Shown: positions 1 through 64,000 of the stretch, one piece after another | Position numbering within the stretch: position 1 is the first letter of the stretch | Layout: every line of letters begins with the position of its first letter | Source: Ferrovibrio sp. | GTDB taxonomy: Bacteria; Pseudomonadota; Alphaproteobacteria; Ferrovibrionales; Ferrovibrionaceae | DNA length: 64,000 nucleotides | Direction: 5' to 3' | Assembly (NCBI RefSeq): GCF_017994015.1 | Contig: NZ_JAGOLP010000005.1 | Span: 62,001-126,000 of the forward strand | Position numbers and translations under genes: made by a program | The notes under the pieces: generated by a model | What the model saw: only the letters and a program-made list of their open reading frames with translations | What the model was told of the DNA's origin: nothing | Databases searched by the model: none

Positions 1-1
1 T

Positions 2-226
2 CTGACGAAACAAGCCAATCATGCCGACCGCAAAATCAGCGCCATGTTGCTATGGGGTGCGGCGGGCGCCTTTGTTGCCGGACCATTTGGCGCGATGGCG
101 GGCGGATTGTTTGGCGGCAGAGAACGCAAAAAGGCTGTGTTTGAGCTGGAATTGAAGGATGGGCGCAGGGTGAGGGCGGAAACGCATCCTGCAACCTTGA
201 AGGCGATTGAAGCGGAGTTGGCTTGA
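2..226 (+). CDS. Hypothetical membrane-associated protein, 5' end outside window
   Basis: The reading frame is open from the first bases of the window, so the N-terminus is missing. An ATG at 44 exists, but nothing marks it as the true start. The visible part has a Gly/Ala-rich hydrophobic stretch (GAAGAFVAGPFGAMAGGLFGG) resembling a glycine-zipper membrane segment. A charged stretch follows (GRERKK), then about 35 residues predicted to be soluble. It lies just upstream of, and on the same strand as, the lipoprotein gene at 288. I do not recognise the family. It may be a small envelope protein, but that is only inferred from the hydrophobic segment. Confidence 0.5.
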   Translation: MTKQANHADRKISAMLLWGAAGAFVAGPFGAMAGGLFGGRERKKAVFELELKDGRRVRAETHPATLKAIEAELA

Positions 227-287
227 TCCAGCGGCGCCTGTTGGCATCATGCTGGGTTTTAGGCTGGGTAAAAACAAGGGGGAATCA

Positions 288-1508
288 GTGCTAAATACAA
301 CACGCGCATTACTGGCTGCTGCGGCTTTAACCTTGAGTGGCTGCAGCGACATGGTTGATTTCTCCAGCTGGGCTGCCGGCTATGACAAGGCCATCGAGCG
401 CAGCTACAATGAGAATATCCTGCTTAACATGGTGCGCGCCTCGCAGAATCAGCCGCTGCACTTCACAACAGTTTCCGTCGTGCGCGGCAATGGCCAGATT
501 TCACCTTCCTTCAATCTGATTGGCGGTTTTCCTTTTAAGGACTTTACCGCCTTTGCCCGCAATGGCGCGCAATTAACCAGTGCCGGCCCAGGCTTGGCGG
601 TGAGCGGCGGCTTTAACTTCGACATGGCATCGCTGGATAATTCAGAATTCATTGCCGGGCTGCTCACACCGATCCGGCCAGCTACGGTAAATTTCTATGT
701 GGGACAAGGTATTCCGCGCGAATTGCTGTTCAATCTGCTGATCGAGCGGATCGCGATCACTGATGGCGGGCGGACCGACACTTTCCTGAATGACCCGACC
801 CGGCCCGAATTTCCGAATTTCCAGAATGTATTGTCCAACCTGCTGGCGCTTGGCCTGACAACGGAAGACATCTCGAAGCTGGTGCCCTTCGGTCCCCCGC
901 TTACGGCTGCGGATGCAAGAAATACAGAACACCTTGCCGCCGCGGCCAAGGCCGGGTTGATGCTGACACCGGCAGCCGGCGGTACCTATCAATTGATGTC
1001 TCCAGTGGTCAATGCGCGGTTCTGCTTTGAGCTGCCGCCGGGCGCACCGCCACTGCCACCGGGTGCCATCTGCCGTGCAGAACGACAGGCTGGTGTAGCC
1101 AATGAAGGCAATTCAGGCGAACACGGCATGGCCGGCGGCGCCGGCATTCCCGGCTATCAGAATGCCTCGCTTGCCATCACCATTCGCTCGGCCCGCGATA
1201 TATTCAATTATCTTGGCAGCATGATCTATATGCAAACCACAAAGCCCAATGCGGTCAAAGTTGTGCTCACGAGCCAGGAAGCCCGCGATTACAATTACAT
1301 AAAACAGGGCGACGAATTGCTGGTTGTACTGAAAAACAACACCAGCAGCGACGATCTTGTGCGTGTGGAATATCGTGGCGACACCTACAGCGTCCCGGCC
1401 AATAAACAAGGCAATACGGCCCTGGTATTCAGCGTGCTGGGTCAAATTCTGACACTCAACAAATCCATCAATCTGATACCGAATACCAGCGCTGTGGTTG
1501 TGCGGTAA
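288..1508 (+). CDS. Large putative outer-membrane or periplasmic lipoprotein, unknown function
   Basis: I place the start at the GTG at 288, because a strong Shine-Dalgarno-like run (AAGGGGGA) lies just upstream and the product then begins with a short signal peptide ending in the lipobox LSGC. An ATG at 207 in the same frame would bury the signal. The mature part (about 390 residues) begins with a region containing NENILLNMVRAS, which resembles the 'NEQLLLNLVRLRY' segment shared by a family of uncharacterised proteobacterial lipoproteins. The rest is rich in beta-prone segments with a proline-rich loop near residue 255. No catalytic motif is visible. It is convergent with the SPFH/ABC exporter operon and could be its envelope partner, but that is inference from position only. 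Confidence 0.75.
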   Translation: MLNTTRALLAAAALTLSGCSDMVDFSSWAAGYDKAIERSYNENILLNMVRASQNQPLHFTTVSVVRGNGQISPSFNLIGGFPFKDFTAFARNGAQLTSAGPGLAVSGGFNFDMASLDNSEFIAGLLTPIRPATVNFYVGQGIPRELLFNLLIERIAITDGGRTDTFLNDPTRPEFPNFQNVLSNLLALGLTTEDISKLVPFGPPLTAADARNTEHLAAAAKAGLMLTPAAGGTYQLMSPVVNARFCFELPPGAPPLPPGAICRAERQAGVANEGNSGEHGMAGGAGIPGYQNASLAITIRSARDIFNYLGSMIYMQTTKPNAVKVVLTSQEARDYNYIKQGDELLVVLKNNTSSDDLVRVEYRGDTYSVPANKQGNTALVFSVLGQILTLNKSINLIPNTSAVVVR

Positions 1509-1540
1509 GCTTTTCCAGAATCAATCCAACTTGATGGCAC

Positions 1541-1569
1541 GCGCCGGGCAGCTCACAGAGCCCCGGCGC
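1541..1569. terminator. Candidate bidirectional terminator hairpin
   Basis: An 8-bp stem GCGCCGGG/CCCGGCGC encloses a second short stem GCTC-ACA-GAGC. It sits between the convergent lipoprotein and SPFH genes. There is no strong T-run on either side, so a terminator function is likely from position but not proven. Confidence 0.45.
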
Positions 1570-1595
1570 AAACTTTGCGGCAGTAAGACTAACGC

Positions 1596-2675
1596 TTATT
1601 GTGTCGGCGCAGGTGCAGCCGGTGGCGCTCCAGCCTCGGCTTTTGGCCCCGGCTTCTTTTCCACCGACGGCGCGTTGCCCGGCTGGGCCGCTGGCGCAGC
1701 TTTAGCTGCCTCGCCCGCATCCGCGGGCCGCACCGTGGGCGCCGCCGCCCCGTTCGCGGCTGGCGCGGCATCAACAGTACCGGCCGGCTGACTATCGGTC
1801 ATGTTGCCTAACAGGATTGGCAGACCGGTTGGCCCCGAGCCCATGATAACCATCTTGGCATTGGGCGATTGCGCCAACGAGGTGGTTGCCTCGATGCCAC
1901 GCCAGCGCAGGTAATGATCCGTAAGGCCATCCTTCACAATATCCTGGAAGGTGCGGATGCCGCGCGCTTCGATTTCTTTGCGCTGCGCCTCGCGGCGCTC
2001 CACTTCAAGTTTGAAGGTATATTGTTCGGCGCGATGATATTCCTCGTTTTTACGCTCAATGGACTCCGCTACCGATTTCGGCAATTCAATGCCGACAAGC
2101 ATAACCTCATCCAGTTCAATAAGTTTGAGTCTGCCGATGCCCACCTGACCAAATTCCTTGTTCAGATCCCGGCGCGATTCCTGGAAAATAAAATCCTCAA
2201 TAGCGGAACGCTGAACGGTGAAAGCATCTTCCGGCTTGTAGCGAGCAAAAACATGGCGCGCCTGTGATCCGATGTCATTGGACAGCAGAACCTTCACATA
2301 ATCTGGTCCGATCAGTTTATGCAGAAGATTGGCGTAATCGGCATGTATCCGGTATCTGAAGGCGATAGACACTTTGGAACGCAAACCGTCCACCGACAGC
2401 ACGTCAAAATCCTCGGTCTGCAACTGAAAGCGCGCATCATAGATGGTCATAGTATCCCAGGGCAGAATCACCCGCGTGCCCTCGGCATACACCTTGCTCA
2501 TATCCGTGCCGCCAGAAAACCGGCTCCACAACACGCCGACATGGCCCGCCGGAATATAAATCACTGAGAGCGGCCAGAGCACAACAACCAGAATCGCCAC
2601 AAAGATGACAGTCAGGATGGCCTTTACGATATTCTCGTCAATCCAGAACCAAGCGCGAGCGAGGAAATCACGCAT
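1596..2675 (-). CDS. SPFH/Band 7 (prohibitin-type) membrane protein
   Basis: This is a 359-residue protein with one N-terminal membrane helix (about residues 16-42). A Band 7/SPFH domain follows (about 45-215; VYIPAGHVGVLWSRF and related segments), then a charged coiled-coil stretch (about 215-260, ERKNEEYHRAEQYTFKLEVERREAQRKEIEARG, given here in outline) and an Ala/Pro-rich tail from about 300. SPFH proteins form oligomeric membrane scaffolds and often partner with transporters or proteases. Its start overlaps the end of the upstream ABC exporter gene by 8 bp, which suggests translational coupling. The family assignment is firm. Its role as an organiser of the adjacent exporter is inferred. 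Confidence 0.88.
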   Translation of the reverse strand: MRDFLARAWFWIDENIVKAILTVIFVAILVVVLWPLSVIYIPAGHVGVLWSRFSGGTDMSKVYAEGTRVILPWDTMTIYDARFQLQTEDFDVLSVDGLRSKVSIAFRYRIHADYANLLHKLIGPDYVKVLLSNDIGSQARHVFARYKPEDAFTVQRSAIEDFIFQESRRDLNKEFGQVGIGRLKLIELDEVMLVGIELPKSVAESIERKNEEYHRAEQYTFKLEVERREAQRKEIEARGIRTFQDIVKDGLTDHYLRWRGIEATTSLAQSPNAKMVIMGSGPTGLPILLGNMTDSQPAGTVDAAPAANGAAAPTVRPADAGEAAKAAPAAQPGNAPSVEKKPGPKAEAGAPPAAPAPTQ

Positions 2676-4302
2676 CTGCTTTTCCTCCGGTATCGGTTGC
2701 CAACTGACCGTATTCCAGTTTTAGCTGCCGGTCGGCAAGATGGAAATAACTGTCGTCATGCGTGATACAGATGATTGTTTTGCCCTGCCGGCGCAATTCG
2801 GGCAACAATTCTTCGTAGAACTTGCGGCGGAAATACGGATCCTGATCCGCCGCCCATTCATCAAGCACAATGATCTGGCGGTTTTCGAGCAAAGCCACCA
2901 GCAAGGCAATTCGTTTGCGTTGGCCACCAGACAGATCAAGCGTCGAGAATTCCCCATCAGCAACCGCGGTCTTGTTCTGGATCTCGAGTAAATTCAACAA
3001 GGCGTCGATTTTTTCCTGATCCGCATCAAACAGCCCGAACAGCCGCTTGAACAAATGGAAATCAGAAAAGACCGTGGCGAACAAATTCCGATATGCCTCA
3101 ACATCCTCATCGGTAACGGCCTGGCCATCAACCTCGATCCGGCCCGATAAAGGCCGATAGAGGCCAACCAGCAACTTCATCAGGGTTGATTTGCCGGAAC
3201 CGTTGCCGCCGGTAACAAAAACCATCTCCCCGGCCCGCAAGGTCAGATTGATCGGACCAACAGCAAAGCCGGGCTGCGTCTTTTGATCGTGATGCGAGAA
3301 GGTCACATCGCGGAAGCGAAGCTCATGGAATAGGCCGAAAACGCCCTGGCGCTGTTTCCGACTTGGCGGGGAAGCACGATCCAGTGTGTCCTCCAGCGCC
3401 CGCACTGCGCCGGCAGCGGCATTGGCCTGAGTCAGGATCGGAATGGAACCAACCAGCGTGGAAATTGCGCCAAACATGAAAAGCACAGCCGTGGCGGTTT
3501 TCACCACGACTTCCGAGAACGACTCAGAGAAAATCGGCGCAACAAAAACCATGGTGGCAACAAGCAGATAAAACATGGTTTGGGTTAGGGTGAAATGCCC
3601 GGCCATACGCGCCTGGGCGGTCATTTTCTTGTTTGCTGCCGCAGCGGATTGCTGTGAGAAGTAATCAAAAATTTCATCGCCACGCTTTGAATTTATCTTG
3701 GCCTCCTTGAAGCCGCTCAGGATATCGCCCATGGCATCGAGGCAGATGTTTTCCTGAGCGATCGCATCGCGCAATTCATGATTCACGCTGCGCAATTGCC
3801 GAAAGTGGATCAATACCGCAAGGCAGGTGAAGCCCAGCCCGATCAGAAAAGCCGAAATCGAAAGCCAAGCCAGATATATGACGGAAAACACCAACATGGT
3901 GAGTGATTCCGCCGCATTGGTAAGGAAAAACGATGCTTGCGAAATGGTCTGGGTTTCTTTGCCGGCGGCGGCCAGGATGTTGCTGCGGCCAACCTGGTCT
4001 ATGGCCAGCAGATCGCTGCGTATCACCTTGCTCATGATCCGCATGCGTATGCTGTGAACGATCTGCTCGGTTTCGCGGATCGCCGTCAGCATGATAAAGC
4101 GCTTGGAAACTACATAGATGGCAACAACGCCAAGAAAGAGAAAAAAGAAGAATGTGGTGGGCCGATGATGCTCAACATTATCCGCTGCGGCGTTGATCAC
4201 CACCAGCACGCCAGCGCTGCTCAGGCCGGCCAAGGCGCTCATGACAGCGATACGGGCCGGCTGCAATGAGCCTTCTGCGCGAAATAACGATATCAGATTC
4301 AT
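2668..4302 (-). CDS. Cyclic-peptide-export-type ABC transporter, fused permease-ATPase
   Basis: The 544-residue protein has an N-terminal six-helix membrane domain (about 1-300) and a C-terminal ATPase. Walker A is [10 protein letters not shown], the signature is LSGGQRKRIAL and Walker B is IIVLDEW, followed by ADQDPYFR and the switch histidine THDD. The architecture and the LDEWAADQDPYFRR segment match the SyrD/PvdE-like cyclic peptide exporter family, which moves peptides or siderophore precursors across the inner membrane. No peptide synthetase is in the window, so the substrate is unknown. The gene overlaps the SPFH gene downstream and has a small membrane-protein gene 12 bp upstream, forming one operon. 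Confidence 0.9.
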   Translation of the reverse strand: MNLISLFRAEGSLQPARIAVMSALAGLSSAGVLVVINAAADNVEHHRPTTFFFFLFLGVVAIYVVSKRFIMLTAIRETEQIVHSIRMRIMSKVIRSDLLAIDQVGRSNILAAAGKETQTISQASFFLTNAAESLTMLVFSVIYLAWLSISAFLIGLGFTCLAVLIHFRQLRSVNHELRDAIAQENICLDAMGDILSGFKEAKINSKRGDEIFDYFSQQSAAAANKKMTAQARMAGHFTLTQTMFYLLVATMVFVAPIFSESFSEVVVKTATAVLFMFGAISTLVGSIPILTQANAAAGAVRALEDTLDRASPPSRKQRQGVFGLFHELRFRDVTFSHHDQKTQPGFAVGPINLTLRAGEMVFVTGGNGSGKSTLMKLLVGLYRPLSGRIEVDGQAVTDEDVEAYRNLFATVFSDFHLFKRLFGLFDADQEKIDALLNLLEIQNKTAVADGEFSTLDLSGGQRKRIALLVALLENRQIIVLDEWAADQDPYFRRKFYEELLPELRRQGKTIICITHDDSYFHLADRQLKLEYGQLATDTGGKADA

Positions 4303-4314
4303 TGCTGTTGTTGA

Positions 4315-4506
4315 TCAGCTGCGCACAGATGCCTTCAGCGCCATTGGCTTTGGGCGCGTCAGGATCAGGATAAGCAGCACCACCGGCGGGGTCAGCAGCA
4401 GCGAGAGGATGAAAAAACCAAGCACGCCGATCCTGCGCCGATAGCCGAACAACGCGACCAGGAATGCCGCCAAGAAATATGCTAGCCCCAGCAAGACCGG
4501 ACTCAT
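4315..4506 (-). CDS. Small two-helix membrane protein
   Basis: A 63-residue protein has two hydrophobic helices (about 4-20 and 27-48) separated by a short basic loop (GYRRR), with a basic tail. It lies immediately upstream of, and in line with, the ABC exporter gene, so it is probably the first gene of that operon. No family recognised. It could be a small accessory subunit of the exporter. Confidence 0.6.
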   Translation of the reverse strand: MSPVLLGLAYFLAAFLVALFGYRRRIGVLGFFILSLLLTPPVVLLILILTRPKPMALKASVRS

Positions 4507-4610
4507 TCATCCCCCAGAATACGCTTCGCAAATTGACTTGGCGAAGGAGAAGTGAGCGGGAGGCAGTGCTCAGCGGAGAATGCCTCCCGATCAATGGTCA
4601 GCTAAATGCC

Positions 4611-5048
4611 TCAAGAGCGCGAGGCTTCGAATTCGGTACGGAAATGCTCGCGGACCTTTTCCGGGTCGAAATCCAGGAAGGTGCCGCCAGCCTCAAAATG
4701 GGTGACAAACACCTTGCCTACCGCATAGGTGGCCGCCACCGAAAGGGCCGGCATGGTCAGCAAACCAATCGTTGTGCCAACAACCGGCAGGAATTTCACA
4801 CCCGTGGCCAGAACACCGCCGGCAGCAATGCTGGGCACCACGGCCCCAAGCAAAGAGCCGATGATGGATTTGGCGGCGTGGGTTTTGAAAGGCACGTCGT
4901 ACAATGTGGCAAGATCGCTCAGCATTTTCATCTGGACCGCCGAGACCGCCGCCACATCAGCCATCGGCACCGGAATCAAACCACCAACAAACGACCAGTT
5001 CATGTATTTCTTGACGATCAGATTGGCTTGCTCCAGCTTGCTTGACAT
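4611..5048 (-). CDS. DUF697-family protein
   Basis: The start at 5048 is chosen because AAGGAGAG lies just upstream. A longer in-frame start at 5126 has no such site. The 145-residue product contains GGLIPVPMADVAAVSAVQMKM and two later hydrophobic segments (about 55-75 and 80-105), typical of DUF697 proteins, which are often paired with small GTPases or found as membrane-associated proteins of unknown role. It lies about 105 bp upstream of the exporter operon on the same strand and may belong to it. Confidence 0.75.
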   Translation of the reverse strand: MSSKLEQANLIVKKYMNWSFVGGLIPVPMADVAAVSAVQMKMLSDLATLYDVPFKTHAAKSIIGSLLGAVVPSIAAGGVLATGVKFLPVVGTTIGLLTMPALSVAATYAVGKVFVTHFEAGGTFLDFDPEKVREHFRTEFEASRS

Positions 5049-5180
5049 ACTCGCTCTCCTTGTATGGCTCTGATCACACAGACTGCTGTAAAAACTTAGC
5101 AGTTGCTGCTTTGCAAAAACAATCAAAATTCCTTCCCACAGCGACAGTTAAGCATCAAGCCGTTAACCAATTGCGCCGAT

Positions 5181-5199
5181 GCGGTGTGATCCACACCGC
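5181..5199 (-). terminator. Hairpin directly after the MFS stop codon
   Basis: A perfect 8-bp stem GCGGTGTG/CACACCGC with a 3-nt loop begins next to the stop codon of the MFS gene (5200). No T-run follows it in the direction of transcription, so it may terminate weakly or protect the 3' end. Confidence 0.4.
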
Positions 5200-6486
5200 T
5201 TATCTGGCACCGCTGAGCGGGCTTCTGCCGGCCCACCACAATGCCAATGGGCCAAGCAATGCGCCCAGACCCATGACGCCGAGGCCCAGGCCCCAGGCCA
5301 GCACACCATCGCCATAGACCGGCTGCGCCGCATCCAGCGCCAGGCCAACACAGAGCGGGCCGAGCACACTGGCGCCAAAGCCGAAGATTGAATGTACCGC
5401 CATGGTGGCGCCGCGCGCCGCTGGATCAGCCGCCGCCATCATGCCGGCGGTGAGTGCGCCGGAATCGCCGCAGATAAAAATGAAATAGATCGACATGAAG
5501 ACCAGCACCAGCAGCAAAGGCAAGGCTGCCGTGAAGCCATAGACCAGCCCCATCAGGCCGGAAATGCTCATGATCAGAATCAGGGCGCGGCGGCGGCCGA
5601 TCTTCAAGGCCACCTCGTTGCCGAGCAGACTGGCCGGCAGGCCGATCAGGGTGACAAAAGCCGCCAGCAAGGTCGGCCCCGGCAGCCAGGCCGCCACCAC
5701 CGGATCGCGTGCCAGCACAAAAACCAGAAAAGCCGTGAGCCAGGTACGCATTGCCAGCAATTCAAAACCATGCGCGCCGTAGGCGATGATATAGCCCAGC
5801 GCCGCGCGATTGCGAAAAACCGGACGCCAATCCATCCTGGGTTTCTGGGCGGCATTGGGCGGCGGAAGATCTGCCAGCAGGCGCCAGGTGAGCAATCCCG
5901 GCAACGCCGCCAGGGCGCCGATCACGGCAAAGCTGACGCGCCAGCCGAACCATTCGCTAAGCAGGCCGGTGGCAGTGAAGCTGACAGCAATCGAGATCGA
6001 ATAGCTGGCGGTGTAGATGGTGACGGCGCGGCTTTGCAATGCCGAACCGGAGCCTTGTGGCAAGGCCGCAACCCGATCCGTCAGGGCGCGCAGGCCGGGC
6101 ATATAGATGGCAGCATGGCCGATCCCGGCAATGCCGCGCAGCAGCAGGGCCGACCAGAAACCATCGGCCAGGAAAGCAAAAACCAGCGTACTGCCGCCGG
6201 CCAGCAGGCAGCCGGTGAGGAATACCCATTTGGCGTCCAGCCGGTCGGTAAGCCACATGGCGGTGGCGACACTGAGCATGTAGCCAAGATAGTAGATGCC
6301 GGCGATCCAGCCCGCTTCGGCATTGCTGAGCTGCCAGGCGGCGATGAAATCCGGCACCAAAGCCGGGAAGCTGGAATTGGGCAGGATGCCAAACACGCCC
6401 AGCGTGGATAACAGCAGGATCAATCGGCGCGGCGTGTTGAAAGCGGGCATTCGAGGCAACATGGGCTGGGGCGCGGCTTTTTTCAC
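5200..6486 (-). CDS. MFS transporter
   Basis: A 428-residue polytopic inner-membrane protein with about 12 predicted helices. It carries the usual MFS loop 2-3 signature in degenerate form (WLTDRLDAKWVFLTG, about residues 78-92). The YbfB/YjiJ-like pattern and the NSSFPALVPDFIAAW segment near the N-terminus fit the broad 'MFS, small-molecule efflux' group. The substrate cannot be told. It is divergent from the esterase lipoprotein gene at 6578, sharing a 91-bp intergenic region. Confidence 0.85.
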   Translation of the reverse strand: MKKAAPQPMLPRMPAFNTPRRLILLLSTLGVFGILPNSSFPALVPDFIAAWQLSNAEAGWIAGIYYLGYMLSVATAMWLTDRLDAKWVFLTGCLLAGGSTLVFAFLADGFWSALLLRGIAGIGHAAIYMPGLRALTDRVAALPQGSGSALQSRAVTIYTASYSISIAVSFTATGLLSEWFGWRVSFAVIGALAALPGLLTWRLLADLPPPNAAQKPRMDWRPVFRNRAALGYIIAYGAHGFELLAMRTWLTAFLVFVLARDPVVAAWLPGPTLLAAFVTLIGLPASLLGNEVALKIGRRRALILIMSISGLMGLVYGFTAALPLLLVLVFMSIYFIFICGDSGALTAGMMAAADPAARGATMAVHSIFGFGASVLGPLCVGLALDAAQPVYGDGVLAWGLGLGVMGLGALLGPLALWWAGRSPLSGAR

Positions 6487-6577
6487 AGATTTGTAATATC
6501 AGTTAACACCCGGGCATGCTTGACGGCCAGCCCCGAAGCCTATGTCATGCCTTGAAAATACGCCCCTGGAGGAAATT

Positions 6578-7936
6578 ATGCTTTTGTTGCCAACCCGCCG
6601 TGGTTTCCTGCTGGGTGCTTCTGCTCTTGGCACCCTGCCCCTGCTCGGCTGTGCCGCCGCGCCGCCTGCCGCGCCGCCGCCAACCCCGATTGTTTTTGTG
6701 CATGGCAATGGCGATACCGCCGCTTTGTGGCACACCATTTTGTGGCGCTTTGAAAGCAACGGCTTCCCGCGTGACCGTCTGGCCGCCATCGATTTCCGCT
6801 ATCCGCTGGCGCGCAACGCCGACGACAAGGAACAGGCCTTGCGCTCCTCCAGCACCGAGGCACGACAGGAGCTGGCCGCCTTCGTGGCTGATGTGAAGCG
6901 CCGCACCGGCGCCGAAAAGGTGGCCCTGGTGGCTTCCTCACGCGGCGGCAATGCGGTGCGCAATTTCCTCAAGAATGGCGGTGGCGCGGCGCATGTCAGC
7001 CATGCCGTGCTGTGTGGCACGCCCAATCATGGCGTGATCGTTTCCGACAAGGTGCTGGTGGGCAGTGAATTCAACGGCGCCGGCAGTTTCCTGCGCCAGC
7101 TCAACGATGGTCCGGATGAAGTGGTGCCGGGCATTGCCTGGGCCACCACGCGCTCGGATAACAATGACAAATTCGCCCAGCCTGATGGCAAATATCTTGG
7201 CCTGCCGGCCGGCACGCCAACCGGCGTGGGCTTTGATGGCCCGGCGCTGAAAGGCGCCAAGGATATTGTGCTGCCCGGGCTGGATCACCGCGAGGTGGCC
7301 TTCCACCCCAAGGCCTTTGCTGCGCTGTATGAATTCCTGCTCGGCAAACCCGCCGCCAGCCTGAATATCACGCCCGAGGCAGCCCCGGTGCTGAACGGCA
7401 AGGTGAATGGCATGCCGGGCGGCGTTGCCACCAACCTGCCGCTGCAAGGCGCGCTGGTGGAGATTTATGAAACCGATCCGGCCAGCGGCCAGCGCCGCGG
7501 TCTGGTGCATAGCAAAACCACCGGTGCCGATGGCCTGTGGGGTCCGTTCACCGCCAAGCCCGACGCCAGCTATGAATTTGTGGTGGCAGCGCCCGGCGAG
7601 GCGATCACGCATATCTACCGCACGCCGTTCCCGCGCTCGTCGGATATTGTGCATCTGCGCCCGGGCCGGCTCAGCGATGCCGACAAGGCCGCCGGCAGCA
7701 GCATTACGCTGACCCGGCCGCGTGGCTATTTCGGCCATGGCCGCGATGTGTTCACCATTGATGGCGCTGTGGCCCCCGGCGTGCCGGAAGGTGTGCCGGC
7801 CAATTCCACCGGCACATTGCGGCTGCCGCCCGGCCCGGCCCGCGCCGTGGCCGTGCGCGGCAATGACGAACAATTTGTGGTGCAATCCTGGCCCACGGCG
7901 GAGAACCGCGTCGTCTTTGCCGAGATGCATTATTGA
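6578..7936 (+). CDS. Tat-type lipoprotein alpha/beta-hydrolase (esterase/lipase-like)
   Basis: The start at 6578 follows a clear GGAGGAAA site; an upstream ATG at 6542 has none. The 452-residue product opens with a twin-arginine signal (TRRGFLLGAS) and a lipobox (LLGC), so it is probably exported folded and lipid-anchored. The alpha/beta-hydrolase core (about 35-260) shows the oxyanion segment FVHGNGD and a nucleophile elbow ASSRGGN in place of the classical GHSxG. A His near GLDHREV could complete the triad. From about 265 on, a beta-rich second domain looks carbohydrate- or polymer-binding, but I cannot name it. Known relatives are secreted esterases and depolymerases. Confidence 0.8.
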   Translation: MLLLPTRRGFLLGASALGTLPLLGCAAAPPAAPPPTPIVFVHGNGDTAALWHTILWRFESNGFPRDRLAAIDFRYPLARNADDKEQALRSSSTEARQELAAFVADVKRRTGAEKVALVASSRGGNAVRNFLKNGGGAAHVSHAVLCGTPNHGVIVSDKVLVGSEFNGAGSFLRQLNDGPDEVVPGIAWATTRSDNNDKFAQPDGKYLGLPAGTPTGVGFDGPALKGAKDIVLPGLDHREVAFHPKAFAALYEFLLGKPAASLNITPEAAPVLNGKVNGMPGGVATNLPLQGALVEIYETDPASGQRRGLVHSKTTGADGLWGPFTAKPDASYEFVVAAPGEAITHIYRTPFPRSSDIVHLRPGRLSDADKAAGSSITLTRPRGYFGHGRDVFTIDGAVAPGVPEGVPANSTGTLRLPPGPARAVAVRGNDEQFVVQSWPTAENRVVFAEMHY

Positions 7937-8003
7937 TGCTGCGATGCCCGGCGCACGGCCCCGGCTATCCGTTTTAGGTTTGAGCGCCAATCCCTTCCAC
8001 CCT

Positions 8004-8100
8004 CGTCATGCGCGGACTTGATCCGCGCATCTCGTTTTTTCTCCATTTTCGAAGAGTAATCGGGTGAGGAGAGATGCGCGGATCAAGTCCGCGCATGACG
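8004..8100. repeat. Perfect 30-bp inverted repeat, each arm itself a hairpin
   Basis: Arms at 8004-8033 and 8071-8100 are exact reverse complements over 30 bp with a 37-bp spacer. Each arm also contains an internal dyad (TGCGCGGA-CTTGA-TCCGCGCA). The unit resembles short palindromic intergenic repeats common in alphaproteobacterial genomes, where copies occur as single or paired inverted units. It lies between the convergent esterase and SDR genes, so it may also terminate both transcripts. Confidence 0.85.
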
Positions 8101-8134
8101 ATTATGGGGTGGTAAGGCCGGGCATGATGCTGCT

Positions 8135-9043
8135 CTAAGGCTTCTGGAAAAAGCCGAAAATCTTGGCCACTTCTTCCATCGCCGCGGCGTAGGGCCGCGC
8201 CTGGCTCATGTCGGCTATGCGGGCATATTGCTCGGCGATCATGTCCGGTGTCACGCTGCTGCCGGCACCGAAGAACACGCCCTCGGCTTCCACCACTTGC
8301 GCCTTGGCATAAAAACCGGCGCCGGCCGAGATAATGTCGCCGGTGGCATTGCAGGCTTCCGAGCAGAGATAGACCACGGCGGCGGTGATGTATTCCGGCT
8401 TCAGATACGGCAGCAGTTTGGGCGGGAACAAGGCTTCGGTCATCCGCGTGGCGGCAACCGGCGCGATGGTGTTGACCAGGATGCCGTTCTTGGCGCCTTC
8501 CTGCTTCAAGGCATTCATCAGTCCCACCAGGCCAAGCTTGGCGGCGGCATAGTTGCTCTGGCCGAAATTGCCATACAGGCCGGCAGCTGAAGTGGTCATC
8601 ACGATGCGACCGTAATTCTGCGCCTGCATCACCGGCCAGGCCGCCTTGCTGACATAAGCCGAGCCGAGCAGATGCACATCCACCACGGTGTCAAAATCCG
8701 CCAGTTCCATCTTGGCAAAGCTCTTGTCGCGCAGGATGCCGGCATTGTTGACCAGCACATCAACCCGGCCCCAGGCATCCAGCGCGCTCTGCACGATGTT
8801 TGCCGCACCGACCGGATCAGACACACTGTCGTAATTCGCCACCGCCTGGCCGCCGGCCGCCAAGATCTCGGCCACCACCTGATCGGCCGCCTTGCTTGAT
8901 CCGCCAGTGCCATCCACGGCGCCGCCAAGATCATTCACCACCACTTGCGCGCCGCGTGCCGCCAGCGCCAGGGCATGGCTGCGGCCAAGCCCGGAACCCG
9001 CACCGGTGACAATGGCTACACGGCCCTGAAAATCGATTGCCAT
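8135..9043 (-). CDS. SDR-family oxidoreductase, hydroxyacyl-CoA-dehydrogenase-like
   Basis: A 302-residue Rossmann protein. The NAD(P) motif TGAGSGLG is near residue 15, NNAG near 100, and the active-site Ser and YxxxK (SNYAAAKLG) near 150-170. NDLGG after the second strand is typical of the SDR domain of type-2 multifunctional enzymes, which oxidise 3-hydroxyacyl-CoA. A C-terminal stretch of about 60 residues lies beyond the SDR core. I prefer the start at 9043, behind GGGGAGA; an in-frame ATG at 9061 lacks a site. Its start lies close to the stop of the KdsC-like gene upstream, so both are probably one transcript. Confidence 0.85.
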   Translation of the reverse strand: MAIDFQGRVAIVTGAGSGLGRSHALALAARGAQVVVNDLGGAVDGTGGSSKAADQVVAEILAAGGQAVANYDSVSDPVGAANIVQSALDAWGRVDVLVNNAGILRDKSFAKMELADFDTVVDVHLLGSAYVSKAAWPVMQAQNYGRIVMTTSAAGLYGNFGQSNYAAAKLGLVGLMNALKQEGAKNGILVNTIAPVAATRMTEALFPPKLLPYLKPEYITAAVVYLCSEACNATGDIISAGAGFYAKAQVVEAEGVFFGAGSSVTPDMIAEQYARIADMSQARPYAAAMEEVAKIFGFFQKP

Positions 9044-9057
9044 ATCCGTCTCTCCCC

Positions 9058-9558
9058 TCAAGCCTTTTTATAATCAAGCAGCAAATCGCAGACCTCGCGC
9101 ACCGCGCCATCGCCGCCGCGCGCCGTGGTGATATAGGCCGCCACGGCCTTCACCTTGGGCCGCGCATTAGCCACCGCAATCGGCAGCCCGATGGCACCCA
9201 GCACACCCAGATCGTTCACGTCATCGGCGACATGCGCCACCTGATCCAGCCCGATGCCAAGCTCGGCGCAGATCGCCTGCAAACGTGGCAACTTGTCGTG
9301 CACGCCCATGTAACAATGCCGGATGCGCAGCCGTTCGGCGCGACGGGCAATTGCGGCTGTGTCGCTTTGGGTGATCAGGCAGACCTGCAAACCGGCCTTC
9401 TGCACCTCGACGATGCCATAGCCATCCTGCACATGATATTTGCGCGCCTCGTTGCCATCCTCGAAATAATACAGCCCGCCATCGGTCAGCGTGCCGTCCA
9501 GGTCCAGCGACAGCAACTTGACACGGGCAAATTTCTCGATCAGCGACGGCGCAAGCAT
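9058..9558 (-). CDS. KdsC-like HAD phosphatase
   Basis: A 166-residue C0-type HAD hydrolase. Motif I is DLDGTLTDG (about 19-27), motif II the Thr/Ser in LITQS, motif III the Lys in HDK, and motif IV DDVNDLGVL. This layout matches 3-deoxy-D-manno-octulosonate 8-phosphate phosphatase and the HAD partner of sialic-acid cytidylyltransferases, both tetrameric cytoplasmic enzymes of surface sugar synthesis. No other Kdo or sialic-acid gene is nearby, so the substrate stays open. It is divergent from the AAA ATPase gene. Confidence 0.8.
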   Translation of the reverse strand: MLAPSLIEKFARVKLLSLDLDGTLTDGGLYYFEDGNEARKYHVQDGYGIVEVQKAGLQVCLITQSDTAAIARRAERLRIRHCYMGVHDKLPRLQAICAELGIGLDQVAHVADDVNDLGVLGAIGLPIAVANARPKVKAVAAYITTARGGDGAVREVCDLLLDYKKA

Positions 9559-9668
9559 GAAAAGCGGTTCCTCCCGGATGGACCGCGCCGATTATGCGCG
9601 AATGCGGCCACCATGCCAGGGGCAACGCTAGGTAAAGCCGGCAAAAATTTGCTATTCTGCACCCCGCC

Positions 9669-10418
9669 ATGCTGACCAGCCCGTTCCTCAAACGCCTGAT
9701 ACTGCTGCCCGAGAAGGCGGCACACGATGCCTTTCCGTTCAACCGCCTGCCATGGCTGGGTGATGACTTCGAGCTGGATTTCACCGCCCCGATCACCATC
9801 CTGGCCGGCGAAAATGGCAGTGGCAAATCGACCTTGCTGGAAGCGATTGCGGCCATGGCCGGCTTTCCGGCCCAGGGTGGTACGCGCGACCATCAATTAC
9901 TGAGCCGCGTTGAAGCCAATCCGCTTGCCGGCGCCCTGCGCGCAAGCTGGCTGCCCAAGATCGGCCATGGTTTTTTCTTTCGCGCCGAGAGTTTCTTCAA
10001 TCTGGCAGATTATATCGACCGCGAAGGCATTCTGGCTTTCTGGGGCAACACGCCGCTACACGCCCAAAGCCATGGCGAATCCTTTCTCGCCACTTTCCGG
10101 CACAAGCTCGCCAGCAAACGGCAGACCTTCTTCATCCTGGACGAGCCGGAAGCCGCGCTATCGCCACAGCGTCTGCGCCAGTTCATCCGTCTGCTGGACG
10201 AATGGCAGACTTCCGGCCGGGTGCAGGCGATCATCGCCACGCATTCGCCGATCATCATGGGCTTGCCGGGCGCCGATCTGCGGCTGATCACGCCGGACGG
10301 CATCCTGCCTTGCGCCTTGCGCGACGTGCCGCATTTCCGCGCGATGCAGGATTTCTTCGCCGATCCGGACAGCTACTACGATGCGGCGGTTAACACGCCG
10401 CTGCCGGATCTGGATTAG
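9669..10418 (+). CDS. AAA-family ATPase, ABC/SMC-like (predicted ATP-binding protein)
   Basis: A 249-residue single-domain ATPase. Walker A is [15 protein letters not shown] (about 38-52), Walker B is TFFILDEPEAALSP (about 155-168), and the switch His is IIATHSP (about 190). There is no membrane domain and no coiled coil. Such stand-alone ATPases (AAA_21-like) act as soluble enzymes or in defence and overcoming-lysogenization-type modules, but no partner nuclease is adjacent. Its stop codon overlaps that of the convergent YcgN gene by 2 bp. Confidence 0.8.
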   Translation: MLTSPFLKRLILLPEKAAHDAFPFNRLPWLGDDFELDFTAPITILAGENGSGKSTLLEAIAAMAGFPAQGGTRDHQLLSRVEANPLAGALRASWLPKIGHGFFFRAESFFNLADYIDREGILAFWGNTPLHAQSHGESFLATFRHKLASKRQTFFILDEPEAALSPQRLRQFIRLLDEWQTSGRVQAIIATHSPIIMGLPGADLRLITPDGILPCALRDVPHFRAMQDFFADPDSYYDAAVNTPLPDLD

Positions 10419-10888
10419 CGCGGTTTTTTCTTCGGCCTGGGCGGGCCGGGATCGTCAACCCAGTCGACGATGTGATGCTCCAGCGGGCCGGCCTTCAATT
10501 CGGATATCGCCTTGCCGCGCACCGAGACGCCGAGCTTGTGCACCAGATCGCGGTCGCCGCTTTTGAGATAATGCCACCAGGGCAGATCCTTGCCGAGATG
10601 CACCCGGCGATAGGCGCAGGTGGCCGGCAGCCAATCCATCTTGGCCACAACAGCCGGGGTCAGCTTGATGCAATCCGGCACGATCTCCTTACGCTTGGCA
10701 TAATTCGAACAGCCACCGGTTTTGCAATCGAGCAGGCGGCAGGCCACATTGGTGGCTTCCAGTGAGCCATCATCATCTTCCAGCCGGTAGAGGCAGCATT
10801 TGCCGCAGCCATCGCACAGCGATTCCCACTCGCTGGTGGTAAGCTGCTTCAGCGTCTTGCTGCGCCAAAAGGGCGGCGGGTTCGGCAT
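10415..10888 (-). CDS. YcgN/UPF0260-family cysteine-cluster protein
   Basis: A 157-residue protein with the family's cysteine pattern: CDGCGKCC (about 26-33), then C in ATNVACRLLDCKTGGC, then PDC. This spacing suggests a metal or Fe-S site. The function of the family is unknown. Length and motif order match UPF0260 closely. The C-terminus is short and basic (PRPKKKPR). Confidence 0.9.
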   Translation of the reverse strand: MPNPPPFWRSKTLKQLTTSEWESLCDGCGKCCLYRLEDDDGSLEATNVACRLLDCKTGGCSNYAKRKEIVPDCIKLTPAVVAKMDWLPATCAYRRVHLGKDLPWWHYLKSGDRDLVHKLGVSVRGKAISELKAGPLEHHIVDWVDDPGPPRPKKKPR

Positions 10889-10903
10889 CGCGGCAAATGC
10901 GCC

Positions 10904-12133
10904 TCAGCGCTTGTTGTGCTTGGCGATGAACGCGGTGACACGCGGGGCGATTTCCTCGCGCCAGCGGCGGCCGTTGAACACGCCATAATGCCCCACGCCG
11001 GCTTGCAGATAATGCTCGCGCTTGGCATTCGGGATGCGCTCGCAGATGGTATGCGCCGCATGGGTCTGGCCGATGCCGGAAATATCATCCAGTTCACCTT
11101 CCACGGTGAACAATGCCGTGCGGTCGATGGCATTGGTATCAACGATCTGGCCACGCCACGGGAAACGCCGCAGCGGCAGCAGATGCTCCTGAAACACGCG
11201 CTGCACCGTCTCCAGGTAATATTCAGCCGGCAGGTCCATCACCGAGAGATATTCGTCATAGAAGGTCTTGTGCTGCCGTGCGCTGTCGCCATCGCCCTGG
11301 ATCAGATGGTGGAACAGCCGCACATGGGCGCCAACATGGCGATCCAGATTCATGCTCATGAAGCCGCTGAGCTGGATGAAGCCAGGATAAACCCGACGCA
11401 TGAAACCCGGATAATTCACCGGCACATGATTGATCACCGAATGCTCAAACCACTCAATCGAGCGTTCCTGCGCCAGCGTGTTGGGCACGGTGGGGCTGAG
11501 CCGGGTATCAATCGGGCCGCCCATCAGGGTCATCGAAGCCGGGCTATTGGCATCGCGCGCCTGATTCATCAGCGCCACCGCCGCCAGCACCGGCACGCTG
11601 GGCTGGCACACGCCCATCACATGCGTGTTGGGGCCAAGATGGTGCAGGAACTGGATCACATAATCGATATAATCATCCAGGCCGAAGGCGCCCTCGCGCA
11701 GCGGCACCTGGCGCGCATCGCGCCAATCGGTGATGTAAACCTCGTGATTGGGCAGCATGGCTTCCGCCGTGCCGCGCAGCAACGTGGCATAATGGCCGGA
11801 AAGCGGCGCCACGATCAGCAGCTTGGGATCACGACCCGGCTCCACGCCTTCACGCTTGAAATGTTTAAGTTGGCAGAAGGGCAGCCGCAGGGTCACCTGT
11901 TCGCTCACCGCATGGCGCTTGCCGCGCACCATGGTGCTCTCGAAGCCGAATTTCGGCTTGTCATAACGCCGCGTGATGCGCTCGAACACTTCCAGTCCGG
12001 CCGCCAAGCCACGCGCCGCCGGCGTGAAGTTAGCCGGCAGATACGGCAGGTTCAGCAGATTGGCATGCGCCTCGGCAACCATACGCATCGGTGCCATGGC
12101 AGCATGCTGCCACTCGTGCAGTTGATAGAGCAT
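10904..12133 (-). CDS. phaZ: Intracellular polyhydroxyalkanoate depolymerase
   Basis: A 409-residue enzyme of the intracellular PhaZ family, which hydrolyses stored PHB on granules in the cytoplasm. The nucleophile is a cysteine in GVCQPSVPVLA (about residue 175), as is characteristic of this family, in place of serine. Asp and His are expected in VEGELDDISG and GVGHYGVFNGRRW near the C-terminus. There is no signal peptide. I place the start at 12133 (MLYQLHEWQ), behind a purine-rich GGGGTGGGA run; a start at 12166 is possible. Upstream lies a TGCA-centred palindrome that could be an operator for the PHA regulator PhaR. Confidence 0.92.
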   Translation of the reverse strand: MLYQLHEWQHAAMAPMRMVAEAHANLLNLPYLPANFTPAARGLAAGLEVFERITRRYDKPKFGFESTMVRGKRHAVSEQVTLRLPFCQLKHFKREGVEPGRDPKLLIVAPLSGHYATLLRGTAEAMLPNHEVYITDWRDARQVPLREGAFGLDDYIDYVIQFLHHLGPNTHVMGVCQPSVPVLAAVALMNQARDANSPASMTLMGGPIDTRLSPTVPNTLAQERSIEWFEHSVINHVPVNYPGFMRRVYPGFIQLSGFMSMNLDRHVGAHVRLFHHLIQGDGDSARQHKTFYDEYLSVMDLPAEYYLETVQRVFQEHLLPLRRFPWRGQIVDTNAIDRTALFTVEGELDDISGIGQTHAAHTICERIPNAKREHYLQAGVGHYGVFNGRRWREEIAPRVTAFIAKHNKR

Positions 12134-12224
12134 CCGGGTCCCACCCCTGAATTGCCGACCGAACAAGCGTTCGATCCATTGACCCGGATAGCATTACAAC
12201 AAAAAGACACCAAGAATAGTTAAA

Positions 12225-12239
12225 TTTTGCACTGCAAAA
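12225..12239. promoter_or_regulatory. TGCA palindrome upstream of phaZ, possible PhaR site
   Basis: TTTTGCA-C-TGCAAAA is a perfect 7-1-7 inverted repeat about 95 bp upstream of the phaZ start in an AT-rich gap. Alphaproteobacterial PhaR repressors bind TGC/GCA-containing dyads. Assignment to PhaR is inference. Confidence 0.45.
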
Positions 12240-12281
12240 AATTTCCTGGCCGGGTACTTGACCCAGTCGGCAGGCCGCGTT

Positions 12282-12899
12282 TCAGAGCGCCGCCTTGACT
12301 CGCTTGGCGATTTCTTCCGGCGTGGCGTTGTGGCGGAAATGCGCCACATATTTGCCATCGCGGCTCATGAGATAGAGAAAGCCGGAATGATCCACCGAGT
12401 AATCCAGGCTGGAATTCGGCAGCTTCACCTTCTGATAATACACCCGATAAGCCTTCGCCACCGCCGCAATCTGTTCCGGCGTGCCGGTCAGGCCCACCAT
12501 GCGATCGTGGAAACTCTGCACATATTCCTTCATCGCCGCCACGGTGTCGCGTTCGGGATCAACCGTGATCAGGATCGGCACCACCTGCTCGGCTGCGGCC
12601 ACGCCCATCTCGTCCAGTGCGATGGCCACTGTCTGTAGCGCGGTGGGGCAGATATCCGGGCAGGAGGTGAAGCCGAAATACACCAGTTGAAGCTTGCCAC
12701 GAAAATCCTTGTCGGTGACGCTGCGGCCTTCCTGATCCGTGAGGCTGTAGGGGCCGCCGATGCTGACCTCGCCGATACCGGCTTCCTGCCGCTCACCACC
12801 ATCAAGCCAGCTCACCAGGGCAAAGCCGCCGAAAGCCAATGCCGCCGCCAAAGCAGCCACAATCACGCCGCGCAGCAGACCGCGCATTGCCGTATTCAT
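12282..12899 (-). CDS. SCO family protein (copper chaperone for cytochrome oxidase)
   Basis: A 205-residue membrane-anchored thioredoxin-fold protein. One N-terminal helix (about 7-30) puts the domain in the periplasm. The copper-binding residues are visible: CPDIC (CxxxC, about 79-83) and the distal His in YSVDHSG (about 168). SCO proteins deliver copper to the CuA site of cytochrome c oxidase. The start ATG overlaps the stop of the pterin dehydratase gene (ATGA). Confidence 0.92.
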
Positions 12900-13210
12900 G
12901 ATGCCTTGCCTCCCATTTCCGCTGCTGCCTGATCAATGATGCGCGCAAGCACAATATCACGCTGGCTCAGGCCGCCGGCATCATGGGTGGTGAGCAGGAT
13001 ATCGACCCGGTTCCACACATTGAACCATTCCGGATGGTGATCCGCCTTTTCCGCCGCCAGGGCAATCCGCGCCATGAAACCGAAAGCGGCATTGAAATCC
13101 TTGAAGCGCAGGCTGCGCTGGATCGCATCGCGGCCCGGCACCAGGGTCCAGGCGCTTAATTCGTTCAGCGCCGCCTCGCGTTCAACGCCCGCCAGTTTGG
13201 CAATGGCCAT
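12896..13210 (-). CDS. phhB: 4a-hydroxytetrahydrobiopterin dehydratase
   Basis: A 104-residue protein, the usual size of pterin-4a-carbinolamine dehydratases. The active-site block is [22 protein letters not shown] (key residues His-His and the later His, about 58-80). It recycles the pterin cofactor after aromatic hydroxylation, although no phenylalanine hydroxylase is in the window. The start at 13210 follows GGGGGC; a 50-residue longer frame upstream has no family similarity. Confidence 0.9.
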
Positions 13211-13304
13211 GGAAGCCCCCTGCTCTCGCGCTATACAAAAGTTGCCGTTGCGTTTACCTATCTCGGACATAGTTTCACCGCAACCACCTGGGACAACACG
13301 CCGC

Positions 13305-13721
13305 ATGGCCAGCCATTCACATATCGGTGCGGAGCGCCTGGCGCCGAGCCTCGACGACATTGCAGCGCTGGCCGAAAGCGAGCGCTCCCGCCTGATGCCG
13401 GCCCTGGGCCGCTACCTGGAAGGCATCCCGTTCCGCATCGAGGAATTCGCCGATGACGAAGTGCTGGCGGCGATGGGCATCGAAAATCCCTTCGAACTGC
13501 TGGGCCTGTATCACGGCGGCAGCCTGCTGGCCGAGGAAACCGCCGCCACCGGCACCATGCCGGCGCTGATTTTCCTCTATCGCCGGCCGATGCTGGATTA
13601 CTGGTGCGAAACCGGCGAGCCGCTTGGCCGCGTGGTGCGCCATGTGCTGATCCACGAGATCGGCCACCATTTTGGCCTCTCCGACGACGACATGGAGCGG
13701 ATCGAGGCGGCGACCGACTGA
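13305..13721 (+). CDS. Zincin-like metallopeptidase family protein (DUF1025 type)
   Basis: A 138-residue protein ends with the zinc-protease motif [18 protein letters not shown] (HExxH, about residues 118-122). Length and motif position match the small metallopeptidase family formerly called DUF1025. Its substrates are unknown. It is divergent from the dehydratase gene, 94 bp away, and its last codons lie 1 bp from the convergent sirtuin gene. Confidence 0.88.
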
Positions 13722-13722
13722 G

Positions 13723-14424
13723 TTACAGCAGCGCGCGCATAAAGGCCGGCACAATCTCGGATGCCGGGCCGTAGCGTTTTTCGGCAAACACGCTATGGCC
13801 CTCTGAAGGCTCCAGGTTCAGCTCCACCGTATGCGCGCCCTGGCGCCGCGCTTCGGCAACAAAACCGGCCGCCGGATAGACATTGCCCGATGTGCCGATG
13901 GAGATGAACAGGTCGCAGGCGGCCAGCGCCTGCTCGATCTGCGCCATACCAAGCGGCATCTCGCCGAACCACACCACATGCGGCCGCAGATAGCCCGGCG
14001 TGCCACAGGCCGGGCAGGCCGTGGCAAGGTCGATATCCTGCCGACATTCACGCCGATCGCCGCAATTCTCGCAGCGTATCTTGAGCAATTCGCCATGCAT
14101 ATGCAGCAGCCGGGTTGAGCCGGCGCGCTCATGCAGGTCATCCACATTCTGCGTCACCAGCAGAAAATCCCTCGGCCATTGGCGCTCCAGATCGGCCAGC
14201 GCGGCATGGGCCGGATTGGGCGCCGCCTCCAGCAGGTTGCGGCGCCGGGCATTGTAGAATTCATGCACCAGGGCGGGATTGCGCGCGAAGCCTTCCGGCG
14301 TGGCTACATCACGCAGATCATATTGTGTCCACAACCCGTCCTTGTCGCGAAACGTGCCAAGGCCGGATTCCGCCGAGATGCCGGCGCCGGTCAGGATCAC
14401 CAGCGATTGATAGGGTGAAGCCAT
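13723..14424 (-). CDS. cobB: NAD-dependent protein deacylase, sirtuin (CobB type)
   Basis: A 233-residue class III sirtuin. The NAD motif is [15 protein letters not shown] (about 12-26), [12 protein letters not shown] includes the catalytic region and LHMHGE the catalytic His (about 106-111). Four zinc cysteines follow (CENC and CPAC). Tyr and Arg in EFYNARRR mark the desuccinylase/deacylase subclass. It removes acyl groups from protein lysines, for example activating acetyl-CoA synthetase. Confidence 0.93.
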
Positions 14425-14429
14425 TGGCG

Positions 14430-15089
14430 CTAATCACCATAGCCATAGGCTGGCATGAAGGCGCGGCGTTCCTGTTCCCAGGATTCACGCTCGCGGGCTT
14501 CCTCGGCGCGCTCCCAATCCTCCGCCTCGTCAGCCATCCAGGCATGATCGTCATATCCATCCAGGCGATAAACCTGCTCCGGCGTATAGATCGCGCCGCC
14601 ATGCGAGAGGAAGCTGGAATAGAGCACGAAGCGGTCGCAACTGAAGGCCGGGGCGCTGAACAGCGCATGATGCACCAGATAGGCGCCAAGCCGGTCTATC
14701 GGTGGCTGGTTGAGCCGCGCCAGGGTGACATGCGGGGCAAATTTACGCCGATCCGGCGGCAGACCGAGCCGCGCCATGGCGCCATCGATCTTTTCATGCA
14801 GCCGATCCAGCCCCGGCGCCGGCCGCGTGCCGGCCCACAGGCTGCGGGCAGCGCGCTTGTCGCCGAAAGTGCCCACCCCATGCAGCGCCAGATCAAAGCT
14901 GGGCATCTGGATGCCAGCCAGTTCATCCGCCACATGGCGGGCGGTGCGGCCATCCACTTCGCCGATGAAACGCAGCGTGAGGTGGAATTGCTCAGGATTG
15001 ACCCAGCGGGCGCCGGGCAGGCCGGAACATAATTCGCTCAGGGCCGATGCAGTGGCCTCAGGCATTGAAAGCGCAACGAAGAGACGGAC
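14430..15089 (-). CDS. thpR: RNA 2',3'-cyclic phosphodiesterase
   Basis: The 219-residue protein has the two HxTx motifs of the 2H phosphoesterase family: HLTL (about 39-42) and HVTL (about 125-128). It would open 2',3'-cyclic ends of RNA such as tRNA halves. The last 40 residues are unusual for the family: a run of Glu, Arg and Trp ([20 protein letters not shown]) that looks like a charged helix. The start at 15089 follows GAGGAG; the sirtuin gene follows 5 bp after the stop. Confidence 0.9.
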
Positions 15090-15173
15090 CATAGGCGGTA
15101 CTCCTCTCACGAGGGGCTTCCCGCGACGGGTTGCGCCGCGAGGCTGGCCAGCCGCCCGGCCGGCTAAGGCATA

Positions 15174-16232
15174 TCAGGCGGCAGGATTGGGTTGATCGCG
15201 ATGGATCGCTGCAATGCCGTCGAGCACCTCCTGCGGCAGTTTGATGTTGATACTGTCGATATCCGCCTTGAGCTGCGCCAGGCTGGTGGCGCCGATGATA
15301 TTGGCGGTAAGGAATGGCTGCGCGTTGACAAAAGCCAGCGCCATCTGCGCCGGGTCCAGGCCATGCTGGCGTGCCAGGGCGACATAACGTTCAGTCGCGC
15401 GCTCAACCTGCGGATTGGAATAGCGCGTGAAGCGGGTGAACAGGCTGAGCCGGGCACCGGCCGGCTTGGCGCCGCCGAGATATTTGCCGGCCAGCACACC
15501 CATCGCCAAGGGCGAATAAGCCAGCAGGCCCACAGCCTCGCGCTGCGCCACTTCTGACAGCGACGCCTCATACCAGCGATTAAGCAGGTTATAGGGATTC
15601 TGGATCGTGGCGATGCGCGGCAGCAGGGCATCCGCCTCGGCCGCGGCAACATGGCGCATCACGCCCCAGGCGGTTTCGTTGGAAACGCCAAAAGCGCGAA
15701 TCTTGCCCACCTTGATCAATTCGGCCATCGCCGCCAGCGTCTCGCTGATCGGCACCGAGTCTTCATCATTATAGGGATACTCGCTACGGCCAAAATTGGT
15801 CGTCACACGATCCGGCCAATGGGTCTGGTAGAGATCGATATAATCGGTGCCAAGCCGCTTCAGGCTTTTGTCTACGGCCTCGAAAATCTGCTTACGGCTC
15901 AAATCCGGCGGCAGGCCGCTATCGCGCAGCCAGCCGAATTCACCACGCGGCCCACCGCCGCGCCCGGCCACCTTGGTGGCGATCACTACCTTGTCACGAT
16001 TCTTGCGCGCCTTGAGCCACGAGCCGATATAACTTTCCGTACGGCCCTGGGTTTCCGCCTTGGGCGGCACCGGATACATCTCGGCAGCATCCAGGAACGT
16101 GATGCCGCGCTCCAGCGCATAATCAAGCTGGGCATGCGCCTCGGCTTCGCTGTTCTGCTCGCCCCAGGTCATGGTTCCCAGGCAGATCAGGCTCACCTGG
16201 ATATCAGTACGACCCAGACGACGAAACTCCAT
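15174..16232 (-). CDS. Aldo/keto reductase, Tas-like
   Basis: A 352-residue TIM-barrel NADPH oxidoreductase. MEFRRLGRTDIQVSLICLGTMTWG opens the fold. The Asp-Tyr-Lys-His tetrad is seen as FLDAAEMY (about 46-53), the Lys in VVIATKVAG and the His in LYQTHWPD. The insertion with PVPPKAETQGRTESYIG matches E. coli Tas-type reductases. The start at 16232 has AAGGA upstream; an earlier ATG at 16340 would add residues unlike the family. Confidence 0.92.
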   Translation of the reverse strand: MEFRRLGRTDIQVSLICLGTMTWGEQNSEAEAHAQLDYALERGITFLDAAEMYPVPPKAETQGRTESYIGSWLKARKNRDKVVIATKVAGRGGGPRGEFGWLRDSGLPPDLSRKQIFEAVDKSLKRLGTDYIDLYQTHWPDRVTTNFGRSEYPYNDEDSVPISETLAAMAELIKVGKIRAFGVSNETAWGVMRHVAAAEADALLPRIATIQNPYNLLNRWYEASLSEVAQREAVGLLAYSPLAMGVLAGKYLGGAKPAGARLSLFTRFTRYSNPQVERATERYVALARQHGLDPAQMALAFVNAQPFLTANIIGATSLAQLKADIDSINIKLPQEVLDGIAAIHRDQPNPAA

Positions 16233-16522
16233 GACGCGTATCCTTACCAGCGAAACACTGACGATATATTGTATGTGTGCGCTGCAAACGACAACAACTA
16301 ATTGCGGTTTATCTGCGCTTTCAGCGGCCGGAAACGTCAAGTTTCGTTACAACATTTCACTGATTAGCGAAAACTCATTTGAATCAATCAGATAAAATCA
16401 CTACACGCTACAGGATAGGTAGCTTGGCGAGGGTATAAACGCTAGGCTATCTGAAGTTTTTTTGGTGGCAGCTGCATTCCATTCCAAATTACCATCCACC
16501 CCTGTTCCGTATCGAAGAGCCT
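16233..16522. other. Divergent intergenic region, AT-richer
   Basis: About 290 bp separate the reductase gene from the glycan-synthase operon. The region is notably AT-richer than its flanks and holds short dyads (GAAAC-N5-GTTTC near 16333, CTGATT/AATCAG around 16361-16390). It should carry both promoters. I see no gene in it. Confidence 0.5.
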
Positions 16523-17806
16523 ATGTCCGATCCAGCCAAGCCCGCCACCAAATCCCTGCCGCTCGGCCGTCTGTTCCGCATCGGCCTTGGTCTGCTGCTG
16601 TTGGGCGTGTTCGGTTATGCCCTGGTACCAGGGGTATTCTACGCCCAGCATCCGGTTGGCCATGTTAATGCCGACCTGGTGACATTGCGGGCTGCGATTG
16701 ATGGTCAATTGGCCTATGGCGATATCCGCGCCGGCCAGCGTGTGCTGCGCGGCCAGCCCATTGCCATGCTGCGCGATCCGCCCGACCGCGATGTGCGGCT
16801 GGCCAATCTGCTGGCCCAGGCCCAGGGGCTGGACGAGCGTATCCAGGGCCTGGACACACAATTGGCGGGGCTGACGCCATTCCTGGAACGGCTGAAAGCC
16901 GATAGCGACAGATTCCGCCTTGCCGTGATGGCCAATCTGGATGCGCAGATCGCCACCGCAGCGGCGCGGGTGAAACAGGGCGAAGCCAATGCCGCTTTGT
17001 TGCGGGCGCAATTGCAGCGCATTGTGCCGCTGGCAGCCAATTCCTTTGCCAGTGCAGCAGAACTGGATCGCCGCCGCGCCGAGGCCGAAGCGGCACAGGC
17101 CGATGTGGTGGCCCTGAAAAAAAACCTGGAAAGAGTGCAGCAGGAACGCGACGCCGCTTCACATGGTGTCTATCTCAGCGATTCCTACAACAATGCCCCC
17201 TATTCGCAGCAGCGCCGCGACGAGATCGAATTGCAGCGCCTCAGCCTGGCCACCCGCAAAGCCGATCTGGAAGCCGAGCGCGGCCAGTTGGAACGCCAAT
17301 TGGCAGCCGAACGGCGCCGCCGCGAAATGACCGGTGTGGCCGCCGTGCTGGCGCCAGTGGATGGCATCCTGTGGCGATTCATGGAAAGCAACGGCAGCAC
17401 GGTTGGCACCGGCGCCGCCCTGGCGCAGATTGTTGATTGCCGGCGGCTGTTTTTTGAAGTGCTGCGGGATCGCCGCGATCCGGAATTGCTGGCGATTGGC
17501 GATGAGGCGAGGGCTGAAATCGACATCGCTAGCCAGCGCGGCAGCTTTCCCGCCAAGCTGATCGGCCTGCGCGGCGAGGCTGATGGCGACCGGCGCGAAT
17601 TTGCTCTTGCCCTGCCCGGCTCGCCGGAACAGATGCGTCTGGTTTTTGCTCTCGATCTGGGCAACAGCATCGCCACTGGCGCCGATAGCTGCCCGATTGG
17701 CCGCAACGGCCGCCTGGTGACCAGCGACACCGTGTTCAGCCGCATCGGTCGCCGCCTGCAAGCTTTGCCCGCCAGCCTGGGCGAGCTGCGCCGGCTGATT
17801 TCCTGA
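16523..17806 (+). CDS. HlyD-type membrane fusion protein of a glycan synthase (BgsB-like)
   Basis: A 427-residue protein with one N-terminal membrane helix (about 18-38). A split biotinyl-lipoyl-like domain (about 48-90 and 270-310; the second half contains VLAPVDGILWRFMESNGSTVG) flanks a long coiled coil (about 90-260, rich in Gln, Glu, Arg). This is the plan of a periplasmic membrane fusion protein. It is followed at once by a processive family 2 glycosyltransferase with a PilZ domain. The same order, fusion protein then synthase, occurs in the bgsBA operon that makes mixed-linkage beta-glucan in Sinorhizobium meliloti. The family is clear; the exact polymer is inferred. Confidence 0.85.
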   Translation: MSDPAKPATKSLPLGRLFRIGLGLLLLGVFGYALVPGVFYAQHPVGHVNADLVTLRAAIDGQLAYGDIRAGQRVLRGQPIAMLRDPPDRDVRLANLLAQAQGLDERIQGLDTQLAGLTPFLERLKADSDRFRLAVMANLDAQIATAAARVKQGEANAALLRAQLQRIVPLAANSFASAAELDRRRAEAEAAQADVVALKKNLERVQQERDAASHGVYLSDSYNNAPYSQQRRDEIELQRLSLATRKADLEAERGQLERQLAAERRRREMTGVAAVLAPVDGILWRFMESNGSTVGTGAALAQIVDCRRLFFEVLRDRRDPELLAIGDEARAEIDIASQRGSFPAKLIGLRGEADGDRREFALALPGSPEQMRLVFALDLGNSIATGADSCPIGRNGRLVTSDTVFSRIGRRLQALPASLGELRRLIS

Positions 17807-17813
17807 AGCCGCC

Positions 17814-19793
17814 GTGATCGAAGCCCTGATCCCGATGTTGCCGGCGCTGGTATTGCTGGCCGGCGCCGCCTTGCTGCTGCCGATGCTGAAACCCAGCAGC
17901 CCTTGGCCACGGCGTATTTTTATCCTGATCGTGGCCGGCCTGAGCCTGCGCTATTTCCACTGGCGTATTTCCACCACCTTGCCGCCCACCAGCCAGCCGC
18001 TGGATTTTGGTTTTGGCCTGCTGTTTCTGGCGCTTGAACTGATGCTGGCCTTCAGCACCTGCATCTGCCTGCTGACTTTCTGGCATATCCGCAACAACAC
18101 ACCGCAGGCTGATGCCTATGAAGCGCGCCATCGTGGCCGCCGCGACCTGCCGAAAGTGGATGTGTTCATCCCGACCTATAATGAATCCTGGGAGGTGCTG
18201 GAACGCAGCATCCTGGGCGCCCGCGCGCTGGATTATCCCAATTTCAGCGTCTGGGTGCTGGATGATACGCGGCGTGACTGGCTGCGCGACAAATGCGCTG
18301 CGCTGGGCGTGCGCTATCTGCGCCGGCCCGATAACAAAGGCGCTAAAGCTGGCAATCTCAACCACGCACTCGGCATTTCCAAGCAGGAAACCGACGCGCC
18401 CTTCATCATGGTGCTGGATGCCGATTTTGTGCCGCGCGGCAATTTCCTGCTGCGCGCCGTGGGCTTTTTCGACGATCCAAAAATTGCCCTGGTGCAGACG
18501 CCGCAGTTTTTCTTCAACCCCAACATGCTTCAGCATAACTTCATGCTGTCGGATTCCTGGGTGGATGAGCAGCGGTTTTTCTTCGACACCTTGCAGCCGG
18601 CCAAGGATGGCTGGGATGTGGCCTATTGCTGCGGCACTTCCTTTGTGGCACGCCGCGCCGCCATCGAGGCGATTGGCGGCTACCCCACCGAAACCATCAC
18701 CGAAGACATCCTGCTCAGCTTCAAGCTGATCGATGCCGGCTACATCACACGCTATCTGAACGAGAAGCTGTCAAACGGCCTGGCGCCGGAAACCATCAAC
18801 GAATATATCGGCCAGCGCACCCGCTGGGGCATCGGCGCGATTCAGTCGCTGTTTGTGCAGGTGGGGCCGTTCGGGCGCAACAATCTTGGCCCCTTGCAGC
18901 GGCTGCTTTTCCTTGAAACCGCGAATTACTGGCTCAGCCTGCCCACTTTCTGCCTGTTTTCGCTGTTTGCGCCGCTGCTCTATTGGTATGGCGGTATCTC
19001 GATCCTGCGAACCGAAATTGGCGATTACGCCTATTTCTTCACACCGGCCTTTCTGTCTTCCACAGCGTTTTTCATCTGGGTATCGGGCGGCCGCATTGTG
19101 CCGATCCTCACCGATCTGACCGAATTTGTCTGCGCCTCACGGGTGGCGCCGGCGGTGTGGTCGGCCCTGCTGCTGCGCAAGACACAGGTATTCCGCGTCA
19201 CCGCCAAGGGCCTGCTGACCGACCGCATCATGGTGAACTGGCCGGTTTTCCTGCAAGCCGGCACCTTATTTGTGCTGACCATCCTGGCCATCCTGGTGCT
19301 GCGCGCTAGCCTGGTGGATGGCCGCCTGGCCGATGGCGGCGATCCGGCGCTTTATACATTCTGGAGCTGCTGGAACCTGCTGATCCTCGCCCTGGTGATG
19401 CTGCTGGCGGTGGAGCGGCCGCGCCTGCGCCGCGAGGAACGCTTCAATGTGAATGAGCCAGCCAGCCTGCTTTGGAACGGCGAAAGGCTGCCGGTGCAGG
19501 TCGAGGATATGTCGGTATCCGGCGCCCGTCTGATCTTCGACCCGGCGCAGGTGCAGGCGGAAACCCTGCGTGATGCCGAACTGGCCATCGATATTCTAGG
19601 CATTGGCCCGGCCGCCGCGCTGATCACCGATGCCGGCGGCAATCACGCCCATCTGCGCTTCACTGCCGCCGCCCCGCGCGAAGCCATCATCACCAAACTC
19701 TATGCCGGCGATTATGCCAGCGTGGCCAACCAATCCACCATCGGCACCGCGCTCGGCGACGTGTTCAAACGCGCCTTCGGCTTCAGCAAATAG
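17814..19793 (+). CDS. Processive family 2 glycosyltransferase with C-terminal PilZ domain (cellulose-synthase/BgsA-like)
   Basis: The start is GTG at 17814, 7 bp after the fusion-protein stop. The 659-residue inner-membrane enzyme shows about three N-terminal and four C-terminal helices. The catalytic loop has DVFIPTYNES (about 117), VLDD (about 148), DAD (about 201), TED (about 295) and QRTRW (about 333), the D,D,D,QxxRW set of cellulose synthases. From about 535 a PilZ domain is visible: RPRLR and RREER give RxxxR, and DMSVSG (about 565) gives DxSxxG. Polymer synthesis should therefore depend on cyclic di-GMP. The product is a beta-glucan-like polymer by homology; cellulose proper is less likely because bcsB, bcsZ and bcsC are absent. 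Confidence 0.9.
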   Translation: MIEALIPMLPALVLLAGAALLLPMLKPSSPWPRRIFILIVAGLSLRYFHWRISTTLPPTSQPLDFGFGLLFLALELMLAFSTCICLLTFWHIRNNTPQADAYEARHRGRRDLPKVDVFIPTYNESWEVLERSILGARALDYPNFSVWVLDDTRRDWLRDKCAALGVRYLRRPDNKGAKAGNLNHALGISKQETDAPFIMVLDADFVPRGNFLLRAVGFFDDPKIALVQTPQFFFNPNMLQHNFMLSDSWVDEQRFFFDTLQPAKDGWDVAYCCGTSFVARRAAIEAIGGYPTETITEDILLSFKLIDAGYITRYLNEKLSNGLAPETINEYIGQRTRWGIGAIQSLFVQVGPFGRNNLGPLQRLLFLETANYWLSLPTFCLFSLFAPLLYWYGGISILRTEIGDYAYFFTPAFLSSTAFFIWVSGGRIVPILTDLTEFVCASRVAPAVWSALLLRKTQVFRVTAKGLLTDRIMVNWPVFLQAGTLFVLTILAILVLRASLVDGRLADGGDPALYTFWSCWNLLILALVMLLAVERPRLRREERFNVNEPASLLWNGERLPVQVEDMSVSGARLIFDPAQVQAETLRDAELAIDILGIGPAAALITDAGGNHAHLRFTAAAPREAIITKLYAGDYASVANQSTIGTALGDVFKRAFGFSK

Positions 19794-19999
19794 GTCAGCC
19801 CATCTCACAACAATAAATCGAAGCCAGCGCATCTGTGCATGCCGCAGGGTGCATTTGAGCATTCGCAGCCAGTTTTACTTACGAATTACTATTTATAATC
19901 GATTTATTGCTTTCAAAAACCGGGGAAAGTGGCGAAATATACCTATAGCGCCCTGCAAAAGCGCACCAAGGCGCAAATACCGTTTCCGGGAGGCAGGCC

Positions 20000-22534
20000 A
20001 TGCTCAATTTGTCGATCCGCACCACGCTGGGGCTCATCATCGGCCTGCTCGGCATCATGCTGGTGGGGGTCAGCATCAATGCCATGCTCGGCGCGGTGGA
20101 GCGCAGCAAGGCGGCGCAGCGGGTTTCCGCTTTGGCACCGATCAGCCAGGCTTTTTTCCGCACCTTGCAGGAGCACCGGCTGGAGCGCGGCAACATCCTG
20201 ATCGCCTTGCGCAATGCCAATGCGGCCGACGACACATTGAACAAGAATATCACCCAGCAGCGCGACAATGCCCGCGAAGGCTTTGCCAGCGGCATGAAGC
20301 AGCTTGCTGCCCTTGGCAATCTGCCTGGTGCGGCGCCATTGCTAGCGCGGCTCAAGGCCGGACATGATGCGGTGGAAGCATTACGCCCCAAAGTGATGAG
20401 CGCCATCAGCCAGCCGCAGGCACAGCGCGATGCACAAGCCATGCGCGACTGGCCGACGGTGACACAGAGTTTTCTCGACAGCGTGGAAGCCGCCTCGGAT
20501 TTTCTCGAAGCCTCACTCAAGATGGTCGATCCGATGGTGGACCAGTTGCTGAGCGTGAAGCGCACCGCCTGGGTGGCGCGCAATTACAGCGGCTCGCTGG
20601 TGCTGCGGCTGCTGAGTGCAATGAGCGGCGGCCAACCCTGGACATTGGCTGAAGTAGCCGCCGGCGCGCAGGATAATGGCCGCCTGCTGACCGCCTGGGC
20701 CATGATCGAGGAAGCCGCTGCCCGCAGCGACACGCCGCCCGCCGTGGCGCAGGCCGCTGACCGGGCCAAGGCTTTCTTTGCACCACAGCAGAGCGAGGAA
20801 CGCCTGGTGATTGCCCGTGCGCTGGCGAATGGGCAGCCTTCACCAGTGCCGCAAACCGAATTCCAGCCGCGCGCGGTGGCCGGACTGGCCTTGTTCAACG
20901 ATATTGCCAATACCGCGCTGAATGAATTGATCCTGCGCGCCGAGCAGCAGAGCGGGCATGCGCGCCAGGGCCTGATCCTTTATGGCGCCTTGCTGGCCGT
21001 GGCGGTGCTGTTCACCGGCTTTGGCTTCCTGATCGTGCAATGGCGCGTCAGCGGCCCGATCACCGGCATGACCGAGGCAATGCAGCGCCTGGCCGGCCGC
21101 GATCTTGCGGTGACCATCCCCTATGTTGAGCGTGGTGCCGAAATCGGCCGCATGGCCAAGGCTTTGCAAGTGTTCAAGGACAACATGATTGCCCGCGAAC
21201 AGGCCGAGGCGGATATCGCCCGCCAGCGTGAGGAAACCGAAAGGCTGCGGCTGGAACGCGAAGCGCGTGAGACGGCGGCCGGCGCGGAAATCGCCGCTCT
21301 GGTCAACCAGGTGGCGCGCGGCGATCTGGGCAGCCGCATCAATGAAGCCGGCAAGGATGGCTTCTTCCTCAGCACCAGCCAGGAACTGAACCGCCTTGCA
21401 GCCACGTTGCAGGCGATGAGCGAGGAACTTGCCATGGTGATGGGCGGCATGGCCGATGGCGACCTGACGCGCCAGGTGCGCGGCGATTACCAGGGCGTGT
21501 TCGGCCAGATCAAGGATGGTGTGAACAGCATGGCCGAGCATATGCGCGATTTCGCCGGCCGGCTGACCGTGACGGCGCAATCGGTGCGCACCGCATCGGA
21601 TGAAATCTCCACCGGCAGCCAGGATCTGGCCAGCCGCACCGAAAGCCAAGCCGCCAGCATTGAGGAGACGGCGGCGTCGATGCACGAGATCACCACCACG
21701 GTGAAGCAGAATGCCGATAACGCCCAAGCCGCCAACCAGCTTGCCACCACGGCCCGCGACACGGCGCAGAAGGGCGGCAGCGTGGTGCAGGATGCCGTGC
21801 AGGCCGTGACGCAGATCGAAGAGAGTGCGCGCAAGATCAGCGACATTGTTGGCCTGATCGACGAGATTGCCTTCCAGACCAACCTGCTGGCGCTGAATGC
21901 CAGCGTGGAAGCGGCGCGCGCCGGCGAGGCCGGCAAGGGTTTCGCCGTGGTGGCGCAGGAAGTGCGCGCCCTGGCGCAGCGTAGCGCCAATGCGTCGAAG
22001 GATATCAAGGCGCTGATCAATGCCTCGAATGCGCAGGTGAAAACCGGCGCCAGCCTGGTGAACCAGACCGGCACGTCACTGACCGATATTGTCGCCGCGA
22101 TCAAGAAAGTATCGGATATCGTGGCCGAGATTGCCGCAGCCAGCCGCGAGCAGGCCACCGGCCTGGATCAGATCAACACCGCCGTGGGCAGCATGGATGA
22201 AATGACCCAGCGCAATGCGGCGCTAGTGGAGGAATCCACCGCTGCGGCGCAATCGCTTTCCGGCCAGGCCCGCGACCTTGCGCAACTGGTCGGCTTCTTC
22301 AAGCTGGATGGCAACGCCCGTCCGGCCCCGACGCTGGCACCGCCGCCAGCAGCCAAACCCGCCACACCGCCGCCAGTATCAAAAACACCTGCACCAAAAC
22401 CGACACCCATTAAGCCCGTCGCCGCCAAGCCGACAGCCATGCCGGCACCGACGCCAAAACCGGCCGCCAAACCAGCCGCCGCGCCTAAACCAGCGCCGAA
22501 GCCGGCAGCCGACGACGATTGGCAGGAATTCTGA
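20000..22534 (+). CDS. Methyl-accepting chemotaxis protein with C-terminal docking pentapeptide
   Basis: An 844-residue chemoreceptor. Helix 1 (about 9-31) and helix 2 (about 326-348) bracket a periplasmic domain of nearly 300 helical residues of unknown ligand. A HAMP domain follows (about 349-401), then a second HAMP-like linker (about 430-530) and the methyl-accepting domain (about 535-765) with the CheA/CheW tip EIAFQTNLLALNASVEAARA near 620. The tail (about 770-838) is Pro/Ala/Lys-rich and flexible. It ends in DWQEF, matching the NWETF-type pentapeptide that tethers CheR and CheB. A GGGAGG ribosome site precedes the ATG. No che gene is nearby. It follows the glycan-synthase pair, but with its own 206-bp upstream region. 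Confidence 0.93.
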   Translation: MLNLSIRTTLGLIIGLLGIMLVGVSINAMLGAVERSKAAQRVSALAPISQAFFRTLQEHRLERGNILIALRNANAADDTLNKNITQQRDNAREGFASGMKQLAALGNLPGAAPLLARLKAGHDAVEALRPKVMSAISQPQAQRDAQAMRDWPTVTQSFLDSVEAASDFLEASLKMVDPMVDQLLSVKRTAWVARNYSGSLVLRLLSAMSGGQPWTLAEVAAGAQDNGRLLTAWAMIEEAAARSDTPPAVAQAADRAKAFFAPQQSEERLVIARALANGQPSPVPQTEFQPRAVAGLALFNDIANTALNELILRAEQQSGHARQGLILYGALLAVAVLFTGFGFLIVQWRVSGPITGMTEAMQRLAGRDLAVTIPYVERGAEIGRMAKALQVFKDNMIAREQAEADIARQREETERLRLEREARETAAGAEIAALVNQVARGDLGSRINEAGKDGFFLSTSQELNRLAATLQAMSEELAMVMGGMADGDLTRQVRGDYQGVFGQIKDGVNSMAEHMRDFAGRLTVTAQSVRTASDEISTGSQDLASRTESQAASIEETAASMHEITTTVKQNADNAQAANQLATTARDTAQKGGSVVQDAVQAVTQIEESARKISDIVGLIDEIAFQTNLLALNASVEAARAGEAGKGFAVVAQEVRALAQRSANASKDIKALINASNAQVKTGASLVNQTGTSLTDIVAAIKKVSDIVAEIAAASREQATGLDQINTAVGSMDEMTQRNAALVEESTAAAQSLSGQARDLAQLVGFFKLDGNARPAPTLAPPPAAKPATPPPVSKTPAPKPTPIKPVAAKPTAMPAPTPKPAAKPAAAPKPAPKPAADDDWQEF

Positions 22535-22546
22535 GGCCGCGCCGCT

Positions 22547-23230
22547 TCAACGCTTGAGCCACTCGGCAACCTGCGGCTGGATGCGCTTCACCATCTCGGC
22601 CACGCCATCACGGTTGGGATGCATGCCGTCATCCAGGGTCAGGTCGCGCCGGGTGGCGACGCCATCGAGAAAAAACGGATAAAGCGGCAGCTTGTATTTC
22701 TCTGCCAGGGCCGGATAGAGGCCGTTGAAGCGGCGGGCATAATCTTCGCCCAGATTGGGCGCCGCCAGCATGCCGATCAGCAGGGTCTTGACCCCGGCCT
22801 GCTGGAGCCGCGCCAGGATGCGGTCGATATTGGCCTGGGCATTCTCCGGGCTGAGGCCACGCAGCATGTCATTGGCGCCGATTGCCACCAGGGCATGGGT
22901 CGGCTTGTCGGCCAGCGACCATTCCAGCCGCGACAGCGCACCTGCCGAGGTATCGCCGGAAACACCGGCATTGATGATGCTGACCTGCGGCAGCCCGCTG
23001 GCACGCAATGCCTTTTCCAATTGCGCCGGAAACGCCGCATCGGCCGGCAGATTGTAGCCGGCGGTGAGGCTGTCACCCAGCGCCAGCACCCGGATCGGGG
23101 CGGATTGCGCATGCACTGCCGGCGAAAACGTGACCAGGAACACGGCCAGGGCGATGAAAAACGCCAGCAGCGGTTGGCGCTGGCGCAGGAAACGCCCATA
23201 TATTTCGTGTAAAGGAACCATGACACGCAT
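22547..23230 (-). CDS. tesA: Arylesterase / lysophospholipase, GDSL family
   Basis: A 227-residue SGNH hydrolase. An N-terminal signal peptide (LLAFFIALAVFLVTFSPAVHA) sends it to the periplasm. The blocks are visible: ALGDSLTAGYNLP (Ser), GVSGDTSAG (Gly), GANDMLRG (Asn) and DDGMHPNRDGV (Asp, His). It is the thioesterase I/protease I/lysophospholipase L1 family. I place the start at 23230, behind GGAG; an ATG at 23221 is the alternative. It is divergent from the ybbA-like gene, with overlapping start regions, as the tesA-ybbA-ybbP neighbourhood is also arranged in enterobacteria. Confidence 0.92.
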   Translation of the reverse strand: MRVMVPLHEIYGRFLRQRQPLLAFFIALAVFLVTFSPAVHAQSAPIRVLALGDSLTAGYNLPADAAFPAQLEKALRASGLPQVSIINAGVSGDTSAGALSRLEWSLADKPTHALVAIGANDMLRGLSPENAQANIDRILARLQQAGVKTLLIGMLAAPNLGEDYARRFNGLYPALAEKYKLPLYPFFLDGVATRRDLTLDDGMHPNRDGVAEMVKRIQPQVAEWLKR

Positions 23231-23963
23231 GACAACCACTCCATCAGCCGATCCGAACCAGCCTATTATCCGCCTGGCGGATGTGAAGCTCACTCTCACC
23301 AGCACGGCTGGGCCGGTCAATATCCTGCGCGGTGTTGATCTCACTGTTGCAGCCGGTGAGCGGATCGGCATTGTCGGGCCATCGGGTTCGGGCAAATCCA
23401 CCCTGCTGGCCGTGCTGGCCGGGCTGGAAGGCGTGAGCCACGGCCAGGTGCATGTGGCTGGTGCCGATCTGAACGGCTTGAGCGAGGATGCCCTGGCGCT
23501 GTGGCGCCGCAGCCGCGTCGGCATCGTGTTCCAGGCCTTCAACCTGATCCCGACCATGAGCGCGCTGGAGAATGTGGCGGTGCCGCTGGAACTGGCCGGG
23601 GTGGCGGATGCCTTTGCCCGCGCCAAGGCGGCGCTGGCGCAAGTGGGCCTCGGCCATCGTGAAACGCATTATCCGGCACAGCTTTCCGGCGGCGAGCAGC
23701 AGCGTGTGGCGCTGGCCCGCGCCGTGGCGCCGCGCCCGGCCCTGCTGCTGGCCGACGAGCCGACCGGCAACCTGGATGGCAGCACCGGCCAGAGCATCAT
23801 TGAATTGCTGTTCGGCGAAGCCGCCCGGCTGGGTTCCACCCTGATCCTGATCACCCATGATCCGGCCCTGGCCGAGCGCTGCGACAAGGTGGTGCGCATC
23901 GAGGATGGCCGCATCAAAAGCATCACCCCCGGCCAGGCTGCCTTGCAGCAGGCGGCAGACTGA
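23220..23963 (+). CDS. ybbA: ABC transporter ATP-binding protein, YbbA/LolD-like
   Basis: A 247-residue ATPase of the MacB/LolD type. Walker A is GPSGSGKSTLL (about 55-65), the Q-loop GIVFQAFNLIPTMSALENV is typical of the family, the signature is LSGGEQQRVALARA, Walker B is LLLADEPTGNLD and the switch His is ITHD. Its partner permease gene overlaps it by one base. Start at 23220, behind AAAGGA with short spacing, or at 23229. Such pairs act as mechanotransmission or lipoprotein/peptide-release systems, not as importers. The substrate is unknown. Confidence 0.92.
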   Translation: MTRMTTTPSADPNQPIIRLADVKLTLTSTAGPVNILRGVDLTVAAGERIGIVGPSGSGKSTLLAVLAGLEGVSHGQVHVAGADLNGLSEDALALWRRSRVGIVFQAFNLIPTMSALENVAVPLELAGVADAFARAKAALAQVGLGHRETHYPAQLSGGEQQRVALARAVAPRPALLLADEPTGNLDGSTGQSIIELLFGEAARLGSTLILITHDPALAERCDKVVRIEDGRIKSITPGQAALQQAAD

Positions 23964-26500
23964 TGCTGTCATTGCGGCTTTCATGGCGTGAATTGCGCGG
24001 CGGCCTGCTCGGCTTCCGCCTGTTTGTCGCCTGTCTCGCGCTCGGCGTTGCCACCATCGCCGGCATTGGTTCGCTCAGTTCGGCCATCGTTGCCGGCCTG
24101 GAGCGCGATGGCCGCCTGCTCTTGGGCGGCGATATCGAATTCCGCCTGATCCACCGCCCGGCCGAGCCGCGCGAACGCGCCTTCCTCGATAGCCAGGGCC
24201 AGGTTTCCGAAACCGTGCAGATGCGCGCCATGGCCCATGCCCCGGCCAGTGACCAGAGCACGCTGGTGGAATTGAAGGCGGTGGATGCAGCCTATCCGCT
24301 GCTCGGCACCATGGCCTTGCAGCCGGCGCAGCCGCTGGCCGATGCCTTGGCCCGGCAGGGCGATACCAGGAACGTGACCTGGGGCGCGGTGGTGGACGAA
24401 CAGGCGCTGATCCGCCTGGATGCCAAGATCGGCGATGAATTGCGCATCGGCGAAGGCCGCTTCCGCATCCATGCCACCATCGCCCGCGAACCCGACCGCG
24501 CCACCGAGGGCCTGACCCTGGGGCCGCGCGTGATGCTGGCCCGTGCCGCTTTGGATGCCACCGGGCTGGTTCAGCCCGGCTCACTGAGCTTTTTCCATTA
24601 CCGCGTGGCGCTGGCGCCCGGCATAACCTCTGAAAGCGTAACCGAAGGCGCCAAGCGCGATTTTGCCGAAAGCGGCTGGCGCATTCGTGATTGGCGCGGC
24701 GGCAATCCCGGCCTGCGCCGTTTCCTGGATCGCGCCGGGCTGTTCCTGGTGCTGGTTGGTCTCACGGCTTTGTTGATCGGCGGCGTTGGCGTGGCCAATG
24801 CCGTGCATGCCCATATGCAGGCCAAGACCTCCACCATTGCCACGCTGAAATCGCTCGGCGCCACCACGGCGCTGATCTTCCGGGTTTATCTGTGGCAGAC
24901 TTTCCTGCTGGCCGGGATCGGCATCGCCATCGGCTTGGGCCTCGGCGCGCTGTTGCCCATGCTGGCTACGCAAGCCCTCAGCGCCGCGCTGCCGGTGCCG
25001 CTGGCAATCGGCATCTACTGGGAACCGCTGCTGGTGGCGGCGCTGTATGGCTTTCTGGTGGCCCTGGCTTTTGCGCTCTGGCCGCTGGCCCGCGCCGCCG
25101 ATATCCGCCCGGCCGCGCTTTACCGCGATCTGGTGACACCGGGGCTGAACTGGCCACGCTGGCCCTATCTGGTTGCCACCGTGCTGCTGTTCGGGGCACT
25201 AGCCAGCCTGGCGATTTTCTCGGCCGAAGTGCCGCGCTTCGCCGCCTATTTTGTGCTTGGCGCCACGATCAGTTTTGGCTTTTTCCGCCTGCTCGCCTGG
25301 GGCCTTGGCAAAGTGGCCGGCAAGATCGAACCGCCGCGCGGCAGTGGCCGCTGGGGCGCCCGGCTGCGCCTGGCCTTCGCTGCTTTACACCGGCCCGGCT
25401 CGGCCACTGCCAGCCTGATGCTGTCGCTTGGCGTGGCGCTGACTTTGCTGGTGACCATGGCGCAGGTGGAAGGCAACCTGCATGCCCAGGTGGAAGAACG
25501 CCTGCCGGATGAGGCGCCGGCGTTTTTCTTTGTTGATATTCAGCCGGATCAGCTTGAGGCCTTCCGCGCCCTGGTGGCGGCCACGCCGGGCAGTGGTGCG
25601 GTGCAGACCGTGCCGAACCTGCGCGGCCGTGTGGTGAAGGTGGGCGATGTGCCGGCCGAGCAGGTGCAGGTCAATCCCGAGCAGCGCTGGGTGCTGCAAG
25701 GCGACCGTGGCCTGACCTATTCCCGCACCTTGCCGGAAGGTTCCAGCCTGGTGGAAGGGCAATGGTGGGCAGCGGATTATGATGGCCCGCCGTTGATCTC
25801 GCTGGAGGAAGCCGCCGCCAAGGGCCTGGGCGTCAAGATCGGCGACAGCCTGACGGTGAACATCCTCGGCCGCGATATCGAAGCGCGGATCGCCAATATC
25901 CGCCGGCTCGACTGGTCGTCGCTCGGCATCAACTTTGTCATCGTATTCTCGCCCGGCCTGCTGGAACGCGCGCCGCATACCCATCTTGCCACCGTGAAAG
26001 CCACGCCCGACGGCGAGACCGCCTTGTTCAAGGCGGTGACGCGGCAGATACCCGGCATTTCGGTGATCCGCATGAAGGACGTGCTGACCGAGATCAACAA
26101 TCTGGTGACCAAACTGGGCAGCGCAGTGCGCGGCGCCGCCGTGGTCACTTTGGTGGCCGGCCTGCTGGTGCTGGCCGGCGCCCTGGCTGCCGAACACCGC
26201 CGCCGCCTGCGCGAAGGCGCTATCCTGAAAGCGCTGGGCGCCACGCGCAGCGATATCCTGGCCGCCAATCTGCTGGAATATGCCGCTATCGGCCTGGTTG
26301 GCGCCACCCTGGCTTATGGCCTTGGCCTGGCTGCGGCCTGGGGCATCGTGGCGAAGGTGATGAATGCCGGCTTTGTGCCGCTGGCCGGCACGGCTTTGCT
26401 CACGGCCGTGGGTGGCCTGGGCGTAGCCTTGCTGCTTGGCCTGGGCGGCGCCTGGGCAACATTGAATGCCAAGCCGGCGCCGCTGCTACGGCAAAGCTGA
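23963..26500 (+). CDS. ybbP: FtsX-like ABC permease, YbbP type
   Basis: An 845-residue permease. One N-terminal helix (about 16-38) is followed by a large periplasmic domain (about 40-240). Then come a first block of three helices (about 245-390), further helices (about 395-475), a second periplasmic domain (about 490-700) and a final FtsX block (about 715-835, starting AVVTLVAGLLVLAGALAAEHRRRLREGAILKALGA). This duplicated layout is that of YbbP. It forms an ABC complex with the preceding ATPase. The stop lies 3 bp from the convergent sufA stop. Confidence 0.92.
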   Translation: MLSLRLSWRELRGGLLGFRLFVACLALGVATIAGIGSLSSAIVAGLERDGRLLLGGDIEFRLIHRPAEPRERAFLDSQGQVSETVQMRAMAHAPASDQSTLVELKAVDAAYPLLGTMALQPAQPLADALARQGDTRNVTWGAVVDEQALIRLDAKIGDELRIGEGRFRIHATIAREPDRATEGLTLGPRVMLARAALDATGLVQPGSLSFFHYRVALAPGITSESVTEGAKRDFAESGWRIRDWRGGNPGLRRFLDRAGLFLVLVGLTALLIGGVGVANAVHAHMQAKTSTIATLKSLGATTALIFRVYLWQTFLLAGIGIAIGLGLGALLPMLATQALSAALPVPLAIGIYWEPLLVAALYGFLVALAFALWPLARAADIRPAALYRDLVTPGLNWPRWPYLVATVLLFGALASLAIFSAEVPRFAAYFVLGATISFGFFRLLAWGLGKVAGKIEPPRGSGRWGARLRLAFAALHRPGSATASLMLSLGVALTLLVTMAQVEGNLHAQVEERLPDEAPAFFFVDIQPDQLEAFRALVAATPGSGAVQTVPNLRGRVVKVGDVPAEQVQVNPEQRWVLQGDRGLTYSRTLPEGSSLVEGQWWAADYDGPPLISLEEAAAKGLGVKIGDSLTVNILGRDIEARIANIRRLDWSSLGINFVIVFSPGLLERAPHTHLATVKATPDGETALFKAVTRQIPGISVIRMKDVLTEINNLVTKLGSAVRGAAVVTLVAGLLVLAGALAAEHRRRLREGAILKALGATRSDILAANLLEYAAIGLVGATLAYGLGLAAAWGIVAKVMNAGFVPLAGTALLTAVGGLGVALLLGLGGAWATLNAKPAPLLRQS

Positions 26501-26503
26501 AAC

Positions 26504-26881
26504 TTATACGTGGAAACTTTCGCCGCAGCCGCAACGGCCCTTTTCGTTCGGGTTGCGGAACACAAAGCCGGCTTGCAGCTTGTCTTCCTCCCAATCGATC
26601 TCGGTGCCGAAGATGAACATCTGTGCCTTCGGGTCGATGAAGATGGTGACGCCCTTGTCGGTCACTTCCTCGTCGAACTTGGCCTTCTCTTCGGCATAGC
26701 TGATATCATAGGCCATGCCGGAACAGCCCTTGGTCTTGACGCCTATGCGCAGGCCGATCACCGGCTTGTCGCTCTTGGCAATCAGCGAGCGCACGCGCTC
26801 CGCGGCGGCCTCGGTCAAGGTAACCGGTGGCGGCAGGGCGCGGCGCGGCTTGGGCGCCTGGGATTGAGTTTCAACGGTCAT
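26504..26881 (-). CDS. sufA: Iron-sulfur cluster carrier, SufA/HesB family
   Basis: A 125-residue A-type carrier with the three conserved cysteines: C in KTKGCSGMAY (about 53) and CGC in KGRCGCGESFHV (about 117-119). It accepts clusters from the SufBCD scaffold and passes them to target proteins. It has a proline-rich N-terminal extension of about 20 residues. It is the last gene of the suf operon. ErpA-type function is an alternative, but the location favours SufA. Confidence 0.9.
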   Translation of the reverse strand: MTVETQSQAPKPRRALPPPVTLTEAAAERVRSLIAKSDKPVIGLRIGVKTKGCSGMAYDISYAEEKAKFDEEVTDKGVTIFIDPKAQMFIFGTEIDWEEDKLQAGFVFRNPNEKGRCGCGESFHV

Positions 26882-26891
26882 CGTCGCCTCC

Positions 26892-27233
26892 TCACATCAT
26901 GCCGAGTTCGAGGCGGGCTGCCTCCGACATATGCTCCTGGGTCCACGGCGGATCCCACACCACTGCCACAGTCACTTCGCCGACACCATCCAACTCGCGT
27001 GTCTTCATTTCCACTTCGCTGGGCATCGACTGCGCCGCCGGGCAATTCGGCGAGGTCAGTGTCATCTCGATAGTCACGTCGTTATTGGCGTCGTTCACAT
27101 CGACCTTGTAGATCAGGCCAAGCTCAAAGATATTGACCGGGATTTCCGGGTCGTAGACCGTCTTGATGGCCTCGATCACCTGATCCCGCAATTCTTCCGG
27201 CGCCGGCGCCGCTTTTTTCTTTCCCACCGCCAT
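26892..27233 (-). CDS. sufT: SUF assembly protein SufT (MIP18/PaaD-like)
   Basis: A 113-residue DUF59/MIP18 protein. The family signature is YDPEIPVNIFELGLIY (about 27-42) and the conserved cysteine is in TSPNCPAAQ. Proteins of this type help in maturation of Fe-S proteins. The start at 27233 gives an ATGA overlap with the sufS stop, and the protein begins MAVGKKK. A longer upstream start would lie within sufS. Confidence 0.9.
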   Translation of the reverse strand: MAVGKKKAAPAPEELRDQVIEAIKTVYDPEIPVNIFELGLIYKVDVNDANNDVTIEMTLTSPNCPAAQSMPSEVEMKTRELDGVGEVTVAVVWDPPWTQEHMSEAARLELGMM

Positions 27234-28477
27234 CAGCCGAAAATCTCCATCACCCGCTTGAGGCCGGCGCATAACGCATCCACCTCGGCCCTGGTATTAT
27301 ACATCCCGAAACTGGCCCGCACCGTGGCGCCAACGCCGAACCGCTCCATCAGCGGATGCGCGCAATGCTGGCCCACCCGCACGGCAATGCCGTCGCGGTC
27401 CAATATGGTGCCGATATCGTGCGGGTGAATACCCTGCAACACAAAAGAGATCACTGCCGATTTACCCGGCGCCTCGCCGATGATGCGCAGGCTGTTGATC
27501 TCCTTGAGCCGGCGCGTGGCATATTCCAGCAGATCATGCTCATGCGCCTGGATCGCCTCCAGGCCAACACTCTCCACATAATCGATGGCGGCGCCCAGGC
27601 CCACTGCTTCGATGAAGGCGGGCGTACCGGCCTCAAATTTATGGGGCAAATCCGCCCATTCATTCTTCTCGAACGTGACCGAGAGGATCATGTCGCCGCC
27701 ACCCTGCCAGGGCGGCATCGCCTCCAGCAACGCGGCCTTGCCATACAGCACGCCGATGCCGGTGGGGCCATAAAGCTTGTGGCCGGTGAAAACGTAGAAA
27801 TCGGCATCCAGCGCCTGCATGTCCACATGCATATGCTGCACTGCCTGGCTGCCATCAATCAGTACTTTTGCGCCGGCGGCATGGGCCAGCCGCACAATCT
27901 CGGCCACCGGATTGACGGTGCCCAGCACATTGGAGACATGGGCAATGGCAACCAGCTTGGTGCGCGGCCCGAGCAAAGCCTGGAAGCCGGCCATATCGAG
28001 GCTGCCGTCATCCAGGATCGGCGCCACCTTGAGCACAATGCCATGGCGATCGCGCAGCAATTGCCACGGCACGATATTGGCGTGGTGCTCCATATGGCTG
28101 ATCAGCACTTCATCACCTGGGCGCAGCATGCCCCAGCCGAAGGAATTGGCCACCAGATTCACCGCCTCGGTGGCATTGCGCGTGAACACCACCTGGCGCG
28201 TATCGCCGGCATTGATGAAGCGCGCCACCTTTTCACGCGCCAGTTCAAACGCATCGGTGGCCTGCTGGCTGAGCTGGTAGATGCCGCGATGCACATTGGC
28301 ATATTGCGTGGCATAGGCCTGGCTCATGGCATCGATCACCATTTGCGGCTTCTGCGCAGAGGCGCCGGAATCGAGGAATACCAGCGGCTTGCCATAGACC
28401 TTCTGGCTCAGGATCGGAAAATCGGCGCGGATGCGTTCAACATCGAAGCCGGGATTCTGCTCCAATGCGGCGCTCAT
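27233..28477 (-). CDS. sufS: Cysteine desulfurase, SufS type
   Basis: A 414-residue PLP enzyme of group II. Key residues seen: the His-rich SHMEHHANIVPW (about 124), DGSQAVQH with the cofactor Asp, TGHKLYGPTGIGVLYG with the Schiff-base Lys (about 230), and the active Cys in RVGQHCAHPLM (about 367). It takes sulfur from cysteine for cluster assembly. No SufE or SufU partner is in the operon. The ATGA overlap with sufD sets the start at 28477. Confidence 0.95.
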   Translation of the reverse strand: MSAALEQNPGFDVERIRADFPILSQKVYGKPLVFLDSGASAQKPQMVIDAMSQAYATQYANVHRGIYQLSQQATDAFELAREKVARFINAGDTRQVVFTRNATEAVNLVANSFGWGMLRPGDEVLISHMEHHANIVPWQLLRDRHGIVLKVAPILDDGSLDMAGFQALLGPRTKLVAIAHVSNVLGTVNPVAEIVRLAHAAGAKVLIDGSQAVQHMHVDMQALDADFYVFTGHKLYGPTGIGVLYGKAALLEAMPPWQGGGDMILSVTFEKNEWADLPHKFEAGTPAFIEAVGLGAAIDYVESVGLEAIQAHEHDLLEYATRRLKEINSLRIIGEAPGKSAVISFVLQGIHPHDIGTILDRDGIAVRVGQHCAHPLMERFGVGATVRASFGMYNTRAEVDALCAGLKRVMEIFG

Positions 28478-29667
28478 GCGGCGTCTCCTGTCGCGAACCA
28501 GGTTTCCAGCGCCGCAATGAACGGCAGCCGCATATCCTGTGCCGGAATCGCCTGCAAAATTTCGGCGGCAAAACCTTCCAGCAGCAGGCGCCGCGCCGTA
28601 TTGGCATCGATGCCGCGCGCCCGCAGATAAAACAGCATATTGGCATCCAGGTCGCCCACAGTGGCGCCATGGCTGCATTTCACGTCATCGGCCAGGATTT
28701 CCAATTCCGGCTTGGTATCCACCTGGGCATCATCGGAAAGCAGCAGCGTGCGGCAAAGCTGCTGCGCATCGGTCTTCTGCGCACCCGGCGCCACGCGGAT
28801 CAGGCCCTGAAACACGGCATGGCCGCGTTCATCCACCACATTCTTGAAGAGCTGGTTGCTGCTGCACCCGGCTGCGGCATGCTCCAGCCGCAATGTATGA
28901 TCCAGATGCGCGCTGCCCTTGGCCAACGCCAAGCCCTGGGCATCCAGGCTGGCGCCCTCGCCGGCCAGCGTCACCGCCAGTTCGTGGCGCGCCACCGCAC
29001 CGCCCAGCATCAGCGAAACATGCCGATACGCGGCCCTGGCTTCCAGGCGCACCTCGGTCAACCCCGCGTGGAAGGCATCCGCCGTCTGCTGCTGCAAACG
29101 CGCATGCAGCAATTCGGCGCCTTCGGCCAGTTCGATCTTGATCCGGCTGTTGCTCCAGCCTTCGCCGGCATGGCTTTCCAGCAGGCTGGCGCTGGCACCC
29201 GCCCCCAGCCGCACCAGGCAGGTGACATTAGCCAGGCCATCGCGGCCCTGATTACGCAGATCAAGATGGATCGGGCGCGGCACATTCACACCCGGCGCCA
29301 CCTCCAGCAGCCAGCCATCACGCAGCAAGGCAGCATTCAGCGCCGTGAGCGCCGAGGCGGCATCGCGGCTGGCCGGCGCCAATGCCTGGGCCAGCTCGGC
29401 GCCGCGCTCGGCCAATGCCTGGGCCAGCGGCTGCAAGGTCACGCCTTGCGGCAAGGCGGCGGCAAACGGCGCGGCATCATTCGCCGCCAGCGACCAGTCG
29501 CGCTCGCCGGCCGCCTGCAACGAGGTGAATTTCCACGCTTCCAGCTTGCGGCCGGGAATGCCATGGCGGCGCAGATCGGCCAGGCCATCGGCGCGCAAAC
29601 CCGCCACGCCCGGCAAATCCGGCAGGGCCGTTTGCAAAGCAGCGATACGATCAGCGAATCCGGTCAC
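28474..29667 (-). CDS. sufD: Fe-S cluster assembly protein SufD
   Basis: A 397-residue scaffold subunit. It starts with [15 protein letters not shown] (about 36-50), typical of SufD, and carries the beta-helix core and the C-terminal [23 protein letters not shown] block (His and Cys at about 323). It forms the SufBC2D complex. Overlaps of 4 bp with sufC upstream and sufS downstream indicate translational coupling. Confidence 0.94.
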
Positions 29668-30413
29668 GCCGCCTCCGCCACGATATCGGCATAGCCCTTG
29701 GCTTCCAGTTCCAGCGCCAGTTCCTTGCCGCCGCTCTTGATGATGCGGCCGCCGGCCAGCACATGCACATGATCCGGCACGATATAATCCAGCAGGCGCT
29801 GGTAATGTGTGATCACCAGGGCCGAGCGCTCCGGCCCGCGCAGGGCATTGACGCCTTCGGCGACAATCTTCAGCGCATCGATATCCAGGCCGCTATCGGT
29901 TTCGTCCAGCAGCATCAGGCTGGGTTCCAGCATCAGCATCTGGAACACTTCGTTGCGCTTCTTCTCGCCGCCGGAAAAGCCGACATTGACCGGGCGTTGC
30001 AGGAATTTCTCATCCATCTGCAATTGCTTCATCTTCGCCTTGGCGGTCTTTAGGAAGCTCATCGCATCCATCTCGGCCAGGCCACGATGCTTGCGCACAG
30101 CGTTCACTGCCGAACGCAGGAAAACCGCATTGGCCACGCCGGGAATTTCCACCGGATACTGGAAGGCCAGGAAGACGCCTTCGCGGGCGCGTTCCTCGGT
30201 TTCCATATCCAGCAGGCTCTGGCCGTTGAACAGGATTTCGCCTGCGGTGACTTCATAACCTTCACGGCCCGCCAGCACATAAGACAGCGTGGACTTGCCC
30301 GAGCCATTCGGCCCCATGATGGCATGCACCTCGCCGGGCCGCATGGTCAGGTTGATGCCACGCAGGATTTCCTTGCCGTCCACGCTGGCATGCAGGTTTT
30401 TGATCTCAAGCAT
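29664..30413 (-). CDS. sufC: Fe-S cluster assembly ATPase SufC
   Basis: A 249-residue ABC-type ATPase. Walker A is [10 protein letters not shown] (about 34-43), the Q-loop is [13 protein letters not shown], the signature is [11 protein letters not shown] and Walker B is [12 protein letters not shown], all diagnostic of SufC. It drives conformational change in SufBCD. AAGGA upstream fits the start at 30413 better than the ATG at 30422. Confidence 0.96.
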
Positions 30414-30424
30414 CGCACGCATCC

Positions 30425-31912
30425 TTAACCTACCGAACCTTCGAGGCTGACGCCGAGCAGCTTCTGGGCCTCAACGGCGAATTCCATGGGCAGCTTCTGC
30501 AACACATCCTTGCAGAAGCCATTGACGATGGTGGAAACCGCATCCTCGGCCGACAGGCCGCGCTGGCGGCAATAAAACAACTGATCATCCGAAATGCGCG
30601 ATGTGGTGGCTTCATGCTCCACCTTGGCGCTGCGGTTTTTCACTTCGATATAGGGCACGGTATGGCCGCCGCATTTATCGCCGATTAGCAGGCTGTCGCA
30701 TTGCGAATAGTTGCGCGCATTCTTCGCCTTGGGCTGCATGCGCACCAGGCCACGATAGGTATTCTGCGCCCGGCCGGCCGAAATGCCCTTGGAGATGATG
30801 GTGGATTTGGTGTTGGCGCCGATATGGATCATCTTGGTGCCGGTATCGGCCTGCTGCGCGTTGTTGGCCACCGCCACCGAATAGAACTCACCCACGCTGT
30901 CGTCACCCTGAAGGATCACGCTGGGATATTTCCAGGTGATCGATGAGCCGGTCTCCACCTGGGTCCAGGAAATCTTTGACCGCGCGCCACGGCAGGCGCC
31001 GCGCTTGGTGACAAAATTGTAGATGCCGCCCTTGCCATTCTTGTCGCCCGGATACCAGTTCTGCACCGTGGCATAGCGGATTTCCGCATCCTCCATCGCC
31101 ACCAGTTCCACCACGGCGGCATGCAGCTGATTGTCATCGCGCATCGGCGCGGTGCAGCCTTCCAGGTAGGACACATAGGCGCCCTTATCCACGATGATCA
31201 GGGTGCGTTCAAACTGGCCGGTCTTGGCCTCGTTGATGCGGAAATAGGTGCTTAACTCCATCGGGCAGCGCACACCCGGCGGCACATAGACAAAGCTGCC
31301 ATCGGAGAACACAGCGCAATTCAGCGCGGAATAGAAATTATCCGTCACCGGCACCACAGAGCCGAGATACTTCTGCACCAGTTCGGGATATTCGCGCACC
31401 GCTTCCGACATCGAACAGAAGATGATGCCCATTTCCTTCAGCTTGCCCTTGAAGGTGGTGGCCACCGACACGCTGTCGAACACCGCATCCACCGCCACAT
31501 TACTGCCGAAATCCGGCACCTTCTCGATGCCGAGCAGGGCTTCGCGCTCGCGCAGGGGGATACCCAGCTTGTCATAGGTGGCAAGCAGTTCCGGGTCCAC
31601 TTCATCCAGGCTTTTCGGGCCGTTTTTCTGCTTTGGCGCAGCGTAGTAGTGAATGTCCTGGAAATCGATCTTGGGATAGTCAACCCGCGCCCAGGTCGGC
31701 TCGCGGTCTTCCATCTTGCGCCAGGCGCGGAAAGCCTTCAGGCGCCAATCCAGCATCCATTCCGGCTCGCCCTTCTTGGCCGAGATGAAACGCACCACAT
31801 CCTCGTTCAACCCCTTGGGCAGAACCTCGGATTCAATATCGGTGACGAAGCCGTATTTATATTCGCCGCCAAGTTTGGCAACGGTATCGATGGTTTCAAG
31901 GGCGGCAGGCAT
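30425..31912 (-). CDS. sufB: Fe-S cluster assembly protein SufB
   Basis: A 495-residue scaffold subunit. Diagnostic segments are [15 protein letters not shown] near residue 50, the beta-helix region with [20 protein letters not shown], the conserved Cys in [15 protein letters not shown], and the C-terminal [23 protein letters not shown] block. The nascent cluster is built at the SufB-SufD interface. It is the first structural gene after the regulator, which ends 28 bp upstream. Confidence 0.96.
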
Positions 31913-31939
31913 GGGGCACCTGGGGGGCTGGTCTACTGG

Positions 31940-32398
31940 TCAACTGGGGCGGGTCGCCGTCGCACGCGGCAACGACGGCAGCATGAAGTCGTAATGCGGA
32001 CGCACCAGCTCGGTCAGGCTGACCGATTGCAGGGCGTCGCGGATGGCAGTGTTGATCTTGTTGATGCCACGGCGCGAAACACAGAGATTCTCGCGGTCGC
32101 AGGTGCTGGGCTGATGCTCCGAACATTGTGTCAGCGCAATCGGGCCGTCCAGGGCAGAGACAATATCCGCCACCGTGATGGCTTCGGCCGGGCGCGACAG
32201 ATGGTAGCCGCCCTTGGCGCCGCGCTGCGAGGTGAGCAGGCCGGCACGGCTCAGCCTGGCCAGCAGCTTGGCCACGGTGGGGCCGGGCAGCCCGGTGGCG
32301 GCAGCGGCGGCTTCGGCAGTGTGCACGGCGCTGGGGGCGGCAGCCACATGGGCCATCACCATCACGCCATAATCCGCCAATCGGCTCAGCCGCAGCAT
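31940..32398 (-). CDS. Rrf2-family Fe-S-sensing regulator of the suf operon
   Basis: A 152-residue winged-helix regulator: MLRLSRLADYGVMVMAHVA opens the Rrf2 domain. The cluster ligands are three cysteines in CSEHQPSTCDRENLC (about 92-106), as in IscR-type proteins. It heads the suf operon and most likely represses it when Fe-S clusters are plentiful. A partly conserved IscR type-1-like dyad lies 44-68 bp upstream of its start. Confidence 0.92.
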   Translation of the reverse strand: MLRLSRLADYGVMVMAHVAAAPSAVHTAEAAAAATGLPGPTVAKLLARLSRAGLLTSQRGAKGGYHLSRPAEAITVADIVSALDGPIALTQCSEHQPSTCDRENLCVSRRGINKINTAIRDALQSVSLTELVRPHYDFMLPSLPRATATRPS

Positions 32399-32441
32399 GT
32401 TTCACCACATTCCCAGGGCAAGCGGGCTGCTTGCGCGTCGC

Positions 32442-32466
32442 AAATAAGACCATTTCAGTCCGAATT
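32442..32466. promoter_or_regulatory. Candidate IscR/Rrf2 operator of the suf operon
   Basis: The core GACCATTTCAGTC resembles the E. coli IscR type-1 core GACT-RWWWY-AGTC with one mismatch, inside an AT-rich flank. It lies in the 146-bp gap between the regulator gene and the divergent flavin reductase gene, where the suf promoter must be. Binding by the adjacent Rrf2 protein is inferred. Confidence 0.5.
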
Positions 32467-32544
32467 GCAAGATGGTTCGCTGCCGCAGCAAGTCAAGTAA
32501 GTAAAATCATTGCGCTATTTGCGAATTGCCCGCATCTTGCGGCG

Positions 32545-33066
32545 ATGCCGGATACGCAAAACACCCCCACAAGCCCGCTCGACCAAGCCTTTCGCGCTGC
32601 CATGCGCCGGCTGGCCGCCACAGTCACTGTATTGTCTGCCCGCGATGCCGAGGGCCGGCGCTGCGGCATGACCGCCACAGCGGTCACCTCGGTTTCGGCA
32701 GAACCGCCTGCTTTGCTGGCCTGCGTCAACCGCTCGGCCGCGCTGCATGCCCATCTCGGCCTGGGGCAAAGCTTCTGCATCAACCTGCTGCATACCGGGC
32801 AGCAGCCGGTTTCGGATATTTTCAGCGGCGGCGCCGAAGGACCGGCGCGTTTTGCGACCGGCGCCTGGCAGGATGATGCCGAGGCCGTGCCGTATCTGCT
32901 GGATGCCCAGGCCAACATCTTCTGTGCCGTGGAAGCCATCCATGCCTATGGCACACATGGCATTTTCATTGGCCGGGTGCTGCGGGTGCTGTGCCAGGGC
33001 AATATCGCGCCGCTGGTTTACCAGGATGGCCGCTATATGCGCACCCAGCCGCTGGATCAGCCGTAA
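32545..33066 (+). CDS. Flavin reductase family protein
   Basis: A 173-residue FMN-binding split-barrel protein. RRLAATVTVLSARDAEGRRCGMTATAVTSVSAEPPALLACVN (about 18-60, key TATAVTSVS) and FCINLL are the usual blocks of HpaC/NTAB-type flavin reductases, which supply reduced flavin to monooxygenases. No monooxygenase is adjacent. The start at 32545 is the first ATG that gives a typical N-terminus. The 3' end overlaps the convergent gene by 10 bp. Confidence 0.88.
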   Translation: MPDTQNTPTSPLDQAFRAAMRRLAATVTVLSARDAEGRRCGMTATAVTSVSAEPPALLACVNRSAALHAHLGLGQSFCINLLHTGQQPVSDIFSGGAEGPARFATGAWQDDAEAVPYLLDAQANIFCAVEAIHAYGTHGIFIGRVLRVLCQGNIAPLVYQDGRYMRTQPLDQP

Positions 33067-33788
33067 TGCGATAAAATCGTGAGCAGGCGGCGGAATTCGT
33101 CCACCACCTCGCGCTCCACCTTTTCATTCAGCGCCACCACGCTGCGCAGCCGGCGGCGGCGGTTCAGCGGCAGCGGCGGCAAAGCTGCCCGGCCCGGCAG
33201 CATATTCTGCGGCTGTGGACGCGGCCGCAGCGGCACCACCTTGGCCAGCCCGGCGGCGGGCGCCTTGGGCTTTGGCGGCGGCACGGCGATTTGTGGCTTG
33301 GTCGGTTCCGGCCGGGGCAGCGGCGCCAGCTTGAGCGGCGGGCGCTGCTTGAAACCATCCGAGCCGAAAACCACAATCCGCGCTGCAGCGCCGGGTTTGT
33401 CTTCCTCAATCAGCAGCAAGGTGGCGAAACGCTGCGCCAGCAGGGCATAGGTTTCATCGGCCAGGAAGCCCGGTTCGGGGATGGCGCACCAGCGATTCTG
33501 GCCTTCAAAGCCCAGCGGCTTGCCACGCGCAGCATAAAGTTTGCCCAGGGCGCCGGCAAAGGCCCGGTCCTGCTGAAACACCAGCACCACCTGGCGATGC
33601 AGGTCTTCCGGCCGATAGCGCCGCACCACCATCAGCGCCACATCGGCCGGCCGGGCACCGATGGCCGCCGCCGCGCCATAAAAACCGAATACCGTGCCGG
33701 CAGCCCGCACATCCTGGGTCAGGAAGGCGAGGCGCTCGGCATGCGGCACAGTCCCCAGCGGGGCAAAGAAGCGCGGCGCGATGCTCAT
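33057..33788 (-). CDS. Hypothetical protein with proline-rich linker
   Basis: A 243-residue soluble protein. The first 140 residues look globular (mixed alpha/beta, FGFYGAAAAIGARPADVALMVVRRY). Residues about 145-200 are rich in Pro, Lys and Arg (PLPRPEPTKPQIAVPPPKPKAP, in outline), then come NRRRRLRSVVALN and a short helical C-terminus. No motif recognised and no signal peptide. It may bind nucleic acid through the basic stretch, but that is only a guess. Codon use looks like that of its neighbours, so it is probably a real gene. Confidence 0.65.
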   Translation of the reverse strand: MSIAPRFFAPLGTVPHAERLAFLTQDVRAAGTVFGFYGAAAAIGARPADVALMVVRRYRPEDLHRQVVLVFQQDRAFAGALGKLYAARGKPLGFEGQNRWCAIPEPGFLADETYALLAQRFATLLLIEEDKPGAAARIVVFGSDGFKQRPPLKLAPLPRPEPTKPQIAVPPPKPKAPAAGLAKVVPLRPRPQPQNMLPGRAALPPLPLNRRRRLRSVVALNEKVEREVVDEFRRLLTILSHYG

Positions 33789-33893
33789 GCCGGGATATTA
33801 GCCTCGGTGATCGGCTTGGGCGAGTCTGGAAACGCCGCCAAGCGGCTGCCGGAATGCCATGAAGCCGCCGCAATTTGCCGCCCAACTAGGGCT

Positions 33894-34562
33894 ATGAGCA
33901 TGAAATCGCAGCAGAATCGGCCAAGCCTCGAAAAACCGGGAAAAAGTGTTGCCCGCGACCTGTCGCGCTTGCGCCGCATCGGCCGCGACCGGCCAGTGAC
34001 TTTGCAGGAAGCCAGCCATATCTTCGCCGACCGCTCGGCGCCATTGCTGCTGCTTTTTCTTGGTTTACTGGGCCTGATGCCCTCGCCCGGGCTGCCGATC
34101 GGCTTTATCGCCGGCCTGCTGATTATCACTGTGGCCTTTGGCATGCTGGTGCGGCCCCTGCTGCCTGCCGGCCCGGCCCGGCTGCGCCTGCCCGGCATCC
34201 TCGGGCGGCAAAGCCTGCCAAGCCCCCTGCTGCGCCGCTTCATGAGCCATGCGATTCCCGGCATCCGCAAGCTGGAACGGCATTTCCGCCCGCGCCTGAC
34301 CTGGCTGGTGGGTGGCTTTGGCCTGGTGCTGGCCATGCTCGGTATCATCCTGCAGGCCATTGGCCTGGCCTTGCCGATCCCGTTTGCCAATGCGCCCTTT
34401 GCCATCGGCATTATCCTGATCGCCCTGGGGCTGCTGACCCGCGATGGCCTGGGCGTGCTGGCCGGCCAGGCTTTGGGCCTGATTGCCGCCGGCTTTTTCC
34501 TCACCATGGGCATTGCTGCCGTGCGCGCCGGCACCAGCCTGGCCGATCTGCTGCCCTGGTAG
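33894..34562 (+). CDS. ExoD family membrane protein
   Basis: A 222-residue inner-membrane protein. A cytoplasmic N-terminal stretch (LRRIGRDRPVTLQEASHIFADRSAPLLLL) is typical of ExoD, followed by about five hydrophobic helices. ExoD was first described as affecting exopolysaccharide production and alkali tolerance in rhizobia; its molecular function is unclear. The next gene, a lipid kinase, begins 7 bp after its stop, so they are likely co-transcribed. Confidence 0.88.
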   Translation: MSMKSQQNRPSLEKPGKSVARDLSRLRRIGRDRPVTLQEASHIFADRSAPLLLLFLGLLGLMPSPGLPIGFIAGLLIITVAFGMLVRPLLPAGPARLRLPGILGRQSLPSPLLRRFMSHAIPGIRKLERHFRPRLTWLVGGFGLVLAMLGIILQAIGLALPIPFANAPFAIGIILIALGLLTRDGLGVLAGQALGLIAAGFFLTMGIAAVRAGTSLADLLPW

Positions 34563-34569
34563 GTGGCCC

Positions 34570-35478
34570 ATGGCTGTGCGTGTGGTGATCAATGCCGCTT
34601 CCGGTACAGCCCGGCGCTATGGCGCTGCGGCCTTGCATACCCTGATCCAGAATACCGCTGCCGAACACGGCTTGCATGATCTGACGGTGCAGGTGGTGCC
34701 GCCAGATGCTTTGCCTGAAACCCTGCGCCAAGCAACACAGGAAGCCGGGGAAATCTGGGTGGGCGGCGGCGACGGCACCTTGCGCAGTGCGGCGGAATTG
34801 CTGCATGCCAATCAGCACGATCAGGTGCTGGGCGTGCTGCCGCTCGGCACGATGAATCTGCTGGCGCGCGACCTAAACATCCCGCTTCAGATCGAACAGG
34901 CCGTGGCTGCCTTGAGCCAGGGCAGCTGCACCGCCATTGATCTTGGCCGTATCAACAATAGGCTGTTTCTCAATAAATCGGCGCTCGGGCTTTACCCTGA
35001 GATGGTGGTGGATCGTGAACGGCGGCGGCGGCTGTTCGGTCTCAGCAAATGGGGCGCTATGCTGCGCGCCGCCTGGCGGGCGATGCGGCGCCATCGCCTG
35101 CTGCATATCAGCATCGATTATCATGGCCAGCGCCGCGAAATTCTCTCGCCGGCCATCGTGGTGGCGGTGGGCGCCTATGAATTCCGCCCCGGCCAGCTCT
35201 TCGGCCGGCCTGATCTGCAAAGCGGCGAATTGTCGCTTTACATCTCGCATGAGCGCAGCGCGCTTGGCTCGGCCGGCCAGCTTGCCAAGCTGTTTCTAGG
35301 CAGCCTGGAGCGCGATGACGAACTGGAAGTGATCAAGGCCGAGCATCTGCGCATCGACTTTGAGCGTGCAAAGCCCGTGGCCAGCGATGGCGAGATCGAC
35401 ATGCTGCGCGGCCCAATCGATTTCCACGTCTTGCCGCGTGCTTTGAAGGTGCGCCAGCCAGCAACAGGCAGCCTGTGA
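34570..35478 (+). CDS. Diacylglycerol/sphingosine-kinase family lipid kinase
   Basis: A 302-residue DAGK-catalytic-domain protein. The nucleotide-binding block is WVGGGDGTLRSAAELL (about 62-77), with PLGTMNLLARDL (about 92-103) completing the family signature, and a late Asp-Gly pair (ASDGE) as in YegS. It phosphorylates a lipid, which one is unknown. The start at 34570 follows TAGGTGG. A hairpin follows the stop. Confidence 0.88.
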   Translation: MAVRVVINAASGTARRYGAAALHTLIQNTAAEHGLHDLTVQVVPPDALPETLRQATQEAGEIWVGGGDGTLRSAAELLHANQHDQVLGVLPLGTMNLLARDLNIPLQIEQAVAALSQGSCTAIDLGRINNRLFLNKSALGLYPEMVVDRERRRRLFGLSKWGAMLRAAWRAMRRHRLLHISIDYHGQRREILSPAIVVAVGAYEFRPGQLFGRPDLQSGELSLYISHERSALGSAGQLAKLFLGSLERDDELEVIKAEHLRIDFERAKPVASDGEIDMLRGPIDFHVLPRALKVRQPATGSL

Positions 35479-35500
35479 TGTTCGGGGCCTGAAACAACAA

Positions 35501-35529
35501 CGGCCCGGAGCGCTGAACGATCCGGGCCG
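35501..35529. terminator. Hairpin terminator between lipid kinase and tRNA-Lys
   Basis: A perfect 9-bp stem CGGCCCGGA/TCCGGGCCG with an 11-nt loop. T-rich sequence lies on both sides (GATTTT on the plus strand; TTGTTGTTTC on the minus strand), so it can serve the kinase gene and the oppositely transcribed tRNA. Confidence 0.65.
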
Positions 35530-35571
35530 CTTGATCAGATTTTGAGCTGGAGCCATGCCTTTTTCAAGGAA

Positions 35572-35647
<76 letters not shown>

Positions 35648-35731
35648 AGCTCAAAACCGGCGCGAAACATACCCTGATTCCTGTCGATTGCAAGGGCTTC
35701 GGCGTGATGAATTTCGCCGACAGGATTTTTT

Positions 35732-36886
35732 CTATAAGCCACTCATATGACGCGGGATTTCCACATCGCGGTGAACATAGACGCAGATCAGCAGGCCGAT
35801 GCCGATCAGCAGGGTCATCATCGCCGTGCCGCCATAGCTGACCAGCGGCAGCGGCACCCCCACCACCGGCACCAGGCCAGACACCATGGCGATATTGATG
35901 AAGACATACAGGAACAGCATCACCGTGAGGCCACCCGCCACCAGGCGGCCAAACTGGTTGCGCGAGCGCATGGCGATGGCATAGCCATAAGCAAGAACCA
36001 GGATGTAGAGCGCGATCAGGCCCAGCGCGCCGACCAGGCCCTGCTCCTCAGCAAACATGGTGAAGATGAAATCAGTCTGCTTTTCAGGCAGGAAGCTGAG
36101 GTGGCTCTGGCTGCCTTGCAGGAAACCTTTGCCCATGAAGCCGCCAGAGCCAAGCGCGATCTTGGATTGCAGAATATGATAGCCGGAGCCGAGTGGATCA
36201 TTTTCCGGGTTCATGAAGGTGAGCACGCGCTTGCGCTGGTAATCATGCATCAGGCCCCAGCCGACCGGCATCGCCGCGCCCGCCGCCACAATCACCAGCA
36301 GAAATTTCCACAGCCGCACCCCGGCGAAGAAAAACACCGCGCCCGAGGTAGCCAGCAGCAGCATGGCAGTGCCCAAATCCGGCTGCTTCATCACCAGCAC
36401 CACCGGCGCCAGCACCAGCGCCAGCGGCGCCAACAGCCAGCGGATCATGCCCACTTCATCATAGGACAGACCGTGGAAGTAGCGCGCCAGCGCCAGCACG
36501 ATGGAAATCTTCATGATCTCGGAGGGCTGCACATGGATCACGCCAAGATCAAGCCAGCGCTGCGCCCCCATGCCGATACGGCCAAACAATTCCACCGCCA
36601 CCAGCAGGATCAGCGCCACGGCATAAAACAAATAGGCCGAACGCATCCAGATCCGGATGTCAGTAATCGCAATCGCAGTCATTACACAAATGCCGATCGC
36701 AAAGCGCAGCATCTGGCGATCGGCCCAGGGATCGATATCGCCGCCGGCGGCAGAATAAAGCTGAATGAAGCCGACTGAGGCTATCATGCTGATCAGCAGC
36801 ACCAGCCCCCAGGTGATGTCGCGCAACTTGCGGCCAAAAGTCAGATCGTTGCCGCGGCTGAGCAGGGAATGGCGACGCATGCTCAT
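35732..36886 (-). CDS. rodA: Peptidoglycan glycosyltransferase RodA
   Basis: A 384-residue SEDS protein with about 10 helices. Diagnostic blocks are GAQRWLDLGVIHVQPSE (catalytic region), KQPDLGTAMLLL, PEKQTDFIFTMFAEEQGLVG and GVPLPLVSYGGTAM. It polymerises glycan strands for cell elongation together with PBP2, whose gene overlaps by ATGA immediately upstream. It is the last gene of the mre/mrd operon. Confidence 0.97.
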   Translation of the reverse strand: MSMRRHSLLSRGNDLTFGRKLRDITWGLVLLISMIASVGFIQLYSAAGGDIDPWADRQMLRFAIGICVMTAIAITDIRIWMRSAYLFYAVALILLVAVELFGRIGMGAQRWLDLGVIHVQPSEIMKISIVLALARYFHGLSYDEVGMIRWLLAPLALVLAPVVLVMKQPDLGTAMLLLATSGAVFFFAGVRLWKFLLVIVAAGAAMPVGWGLMHDYQRKRVLTFMNPENDPLGSGYHILQSKIALGSGGFMGKGFLQGSQSHLSFLPEKQTDFIFTMFAEEQGLVGALGLIALYILVLAYGYAIAMRSRNQFGRLVAGGLTVMLFLYVFINIAMVSGLVPVVGVPLPLVSYGGTAMMTLLIGIGLLICVYVHRDVEIPRHMSGL

Positions 36887-38790
36887 CCCTCCCGGCCCGG
36901 CTTGACCGCATCCGCGGTGGTGGCGGGTATCTGGCTGGGCGGCCGGTTGCGCCGCGACGGATCCAGTTTTTGCACTTCCAGCATGATGTCGCGCGCAATC
37001 GGCGCTGCCGCCTTGGAGCCGGAACCGCCATGCTCCACAATCACAGCGCAGCAGTAACGCGGCGCGGAGATCGGCGCAAAGGCGACAAAAAGCGCATGAT
37101 CACGCTCTTCCCAAGGCTTTTCCTCATTTTTGCGCACGCGGGTATCACGCTCGGCCTTGGAGATACGGCGCACCTGGCTGGAGCCGGTTTTGCCGGCCAT
37201 GGCGAATTGCGGCTGAGTGATGCGGGCGCCATGCGCGGTGCCGCGCGGCGGCGTGGTCACCCGGATCATGCCTTCCAGCACAATATCAAGATGCTCGCGC
37301 TTGATGTTCAGCGACGGATAAAGCTGGCTTGCCGGGCGTGTTTCGCTGGATGGCCCCAGCACATCATCCAGCCGCACCAGGCGCGGCTGCACAGCATAGC
37401 CGCCATTGGCCAGCCGCGCCGTCATCACCGCCAATTGCAGCGGCGTGGCCAGCACATAACCCTGGCCGATGCCCACCACCAGAGTTTCACCCTGCGCCCA
37501 GGGCTGACCCAGCGCAGCCTGTTTCCAGGCCCGGGTCGGGATCAGGCCCTTGCGTTCGGCGGTAACATGCACGCCGCTGACATCGCCAAGGCCGAGCCTT
37601 TTTGACATATCGGCAATCTTGTCGACGCCGATGCGCCGGGCCGCTTCGTAGAAATAGACATCGCAGCTTTCCTCCAGTGCCTGCACCAGATTCATGCTGC
37701 CATGGCCGCCTTTTTTCCAGCAATGGAAGGTGTTGTTGCCCAGCTCCACATGGCCGGGACAGAAGACCCGTGTATCCGGCGTTACCGCGCCGGCTTCCAG
37801 CGCAGCCAGCCCCACCACCATCTTGAAGGTGGAACCGGGCGGATACTGGCCCTGCACCGCCTTGTTGGTCAGCGGCTTGTATTTGTCGCCATTAAGCTGG
37901 CGCCATTGCGCGGTGGTGATGCCAACATTGAACCAGTTCGGATCAAAGCCGGGATTGGACACCATAGTCAGCACTTCGCCGGTATGCACATCCATCACCA
38001 CGGCGGCGGCACTTTCATCCTTCAGCCGTTCGGCGGTGAAACGCTGCAATTCTGCATCGATGCTGAGCACCACATCATCGCCGGCCAGGCCATCAGTGCG
38101 ATCCAGTTCACGGATGGCGCGGCCATAGGCATTCACCTCGATCTGGCTATGCCCGGCGCGGCCGCGCAAATCCTCGTCGAACAGTTTTTCGATGCCTGTC
38201 TTGCCAATGCGGAAGCCGGGCAGTTCCAGCAGCGGATCGTCGCCCAGTTCATTCTCGGCCACGGCGCCAACATAACCCACCACATGGCTGAAAATCGGCC
38301 CCATGCCGTAATCGCGGGTCTCGCCAACATCAAGCTGCACGCCAGGCAGATCAGGGCTGTGCAGATTGACGCGGGCAAAATCCTCCCATGACAAATTCTC
38401 GGCCACCACCGCCGGCACAAACTTGCGCCGCCGCTCGATCTCGCGTTTGACGCGGGCGCGCTGCGTATCATCAATCTGAATCAATTCGGCCAGCGCAGTG
38501 AGCGTGGCATCCACATTGCGCGTCTGCTCGGCCACGATCAGCACGCGATAATTGCGCCGGTTGGAGGCCAGTTCGGTGCCAAAACGATCCAGCACCCGGC
38601 CACGGCGCGGCGGCAGCAGCCGCATCGAAATACGGTTTTCATCCGACAGCAGCTTGTAGCGATCTGCTTCCAGTACCTGTAGGTAATACAGCCGCCCCGC
38701 CAAGCCGCCAAACAAGGCAAGCTGCCCTGCGCCGAGCATCAGAGCGCGGCGGCTGAAAACACGTTGGATATCATTGTCGCGCTTGTTCAC
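36883..38790 (-). CDS. mrdA: Penicillin-binding protein 2 (transpeptidase)
   Basis: A 635-residue class B PBP. One N-terminal helix (about 18-38) is followed by the pedestal domain (about 55-230) and the transpeptidase domain. Active-site motifs are PGSTFKM (SxxK, about 327), ESCDVYFY in the SxN position and KTGSSQ (about 555). CPGHVELGNNTFHCWKKGGHG is a PBP2-type insertion with two Cys. It crosslinks peptidoglycan in the elongasome with RodA. Confidence 0.96.
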   Translation of the reverse strand: MNKRDNDIQRVFSRRALMLGAGQLALFGGLAGRLYYLQVLEADRYKLLSDENRISMRLLPPRRGRVLDRFGTELASNRRNYRVLIVAEQTRNVDATLTALAELIQIDDTQRARVKREIERRRKFVPAVVAENLSWEDFARVNLHSPDLPGVQLDVGETRDYGMGPIFSHVVGYVGAVAENELGDDPLLELPGFRIGKTGIEKLFDEDLRGRAGHSQIEVNAYGRAIRELDRTDGLAGDDVVLSIDAELQRFTAERLKDESAAAVVMDVHTGEVLTMVSNPGFDPNWFNVGITTAQWRQLNGDKYKPLTNKAVQGQYPPGSTFKMVVGLAALEAGAVTPDTRVFCPGHVELGNNTFHCWKKGGHGSMNLVQALEESCDVYFYEAARRIGVDKIADMSKRLGLGDVSGVHVTAERKGLIPTRAWKQAALGQPWAQGETLVVGIGQGYVLATPLQLAVMTARLANGGYAVQPRLVRLDDVLGPSSETRPASQLYPSLNIKREHLDIVLEGMIRVTTPPRGTAHGARITQPQFAMAGKTGSSQVRRISKAERDTRVRKNEEKPWEERDHALFVAFAPISAPRYCCAVIVEHGGSGSKAAAPIARDIMLEVQKLDPSRRNRPPSQIPATTADAVKPGREG

Positions 38791-38817
38791 GCCGGCCCCA
38801 TCATGCTGGCATGCCGA

Positions 38818-39339
38818 TCATGTCGACAGGCCTGGGCGCAGATAGCGCTGCTCGATCCGGCTCAGCAGCCAGTAGATAGCGGGATAAAGCCCGAGCGACA
38901 GCGCAAGCTGGGCCAGCACCGGGCGGAATTCATGCAGCTGCCAATGCAGCAGGCTGGCAATGCTCCAACTGATCAGGCTGGCGCCAACCGCCACCATGGC
39001 AAAACCCCACCAATTGACCAGGAAGGACGAACCAAGGAAAACCCGGCGCTGCGACACACCGAGTTCATGCGTCAGCAGCAGCAGCAGCGCGTTGAGGCCA
39101 AGTGGCCCGGCGGTGATCAGATCAACCACCAGGCCGATCAGGAAAGCGCCCAGCATCGACATCAGATCGGCGCGGAAAATGCTCCAGTAGAATACCGCCA
39201 TCAAGGCCAAGGCCGGGCTGATGGTGGCAAAATGCGGCAGTCCGACCGGGGCAAGGCCGCAGGCGACCAGCACCAGGCAGGTGACAATCGGCAGGAAGCC
39301 GCGCAGCCGCTGCACCGAGACGGCAAGCGGTTTCATCAC
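38818..39339 (-). CDS. mreD: Rod shape-determining protein MreD
   Basis: A 173-residue protein with about five helices. GLAPVGLPHFATISPALALMAVFYWSIFRADLMSMLGAFLIGLVVDLITAGPLGLNAL (key: PD/ADLMSMLGAFLIGLVVDL, about 50-80) is the MreD signature. It overlaps mreC by 4 bp. It is an inner-membrane elongasome component. Confidence 0.92.
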   Translation of the reverse strand: MMKPLAVSVQRLRGFLPIVTCLVLVACGLAPVGLPHFATISPALALMAVFYWSIFRADLMSMLGAFLIGLVVDLITAGPLGLNALLLLLTHELGVSQRRVFLGSSFLVNWWGFAMVAVGASLISWSIASLLHWQLHEFRPVLAQLALSLGLYPAIYWLLSRIEQRYLRPGLST

Positions 39340-40214
39340 GGCTTGCGAGCGGCCGGGCGCGCCGCCTCCTCGGCTTCAAGCCGGGTTTCCTCAAACTGCA
39401 CCACACGCAGGAAATCCAGCCGGCCAAGTTCAACAAACGGCCGCAGCCGTACATTGCCCTCGCCCACAGCAACAATCTCGCCAACCGGAATGCCAACCGG
39501 GAATTGGCCGCCATCGCCAGAAGTCACCACCATCTGGCCAACCTGCGGCTTGGCGCCGGCATGCAGATATTCCAGCTTGGGCTGCGGCGAGTTATCGCCG
39601 GCCAGGACGGCACGATGGCCGGTTTCCTGGATCATCACCGGCAGGCGCGAATTGAGGTCGGTGAGCAGCAGTATACGTGCGGCACGCTGGCCCACTTCGG
39701 CCACACGGCCAACGTAGCCGCCCTCTCCGATGGTGGCCTGGCCTTTTTTGACGCCATCCTTGCTGCCGATATTGATCAATGCCGTGCGCACGAAAAGGCC
39801 GCCGCCATCGGCAATGACACGGCCGGTGACAAAGCTGTGGCCCAGATCGGGGCCGGCAGCCAGCAGACGGCGCAGGCTGGCATTATCCTGCTCCAGCCGG
39901 CGCGCCACGTCCTGCCATTGCAGCAGGCGGGCATTCTCGGTGCGTAGCCGCACATTTTCTTCATGCGCGAAGATCAGGTCGTCGATGGTGCCGACGATAT
40001 TGCCGATAAAGGCGATGGGCTGAGATACGGCGGTGAGCATTGGTTCGAAGATATCCGCCGTGATCGCCCGCACGCGCTCCACCGCCGGGCGGTCGATACG
40101 GCTGAGCAGGATCAGGCCAAGGGCCGCGCCGATCAGCAGCAGAAAGGCAAAGCGCTGCACCAGCCCCTTTATCGGTGCTGCCAGCCGCATGCTGCGTCCG
40201 GTCCGCCCTCGCAT
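39336..40214 (-). CDS. mreC: Rod shape-determining protein MreC
   Basis: A 292-residue protein. One N-terminal helix (about 16-38) is followed by a coiled coil (about 75-110, EENVRLRTENARLLQWQ) and a periplasmic beta-barrel pair (about 115-270, with GRVIADGG, NIGSKDGVKKGQA, GYVGRV and TSGDGGQFPVGIPVGEI). MreC links MreB to PBP2. AGGAGGGGG precedes the start; a second ATG at 40190 is possible. Confidence 0.95.
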   Translation of the reverse strand: MRGRTGRSMRLAAPIKGLVQRFAFLLLIGAALGLILLSRIDRPAVERVRAITADIFEPMLTAVSQPIAFIGNIVGTIDDLIFAHEENVRLRTENARLLQWQDVARRLEQDNASLRRLLAAGPDLGHSFVTGRVIADGGGLFVRTALINIGSKDGVKKGQATIGEGGYVGRVAEVGQRAARILLLTDLNSRLPVMIQETGHRAVLAGDNSPQPKLEYLHAGAKPQVGQMVVTSGDGGQFPVGIPVGEIVAVGEGNVRLRPFVELGRLDFLRVVQFEETRLEAEEAARPAARKP

Positions 40215-40260
40215 CTCGCTCCGTCAGCCCCCTCCTGAATACCGCCCCGCCACCCCTGGC

Positions 40261-41319
<1,059 letters not shown>

Positions 41320-41418
41320 TCATGAACCAGATATTGCGGCCGTTATGCTGCCTTGAGCCGGGATACGCAAGGCCCCAAACCCGCTATTTCCGCCAGCTTT
41401 AAGCACCAGTATTGCCAT

Positions 41419-42981
41419 TTACGCACTCAACGCCTGTGGTGCGGTCTTCTCGCGTTTCACCAGCAACTTGTTGAGCGCATGGATATAAGCCCGCGCCGAA
41501 GCCACCAGCGTATCGGCATCTGCACCCTGGCCGTTCACGGTCTTGCCCGCTTCGGCCAGCCGCACCGTCACCTCGGCCTGCGCATCGGTGCCTTCGGTTA
41601 CCGCATGTACCTGATAGAGCTGCAACTTGGCGTCGTGTGGGTACAATTCTTTAATCGCGTTGAATGTGGCGTCGACCGGACCGTTGCCAGTCGCCTTCAC
41701 TGCCGCTGGGCGGCCATCGATCTCCAGTTCCAGCTCCGCCGATTGCGGCCCCTTGGAACCGGCCACCACCTGCAACGAGACAAACTGGATGCGGTCATTA
41801 CCGCGCCACACGGCGTCATCCACCAGCGCCAGCAAATCCTCGTCGAACACATCCTTCTTGCGGTCGGCCAGATCCTTGAAACGCGTGAAAGCATCGTTGA
41901 GCTGATTGTCGGCCAGATGGAAACCAAGCTCTTCCAGTTTTTTGCGGAAGGCATGGCGGCCGGAATGTTTGCCCATCACCAGCGTGGAGCGATTGAGACC
42001 AACCGATTCCGGCGTCATGATCTCGTAAGTGCCGGCATGTTTCAGCATGCCATCCTGGTGGATGCCGCTTTCATGCGCGAAGGCATTGGCGCCGACAATG
42101 GCCTTGTTGGGCTGCACGTTGAAGCCGGTGATCGACGACAGCAGCCGCGAGGCTTTGGTGATGTCGGTGGTACGGATGCCGGTTTCAAAAGCCATCGCAT
42201 CGCCGCGTGTGCGCAACGCCATCACGATCTCTTCCAGCGCGGCATTGCCGGCGCGTTCGCCGATGCCGTTGATGGTGCATTCCACCTGGCGTGCGCCGCC
42301 GATCACGGCCGCCAGCGAATTGGCCACTGCAAGACCCAGATCATTATGACAATGCGCAGAAAAGCGCGCCTGATCGCTGTTTGGCACGTTCTCAATCAGA
42401 TAACGCATCAGCCGGGTATATTCATCCGGCACTGTGTAACCCACCGTATCGGGCACATTGATGGTGCGTGCGCCGGCCTTGATCGCGCTCTCGATCAGGC
42501 GGCAGAGAAATTCGGGGTCTGAGCGTGTGCCATCCTCGCAGCTCCATTCCACATCATCGCACAGATTGCGCGCATGGCTGACACTATCGATCACCGCCTG
42601 ATGCACCGCCTCCGGCTCCATCTGCAATTTGTATTTCATATGCAGCGGGCTGGTGGAGATGAAGGTGTGGATGCGGGCCTGGCGCGCCGGGCGCAAAGCT
42701 TCCCAGGCACGATCAATATCCTTGCGGCCAGCACGGCTCAGACCACAGACGATAGAGTTCTTCACCCGCTTGGCAATTTCATTCACCGCCTCGAAATCGC
42801 CATTGGAGGCAATCGGAAAGCCGGCTTCGATAACATCGACGCCCATGCCTTCGAGCAATTCGGCGATACGCAGCTTCTCTTCCAGATTCATCGAGCAGCC
42901 GGGTGATTGCTCACCATCACGCAAGGTGGTGTCAAAAATCACAACCCGGTCGCGGGTTTGCTGGGTGCTGGCTTCAGTCAT
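41419..42981 (-). CDS. leuA: 2-isopropylmalate synthase
   Basis: A 520-residue enzyme that condenses acetyl-CoA and 2-oxoisovalerate, the first step of leucine synthesis. Motifs: FDTTLRDGEQSPG (about 17-29), HCHNDLGLAVANSLAAV (metal His pair, about 205) and GIGERAGNAALEE, then the regulatory C-terminal domain (about 395-500) where leucine binds. The start at 42981 is behind GGAAAGG. A 34-codon frame upstream ends by ATGA overlap with this start (see findings). Confidence 0.96.
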   Translation of the reverse strand: MTEASTQQTRDRVVIFDTTLRDGEQSPGCSMNLEEKLRIAELLEGMGVDVIEAGFPIASNGDFEAVNEIAKRVKNSIVCGLSRAGRKDIDRAWEALRPARQARIHTFISTSPLHMKYKLQMEPEAVHQAVIDSVSHARNLCDDVEWSCEDGTRSDPEFLCRLIESAIKAGARTINVPDTVGYTVPDEYTRLMRYLIENVPNSDQARFSAHCHNDLGLAVANSLAAVIGGARQVECTINGIGERAGNAALEEIVMALRTRGDAMAFETGIRTTDITKASRLLSSITGFNVQPNKAIVGANAFAHESGIHQDGMLKHAGTYEIMTPESVGLNRSTLVMGKHSGRHAFRKKLEELGFHLADNQLNDAFTRFKDLADRKKDVFDEDLLALVDDAVWRGNDRIQFVSLQVVAGSKGPQSAELELEIDGRPAAVKATGNGPVDATFNAIKELYPHDAKLQLYQVHAVTEGTDAQAEVTVRLAEAGKTVNGQGADADTLVASARAYIHALNKLLVKREKTAPQALSA

Positions 42982-43462
42982 GGCGATGGCCTTTCCGCCC
43001 TGGCGGATACCGGGTTGACCGGAACCGCAGCCTGCTTGCCGCGCCATATCCGATCCAGCCGATATTTCCGTGGTTTAGCCATAGTGTACACGCTTCGGCC
43101 GGTCCTCGGCAAAGGCTAGCCGAAGGAAAGCCCGGCCAGCGATAAAAACAGGAAGTTACATGGTTAATGTGCGCTGCCCGGCTTAACAGAGCGTGAACGG
43201 GACGGTTTTGAATTTTTGCGCTGCGATTGCGGCAAATTCATGGTCCCCGCAATAGTTGTGCGAAGCAATTGCAACTAAAACTAATAATACACTCAGTATA
43301 ATCATCGTATTAGCGATAATTAATGCGTAAGCCCTTAAAACAATTGATAAACCTGATTCTGCTTGATGCGTGTGGGCGGGCAGAGTCGCGGATGGCTTAA
43401 TTACATTTTTTAGCCGTTCTTTTGATTTCGCAGCCCCGAATAAGGAAAGAGACAGAGTGATC
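42982..43462. other. 480-bp region between divergent leuA and XRE genes
   Basis: No convincing long gene. The leuA-proximal third is GC-rich and holds a 34-codon minus-strand frame (42978-43082), a palindrome GTGTACAC (43084-43091) and a 7-bp hairpin CTTCGGC/GCCGAAG (43093-43125). The XRE-proximal part is strikingly AT-rich, with a palindrome GCAATTGC (43265-43272) and a perfect -10-like TATAAT (43297-43302). Both promoters should be here. Confidence 0.55.
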
Positions 43463-43939
43463 ATGACAGAGGAACGGAGCGAAGGCCGGGTGCGGGGCAC
43501 CAAAAGCCGTGGGCCGAACCAGTTTGACTGCCATGTCGGGCGGCGCCTGCGGGCGGCGCGAACCCTCGCAGGCATCAGTCAGACCAGGCTGGGCGAGGCA
43601 GTGGGCCTGACCTTCCAGCAGATTCAGAAATACGAAAAGGGCATGAACCGCATCGGCGCCAGCCGGTTGCAGCAATTTGCCCATATCCTGAATGTGCCGC
43701 CCTCATATTTCTTCGAGGGCCAGGTGGATGAGGCCGCCAGCCTGGATACCGCCGCCGTCAATGATGAGATTGATGCCGAAACTGCCGGCCGCGTCTCGCA
43801 GCGCCAGGCGATGGAGCTGGTGCGCTATTTCAGCCGCATCGATTCGAAAAGCCTGCGGCGCCACATCTTCGATCTGGTGAAAGCCGCCGGTGCTGCGCCG
43901 GGCGAAATCACTGCCGGCGCCAGCAACGACAGCGAATAA
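43463..43939 (+). CDS. XRE-family helix-turn-helix regulator
   Basis: A 158-residue cytoplasmic DNA-binding protein. The HTH is VGRRLRAARTLAGISQTRLGEAVGLTFQQIQKYEKGMNRIGASRL (about 25-70; key SQTRLGEAVGLTFQQIQKYE). Its C-terminal half is helical with an RYFSRIDSKSLRRHIFDLVK segment. This form is common in alphaproteobacteria, for example Caulobacter and rhizobial regulators, where targets differ. The start at 43463 is behind AAGGAAAGAG. The long AT-rich upstream region suggests it is regulated itself. Confidence 0.9.
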   Translation: MTEERSEGRVRGTKSRGPNQFDCHVGRRLRAARTLAGISQTRLGEAVGLTFQQIQKYEKGMNRIGASRLQQFAHILNVPPSYFFEGQVDEAASLDTAAVNDEIDAETAGRVSQRQAMELVRYFSRIDSKSLRRHIFDLVKAAGAAPGEITAGASNDSE

Positions 43940-43958
43940 TCGCGCAACACCCTGCTCT

Positions 43959-43998
43959 ATCAAGGCCGCTTTTGCCGCCTGGCGAAAGCGGCCTTGAT
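43959..43998. terminator. Hairpin overlapping the lysR 3' end
   Basis: A perfect 14-bp stem (ATCAAGGCCGCTTT with its complement) and 12-nt loop begins 20 bp after the XRE stop and covers the last codons of the convergent LysR gene. A TTTC follows on the plus strand. It is a likely terminator for the XRE transcript. Confidence 0.6.
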
Positions 43999-44871
43999 TT
44001 CACCTAGCAGTGCCTGAGCCGGCGCCGATAGCTGACGACCACGCAATTGCAGGCAGCCAATCTGGCGGCTGAGCGCCGGGCCGATCAATGGCCGCATGGT
44101 AAGCCGCTCGCTGGCAAACATGGAAAAGGTCAGTGCCGGCAGCGCGGTGACGCCAAGCCCGGCCGAAACCAGCGCAATGGCCGAAGCGATCTGCTCAACT
44201 TCATAACGCGGCGCCAGCGCAAAATCCGCTTGCAACAGCACTGCATCGGCCAGCCGGCGCACCGAGGTGGAGCCAGCCATCGCCACATAAGCGTGGCCGG
44301 CCAGGGCGCGCCAGGGCAGCGGCCCGTTGCCGGCCAGCGCATGATCGTCGCGGCAGACCAGATGGATACGATCAGCGCCCAATTCCTCATAGGTCAGCAG
44401 CGGTGTATCGGCAATCCGGGTGGTGACCGCGAAATCCGCCACGCCATCGACCACCAGCGCCACGGCGCGTTCATGCATCACATCATGAATAGCCACGTCG
44501 ATGCCGGGATATTTGCTTTGCAGCGCTGATAATGCCGTGGGCAGAAATGATGCCGCAATGGAGGGCAGCACCGCGATGGCAAGCCGGCCATGCAAACCGC
44601 TGGCGCGCGACGCAACACCCTGCAATGCCACTTTCACATCGCGCAGCAGATCATCCGCCACCGCCGCGAGATGACGGCCATCCGCGGTGAGCCGCACCGA
44701 GCGTGTGGTGCGGTCAAACAGCATCAAACCGAGTTCAGCCTCGATCTTGGCAATTGCCACGCTGAGCGCAGGCTGCGACAGATTGAGTTTGCTGGCAGCG
44801 GCGCTGAAGCTGCCCAGCCTGGCCGTGGCCGCAAAAATCTCAAGCTGGCGCAAGGTCAGATTTATAGACAT
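43960..44871 (-). CDS. LysR-family transcriptional regulator
   Basis: A 303-residue regulator. The N-terminal HTH (LRQLEIFAATARLGSFSAAASKLNLSQPALSVAIAKIEAELG, about 7-50) and a type-2 periplasmic-binding-like effector domain (about 90-295) are standard. It is divergent from the AtuA-like gene, so it probably controls that cassette. A dyad TTATAGA-N5-TCTATAA spans its own start codon, suiting autoregulation. Confidence 0.92.
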   Translation of the reverse strand: MSINLTLRQLEIFAATARLGSFSAAASKLNLSQPALSVAIAKIEAELGLMLFDRTTRSVRLTADGRHLAAVADDLLRDVKVALQGVASRASGLHGRLAIAVLPSIAASFLPTALSALQSKYPGIDVAIHDVMHERAVALVVDGVADFAVTTRIADTPLLTYEELGADRIHLVCRDDHALAGNGPLPWRALAGHAYVAMAGSTSVRRLADAVLLQADFALAPRYEVEQIASAIALVSAGLGVTALPALTFSMFASERLTMRPLIGPALSRQIGCLQLRGRQLSAPAQALLGEIKAAFARRQKRP

Positions 44872-44880
44872 GATCTATAA
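44862..44880. promoter_or_regulatory. Dyad across the lysR start codon, candidate LysR operator
   Basis: TTATAGA (44862-44868) and TCTATAA (44874-44880) are perfect inverted repeats with a 5-bp centre that contains the lysR ATG. A further CTATAG lies at 44883-44888. The spacing and AT content fit a LysR recognition or autoregulatory site in the divergent gap. Binding is inferred. Confidence 0.5.
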
Positions 44881-44961
44881 TCCTATAGTTAATATGTATT
44901 TGAGTTTATATATCACTTGGCTAGGGTCGCTGCGAGGCAACGCTCGCACAGGCTCAAAAAA

Positions 44962-46356
44962 GTGACCCAGTCGATCCATATCGGCGCTGGCGCCGGTTTT
45001 TCCGGCGACCGCCCAGGCGCAGCGCTTCCGGTGGTGGAAGCCTTGATCGCCGCCGGGCGCCCGGCTTTCCTGATCTTCGAGATGCTGGCTGAGCGCACCC
45101 TGGCGCTGGCGCAGCTTGATCGCCAGCGCGACCCGGCCGCCGGCCACAGCCCCAACCTGCTGGCGATGCTGGAACCGGTGCTGACACGCTGTCTGGATAA
45201 CAATATCCGTATCATCGGCAATTTTGGCGCCGCCAATCCGGCCGGTGCGGCACAGCGCATTGCCGATCTGGCGGCCCGTCTTGGCCATCCCACCGCCCGC
45301 ATCGCCGTTATAGCCGGCGATGACCTGAGCCAGGTGATGCGTGCCGAAGAACTGGCGGCATGTGAAGTGGATGGCCTGCTGCTGCGTGCCGATCCGATCA
45401 GCGGCAAATCGCCTGAAATCGTTGCAGCCAACGCCTATCTTGGCGCGGCGCCGATTGCCGCAGCCCTGGATGCCGGCGCACAGATTGTGGTCACCGGCCG
45501 CGTTGCGGATCCGGCACTCGTGCTCGGCCCGCTGGTACATGGCTTCGGCTGGCACTGGGATGATTGGCAGCGCCTTGCCGCCGGCACTTTGGCCGGCCAT
45601 CTGCTGGAATGTGGGCCGCAGGTGACGGGCGGCTATTTTGCCGATCCCGGCTTCAAGGATGCCGCCGATTTTGTTGATATCGGCTACCCGATTGCTGAAG
45701 TGGATATCGTCGGCAATATCGTTATCACCAAGCCGCCCGGCACTGGCGGCGTGGTCGATCTGCGCAGCGTGAAAGAGCAGATTCTCTACGAAATTCATGA
45801 TCCGGCCGCCTATCTCACACCCGATGTGGTGCTGGATCTGACGGAGGTGGAGCTGGAACAGCTTGGCCCCGACCGTGTGGCGGTGCGTGGCGCCCGAGGC
45901 CATGCCCGGCCGGAGCGGCTTAAGGCCACAGTCTGTATCAATGCAGGGCTGCTTGGCGAGGCGGAAATCTCCTATGCCGGACCAAATGCTGCGGCCCGCG
46001 CCCGGCTGGCCATTGAGATAGTGCGCCAGCGCATGGCGCGCGCATGGCCCGACCTGCCCTTGCGTGCCGATATCATCGGTATTTGCAGCAGTTTCGGCGA
46101 CAGCGCCGGCCACATGCTGGCGGCCAGCCACTTCAACACCGAAGACTTACGCGTGCGCTTCGCCACCCGCAGCACCGATCCGGCCCCGGTGCAGCGCCTG
46201 TTGGCCGAAGTGGAAGCACTCTACGTTGCCGGCCCGGCCGGTGGCGGTGGTGTGCGGCGCCAGACCACGCCGCAACTGGCCAGCGCTTCCTGCCTGATCG
46301 AGCGCAACCGGCTGCATCCCACAATGTATTTGCTGAACCCGGTGGCTGCCCAATGA
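44962..46356 (+). CDS. AtuA-like protein (DUF1446, acyclic terpene utilisation family)
   Basis: A 464-residue protein. IHIGAGAGFSGDRPGAALPVVEALI opens the family, with GNFGAANPAGAAQRI, VVTGRVADPALVLGPLVHGFGW and the CxS segment further on. AtuA of Pseudomonas is needed for growth on citronellol and geraniol, but its biochemical activity is not settled. I choose the GTG at 44962, which puts the family's typical N-terminus first; a TTG at 44917 is possible. Neither has a strong ribosome site. The next gene overlaps by ATGA. Confidence 0.85.
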   Translation: MTQSIHIGAGAGFSGDRPGAALPVVEALIAAGRPAFLIFEMLAERTLALAQLDRQRDPAAGHSPNLLAMLEPVLTRCLDNNIRIIGNFGAANPAGAAQRIADLAARLGHPTARIAVIAGDDLSQVMRAEELAACEVDGLLLRADPISGKSPEIVAANAYLGAAPIAAALDAGAQIVVTGRVADPALVLGPLVHGFGWHWDDWQRLAAGTLAGHLLECGPQVTGGYFADPGFKDAADFVDIGYPIAEVDIVGNIVITKPPGTGGVVDLRSVKEQILYEIHDPAAYLTPDVVLDLTEVELEQLGPDRVAVRGARGHARPERLKATVCINAGLLGEAEISYAGPNAAARARLAIEIVRQRMARAWPDLPLRADIIGICSSFGDSAGHMLAASHFNTEDLRVRFATRSTDPAPVQRLLAEVEALYVAGPAGGGGVRRQTTPQLASASCLIERNRLHPTMYLLNPVAAQ

Positions 46357-46703
46357 ATCAGGCCGGCATTCCTCTGCATCAGCTTGCCCATGCCCGCTCC
46401 GGCGACAAGGGCAACCGGCTCAACATCGCGCTGATCTGCTATCGGCCGGAAGATTATGCCCTGCTGGCAGCCGAAGTGACCGAAGCCCGCGTGATGGAAT
46501 TGTTTGCCCATCGTGGCGTAACCCGGGTGCAGCGTTACGACCTGCCGCGCCTGCATGCTTTCAACTTTGTGCTCGACAATGTTCTGGATGGCGGCGTCAA
46601 CGCCAGCCTCGGCCTGGATGGCCATGGCAAAACGCTGTCCTTCCACCTGCTTGGCCTATCCATAACAAAAGTAAACAACGGAGGAACCGATGAGACTGCA
46701 TAA
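46353..46703 (+). CDS. AtuA-associated small ferredoxin-fold-like protein
   Basis: A 116-residue protein: HQLAHARSGDKGNRLNIALICYRPEDYALL matches the short domain that in many AtuA proteins is fused to the C-terminus. Here it is a separate frame overlapping the AtuA gene by 4 bp (ATGA), so the two products probably act as subunits. Its 3' end overlaps the next gene by 14 bp. Confidence 0.78.
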   Translation: MNQAGIPLHQLAHARSGDKGNRLNIALICYRPEDYALLAAEVTEARVMELFAHRGVTRVQRYDLPRLHAFNFVLDNVLDGGVNASLGLDGHGKTLSFHLLGLSITKVNNGGTDETA

Positions 46704-47679
46704 GCTGATTCTTGCCCTTGGCCTGCTGGGCCTGGCGCAAGCCACACCAGCCGGCATCACGGCGGCTTTGGCCCAGGGCGCCGCCGGCTATCCAAACAAG
46801 CCGATCAAGTTCATCGTGCCCTTCGCGGCCGGCAGCGCCACAGACACGGTGGCGCGTGTGGTGGGCAACAAACTCGGTGCCGATCTGAAACAGAATGTGG
46901 TGGTGGAAAATGCTGCTGGCGGCAGCGGCGTGATCGCGGCGCAGAAGGTGGCCCAGGCGGCACCCGATGGTTACACCCTGCTGATCTCCACCAACACCAC
47001 CCATGCCGCCAACCAGAGCATGCTGAAAAAGCTGCCCTATGATGCGGTGAAGGATTTTGAGACTGTCAGCATGCTCGGCACCATCCCGATGGCGCTGGTG
47101 GTGCATCCCAGCGTGCCAGCCGGCAACGTGCCGGAACTGATTGCCTACGCCAAGGCCAATCCGGGCAAACTGACTTTCGGCAGCGGCTCCAGTTCCTCGC
47201 GGATCAGCGTGGAACTGCTCAAGGCGATGACCGGCATCGACATCCTGCATGTCGGCTACAAGAGCAACCCGCAGGCAGTGACCGATCTGCTCGGCGGCCA
47301 GCTTTCACTAATGATCGCCGATGTTTCCACCACTCTGCCGCAGGCCGCCGCCGGCAAGGTGAAGGCTTTGGGCGTTTCCACCGCGCAGCCTTCCGTGGTG
47401 GCGCCGGGCCTGCCCACCATCGCGTCGCAGGGTGTGCCGGGCTATCAGATCACGGCATGGTTTGCCGCCTGGCTGCCGGCCAAAACCGATCCGGCGATTG
47501 CCGACCTGCTGCAAAAAGCCATCGCCGCAGCGGTGGCCGATAAAGAAGTGCAAGACAAGCTGCTGGCTGCCGGTATCGAGCCGCAATCTTCCAGCCGTCA
47601 GCAACTGGCCGATTTTGTTGTGTCGGAAACCAAGAAATGGGCCGAAGTGGTGAAGGCTGCCGGCATCGAGCCGGAATAG
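46690..47679 (+). CDS. Tripartite tricarboxylate transporter binding protein (TctC/Bug family)
   Basis: A 329-residue periplasmic binding protein. It has a signal peptide (about 1-25), then YPNKPIKFIVPFAAGSATDTVARVVG, the Bug signature, and the GSGSSSSRISVELLKAMTGIDILHVGY segment. It binds small organic acids for TctAB permeases, but no tctA or tctB is near. It sits downstream of the AtuA pair and may deliver or sense the pathway's substrate. Confidence 0.9.
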   Translation: MRLHKLILALGLLGLAQATPAGITAALAQGAAGYPNKPIKFIVPFAAGSATDTVARVVGNKLGADLKQNVVVENAAGGSGVIAAQKVAQAAPDGYTLLISTNTTHAANQSMLKKLPYDAVKDFETVSMLGTIPMALVVHPSVPAGNVPELIAYAKANPGKLTFGSGSSSSRISVELLKAMTGIDILHVGYKSNPQAVTDLLGGQLSLMIADVSTTLPQAAAGKVKALGVSTAQPSVVAPGLPTIASQGVPGYQITAWFAAWLPAKTDPAIADLLQKAIAAAVADKEVQDKLLAAGIEPQSSSRQQLADFVVSETKKWAEVVKAAGIEPE

Positions 47680-47706
47680 GTCACGCCCCGGAATTTGAAC
47701 AAAAAA

Positions 47707-47734
47707 ACGGCCGCCGGAGTGATCCGGCGGCCGT
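47707..47734 (-). terminator. Rho-independent terminator of ilvC
   Basis: A perfect 12-bp stem ACGGCCGCCGGA/TCCGGCGGCCGT with loop GTGA is followed on the minus strand by seven T. It lies 22 bp after the ilvC stop. It may also stop the convergent tctC-like transcript. Confidence 0.9.
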
Positions 47735-47755
47735 TCCATTTCAGTGCAGGTGCAC

Positions 47756-48790
<1,035 letters not shown>

Positions 48791-48823
48791 CTATTAATGC
48801 GTCGTGGCTTCTCAAGAAACGGT

Positions 48824-49342
48824 TTAGAGCGGCGCCGGGCCGCGGCTGATCGCGACCACGCCGGTGCGCGAGACATCCACCAGGCCAAGCGGCTGCATCA
48901 GCTTGACGAAGGCGTCGATCTTCTCGGGCGCGCCGGTCAGTTCGAATACGAAGGATTCGATGGTGCTGTCCACTGCGCGGGCACGGAAAATATCGGCGAT
49001 GCGCAAGCTTTCCACCCGCTTCTCGCCGGTGCCGGCCACTTTGACCAGGGCCAGTTCACGCGCCACATGCGGGCCTTCCACGGTCAGGTCATGCACATTA
49101 TGCACCGGCACCAGGCGGCCAAGCTGGGCCTTGATCTGCTCGATCACGGGCGCCGGGCCGGAAGTGACAATGGTGATGCGCGACAGATGCGCCGCGTCGC
49201 TCACCTCGGCAACGGTGAGGCTTTCGATATTGTAGCCGCGGCCGGAAAACAGGCCGACAACACGGGCCAGGATACCCGGCTCATTATCGACCAGCACCGA
49301 CAGGATATGCGATTGAACCGGCAAAGTTGCTTGCGCAGACAT
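48824..49342 (-). CDS. ilvH: Acetolactate synthase small (regulatory) subunit
   Basis: A 172-residue protein. SHILSVLVDNEPGILARVVGLFSGRGYNIESLTVAEV (about 11-47) is an ACT domain and a second regulatory domain follows. It gives valine feedback to the large subunit, encoded 32 bp upstream. Confidence 0.96.
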   Translation of the reverse strand: MSAQATLPVQSHILSVLVDNEPGILARVVGLFSGRGYNIESLTVAEVSDAAHLSRITIVTSGPAPVIEQIKAQLGRLVPVHNVHDLTVEGPHVARELALVKVAGTGEKRVESLRIADIFRARAVDSTIESFVFELTGAPEKIDAFVKLMQPLGLVDVSRTGVVAISRGPAPL

Positions 49343-49374
49343 GATGGGAAATTCCGCTTGATTCGTGGAGGCGC

Positions 49375-51156
49375 TCAGACCAGCGCCATGCCTTCCGCAC
49401 TCACCGACGCGCCGGGATCGGAAGCGCGCTGGTTGTTCAGGATCATTTCGTTATGGGCCGCGCCCGAAGGCACCATCGGGAAACAATTCTCGTCCTTCGA
49501 GACGGCCACATCCACCACCACCGGGCGGTCGACCTTGATCATCTCGTCGATCACCGCATCGAGATCGCCCGGGCTGGTGCAGCGCAGGCCAACGCAATGG
49601 AATGCCTCGGCCAGTTTGACAAAATCCGGCAAGGCTTCGGAATAGGTTTCAGAATAGCGGCTGTCATGCAGCAATTCCTGCCACTGCCGCACCATGCCCA
49701 TATATTCATTGTTGAGGATGAACACCTTCACCGGCAGGCGATATTGCGCCGCCGTGCCGAGTTCCTGAATGTTCATCAGGATCGAGGCTTCGCCGGCGAT
49801 ATCCACCACCAGCTTGCCCGGATTGCCGAGCTGCGCACCCACGGCGGCGGGCAGGCCATAGCCCATGGTGCCAAGGCCGCCCGAGGTCATCCAGCGATTC
49901 GGCTGCTCAAACTTGTAGAACTGCGCCGCCCACATCTGGTGCTGGCCCACTTCGGTGGTGATGAATGTGTCGCGCTGCTTGGTCTTTTCATACAGCCGCT
50001 GGATGGCGTATTGCGGCTTGATGATCTTGTCGTCCTGCTGGAAGGCAAGGCAATCGCGGGCGCGCCACTGGTCGATCTGGGTCCACCATTTGTCGAGCGC
50101 CGGCTGGTTCGGCTTGTAGCCGCCCTGCTTCCACACCGCAATCATCTGCTCCAGCACGCGGCAGGCATCGCCAACGATGCAGATATCGGCGCGCACCGTC
50201 TTGTTATGCGACGACGGATCGATATCAACATGGATTTTCTTCGAGCCCGGCGAAAAGGCATTGAGCCGGCCGGTGATGCGATCATCAAAGCGCGCACCGA
50301 TATTGATCATCACATCGCAATCATGCATGGCATGATTGGCTTCCCAGGTGCCGTGCATGCCCAGCATGCCGAGGAATTGCCGGTCGGTGCCGGAATATGA
50401 ACCCAGCCCCATCAGGGTGTTGGTGATCGGGAAGCCGGTCAGCTTGACCAGTTCGCGCAGCAATTCAGAAGCGCGCGGGCCGGCATTGACGATGCCGCCG
50501 CCGGTATAAAATACCGGCCGCTGCGCCTTGGCCATCAATTCCACTGCCGCACGGATTTTGCCGTCGTCACCTTCAACACGCGGGCGATAGGTCTTGTGCC
50601 GCACATTGGCCGGGCCGGTATAAGGCCCCTTCGCCACCTGGATATCCTTGGGCAGATCAATCACCACCGGGCCGGGCCGGCCGCTGGTGGCAACATAGAA
50701 CGCCTCATGCACCACACGGGCCAGATCGTCGCTGCTCTTCACCAGATAATTATGCTTGGTGCAGGGCCGGGTGATGCCGGTGGTGTCGCATTCCTGGAAC
50801 GCATCGGTGCCGATCAGATGGGTGGCGACCTGGCCGGTCAGGCAGACAATCGGGATCGAATCCATCAGCGCATCGGTCAGGCCGGTGACGGCATTGGTGG
50901 CGCCGGGGCCGGACGTGACCAACACCACACCCGGCTTGCCGGTGGAACGGGCATAACCTTCGGCGGCATGCACGGCGCCCTGCTCATGGCGCACCAGCAC
51001 ATGGCGAATGGCATTCTGCTTGAACAACGCATCGTAAATCGGCAATACCGCGCCACCCGGATAGCCAAAAATGACCTCGACGCCCTGATCAACAAGCGCC
51101 TTGATCACCAGCTCCGCGCCGGACATGGTCTGCTGTTCACGCTGCTCGGTATCCAT
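49375..51156 (-). CDS. ilvB: Acetolactate synthase large (catalytic) subunit
   Basis: A 593-residue ThDP enzyme. It has VIFGYPGGAVLPIYDAL and HEQGAVHAAEGYARSTGKPG (catalytic Glu, about 57), the FAD-contact centre, and the ThDP motif GEASILMNIQELGTAAQYRLPVKVFILNN (about 455, with GEA in place of the usual GDG/GDA start). The last block VPSGAAHNEMIL is typical. The start at 51156 lies behind AAGGAT. It makes acetolactate or acetohydroxybutyrate. Confidence 0.96.
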   Translation of the reverse strand: MDTEQREQQTMSGAELVIKALVDQGVEVIFGYPGGAVLPIYDALFKQNAIRHVLVRHEQGAVHAAEGYARSTGKPGVVLVTSGPGATNAVTGLTDALMDSIPIVCLTGQVATHLIGTDAFQECDTTGITRPCTKHNYLVKSSDDLARVVHEAFYVATSGRPGPVVIDLPKDIQVAKGPYTGPANVRHKTYRPRVEGDDGKIRAAVELMAKAQRPVFYTGGGIVNAGPRASELLRELVKLTGFPITNTLMGLGSYSGTDRQFLGMLGMHGTWEANHAMHDCDVMINIGARFDDRITGRLNAFSPGSKKIHVDIDPSSHNKTVRADICIVGDACRVLEQMIAVWKQGGYKPNQPALDKWWTQIDQWRARDCLAFQQDDKIIKPQYAIQRLYEKTKQRDTFITTEVGQHQMWAAQFYKFEQPNRWMTSGGLGTMGYGLPAAVGAQLGNPGKLVVDIAGEASILMNIQELGTAAQYRLPVKVFILNNEYMGMVRQWQELLHDSRYSETYSEALPDFVKLAEAFHCVGLRCTSPGDLDAVIDEMIKVDRPVVVDVAVSKDENCFPMVPSGAAHNEMILNNQRASDPGASVSAEGMALV

Positions 51157-51231
51157 AACTCCGTATCCTTGCCTGTAGGGCCTGAAGCGGCAGGCGAAAC
51201 ACTCGCCCACCCTGTAAAAAAGCGCGCCACC

Positions 51232-52212
51232 CTAAACAGAGGGGTAGCGGGTGGTCAACAGGTATCTCATAAGAAATGGAAAGATTTTTGCCTCTGGGTT
51301 GAAATTTTCTTTCTCTCCGAGGTCGCTTTCCTCAACTAGGTCCGGGCTGATCTGGTGCCGGAACCAGGTGGTCTGGCGCTTGGCGTAATGCCTTGTATTC
51401 GCTTGGGCAAGGCTTATCGCCGTTTCCAGATCAATTTCTCCGGCCAGATGGCGCAGCAATTCCGGCAGGCCATGCGCCTTGCGGATCGGCGCATCCGGCG
51501 GCACATCGGTTCGGGCAGTAAAAATCCGCGCTTCCTCAAGCGCCCCGGCGGCGATCATGGCGGCAAAACGCTGGTCGATCCGGGCATAAAGCGGGGCGCG
51601 CGGCGGCCGCAGCAGCAGCCAGCAAGCCGGATTGGGCAAACCCGGCGCCCCGGCCTCGCGGCGCCAGGCTGCCAGGCCACGCCCGCTGCCGGCCAGCACT
51701 TCCCAGGCCCGCGCCAGGCGCTGGCTGTCGCCCGGCTTGAGCTGGGCGGCGGTTTCCGGATCGAGGCGGCTCAATTCAGCATGCAGCCCGGCAGGCCCAA
51801 GCCGTGCCAGCAAAGCCTGCGCTTCGGCCTTGGCTTCAGGCGGCAGGGCCGGCACCTGCACCAGGCCATCGATCAGGCCCCGCAGATACATCCCGGTGCC
51901 GCCCACCAGCACCGGCAGGCGCCCGGCCTCGGCGGCCCCGGCAATCGCGGCCAGGGCCAGATCGCGCCAGCGCGCCGCCGTGCCATGCTCGGCGCCATCC
52001 AGCACACCATAAAGCCGGTGCGGCACCCGCGCCGTCTCCTCGGCGCTCGGTCGGGCGCTCAGGATATGCAGGTCGCGATAGACCTGCATGCTGTCGGCAT
52101 TGATCACCACGCCGCCAAAACGCTCGGCAATCGCCAAGCCCAGCGCCGACTTGCCGCTGGCGGTGGGGCCGGCAACGATGACAAGCGGCCAACTGGCAGG
52201 TATATGGGTCAT
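51232..52212 (-). CDS. miaA: tRNA dimethylallyltransferase
   Basis: A 326-residue enzyme that adds dimethylallyl to A37 of tRNAs reading UNN codons. The P-loop is VAGPTASGKSALGLAIAERFGG (about 14), with INADSMQVYRDLHILSARPSAEE and VGGTGMYLRGLIDGL as substrate and catalytic regions, and NTRHYAKRQTTWFRHQ near the C-terminus. It is divergent from serB and 75 bp upstream of ilvB on the same strand. Confidence 0.95.
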   Translation of the reverse strand: MTHIPASWPLVIVAGPTASGKSALGLAIAERFGGVVINADSMQVYRDLHILSARPSAEETARVPHRLYGVLDGAEHGTAARWRDLALAAIAGAAEAGRLPVLVGGTGMYLRGLIDGLVQVPALPPEAKAEAQALLARLGPAGLHAELSRLDPETAAQLKPGDSQRLARAWEVLAGSGRGLAAWRREAGAPGLPNPACWLLLRPPRAPLYARIDQRFAAMIAAGALEEARIFTARTDVPPDAPIRKAHGLPELLRHLAGEIDLETAISLAQANTRHYAKRQTTWFRHQISPDLVEESDLGEKENFNPEAKIFPFLMRYLLTTRYPSV

Positions 52213-52239
52213 CCTGTCTTCTTATCCCGGTTCGTGGCC

Positions 52240-53139
52240 ATGCAAAACCTTCTCACCCTGATCTCCGATCCACGCGGCGCCGTACTCAGCGAGCGTGTGG
52301 CCGGGGCGGTGCGCGATGCGCTGGCCATGGCCGGGGCGAAAGTCGGCCCGGCGGATTGGCTTGATCCCGGCGTGGCCTGCGACATTGCCTTCGACCGGCT
52401 GGCCGGCGAAGCGGCGGTGAAAGCCGCCAAGGTGGCCCTGCGCGGCGCCCCGGTGGACCTGCTGCTGCCGCCACTGGAAAACCGCCGCAAGCAGGTGCTG
52501 GTGGCCGATATGGAATCCACCATCATCCGCAACGAGATGCTGGATGAACTGGCCGAACTGGCACGCCTCGGCCCCGGCATCGCCGAGATCACCCGCCGCG
52601 CCATGAATGGCGAACTGGATTTTGAAGCCGCCTTGCGTGAGCGTGTTGCCCTGCTCAAGGGCCTGCCCGAAACCCTGCTGGCCCAGGCCGCCGGCCTGAT
52701 TCAGCCGATGCCGGGCGCCAAGGCGTTGCTCGGCACCCTCAAGGCGCATGGTGTCTATTGCGCCCTGGTCTCTGGCGGTTTTGATTATTTCACCGGCATG
52801 ATCAAAGACCAGTTCGGCTTCGACGAACACCAGGCCAACCATCTGGTGATAACCTTCGACAAGCTGGCCGGCAGTGTGCGCGAACCAATCCTGGGCCGCG
52901 AAGCCAAACTTGCCGCCCTCAAGCGCATCGCGATTGCGCAGAATGTGGAACTGGCTGATTGTCTCACTGTGGGCGATGGCGCCAACGATCTGGCCATGCT
53001 GCAAGCCGCCGGCATGGGCATCGCCTTCCGCGCCAAGCCGGTGGTGCGCGAACAGGCGCGTTTCTCGATCCAGCATGGCGACCTGACAGGGCTACTCTAT
53101 GCCCAGGGCTACAGGCGGGATGAAATCCTCGGCCGTTGA
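52240..53139 (+). CDS. serB: Phosphoserine phosphatase
   Basis: A 299-residue HAD enzyme, the last step of serine synthesis. The phosphorylation motif is DMESTIIRNEMLDELAE (DxxST type, about 88), SGGF with KLAAL give motifs II and III, and VGDGANDLAMLQAAG is motif IV. An N-terminal regulatory domain (about 1-85) is present. The start at 52240 is likely; an in-frame ATG at 52204 would overlap miaA. The TGA stop is embedded in a TTGACA promoter element for the next transcript. Confidence 0.93.
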   Translation: MQNLLTLISDPRGAVLSERVAGAVRDALAMAGAKVGPADWLDPGVACDIAFDRLAGEAAVKAAKVALRGAPVDLLLPPLENRRKQVLVADMESTIIRNEMLDELAELARLGPGIAEITRRAMNGELDFEAALRERVALLKGLPETLLAQAAGLIQPMPGAKALLGTLKAHGVYCALVSGGFDYFTGMIKDQFGFDEHQANHLVITFDKLAGSVREPILGREAKLAALKRIAIAQNVELADCLTVGDGANDLAMLQAAGMGIAFRAKPVVREQARFSIQHGDLTGLLYAQGYRRDEILGR

Positions 53140-53164
53140 CAGGCCGCCGCGGCCGCACTAGCTT
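53136..53164 (+). promoter_or_regulatory. Sigma-70-type promoter overlapping the serB stop
   Basis: TTGACA (53136-53141), a 17-bp spacer and TAGCTT (53159-53164) form a -35/-10 pair with a perfect -35. The expected start site, about 7 bp after the -10 box, falls at or next to the leader ATG at 53172. The leader message would therefore be leaderless, as known for trpL in Sinorhizobium. Confidence 0.7.
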
Positions 53165-53171
53165 TAACGCC

Positions 53172-53222
53172 ATGCACACCCGCGCCGTCTTTACGAACTG
53201 GTATTTTACGCTGCTCCCATAG
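53172..53222 (+). CDS. Aromatic leader peptide of a transcription attenuator
   Basis: The 16-codon frame reads MHTRAVFTNWYFTLLP. It has a run Trp-Tyr-Phe (53199-53207) with another Phe four codons earlier, and no ribosome site upstream. Its Trp-Tyr-Phe codons sit immediately beside the 5' arm of the 1:2 stem, which is the diagnostic arrangement for ribosome-mediated attenuation. It would sense Trp, Tyr or Phe charging. It is too short for ordinary gene calls. I do not recognise this exact peptide. Confidence 0.75.
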   Translation: MHTRAVFTNWYFTLLP

Positions 53223-53284
53223 CGGCGACGGTTCGTATGTGACAAACGACCCAATGCCGCCGCAGCCACCGGCGGCATTCGTGT
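53192..53284 (+). promoter_or_regulatory. Attenuator with competing 1:2, 2:3 and 3:4 stems
   Basis: Arm 1 TACGAAC (53192-53198) pairs with GTTCGTA in arm 2 (53231-53237). The 5' part of arm 2, GCGGCG (53222-53227), can instead pair with CGCCGC in arm 3 (53258-53263) as an antiterminator. Arms 3 and 4 form a perfect 10-bp terminator stem AATGCCGCCG/CGGCGGCATT (53253-53262 and 53270-53279), followed by CGTGTTTT. The stems exclude one another, as in trp-type attenuators. Confidence 0.72.
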
Positions 53285-53350
53285 TTTCAGACAATCCGAT
53301 GCTTCCGGCCTCCGGCGGAAAACCCACCGCTGACCCTGAGGAGAAGTATC

Positions 53351-53623
53351 ATGCCCACACTCACCGCCGATAACACCGCCCCGCTCGACCTGCCGCGCGA
53401 AGCCTTGCTGCATGGCATGGACCTAGTGGACCTGCTGGTTACTGCCCGGCTGGCCGATAACCGCAGCGATGCCCGCCGCCTGATCCGCACCGCCAAGGCG
53501 CGGCTCAATGGCCGCGTGGTGGCGCATGAAGGCGTTACCGCCGGGCTCGACGATCTGGACAAGAACGGCCTGCTGCGCCTGGCCACCGGCCAAAACCGCG
53601 AAAGACTGGTGCGGGCGGCCTAA
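53351..53623 (+). CDS. Free-standing S4-domain protein, like the tyrosyl-tRNA synthetase C-terminus
   Basis: A 90-residue protein behind a strong AGGAGA site. Residues about 24-57 (LVDLLVTARLADNRSDARRLIRTAKARLNGRVV) form an S4 RNA-binding motif very like the tRNA-binding tail of bacterial TyrRS, including the later LLRLATGQNRERLVRA segment. There is no catalytic domain. The gene is controlled by an aromatic-codon attenuator, which supports a link to tyrosine or aromatic metabolism. It could bind tRNA-Tyr, its own leader RNA or rRNA. Those roles are inference. Confidence 0.75.
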   Translation: MPTLTADNTAPLDLPREALLHGMDLVDLLVTARLADNRSDARRLIRTAKARLNGRVVAHEGVTAGLDDLDKNGLLRLATGQNRERLVRAA

Positions 53624-53632
53624 AATATCTTT

Positions 53633-53678
53633 TTGCTCATTTTATACATATCGTATAAAATAGACAAAATGATCATTT
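53633..53678 (+). promoter_or_regulatory. Promoter and operator of the Phd/PIN toxin-antitoxin operon
   Basis: TTGCTC (53633-53638), 17 bp and TAAAAT (53656-53661) form the promoter. A perfect 9-bp inverted repeat ATTTTATAC-N5-GTATAAAAT (53639-53661) covers the spacer and -10. A second palindrome AAATGATCATTT lies at 53667-53678. This layout fits autorepression by the antitoxin-toxin complex. Confidence 0.7.
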
Positions 53679-53691
53679 ACTGGAAGCAGTC

Positions 53692-53943
53692 ATGCGCACC
53701 ATCTCAGCCACCCAGGCCAAACAGGAATTTGCGGCATTGCTTGATGTCGCCCAGCACGAGCCGGTACTGATCCGGCGCCAGAAGCGTGATGTGGCGGTAT
53801 TGCTCTCGATGCGAGATTTTGAGGCATTGCGCGCCTATCGCTTGGAGGAATTGCGCCAACATTCAGAGCGGGTCGGCGCCCGTGCCGTAGCCGCCGGCTT
53901 GACCGAAGATAAGCTGGCGGCACTGCTGGCGGACGAGCGCTGA
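53692..53943 (+). CDS. Type II antitoxin, Phd/YefM family
   Basis: An 83-residue protein. RTISATQAKQEFAALLDVAQHEPVLIRRQKRDVAVLLSMRDFEAL (about 2-47) is the Phd/YefM DNA-binding fold. The C-terminal helix (about 50-80) would wrap and neutralise the toxin encoded next. The antitoxin probably represses its own operon through the palindromes upstream. Confidence 0.9.
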   Translation: MRTISATQAKQEFAALLDVAQHEPVLIRRQKRDVAVLLSMRDFEALRAYRLEELRQHSERVGARAVAAGLTEDKLAALLADER

Positions 53944-53944
53944 T

Positions 53945-54346
53945 GTGCGCTTTGTCCTTGATACCAATGTTCTGATCAGCAAATTCCTGCTTCCAGGCTC
54001 GGTGGCGGATCAGGCTTTCTGGAAAGCCAGCGGCCTTGGTACGTTGCTTATGAGCGAAGGAACTTTTGCCGAATTGAGTCAGGTGCTATTACGGCCGAAA
54101 TTCGACCGTTATGTTTCGCAGCAAGACCGCGCCACATTGCTTACGCTGATCGAAGACATCGCAGATTTCATTTCAGAACCACCTGAAATCCAGGCCTGCC
54201 GTGACCCACAGGACGACAAGTTTCTCAGCCTCGCTGTCGCAGGTTCAGCCGCTTGCATCGTCAGCGGCGATGCCTATCTGCTGGCACTGCACCCGTTTCG
54301 CGGCATCCCAATCCTAAAGCCGGCGACTTTCCTTGCAGATTTCTAA
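53945..54346 (+). CDS. PIN-domain toxin ribonuclease
   Basis: A 133-residue protein from a GTG start one base after the antitoxin stop. FVLDTNVLISKFLLPGS has the first Asp (about 5), a conserved Glu in EGTFAELSQVLLRPKF (about 42), and DPQDDKFLSLA (about 88-98) and VSGDAYLL (about 108) give the remaining acidic residues. It is the 'putative toxin, PIN family' group of metal-dependent RNases. The 3' end overlaps the convergent SDR gene by 4 bp. Confidence 0.9.
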   Translation: MRFVLDTNVLISKFLLPGSVADQAFWKASGLGTLLMSEGTFAELSQVLLRPKFDRYVSQQDRATLLTLIEDIADFISEPPEIQACRDPQDDKFLSLAVAGSAACIVSGDAYLLALHPFRGIPILKPATFLADF

Positions 54347-55167
54347 ACGAAGAAATCCGGGATCAGGTCTTTTTCCTCGACGCCGTCATGGCGGTAGATC
54401 GAGAAATCGCTGACGCCGGCTTCGGCCAGCACGGCATCGTCGATGAAGAAATTGCCGGTGCAGTCGCGGCTCGGACGGGTGAGGATGACATGGGCGGCAT
54501 CGGCCAGGATTGCCGGCTTGCGGCAACGGCGGCGGAAATCCGGCCCGGTGATCACGTTCATCGCATCGGTATCCACAGCGGTGCGCGGCCACAGCGCATT
54601 CACCGCCACGCCCTTGGAACGGAATTCGCCAGACATGCCGAGCACACACAGGCTCATGCCGTATTTCGCCATCGTGTAGGCAACATGCGGCTCAAACCAG
54701 CGCTGCTCCATGTTAAGCGGCGGTGACATGTTGAGGATATGCGGGTTCGGCGCCTTGAGCAGATAGGGCAACGCCTTCTGCGAACAGAGATAGGTGCCGC
54801 GCGTATTGATCTGGTGCATCAGATCATAGCGTTTCATCGGCGTTTCCAGCGTGCCGGTCAGGCTGATCGCTGAGGCATTGTTGATCAGGATGTCGATGCC
54901 GCCAAATTTTTCCGCCGTCTGCGCCATGGCGGCTTCCACGGCGGCTTCCTCGCGCACATCCACCACCAGCGGCAAGGCCTGGCCGCCGGCACGCTCCACC
55001 GCTTCGGCGGCCGAATAGATGGTGCCGGGCAGCTTGGGGTGCGGCTCGGTGGTTTTGGCGGCAATGGCGATATTGGCGCCATCGGCGGCGGCACGGCAGG
55101 CAATCGCCAGGCCGATGCCACGGCTGGCGCCGGTGATGAACAGGGTCTTGCCCTTGAGCGTGGTCAT
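54343..55167 (-). CDS. SDR-family oxidoreductase, HSDL2-like
   Basis: A 274-residue Rossmann enzyme. TGASRGIGLAI (about 12-22), NNASAISLTGTLETPMKRYDLMHQINTRGTYLCSQ (NNAS form, about 92) and the active Tyr/Lys in VAYTMAKYGMSL (about 160) are seen. NALWPRTAVDTDAMN matches the hydroxysteroid-dehydrogenase-like 2 group, which is linked to peroxisomal-type lipid metabolism. The start at 55167 follows GGGGGAGGAA. The MBL hydrolase and acyl-CoA dehydrogenase genes upstream may share the pathway. Confidence 0.9.
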   Translation of the reverse strand: MTTLKGKTLFITGASRGIGLAIACRAAADGANIAIAAKTTEPHPKLPGTIYSAAEAVERAGGQALPLVVDVREEAAVEAAMAQTAEKFGGIDILINNASAISLTGTLETPMKRYDLMHQINTRGTYLCSQKALPYLLKAPNPHILNMSPPLNMEQRWFEPHVAYTMAKYGMSLCVLGMSGEFRSKGVAVNALWPRTAVDTDAMNVITGPDFRRRCRKPAILADAAHVILTRPSRDCTGNFFIDDAVLAEAGVSDFSIYRHDGVEEKDLIPDFFV

Positions 55168-55204
55168 GTTTTTCCTCCCCCGCCAGGCCCGTTCGGGCCT
55201 GGGC

Positions 55205-56287
55205 TTATTGTGCCGCTTCCGCCATAACGCTGCGGCTATATTCATACACGCCCTGGGCATTCAGGCTGCGCTGCACCTGGCCTTCCAGCATCAGATGATG
55301 CAGATGCGCCATCGCCTCGCCGGCCGCCAGGGTGATGTGATCCTTGATATCGCGCTTGAACAGCAGCGGCAGCGTATCCAGCACCGTCATCGGCCGGTCC
55401 ATCGCCTGCATCAGGATATCCAGCCGCTCCTGATGGTGGCGCTTGAGATAGGCGATGCGCGCATGCAGTCCAACAAACACATCACCATGCGACGGCATCA
55501 CCCACACATCGGCGGGCAGATCGGCGAAGCGGTCCAGCGAGCGCAGATACAGCGTCAGCGAGCAGGCTTCCGGCTCGCCGGGATAAACCCCGATATGCGG
55601 GCTGATACGCGGCAGCACCTGATCGCCGGAGATCAGCAGATTGAGTTCGGCGCAATACAGGCTGGCATGTTCCGGCGAATGGCCGCGCCCGATGATGACG
55701 CGCCAATCATGGCCGCCGATACGCACCAGATCGCCTTCCACGATACGGTGGTAGTAACGCGGAATTTCGGTCACCGCCTTGCGGAAATTGCCAAAGCCGC
55801 TCTGCTTGATCTTGTCGAGGCCGGCTTCGTCGAAACCGACCCGGCTGTAAAAATGCAGCACTTCCGGCGGCACCTCGGCCTGGGCATCCAGCGACAGCAT
55901 GCGACCGAAGCTCCATTCGCCCAGGGTCATCCAGAGCGGCGCCTGCCAGCGTTCATGCAGCCAGCCGGCCAGGCCAAGATGATCCGGATGGAAATGTGTG
56001 CAGAGGATGCGAGTGATCGGCTTGCCATCCAGGTGGCGCTCAAAAACCTGCTGCCACAAAGCTTGCAGCTTGGACGAGCGCACGCCGGTATCCACCACGG
56101 TCCAGCCTTCGCCATCGCGCAGCAGCCATAGATTGATGTAGTCAAGGCCGGGAATCGGGATCGGCATGCGCAGCCAGAACACGCCGGGGCGCAGTTCAAA
56201 AACCTCGGCATCCCCGGGCCGCGGGCCGGCGGCATGGTCGGTGAAGGGGAAGCTTAAGCCGATATTGCGCTGATCAATCTCCGACAC
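55205..56287 (-). CDS. MBL-fold metallo-hydrolase
   Basis: A 360-residue metallo-beta-lactamase-fold protein. THFHPDHLG (HxHxDH, about 108-116), the later His in GRGHSPEHASLY and SGDQVLP (Asp) bind two metals. A C-terminal helical domain (about 275-355) is as in hydrolases acting on CoA thioesters or lactones. The substrate is unknown. It is close to the SDR gene in the same direction. Confidence 0.88.
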   Translation of the reverse strand: MSEIDQRNIGLSFPFTDHAAGPRPGDAEVFELRPGVFWLRMPIPIPGLDYINLWLLRDGEGWTVVDTGVRSSKLQALWQQVFERHLDGKPITRILCTHFHPDHLGLAGWLHERWQAPLWMTLGEWSFGRMLSLDAQAEVPPEVLHFYSRVGFDEAGLDKIKQSGFGNFRKAVTEIPRYYHRIVEGDLVRIGGHDWRVIIGRGHSPEHASLYCAELNLLISGDQVLPRISPHIGVYPGEPEACSLTLYLRSLDRFADLPADVWVMPSHGDVFVGLHARIAYLKRHHQERLDILMQAMDRPMTVLDTLPLLFKRDIKDHITLAAGEAMAHLHHLMLEGQVQRSLNAQGVYEYSRSVMAEAAQ

Positions 56288-56376
56288 AGGGTATTCCTTC
56301 GTACTGGGGGCAGGTTGTTATTTTTTTCACGCCATGAATTGTAGGAGGTGGTTAACGTAAGCGTCAACAATGGATA

Positions 56377-56409
56377 CGGGCCGCCCCAGGGAAGCCCTGG
56401 AACGGCCCG
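56377..56409 (-). terminator. Hairpin after the acyl-CoA dehydrogenase gene
   Basis: The outer stem CGGGCCG/CGGCCCG encloses CCAGG/CCTGG. It lies 26 bp beyond the stop codon (56435). No T-run follows in the minus direction, so it is only a candidate terminator. Confidence 0.45.
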
Positions 56410-56434
56410 ATAATATTTAGAATCAAATAGTTAC

Positions 56435-58228
56435 TCAGGCTCGCAGCAAATCTGCCGTCACCTGGGCCAGATCATCGGCGCCTTCCATGGCGCCCAGGCA
56501 GCGGCCTTCCACGGCGGTCAGCACCTGTTCGGCGAAGAAGCGCGCCGACAGGATTTTGGCACTGAAATACGGATCGGTGCTGCCCGCCGCAATCTCCGCC
56601 TTGGCCGCCAGGGCCAGCCGGGCCAGCAGCCAGCCGCCGACGGTTTCCGAGAAAGCCCGGTGATATGGCGTGGCGCCAGCCAGGGCGGCATTGGCATCCT
56701 TGGGCAATGTGGCCGCCATCCATTGCGTGGCCTTCTTCAGTGCCGCCAGGGCACGGCCGAGTTCACGCTGCACCGAGGCGAAACCATCGCCGGCCCGGCC
56801 GAGCGCGGCCAAAGTGGCCTCGATCTCGCCGAACAGCCGCCGCACGGTGTCGCCGCCCTGCAAACCGAGCTTGCGGGTTACCAGATCAATGGCCTGGATG
56901 CCGTTGGTGCCTTCATAGATCGGCAGGATGCGGGCATCGCGATAATGCTGCGCCGCGCCGGTCTCCTCGATAAAGCCCATGCCGCCGTGAATCTGCACAC
57001 CGATGGACGCCACTTCGCAGCCCACATCGGTGGCCCAGGCCTTGGACAGCGGGGTGAGCAATTCCACCAACGCCTTGGCGTCAGTAGCCACCGCCTTGTC
57101 CGGATCGTGATGGGCGCGGTCAATGCTGGCTGCATTGAGATAGACCAAAGCGCGCAGGGCCTCGGTCTGGGTTTTCATCAGCATCAGATTGCGGCGCACA
57201 TCGGCATGCTCGATGATCGCCACATGCTGTTCGGCATTCATGCCGGGATGGCGGCCCTGCTTGCGGCCCTCGGCATAGCTCAAGGCCTGCTGGAAAGCCC
57301 GTTCGGCAATCGCGAGGCCCTGGCAGCCGACGCTGAGGCGGGCATTGTTCATCATGGTGAACATGCAGCGCATGCCCTGATTCTCGGCGCCGAGCAGCCA
57401 GCCAATGCATTCGTCATTGTCGCCATAGGACATGACGCAGGTGGGGCTGGCATGGATGCCTAGCTTGTGTTCCACCGAAACCACGCGCAGATCGTTGCGA
57501 CGACCGAGCGAGCCATCCGCCTTGGGGATGAATTTCGGCACGATGAACAGCGAGATGCCCTTGGTGCCGGCCGGCGCGCCGGGCAGGCGGGCCAACACCA
57601 GATGCACAATATTCTCGGCCATCTGGTGTTCGCCATAGGTGATGAAAATCTTGGTGCCGGTGATGCGGTAGGTGCCATCGCCATTCGGCACCGCCCTGGA
57701 TTTCAGCGCGCCGACATCCGAGCCGGCCTGCGGCTCGGTCAGGTTCATGGTGCCGGTCCATTCGCCCGATACCATCTTGGGCAGATACATCGCCTGCTGC
57801 TCCGGCGTGCCATGGGCAATGATGGCGTCGATGGCGCCCTGGGTCAGCAGCGGGCAGAGCGAGAACGACATGTTCGAGGCCTGCACCATTTCCTGCACCG
57901 CCATGGTGACGGCCCAGGGGATGGCGCCACCGCCGATTTCCTCGGCAAACGGCATGCCGTTCCAGCCGGCTTCGGCGAATTGCTTGTAGGCTTCGGCAAA
58001 ACCATCGGCGGTGCGCACGGTGCCGTTTTCCACCCGGGAACCCTGCTGGTCGCCGATGCGGTTGATCGGCGACAACACACCGGCGGCAAACTTGGCAGCT
58101 TCCTCCAGCACGGCGGCGGCGGTTTCCGGCTCGGCATTACCCAGGCCCGGCAGGGTGCTGAGCTGGCTCAAGCCGGCCACCTGCTCCAGCACAAAACGCA
58201 TATCCTTGATCGGTGCGGTATACTCCAT
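56435..58228 (-). CDS. Acyl-CoA dehydrogenase, long form (DmdC/FadE-like)
   Basis: A 597-residue flavoenzyme, longer than the 380-residue classical type. It has N-terminal, middle (MNLTEPQAGSDVGAL, ITGTKIFITYGEHQ) and C-terminal helical domains plus a C-terminal extension (about 465-590). The base Glu is in RDARILPIYEGTNGIQAIDL (about 430). This type includes 3-methylmercaptopropionyl-CoA dehydrogenase and FadE homologues; the substrate cannot be read. The start at 58228 is behind AGGAGG with 5-bp spacing. It is divergent from the tsaC gene. Confidence 0.92.
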   Translation of the reverse strand: MEYTAPIKDMRFVLEQVAGLSQLSTLPGLGNAEPETAAAVLEEAAKFAAGVLSPINRIGDQQGSRVENGTVRTADGFAEAYKQFAEAGWNGMPFAEEIGGGAIPWAVTMAVQEMVQASNMSFSLCPLLTQGAIDAIIAHGTPEQQAMYLPKMVSGEWTGTMNLTEPQAGSDVGALKSRAVPNGDGTYRITGTKIFITYGEHQMAENIVHLVLARLPGAPAGTKGISLFIVPKFIPKADGSLGRRNDLRVVSVEHKLGIHASPTCVMSYGDNDECIGWLLGAENQGMRCMFTMMNNARLSVGCQGLAIAERAFQQALSYAEGRKQGRHPGMNAEQHVAIIEHADVRRNLMLMKTQTEALRALVYLNAASIDRAHHDPDKAVATDAKALVELLTPLSKAWATDVGCEVASIGVQIHGGMGFIEETGAAQHYRDARILPIYEGTNGIQAIDLVTRKLGLQGGDTVRRLFGEIEATLAALGRAGDGFASVQRELGRALAALKKATQWMAATLPKDANAALAGATPYHRAFSETVGGWLLARLALAAKAEIAAGSTDPYFSAKILSARFFAEQVLTAVEGRCLGAMEGADDLAQVTADLLRA

Positions 58229-58324
58229 CACATCCTCCTGAGACTGCCGGCTTTTGCTGGCCAGGGTGATAATATGGACCGGTCCCTCTAGCAAGCCCAG
58301 AACGAAGCCGCTACACATCGCGCC

Positions 58325-59251
58325 ATGCCTGACGTAACGATAGCCGAAGCCGTGGACCTGCTGCGCCGGGGCGAGGTGGTGGCCCTGCCGACCGAGACGG
58401 TTTATGGCCTGGCCGCCGACGCCACCAACCCGGCGGCGGTGGCAAAAATCTATGCCGCCAAGGGGCGCCCGGATTTTAATCCGCTGATTTCCCATATTGC
58501 CGATTATGCGCAACTGGCCGGCCTGGCGCTGGCGGATAGCCGCGCCAAGGCGTTGGCCGACGCCTTCTGGCCCGGCGCCCTTACCCTGGTATTGCCCCGC
58601 GCAGCAGCCTGCCCGGTGGCGGAAGCGGTTTCGGCTGGCCTGCCCAGCCTGGCGATCCGGCTGCCCGCGCATCCGATTGCGCGTGAAATCCTGCGCCTTG
58701 TCGGCCGCCCGGTGGCCGCCCCCTCGGCCAACCGCTCCGGCCATGTCTCGCCCTCCACCGCCGCGCATGTGCGGCACAGCCTGGGGCCGGCCATCCCGGT
58801 GGTGGATGGCGGTCCCTGCCCGGTCGGCCTGGAATCCACCGTGATCGGCCTGACCGGCAGCCAGGCACTGCTGCTGCGCCCGGGCGGCATCCCGGCGGAA
58901 GCCATCGAGGCCGTGCTTGGCGCCCCGCTTGGCCGGCCACAATCCGCCAAACTGGAAAGCCCGGGCATGCTGTTGAAACATTACGCGCCCAGCCGGCCGG
59001 TGCGGCTGGATGCCACCACCGCGCATGGCAACGAGGGCCTGCTGAGTTTCGGCCCGGCCCTGCCCGGTTTCGCCGCCTATTTTTCGCTGAGCGACACAGG
59101 CGACCTGACGGAAGCGGCAGCCAAACTCTATGCCGGCCTGCATGCCCTGGATCGCGCCGACCTGGATGGTATTGCCGTGATGCCGATCCCGGAAGAAGGT
59201 ATCGGCGCGGCCATCCTCGACCGTTTACGACGGGCGGCACGCGGGCGATAA
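58325..59251 (+). CDS. tsaC: L-threonylcarbamoyladenylate synthase, Sua5 type
   Basis: A 308-residue protein. The YrdC domain (about 1-200) includes PTETVYGLAADATN (about 22), KGRPDFNPLISH (about 45) and PSANRSGHVSPS. A Sua5 C-terminal domain (about 215-305) follows a linker SPGMLLKHYAP. It makes the threonylcarbamoyl donor for the t6A37 modification of tRNAs reading ANN codons. Confidence 0.94.
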   Translation: MPDVTIAEAVDLLRRGEVVALPTETVYGLAADATNPAAVAKIYAAKGRPDFNPLISHIADYAQLAGLALADSRAKALADAFWPGALTLVLPRAAACPVAEAVSAGLPSLAIRLPAHPIAREILRLVGRPVAAPSANRSGHVSPSTAAHVRHSLGPAIPVVDGGPCPVGLESTVIGLTGSQALLLRPGGIPAEAIEAVLGAPLGRPQSAKLESPGMLLKHYAPSRPVRLDATTAHGNEGLLSFGPALPGFAAYFSLSDTGDLTEAAAKLYAGLHALDRADLDGIAVMPIPEEGIGAAILDRLRRAARGR

Positions 59252-59261
59252 TCACACCACC

Positions 59262-60686
59262 ATGACCGCACTCGCTCCTGAACTGCTGAACCGTTTCCGC
59301 GACATCGTCGGCCCCAAGGGCTGGGTCTCGGACCCCGACATTCTGGCACCGCATCTGGTGGAGCCACGCGACATCTATAGTGGCATCACGCCGCTGATGC
59401 TGCGCCCGGCCAATACCGAGGAAGTAGCCGCCATTGTCAAACTGGCGCGTGAAACCGGCACCAAGCTGGTGCCGCAGGGCGGCAATACCGGCTTGGTGGG
59501 CGGCAGCATCCCGTTCATGGGCAATGACGAAATCATTGTGTCGCTGCAACGTATGAACAAGATTCGCAGCCTTGATCCGTTGAACGACACCATCACGGTG
59601 GAAGCCGGCTGTGTGCTGGCCCAGGTGCAGCAGGCGGCGCGCGAAGCTGACCGGCTGTTTCCGCTCTCGATCGGCTCGGAAGGCAGTTGCACCATCGGCG
59701 GCAACCTTTCCACCAATGCCGGCGGCAATGCTGTGCTGCGCTATGGCAATACCCGCGATCTGGCGCTGGGCCTGGAAGTGGTGCTGGCCGATGGTCAGGT
59801 GTGGGACGGTCTGCGCGGCTTGCGCAAGGACAATACCGGCTATGACCTGAAAGACCTGTTCATCGGCGGTGAAGGTACGCTCGGCATCATCACCGCCGCT
59901 GTGCTGAAGCTGCATCCGTTGCCGCGCGCCCTGGCCACCGCCTTCGCCGCTGTGCCCGACCCGTCGAAAGCCATTGATTTGCTGGCTTTGGCCAAAAGCG
60001 CCAGCGGCGGCCAGGTTACCGGCTTTGAACTGATCTCGCGTCTGTCGCTGGATTTTGCCCTCAAGCATAATCCCGGCACCGTCGATCCTTTGGCCGAGCG
60101 TTCGCCCTGGTATGTGCTGATGGAATTCTCCTCCGGCCGCGACGACGGCGCCATTGGTGAAACCCTGGAAGCCGTGCTGGCCGATGGCTACGAGAAGGGC
60201 CTGGTGACAGACGCCGCCATCGCGCAATCGGATACCCAGCGCGCCGCTTTCTGGAAATTGCGCGAACTGCTATCCAATTCGCAGCGCCCCGAAGGCGGCT
60301 CGATCAAATGCGACATCTCGGTGCCGGTTTCGCGCATGGCCGAGTTCATCGACCTGGCAACCCGCGCCGTGGAAGCCCATATCCCCGGCGTGCGCGTTGT
60401 GACCTTCGGCCATATCGGCGATGGCAACGTGCATTTCAATTCGTCGCAGCCGCTGGGCTGGGAACGTGCCAAATTCATGGCTTTGTGGGACGACGTGCAT
60501 CAGATCGTGCATGATATCGCGCATGGCATGAAAGGTTCGATCTCGGCCGAGCATGGTGTTGGCCGCATGAAGATCGACGAGATCGTGCATTACAAATCGC
60601 CGGTGGAAATCGAGATGATGCGCCGGATCAAACGCGCCTTCGATCCTGACAACATCCTCAATCCGGGCAAGGTCGTCCGGCCCTGA
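59262..60686 (+). CDS. FAD-linked D-2-hydroxyacid dehydrogenase (D-2-hydroxyglutarate/lactate type)
   Basis: A 474-residue VAO-fold flavoprotein. The FAD-binding segment is LVPQGGNTGLVGGSIP (about 71-86) and IGSEGSCTIGGNLSTNAGGNAVLRYGNTRDLALGLEVVLADG (key GGNLSTNAGG, about 147) is diagnostic. C-terminal HIGDGNVHFN (about 385) and AEHGVGRMK give the metal His residues. It oxidises D-2-hydroxyglutarate or D-lactate; the former is favoured by family resemblance. It lies 10 bp after tsaC, likely co-transcribed. Confidence 0.9.
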   Translation: MTALAPELLNRFRDIVGPKGWVSDPDILAPHLVEPRDIYSGITPLMLRPANTEEVAAIVKLARETGTKLVPQGGNTGLVGGSIPFMGNDEIIVSLQRMNKIRSLDPLNDTITVEAGCVLAQVQQAAREADRLFPLSIGSEGSCTIGGNLSTNAGGNAVLRYGNTRDLALGLEVVLADGQVWDGLRGLRKDNTGYDLKDLFIGGEGTLGIITAAVLKLHPLPRALATAFAAVPDPSKAIDLLALAKSASGGQVTGFELISRLSLDFALKHNPGTVDPLAERSPWYVLMEFSSGRDDGAIGETLEAVLADGYEKGLVTDAAIAQSDTQRAAFWKLRELLSNSQRPEGGSIKCDISVPVSRMAEFIDLATRAVEAHIPGVRVVTFGHIGDGNVHFNSSQPLGWERAKFMALWDDVHQIVHDIAHGMKGSISAEHGVGRMKIDEIVHYKSPVEIEMMRRIKRAFDPDNILNPGKVVRP

Positions 60687-60687
60687 C

Positions 60688-61200
60688 ATGATCCGCTGTT
60701 ACATCGCGATGAGCCTGGACGGCTATATCGCCGCCCCGGATGGCGGGGTTGACTGGCTGAAACCCTTTGAAGACCACGATTACGGCTACGAGGCTTTCAT
60801 GGCCGAAATCGGTACCGTGGTGATGGGCCGCCATAGCTATGAGCAGGTGCTGGGTTTCGGTGACTGGCCCTACAAGGGCAAGTCCACCCTGGTGGTGACC
60901 AGCAGGCCCTTGGCCGATGCGCCCGAAGCTGTGGCGGCAAGACCGGCAGATTTCACTGCCCTGGCTGCGGAATTGCGCCAGTTGCCCGGCGATAGCTGGC
61001 TGGTGGGCGGGCAACAATGCCTGGAGGGTTTCCAGAGCATTGGCAGCGTAGGCCGGCTGGAATTATTCCTGGTACCGGTCACCCTGGGCAGTGGCATTCC
61101 ACTATTCAAACCGGGCGCCAAGCCGCAGAACCGACTGCGGCTGGCACTCAGCACACCATATCCAAACGGCGTAGTGAAACTGGTTTACGACTATATCTGA
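60688..61200 (+). CDS. Dihydrofolate-reductase-family protein (RibD-C-like)
   Basis: A 170-residue protein. RCYIAMSLDGYIAAPDGGVDWL opens the fold, with TVVMGRHSYEQVLGF and WLVGGQQCLEGF as the cofactor-binding segments. It is the YyaP/RibD C-terminal group, usually NADPH-dependent reductases of unknown substrate. It starts 1 bp after the previous stop, so it is likely translationally coupled. It converges with the TRAP permease gene. Confidence 0.88.
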   Translation: MIRCYIAMSLDGYIAAPDGGVDWLKPFEDHDYGYEAFMAEIGTVVMGRHSYEQVLGFGDWPYKGKSTLVVTSRPLADAPEAVAARPADFTALAAELRQLPGDSWLVGGQQCLEGFQSIGSVGRLELFLVPVTLGSGIPLFKPGAKPQNRLRLALSTPYPNGVVKLVYDYI

Positions 61201-61224
61201 GGCAAACCAGCCTGCACCGCAGCT

Positions 61225-63075
61225 TTACGCCCCTGCTGTCTCTAGCGGCCGCTGGCGCTGCACAAGATATACCAGCGCGATCAGCGCTAGGCCCACGACG
61301 TCAGTGTAGATGCCCGGTTTAATGAGCAGCAGGGCCCCCAGAACCAGGACGCCACGTTCCCAGAGCCGGGCATGCCGGATCAGATGGCCATTCAAACCGG
61401 CCGCCAGGGTGAGGCAGCCGATAGTGGCCGAAACCGTGGCATGCAGGATGGTCTGCCAGTCACCGATGAACAGCAGAGCCGGTTCATAAACAAACATGAA
61501 CGGCACGATGAACCCAGCGGCGCCGATGCGCACCGCCGCCCAGCCGGCATCCCATATATTGGCTTTGGCCAGACTGGCCGCAGCATACACAGCCAAAGCC
61601 ACCGGCGGTGTGATCGCTGACAGGATGGCGAAGTAGAAAGCAAACATATGCGCCGCCGGCTCGATCACGCCCAGCTTCATGATTGCCGGCACCATCAGCG
61701 ACACCATGACGATATAAGCCGGCGTGGTGGGCATGCCCATGCCGAGGATGATGCCGGCCACGGCGGTAAGCACCAAGGCCAGGAGCAGGCTGTTCTGCGA
61801 CAGACCGACGATCATGTTGGTGAAAGTAATGCCCAGCCCAGTGAGTGTGATCGAACCGATCACAATGCCGGCGCAGGCGCAAGCCAGCGCCACGGCGAGT
61901 GTGTTGCGGGCGCCATCATCCAGGGCTTCCAGAACCAGCCGCCAATTGAGGCCCTCGCGGGAATTGCTACGCAGCATCGCCACCGGGAAACAGGCCAGCA
62001 TGCCGGCCAGCGCACAAAGCGGCGCCGAAAAGCCTGAGAACATGCCGCCCAGGATGATCGCCACGGGCAGGAAAAGATGTCCGCGTTCGATCAACACTCG
62101 CGCCAGCACCGGCACTTCCACATCGGGCAGACCGCGCAACCCCTGGCGCTTGGCTTCAAAATGCACCGCGCCGAAACAGGCAACGTAATACAGCACCGAT
62201 GGAATCAGCGCCCACAGCGCCACGGTGGCATAGGGCACGGCCAGGAATTCGGCCATCACAAAGGCAGCGGCGCCCATGATCGGCGGCATAATCTGGCCGC
62301 CGGTGGAGGCAACCGATTCAACACCAGCGGCAAAAGCCTTGCTGAAACCGGTGCGTTTCATCAACGGAATGGTAATCGGGCCATCCACCATCACATTCGC
62401 CACCGCCGAGCCGGAAATGGTGCCGAACAGCGACGACGACACCACCGCCACCTTGCCCGGCCCGCCGGCCGAACGGCCGGTCAGCGCCAAAGCAAAATCC
62501 ATGAACAGGCGGCCTGTGCCGGTGCGTTCCATGAACGAGCCGAACAGCACAAATACCATCACATAGGCCGCCGAAACGCCCAAGGTGGAGCCGAAGATGC
62601 CTTCGGTGGTCATGTAGAGCTGATCGAGCAGGGTGAGCGGATCAACGCGCGTGATGAACAAGGCCTCGCCCATGAACAGCAAAGCCGTAATTGGCAAAGC
62701 CCAGCCGATGACGCGCCGGGTGCAATCCAGCACCAGCACCACCAGGGCAATCGCAGCAAAAATGTCGAGCGGCTTGAGATCGTCGATATAGATGATGCGG
62801 TCGATAAAATAATCGTAGTTGATGAACAGGTGGCCCATCGCCAGCACGCCGCAACCCAGCAGCAGCAGGTCAACCCACATGAAGCGGCGGCGGCCATCTT
62901 CGCGCAACGCGAGGGGATACAGCAGCAAAACCAGCACAATGGCGAAAGACAGATGAATGCCGCGATAGATCAGCGCCTGGGGGGGCGCAATCGCAATGGC
63001 ATACATATGATAAAGCGCCATCGCGATGCCGATCGGCGCCGCTATGCGGGCGATCAGGTTGCTGCCCTGGGACAT
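61225..63075 (-). CDS. TRAP transporter fused permease (DctQM type, TAXI family)
   Basis: A 616-residue inner-membrane protein: a small-subunit-like part of about four helices (about 10-130) is fused to a large DctM-like part (about 130-610) with many helices. SLFGTISGSAVANVMVDGPITIPLMKRTGFSKAFAAGVESVASTGGQIMPPIMGAAAFVMAEF (key: GSAVANV and GGQIMPPIMG, about 205-255) is the family's substrate-path signature. It works with the TAXI-type binding protein encoded upstream. The solute is unknown. Confidence 0.93.
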   Translation of the reverse strand: MSQGSNLIARIAAPIGIAMALYHMYAIAIAPPQALIYRGIHLSFAIVLVLLLYPLALREDGRRRFMWVDLLLLGCGVLAMGHLFINYDYFIDRIIYIDDLKPLDIFAAIALVVLVLDCTRRVIGWALPITALLFMGEALFITRVDPLTLLDQLYMTTEGIFGSTLGVSAAYVMVFVLFGSFMERTGTGRLFMDFALALTGRSAGGPGKVAVVSSSLFGTISGSAVANVMVDGPITIPLMKRTGFSKAFAAGVESVASTGGQIMPPIMGAAAFVMAEFLAVPYATVALWALIPSVLYYVACFGAVHFEAKRQGLRGLPDVEVPVLARVLIERGHLFLPVAIILGGMFSGFSAPLCALAGMLACFPVAMLRSNSREGLNWRLVLEALDDGARNTLAVALACACAGIVIGSITLTGLGITFTNMIVGLSQNSLLLALVLTAVAGIILGMGMPTTPAYIVMVSLMVPAIMKLGVIEPAAHMFAFYFAILSAITPPVALAVYAAASLAKANIWDAGWAAVRIGAAGFIVPFMFVYEPALLFIGDWQTILHATVSATIGCLTLAAGLNGHLIRHARLWERGVLVLGALLLIKPGIYTDVVGLALIALVYLVQRQRPLETAGA

Positions 63076-63130
63076 GTCTCTCCCCCTCTACGATCTATAA
63101 GCACGAAAATCATCGGCACTGGAAAAGGAA

Positions 63131-63168
63131 GCCGCCGCGCGCGCCTCTGCGGGCGCTTGCGCGGCGGC
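63131..63168 (-). terminator. Intercistronic hairpin between binding protein and permease
   Basis: A perfect 10-bp stem GCCGCCGCGC/GCGCGGCGGC is followed on the minus strand by TTCCTTTTCC. It lies between the binding-protein stop and the permease start. Such hairpins often reduce read-through so that the binding protein is made in excess. Confidence 0.55.
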
Positions 63169-63189
63169 CATAAGCAAAATCGCAGGCGC

Positions 63190-63999
63190 TTACTTGAGCG
63201 CGCCAACTTCCTTGTAATACTTGGCAGCGCCCGGATGGAACGGCACGCCGATATCCTCGGCCATATCCTTCACCGTCACCTTGGCCATCGCCTTGTTCAC
63301 TGCCACGAGGTCGCCCAGGTTGGTCGCCATCGCCTTGGTGATGCTGTAGACCTGCGCTTCCGGCAGCTTGCACGACGCAATGAAATGCGCCGAATAGGCA
63401 ATCACCGGCACGTCCTTGTCCTGCTTCGGATAGGTGTTGGCCGGGATCATGCCCTTCACATAGCCGGCATTGATCTTTTTCATCGCCGCCACGCTCTCAT
63501 CGCTCACCGGCACCAGGGTGATGTCACGCGCCGTGGCAAGGTCCATGATCGACGCCGCCGGGATGGTGGTGCCCAGGGTGAAGATCTGGGCATGACCATC
63601 CTTCAACAACGCCGCAGCGTCGTTATAGCTGGCCATGTAATTCACCTTGCTCATCGCCGCATAGCTCAGGCCATGCGCCTTGAGGATATCAGACGAGATC
63701 GCCTCGGCCGTATTGCCACGGGTCTGCACCGCGATGGCCTTACCCTTCATATCCTCAACCTTGCCGATCTTGGCATCGGCCAGGGCGACAACCTGGAAAT
63801 ACTGCGGATAAAGATTGGCGATCTGGCAAACATTGGTCGCCTTCTTCTCGAAGGGCGGATTGCCGTTGATCGCATCCACGGTGGAAATCGAGTTGCCGAA
63901 GCCGAAATCGGCCTTGCTTTCCTCGACGCCTTTCACATTGGCAATGCCGGCGCCCGGCAGCGTCTGGATGGTGACGCCGGCCACAGCCTTTTCAAACAT
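63190..63999 (-). CDS. TAXI-family TRAP transporter binding protein, N-terminus outside window
   Basis: The visible 269 residues form most of a periplasmic solute-binding protein: ANVKGVEESKADFGFGNSIST, KGKAIAVQTRGNTAEAISSDILKAHGL and GTTIPAASIMDLATARDITLVPVSD match the TAXI family. The signal peptide and start lie beyond the right edge; the ATG at 63999 is probably internal. It feeds the fused permease encoded next. Confidence 0.9.
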   Translation of the reverse strand: MFEKAVAGVTIQTLPGAGIANVKGVEESKADFGFGNSISTVDAINGNPPFEKKATNVCQIANLYPQYFQVVALADAKIGKVEDMKGKAIAVQTRGNTAEAISSDILKAHGLSYAAMSKVNYMASYNDAAALLKDGHAQIFTLGTTIPAASIMDLATARDITLVPVSDESVAAMKKINAGYVKGMIPANTYPKQDKDVPVIAYSAHFIASCKLPEAQVYSITKAMATNLGDLVAVNKAMAKVTVKDMAEDIGVPFHPGAAKYYKEVGALK

Positions 64000-64000
64000 C

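Follow-up and report, generated by a model that had tools for sequence, protein, structure and literature searches.

Within the window, the whole stretch of 64,000 nucleotides analysed here, the gene for phosphoserine phosphatase, serB, ends at 53139 and is followed on the same strand by a short leader open-reading frame and the gene for a stand-alone S4 protein. The promoter that an earlier note on this DNA had read, a perfect TTGACA box with a −10 element spaced by 17 bp, is present at 53136-53164, at the end of serB, though its −10 box is weak; a simple promoter scan of the window did not list it, and relatives carry TTTAAT or TATAAA at the −10 position. As the spacer puts the expected transcription start at about 53172, on the A of the leader ATG, the leader ORF is predicted to be leaderless. 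The same note had described a 16-codon frame with contiguous Trp-Tyr-Phe codons, and this too was found, with TGG-TAT-TTT at 53199-53207. The coordinates of these features are collected in Table 1. Downstream of the S4 gene, genes for a Phd/YefM antitoxin and a PIN_3 toxin lie at 53692-54346 (+), and an AT-rich inverted repeat (TTTTATAC..GTATAAAA, 53640-53660) that precedes them could be their operator. A near-identical UBA7691 relative (L021, 3376-3627) has an antitoxin-sized ORF but apparently no PIN toxin gene, since the gap to the next gene is about 60 bases.

Table 1. Features of the leader and the S4 gene, in window positions
Feature	Position	Strand	Basis or remark
−35 box TTGACA	53136..53141	+	sequence; overlaps the serB stop codon
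−10 box TAGCTT (weak)	53159..53164	+	17-nt spacer from −35; 3/6 consensus bases
Leader ORF MHTRAVFTNWYFTLLP followed by stop	53172..53222	+	16 codons; Trp-Tyr-Phe control codons 10-12
Segment 1, CCGTC	53185..53189	+	pairs with GACGG 53227-53231 (stem 1:2); RNA folds
Segment 2, GCGGCGACGG	53222..53231	+	common to stems 1:2 and 2:3; partial-transcript folding with stalled ribosome
Segments 3 and 4, terminator hairpin AATGCCGCCG-CAGCCAC-CGGCGGCATT	53253..53279	+	sequence; covariation
T-rich tail of terminator, CGTGTTTT	53280..53287	+	retained in subclade A but poor in B
Ribosome-binding site of S4 gene, GGAGAAG	53340..53346	+	sequence; conserved in G003 and G009
Stand-alone S4 protein, 90 aa	53351..53623	+	derived from TyrRS C-terminal domain; profile, fold

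The frequency of these elements within the 64 kb was compared with chance expectation. The pattern GCGGCG-N20-45-GCCGCCG-N3-12-CGGCGGC and the sequence TGGTAYTTYAC each occurred a single time (0.01 and 0.04 occurrences expected), the leader was the one frame among 565 short ATG ORFs with Trp, Tyr and Phe inside five codons, and it was among only six of the window's 2400 ATGs with TTGAC at −34 to −37. The earlier note had proposed a search of related genomes for the leader-S4 pair and had staked its reading on conservation of the codons and paired stems in homologous loci. In the genus sample of ten genomes, with Ferrovibrio among the named relatives, the aromatic-codon leader and a stand-alone S4 gene were paired in all ten, and codons and stems were both conserved. 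By DNA search the leader was detected in five of these genomes, exactly those with a close S4 homologue (subclade A); in the remaining five (subclade B) a wider S4 profile turned up a stand-alone but diverged S4 gene, in each case behind an aromatic leader. The subclade B leaders (MTHAANFYYWFIPSHTGGAQGFV, MTFAANYYYWFISSHTGGAQGFV, MTICAHQYYWFTPSHTGGALVIV, MIHAANYYYWFISSHTGGAQGFV and MTATYRFWHYFTPSHTGGALVIV), whose starts include MTHAANFYYWF.., MIHAANYYYWF.., MTICAHQYYWF.. and MTATYRFWHYF.., each keep the aromatic cluster, and control codons of the WYF or YYYWF type are clustered just before the switch in every leader of the genus. The subclade B S4 proteins are 29-34% identical to that of the window, and the gene surroundings of the pair differ between the subclades; in PRO18 the pair lies in another neighbourhood, away from serB. 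Across subclade A, the RNA from TGG through the terminator is almost invariant and the remainder drifts. The stand-alone S4 gene of this orphan type was found neither in the other genera of family f1 nor among 385 genomes of the class, bar a single case, G322:C50, which sits at the edge of a contig and was set aside, and nearly all of the other S4 profile matches listed lay in TyrRS-sized frames. At the level of sequence, the leader-S4 arrangement is thereby confirmed as real and above chance, with conservation across the genus as the decisive part.

Alternative stems that end in a terminator-like hairpin had also been claimed for the leader RNA, and they are present, with stem 2:3 as an antiterminator mutually exclusive with the terminator stem 3:4. 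Stem 2:3 joins GCGGCG (53222-53227) to the 5′ arm of the terminator, and the segment 1 arm is shifted in position in the folds of the PRO18 relative. When partial transcripts were folded with the ribosome halted near codon 11, segments 2 and 3 paired in nearly all of 15 leaders, and a ribosome placed at the leader stop hid segment 2. The energies of stem 2:3 were modestly better than those of shuffled sequence (z mostly −0.7 to −3.0). In equilibrium folding of the full leader the terminator won over 2:3 even with a stalled ribosome, so that the choice between them would have to be a kinetic one, like that of the trp system. The covariation check suggested for the stems gave, for stem 3:4, 13 doubly changed cells compared to 3.8 in shuffles, with 0 of 500 shuffles as high and lower values in slid controls; 93.6% of cells were paired, and the pair adjoining the core was seen as A-U, U-A and C-G, the six core pairs being invariant and thus uninformative for covariation. 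Termination is uncertain in subclade B, since the hairpins there are without a good U-tract and the leader ORF extends beyond segment 2, and the mode of control may differ from that of subclade A. In the leaders of this subclade (L142-L146), ACG replaces the subclade A leader stop and the frame reaches TGA past segment 2.

With its start about 110 nt past the serB stop and on the same strand, the hairpin might do no more than terminate serB at its 3′ end, with the leader ORF arising by chance. The leader-S4 unit, however, lies away from serB in PRO18 and in subclade B, the aromatic codons, the ATG and the TTGAC at −36 are conserved, and in other families this leader precedes genes of unrelated kinds, all of which makes a serB terminator exceedingly improbable.

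Related leaders elsewhere in the alphaproteobacteria were collected with two covariance models, R1 built from five leaders and R2 from 18; although no subclade B sequence was used to train R2, an S4 leader of that subclade was among its matches (G006, E 9.5e-4). Full-length matches to R1 occurred in another family, f67, where 67 of 75 genomes match; at each of the 30 loci read, the leader is of the WYF kind and fits ..WYFTxL[TP] exactly or nearly. For most of these 30 a script located a GNAT-type ORF some 130 nt further downstream; in several loci it chose another frame or met the end of the contig. Two of the downstream proteins were confirmed as GNAT with Pfam. A GNAT gene behind the leader MIVPARATRWYFSATS was found with R2 in G013, a genome of the window's own family, and GNAT may be the more widespread target of the WYF leader. 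The loci in f67 and G013 at which this acetyltransferase family stands under a WYF leader are L076-L078, L112-L138, L177 and L181. R2 further found leaders before genes for class II DAHP synthase (frame ..GRFYDRWYIPAA) and class I DAHP synthase (MITVATSYFWYFSYDS..), before tyrA in two genomes (..GLYYAPLP and ..GLYYAASH..) and before tyrS (MTEMMHITAVYFARLP, in G226), these target names coming from a reading of the translated sequences and that of GNAT from a family search. The five loci (L183, L187, L184, L186 and L182) are candidate aromatic attenuators. The genes controlled by the leader family would be the S4 gene in the genus and those for DAHP synthase, TyrA, TyrS and GNAT in relatives, and the aromatic-pathway genes among them are the best indication of a leader that senses aromatic amino acids. 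In nearly all of 47 related leaders, TTGAC starts 34-37 nt 5′ of the leader ATG; the exceptions are L183 and L187, without TTGAC, and L076, with a second, nearer box. The tyrS genes read in the window's family showed no aromatic leader, and neither did the class II DAHP synthase gene of the host; a second hit (PF00793) has its start outside the stretch covered. Three matches to TGGTAYTTYAC-N8-CATAG over 385 genomes (L103, L110 and L111) were rejected as being without promoter or hairpins, and weak R1 and R2 matches (L079, L082, L084, L085, L188-L190, L192, L193 and L195) were rejected as unrelated hairpins.

The strong conservation of WYFTxL[TP], with WYFT near-invariant beside the stop in many leaders and encoded by near-invariant codons (TGGTATTTTACG), would also fit an arrest peptide that responds to a small molecule or antibiotic rather than to starvation. 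Subclade B, however, has YYYWF, FYYWF or FWHYF, and leaders elsewhere carry YY before tyrA, YF before tyrS and FYDRWY or YFWYF before DAHP synthase. As the aromatic clusters vary in this way among subclade B and relatives, the composition of the leader tracks the identity of the amino acids and no fixed peptide, and an arrest peptide appears improbable.

Given the conservation of codons, promoter geometry and stems in the genus, together with the recurrence of the leader before aromatic-pathway genes, a ribosome-mediated attenuator that senses aromatic amino acids is supported, and we consider the attenuator itself very probable. Transcription would start at the leader ATG. With charged tRNA available for Trp, Tyr and Phe, the ribosome would reach the UAG stop and cover segment 2, whereupon hairpin 3:4 would form and transcription would stop near 53285. 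When any one of the aromatic aminoacyl-tRNAs is short, the ribosome would be expected to stall at codons 10-12, leaving segment 2 to pair with the emerging segment 3, and with the terminator pre-empted in this way the S4 gene would be transcribed, that is, induced by starvation. The full explanation, in which a leaderless trp-type ribosome-mediated attenuator controls a one-gene unit for a TyrRS-tail-like S4 protein, is probable.

The product of the gene had been described as an isolated S4 domain resembling the TyrRS tail, with a ribosome site and without a catalytic domain, and this description is borne out by profile and fold, and by the GGAGAAG ahead of the gene. A profile search with the S4 family gave TyrRS 1h3e as its best match (E = 7e-5), and Foldseek with a model of the S4 protein (pLDDT 76, from an alignment that included TyrRS tails) returned TyrRS structures as all of its top 19 matches. 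The window's protein matched S4 and SYY_C-terminal in Pfam, both below cut-off, as were the NCBIfam matches, and AlphaFold on the single sequence produced a poor all-helix model. As judged by sequence and predicted fold, the orphan S4 protein is a TyrRS C-terminal domain. An Hsp15/HslR-type identity was rejected, as the orphan is without the MRLDKWL-type S4 start; a separate frame of the genus (G007:C18, L070), called Hsp15-like from reading its sequence, has that motif. The likeness to the TyrRS tail, and the existence in G226 of a tyrS gene with a related leader, would also fit a decaying tyrS fragment behind an old tyrS attenuator. The S4 gene, however, is kept in 10 of 10 genomes under purifying selection (dN/dS about 0.14-0.42), the domain comes with a start codon and a ribosome site of its own, and an intact tyrS without an obvious leader lies elsewhere in the host. 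An origin of the S4 gene from tyrS is possible; decay does not fit the evidence and is very improbable.

It had further been proposed that the S4 protein binds RNA or tRNA under aromatic starvation, and a starvation-induced protein with the tRNA-Tyr binding of the TyrRS tail would agree with the shared domain and with the basic character of the window's copy (pI 9.9, core charge +4). In Bacillus TyrRS, the lysines of the GKKxH motif are reportedly implicated by mutagenesis in binding of tRNA-Tyr. This motif is near-invariant in 23 TyrRS tails, and both lysines and the histidine are absent in all nine orphan sequences examined. The window's copy is, moreover, the sole basic version: the net charge of the core is 0 or −1, and the predicted pI of the whole protein 4.8-6.1, in the other eight of the nine. 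With the lysines lost throughout and eight sequences neutral or acidic, tRNA binding is doubtful. The proposal is therefore unsupported as it was worded and, on these sequences, weakened; a protein partner or an altered RNA target is as likely as tRNA binding, and a tRNA-Tyr-binding role of the kind described above appears unlikely.

What the S4 protein does can be suggested only tentatively; the proposal we favour is that, as a diverged mimic of the TyrRS tail, it adjusts the tyrosine-charging step or translation in aromatic starvation, with a protein partner or an altered RNA target as the means. A more speculative proposal, by analogy with HisZ and HisG, is that the mimic, having lost the lysines that contact tRNA, works by way of a partner protein when aromatic amino acids are scarce, the partner perhaps being TyrRS or an aromatic-pathway enzyme. 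The GNAT protein of f67 would then be another effector in a single response of alphaproteobacteria to aromatic starvation. A single leader family that reads three aromatic amino acids and is tied to both an orphan TyrRS tail and GNAT would point to an aromatic-starvation response that has not been described, and the orphan S4 protein would be a naturally occurring example of an appendage domain that has left its synthetase and come under control of the amino acid signal proper to that enzyme.

Biosynthetic operons and synthetase genes are the known targets of attenuators. In a literature search for which subscription journals were largely beyond reach, we came across no account of the WYF leader family, the leader-S4 pair or an attenuated orphan TyrRS tail. 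The earlier note's view of the circuit as undescribed thus appears to hold for the leader-S4 pair and does not hold for the attenuator mechanism, for leaderless leaders or for leader-controlled synthetase paralogues, all of which are known: the switch mechanism is classical and its S4 target is new. At the gathering score, Rfam gave only a tRNA across the window, with no T-box or other riboswitch, and the leader's best match, Phe_leader (RF01859; 17.4 bits, E 1.5), falls below the gathering score of 55, so that the leader is not a member of that family. The match nevertheless spans the full length, and the two share aromatic codons and mutually exclusive stems. The established leaderless leader is the trpL attenuator of Sinorhizobium meliloti (rnTrpL/peTrpL; PMC10117765, PMC7298713), which resembles the window's leader in its ORF at the transcription start, its control codons, its terminator and its dependence on the ribosome; unlike trpL, with Trp codons only, the window's leader mixes Trp, Tyr and Phe and has a non-biosynthetic gene as its target. 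The orphan shares fold and core residues with the TyrRS C-terminal S4 domain (1h3e, 2jan, 1jh3) and differs from TyrRS in having neither catalytic domain nor GKKxH, and in its loss of net positive charge in eight of nine sequences. In bacilli, leader peptides with cognate codons precede the synthetase paralogues hisZ and hisS* (Naville and Gautheret 2010, PMC2965389), just as the window's leader precedes a synthetase-derived gene; there, however, a HisRS-like paralogue is controlled and one amino acid is read, whereas in the window the tail domain alone remains.

Follow-up and report, generated by a model that had tools for sequence, protein, structure and literature searches.

Attenuators of amino-acid and aminoacyl-tRNA synthetase operons, such as pheST and pheA of Escherichia coli, carry control codons related to their targets and form alternative hairpins, and their targets are complete enzymes. 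In Sinorhizobium meliloti, trpL encodes a 14 aa peptide with Trp codons, the target is trpE(G), and the 5' end of the RNA, rnTrpL, was mapped to the ATG of trpL (PMC7298713). We analysed a 64,000 nt stretch of a Ferrovibrio genome, referred to here as the window. An earlier note on the window had marked a leader peptide in the range 53136-53222, which comprises the leader promoter and the leader ORF, and had claimed for it the same arrangement as in S. meliloti trpL. This comparison was sound, since rnTrpL starts at the trpL ATG (PMC7298713). S. meliloti trpL also resembles the Ferrovibrio locus in having a short leader ORF with aromatic codons, followed by alternative hairpins, which in Ferrovibrio are predicted, before the regulated gene (PMC7298713). 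The two differ in that the 5' end at the leader ATG is mapped in S. meliloti (PMC7298713) and predicted in Ferrovibrio, and in that the Ferrovibrio leaders encode 16 or 23 aa, combine Trp, Tyr and Phe codons and precede the gene of a stand-alone S4 protein.

The features of the locus are as follows. The earlier note mentioned neither the hairpins, terminator-like and alternative, nor the downstream gene related to the tail of tyrosyl-tRNA synthetase (TyrRS).

52240-53139, + strand: serB-like HAD phosphatase (Pfam HAD PF12710, E 4.7e-20), upstream neighbour of the leader
53136-53141, + strand: -35 element TTGACA, read from the sequence; TTGAC is invariant in all ten Ferrovibrio genomes
53159-53164, + strand: -10-like element TAGCTT, separated by 7 bp (TAACGCC) from the ATG at 53172
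53172-53222, + strand: leader ORF MHTRAVFTNWYFTLLP with stop TAG at 53220-53222, 16 residues; a leader ORF is present in all ten genomes
53199-53207, + strand: putative control codons Trp-Tyr-Phe (TGG TAT TTT); W, Y and F occur in all ten leaders
53210-53226, + strand: protector hairpin 1:2 (53210-53215 with 53221-53226); one pair is changed from GC to AU in G003/G009
53222-53263, + strand: predicted antiterminator 2:3 (53222-53239 with 53243-53263); shuffle control 9/200 for the window sequence
53253-53288, + strand: hairpin 3:4 (53253-53262 with 53270-53279) and CGTGTTTTC, scored as terminator-like
53298-53350, + strand: hairpin overlapping the Shine-Dalgarno (SD) sequence of the S4 gene (53298-53305 with 53343-53350; SD GAGGAG at 53338-53343)
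53351-53623, + strand: stand-alone S4-domain protein of 90 aa, a relative of the C-terminal domain of TyrRS

The locus was compared in ten genomes of the genus Ferrovibrio (G000 to G009, G000 being the genome of the window) and in eight other genomes of the family. The same layout was found in all ten Ferrovibrio genomes: a promoter, an aromatic-rich leader and GC-rich hairpins, followed by one gene, that of the S4 protein. Two types were distinguished, type A (G000, G003, G004, G007 and G009) and type B (G001, G002, G005, G006 and G008). We consider it likely that the locus works as a trpL-type, ribosome-mediated attenuator, in which a leaderless leader ORF senses the supply of aromatic aminoacyl-tRNA and controls the S4 gene. 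Unlike in E. coli pheST and pheA, the target is a relative of the RNA-binding tail of a synthetase only, and the leader mixes three aromatic residues.

RNA hairpins and the proposed switch

According to the proposed mechanism, RNA polymerase would start at or beside 53172, and the first ribosome would load on the 5' AUG and translate the leader with its Trp, Tyr and Phe codons. When charged tRNAs are sufficient, the ribosome at the stop codon (53220) would cover region 2, allowing the 3:4 hairpin to form and transcription to end. If charged tRNA runs short for Trp, Tyr or Phe, the ribosome would stall at 53199-53207 and cover region 1. Region 2 would then pair with region 3 as an antiterminator, and the polymerase would continue into the S4 gene at 53351, whose expression would be induced by aromatic starvation. 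A further, translational layer of control is probably provided by the second hairpin, which lies over the S4 SD.

The stretch of 179 nt between the leader ATG and the S4 gene folds better than shuffled sequences (z -3.29, with 2/200 shuffles as good). Among the type-A sequences, compensatory changes were seen in one pair of the protector hairpin (G003/G009) and in two pairs of the SD hairpin, both sides being changed in G007; these counts beat the sliding control and rest on five sequences, some of them nearly identical. The arms of the SD hairpin differ in type-B genomes. In the antiterminator 2:3 helices, 100% and 97.5% of the cells are paired, yet there is almost no variation, and the aligned type-A sequences do not differ at all in the 3:4 hairpin. 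The hairpins of the five type-B genomes contain no covarying pair. A search of window positions 49000-57000 with the Rfam 15 covariance models gave no match at the curated score, the only sub-threshold one lying outside the leader.

Folding was also carried out with ribosomes placed on the leader. In transcripts ended before region 4, pairing of region 3 with region 2 was seen when the ribosome occupied the aromatic codons, and it was reduced when the ribosome occupied the leader stop. Equilibrium folding with ribosome blocks gave no switch, the 3:4 hairpin staying formed in most ribosome states. The difference between stall and stop was reached by 9/200 shuffles for G000 and by 27-76/200 for the other seven of the eight genomes tested (out of ten). 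The antiterminator 2:3 is plausible on these models. The support for an RNA switch is moderate, with few compensatory pairs, weak shuffle controls and the U-tract absent in half of the genomes.

The sequence after hairpin 3:4 bears on the level at which control would act. In the five type-A genomes a T-rich tract lies 3' of the hairpin; it reads CGTTTTTTC in G003/G009 and either CGTGTTTTC or CGTGTTTCT in the remaining three. The corresponding hairpins of the five type-B genomes have no U-tract, and thus there is room for translational control. Control might even be exerted at translation only, the ribosome on the leader mainly rearranging hairpins that hide the S4 SD and the 3:4 hairpin being no terminator. 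The type-B hairpins agree with this explanation, as do the complementary arms that cover the SD in ten genomes and differ in sequence among the G000-type genomes, G007 and type B. However, it accounts poorly for the T-rich tracts of type A, such as that of G003/G009, and for the terminator-like score of the hairpin in the window, and we regard it as unlikely, though it is the strongest competitor of transcription attenuation.

Leader peptide and genomic setting

Short leader ORFs with clustered control codons precede the S4 gene in all ten genomes. The type-A peptides are MHTRAVFTNWYFTLLP in G000, MHIRAVFTNWYFTLLP in G004, MHSRAVFNYWYFTLLT in both G003 and G009, and MIANATFRPWYFTLHT in G007. 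Those of type B are MTATYRFWHYFTPSHTGGALVIV in G008, MTICAHQYYWFTPSHTGGALVIV in G005, MTHAANFYYWFIPSHTGGAQGFV in G001, MTFAANYYYWFISSHTGGAQGFV in G002 and MIHAANYYYWFISSHTGGAQGFV in G006. The aromatic residues form clusters such as NWYFT, YWYFT and NYYYWF, and residues outside the cluster vary freely between types. Codons for Trp, Tyr and Phe are the control codons common to all ten leaders, and the leader of the window has no serine codon. As a background, the window contains 482 ORFs of 12-30 aa that start with ATG, and three of them, the leader included, have W, Y and F within 8 residues. The other two are located at 43366 (+ strand) and 3917 (- strand).

The promoter, the leader and the S4 gene travel as a unit and were found at three kinds of genomic site. 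serB lies directly upstream of the leader in four of the ten genomes (G000, G003, G004 and G009). The module adjoins a GNAT-like gene in G007 and a methyltransferase-like gene in the three type-B genomes for which flanking sequence was inspected (G002, G005 and G008), both labels being given from sequence appearance without a search. Since serB is the neighbour in only four genomes, the link to serine is incidental, and we rejected the tie to serine biosynthesis that the earlier note had drawn; the lack of a serine codon in the window leader likewise gives it no support. As judged from the sequences compared, the adjacency of serB is local history.

This linkage also bears on whether the leader itself could be the functional product, as a leaderless small mRNA or sRNA whose peptide or RNA acts in trans like peTrpL/rnTrpL, with the S4 gene a bystander. 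The predicted 5' geometry equals that of rnTrpL of S. meliloti, and non-coding stretches such as GTATGTGACAAACGA are highly conserved in type A. Against this, leader and S4 gene occur together in 10/10 genomes at all three kinds of site, while the peptide changes freely outside the aromatic cluster and may have 16 or 23 residues. We therefore consider a trans-acting leader improbable, and distinctly less probable than control at translation only.

Searches with the leader DNA delimited its distribution. The leader pattern matched nine of 96 genomes, namely its own genome, G004 (a genuine match with the same module) and seven others, which were judged to be chance matches as their surroundings had no such module. 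A longer pattern gave no match over the genome contigs. A DNA similarity search with the leader gave matches in 81 genomes, which were clear only in G000, G004, G009, G003 and G007. In the remaining genomes the matches (E up to 1) were short, mostly GC-rich pieces. The five type-B leaders were missed by this search and were reached only through the S4 protein profile.

Other genes of the genus were searched for similar leaders. No convincing aromatic leader was found upstream of trpE (10/10 loci), class II DAHP synthase (8 of 11 loci) or tyrS (8 of 9 loci), and thus no wider regulon was seen. Four matches were dismissed in this search, three that start at TTG and one ATG match judged to lie inside a gene.

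Leader promoter and predicted leaderless start

As the earlier note had pointed out, the -10 element ends 7 bp before the ATG and no SD precedes it, and the sequence of the window confirms both. TTGACA and TAGCTT are separated by a spacer of 17 bp. The serB gene ends with CGT TGA, and its TGA (53137-53139) lies inside TTGACA, so the stop codon had correctly been assigned to the -35 element. The list of open reading frames begins the leader frame at a TTG within the -35 box; we took the ATG at 53172 as the start of the leader.

The promoter was not listed by the default promoter scan because TAGCTT matches TATAAT at only 3/6 positions. With the position fixed to that required by a leaderless start, the leader promoter of the window scored at best 9/12 consensus matches, which was reached by 0/1000 dinucleotide shuffles. 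The other nine Ferrovibrio genomes gave 8-10 of 12 matches, reached by 0-2/1000 shuffles each. The distance from the start of TTGAC to the leader ATG is 36 bp in nine of the ten genomes and 37 bp in one, and that from the end of the -10-like hexamer to the ATG is 7 bp in nine and 6 bp in one. In the alignment of ten genomes the spacer sequences diverge widely among the G000-type genomes, G007 and type B, and for this reason the hexamers look selected.

Given the usual distance from a -10 element to the start of transcription, the leader transcript is predicted to begin at the ATG (53172) or within 1-2 bases of it. In the window, the anti-SD duplex energy is +1.3 kcal/mol upstream of the leader ATG, compared with -9.2 upstream of the S4 gene. 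Across the ten genomes it ranges from -3.6 to +1.9 for the leader and from -4.2 to -9.2 for the S4 gene on the same transcript. In 10/10 genomes, then, a promoter that places the start at or beside the start codon is combined with the lack of an SD. This geometry, kept at three kinds of genomic site, supports the leaderless leader ORF as a prediction, which is how it had been put forward. The comparative evidence for the putative promoter and the leader is strong, and leaderless initiation and attenuation at the leader are predictions. A chance origin, in which the 3' flank of serB carries an accidental promoter-like string and a short ORF, may be set aside as extremely improbable, for although the -10 element fits at 3/6 positions only and the default scan omits the promoter, the same elements recur with the same spacing in 10/10 genomes, six of which have no serB next door.

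Since the predicted attenuator occurs in ten natural variants and in three kinds of genomic setting, a comparative study of leaderless initiation coupled to attenuation becomes possible outside the rhizobia. A pattern search of the ten genus genomes with TTGAC-N17..19-TAGNCT-N5..8-ATG gave 12 occurrences, against one for the reversed control. The 12 include the G007 and G008 leaders, and the rest may mark further leaderless genes.

The stand-alone S4 protein

When 96 genomes were searched with the S4 protein, many gave matches at the C-terminal end of full-length TyrRS, and a few Ferrovibrio genomes gave matches to separate short frames. A profile built from six S4 sequences detected stand-alone copies in 10/10 Ferrovibrio genomes and in none of the eight other genomes of the family, an absence that is less firm for the four of these eight that gave no match of any kind, TyrRS included. 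Among 190 genomes of the class, no stand-alone copy was found besides the gene itself. Two short S4 frames, G128:C74 and G167:C127, lie at contig ends and were read as cut TyrRS.

The protein resembles the C-terminal S4 domain of bacterial TyrRS (PF22421, PF16714; PDB 1h3e, 2jan, 6hb7) in fold and by a weak sequence match. PF22421 (TyrRS C-terminal) was matched by all ten S4 proteins at E up to 1, the best being 3.3e-4, with scores below the Pfam gathering cut-off (17.7 bits for the protein of the window against a cut-off of 27). The AlphaFold2 model has a pLDDT of 83.3 and a pTM of 0.71. The first 21 Foldseek matches of this model were all TyrRS, with E from 1.3e-5 and TMq 0.70-0.78, and the model has the TyrRS C-terminal fold. 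A PDB profile search also matched designed 'Pizza' proteins; no stretch passed alone, and these were considered repeat artefacts.

Unlike the TyrRS domain, the Ferrovibrio protein is stand-alone, evolves fast, remains under the gathering cut-offs and is without the conserved basic motif GKK(R/Q)H close to the C terminus, which is absent from all ten stand-alone proteins and present in 8/8 TyrRS tails of the genus compared. Type-B S4 proteins (e.g. L101:2504-2794) are only 31-34% identical to that of the window, whereas these genomes have well-conserved TyrRS tails; hence the rapid evolution of the stand-alone gene. In a tree of 33 rows, from which G004 was left out as identical to G000, one branch separates the stand-alone proteins from the TyrRS of the genus, but their branches are long and may attract.

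The results point to a genus-wide small protein, a relative of a synthetase tail, that is apparently controlled by aromatic amino-acid supply. We tentatively suggest a further step, less probable than the attenuator itself: the leaderless ORF would report a shortage of any aromatic aminoacyl-tRNA, and the free-standing derivative of the TyrRS tail would act in starvation on tRNA, on the ribosome or on the leader RNA of its own gene. If this is true, the gene under attenuation encodes an RNA-binding effector and neither a biosynthetic enzyme nor a complete synthetase, in a starvation circuit not described before. The proposed trpL-like attenuator is of a known kind; the target and the composition of the sensor are new. 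Neither the element nor an attenuator before a stand-alone TyrRS tail was found in the open-licence literature, where absence is weak evidence.

The S4 gene is directly followed by genes for a Phd/YefM-type antitoxin and a PIN-domain protein (53692-54346). Before these genes lies an AT-rich palindrome (53616-53686), outside the leader, which gave a sub-threshold match to mir-208.
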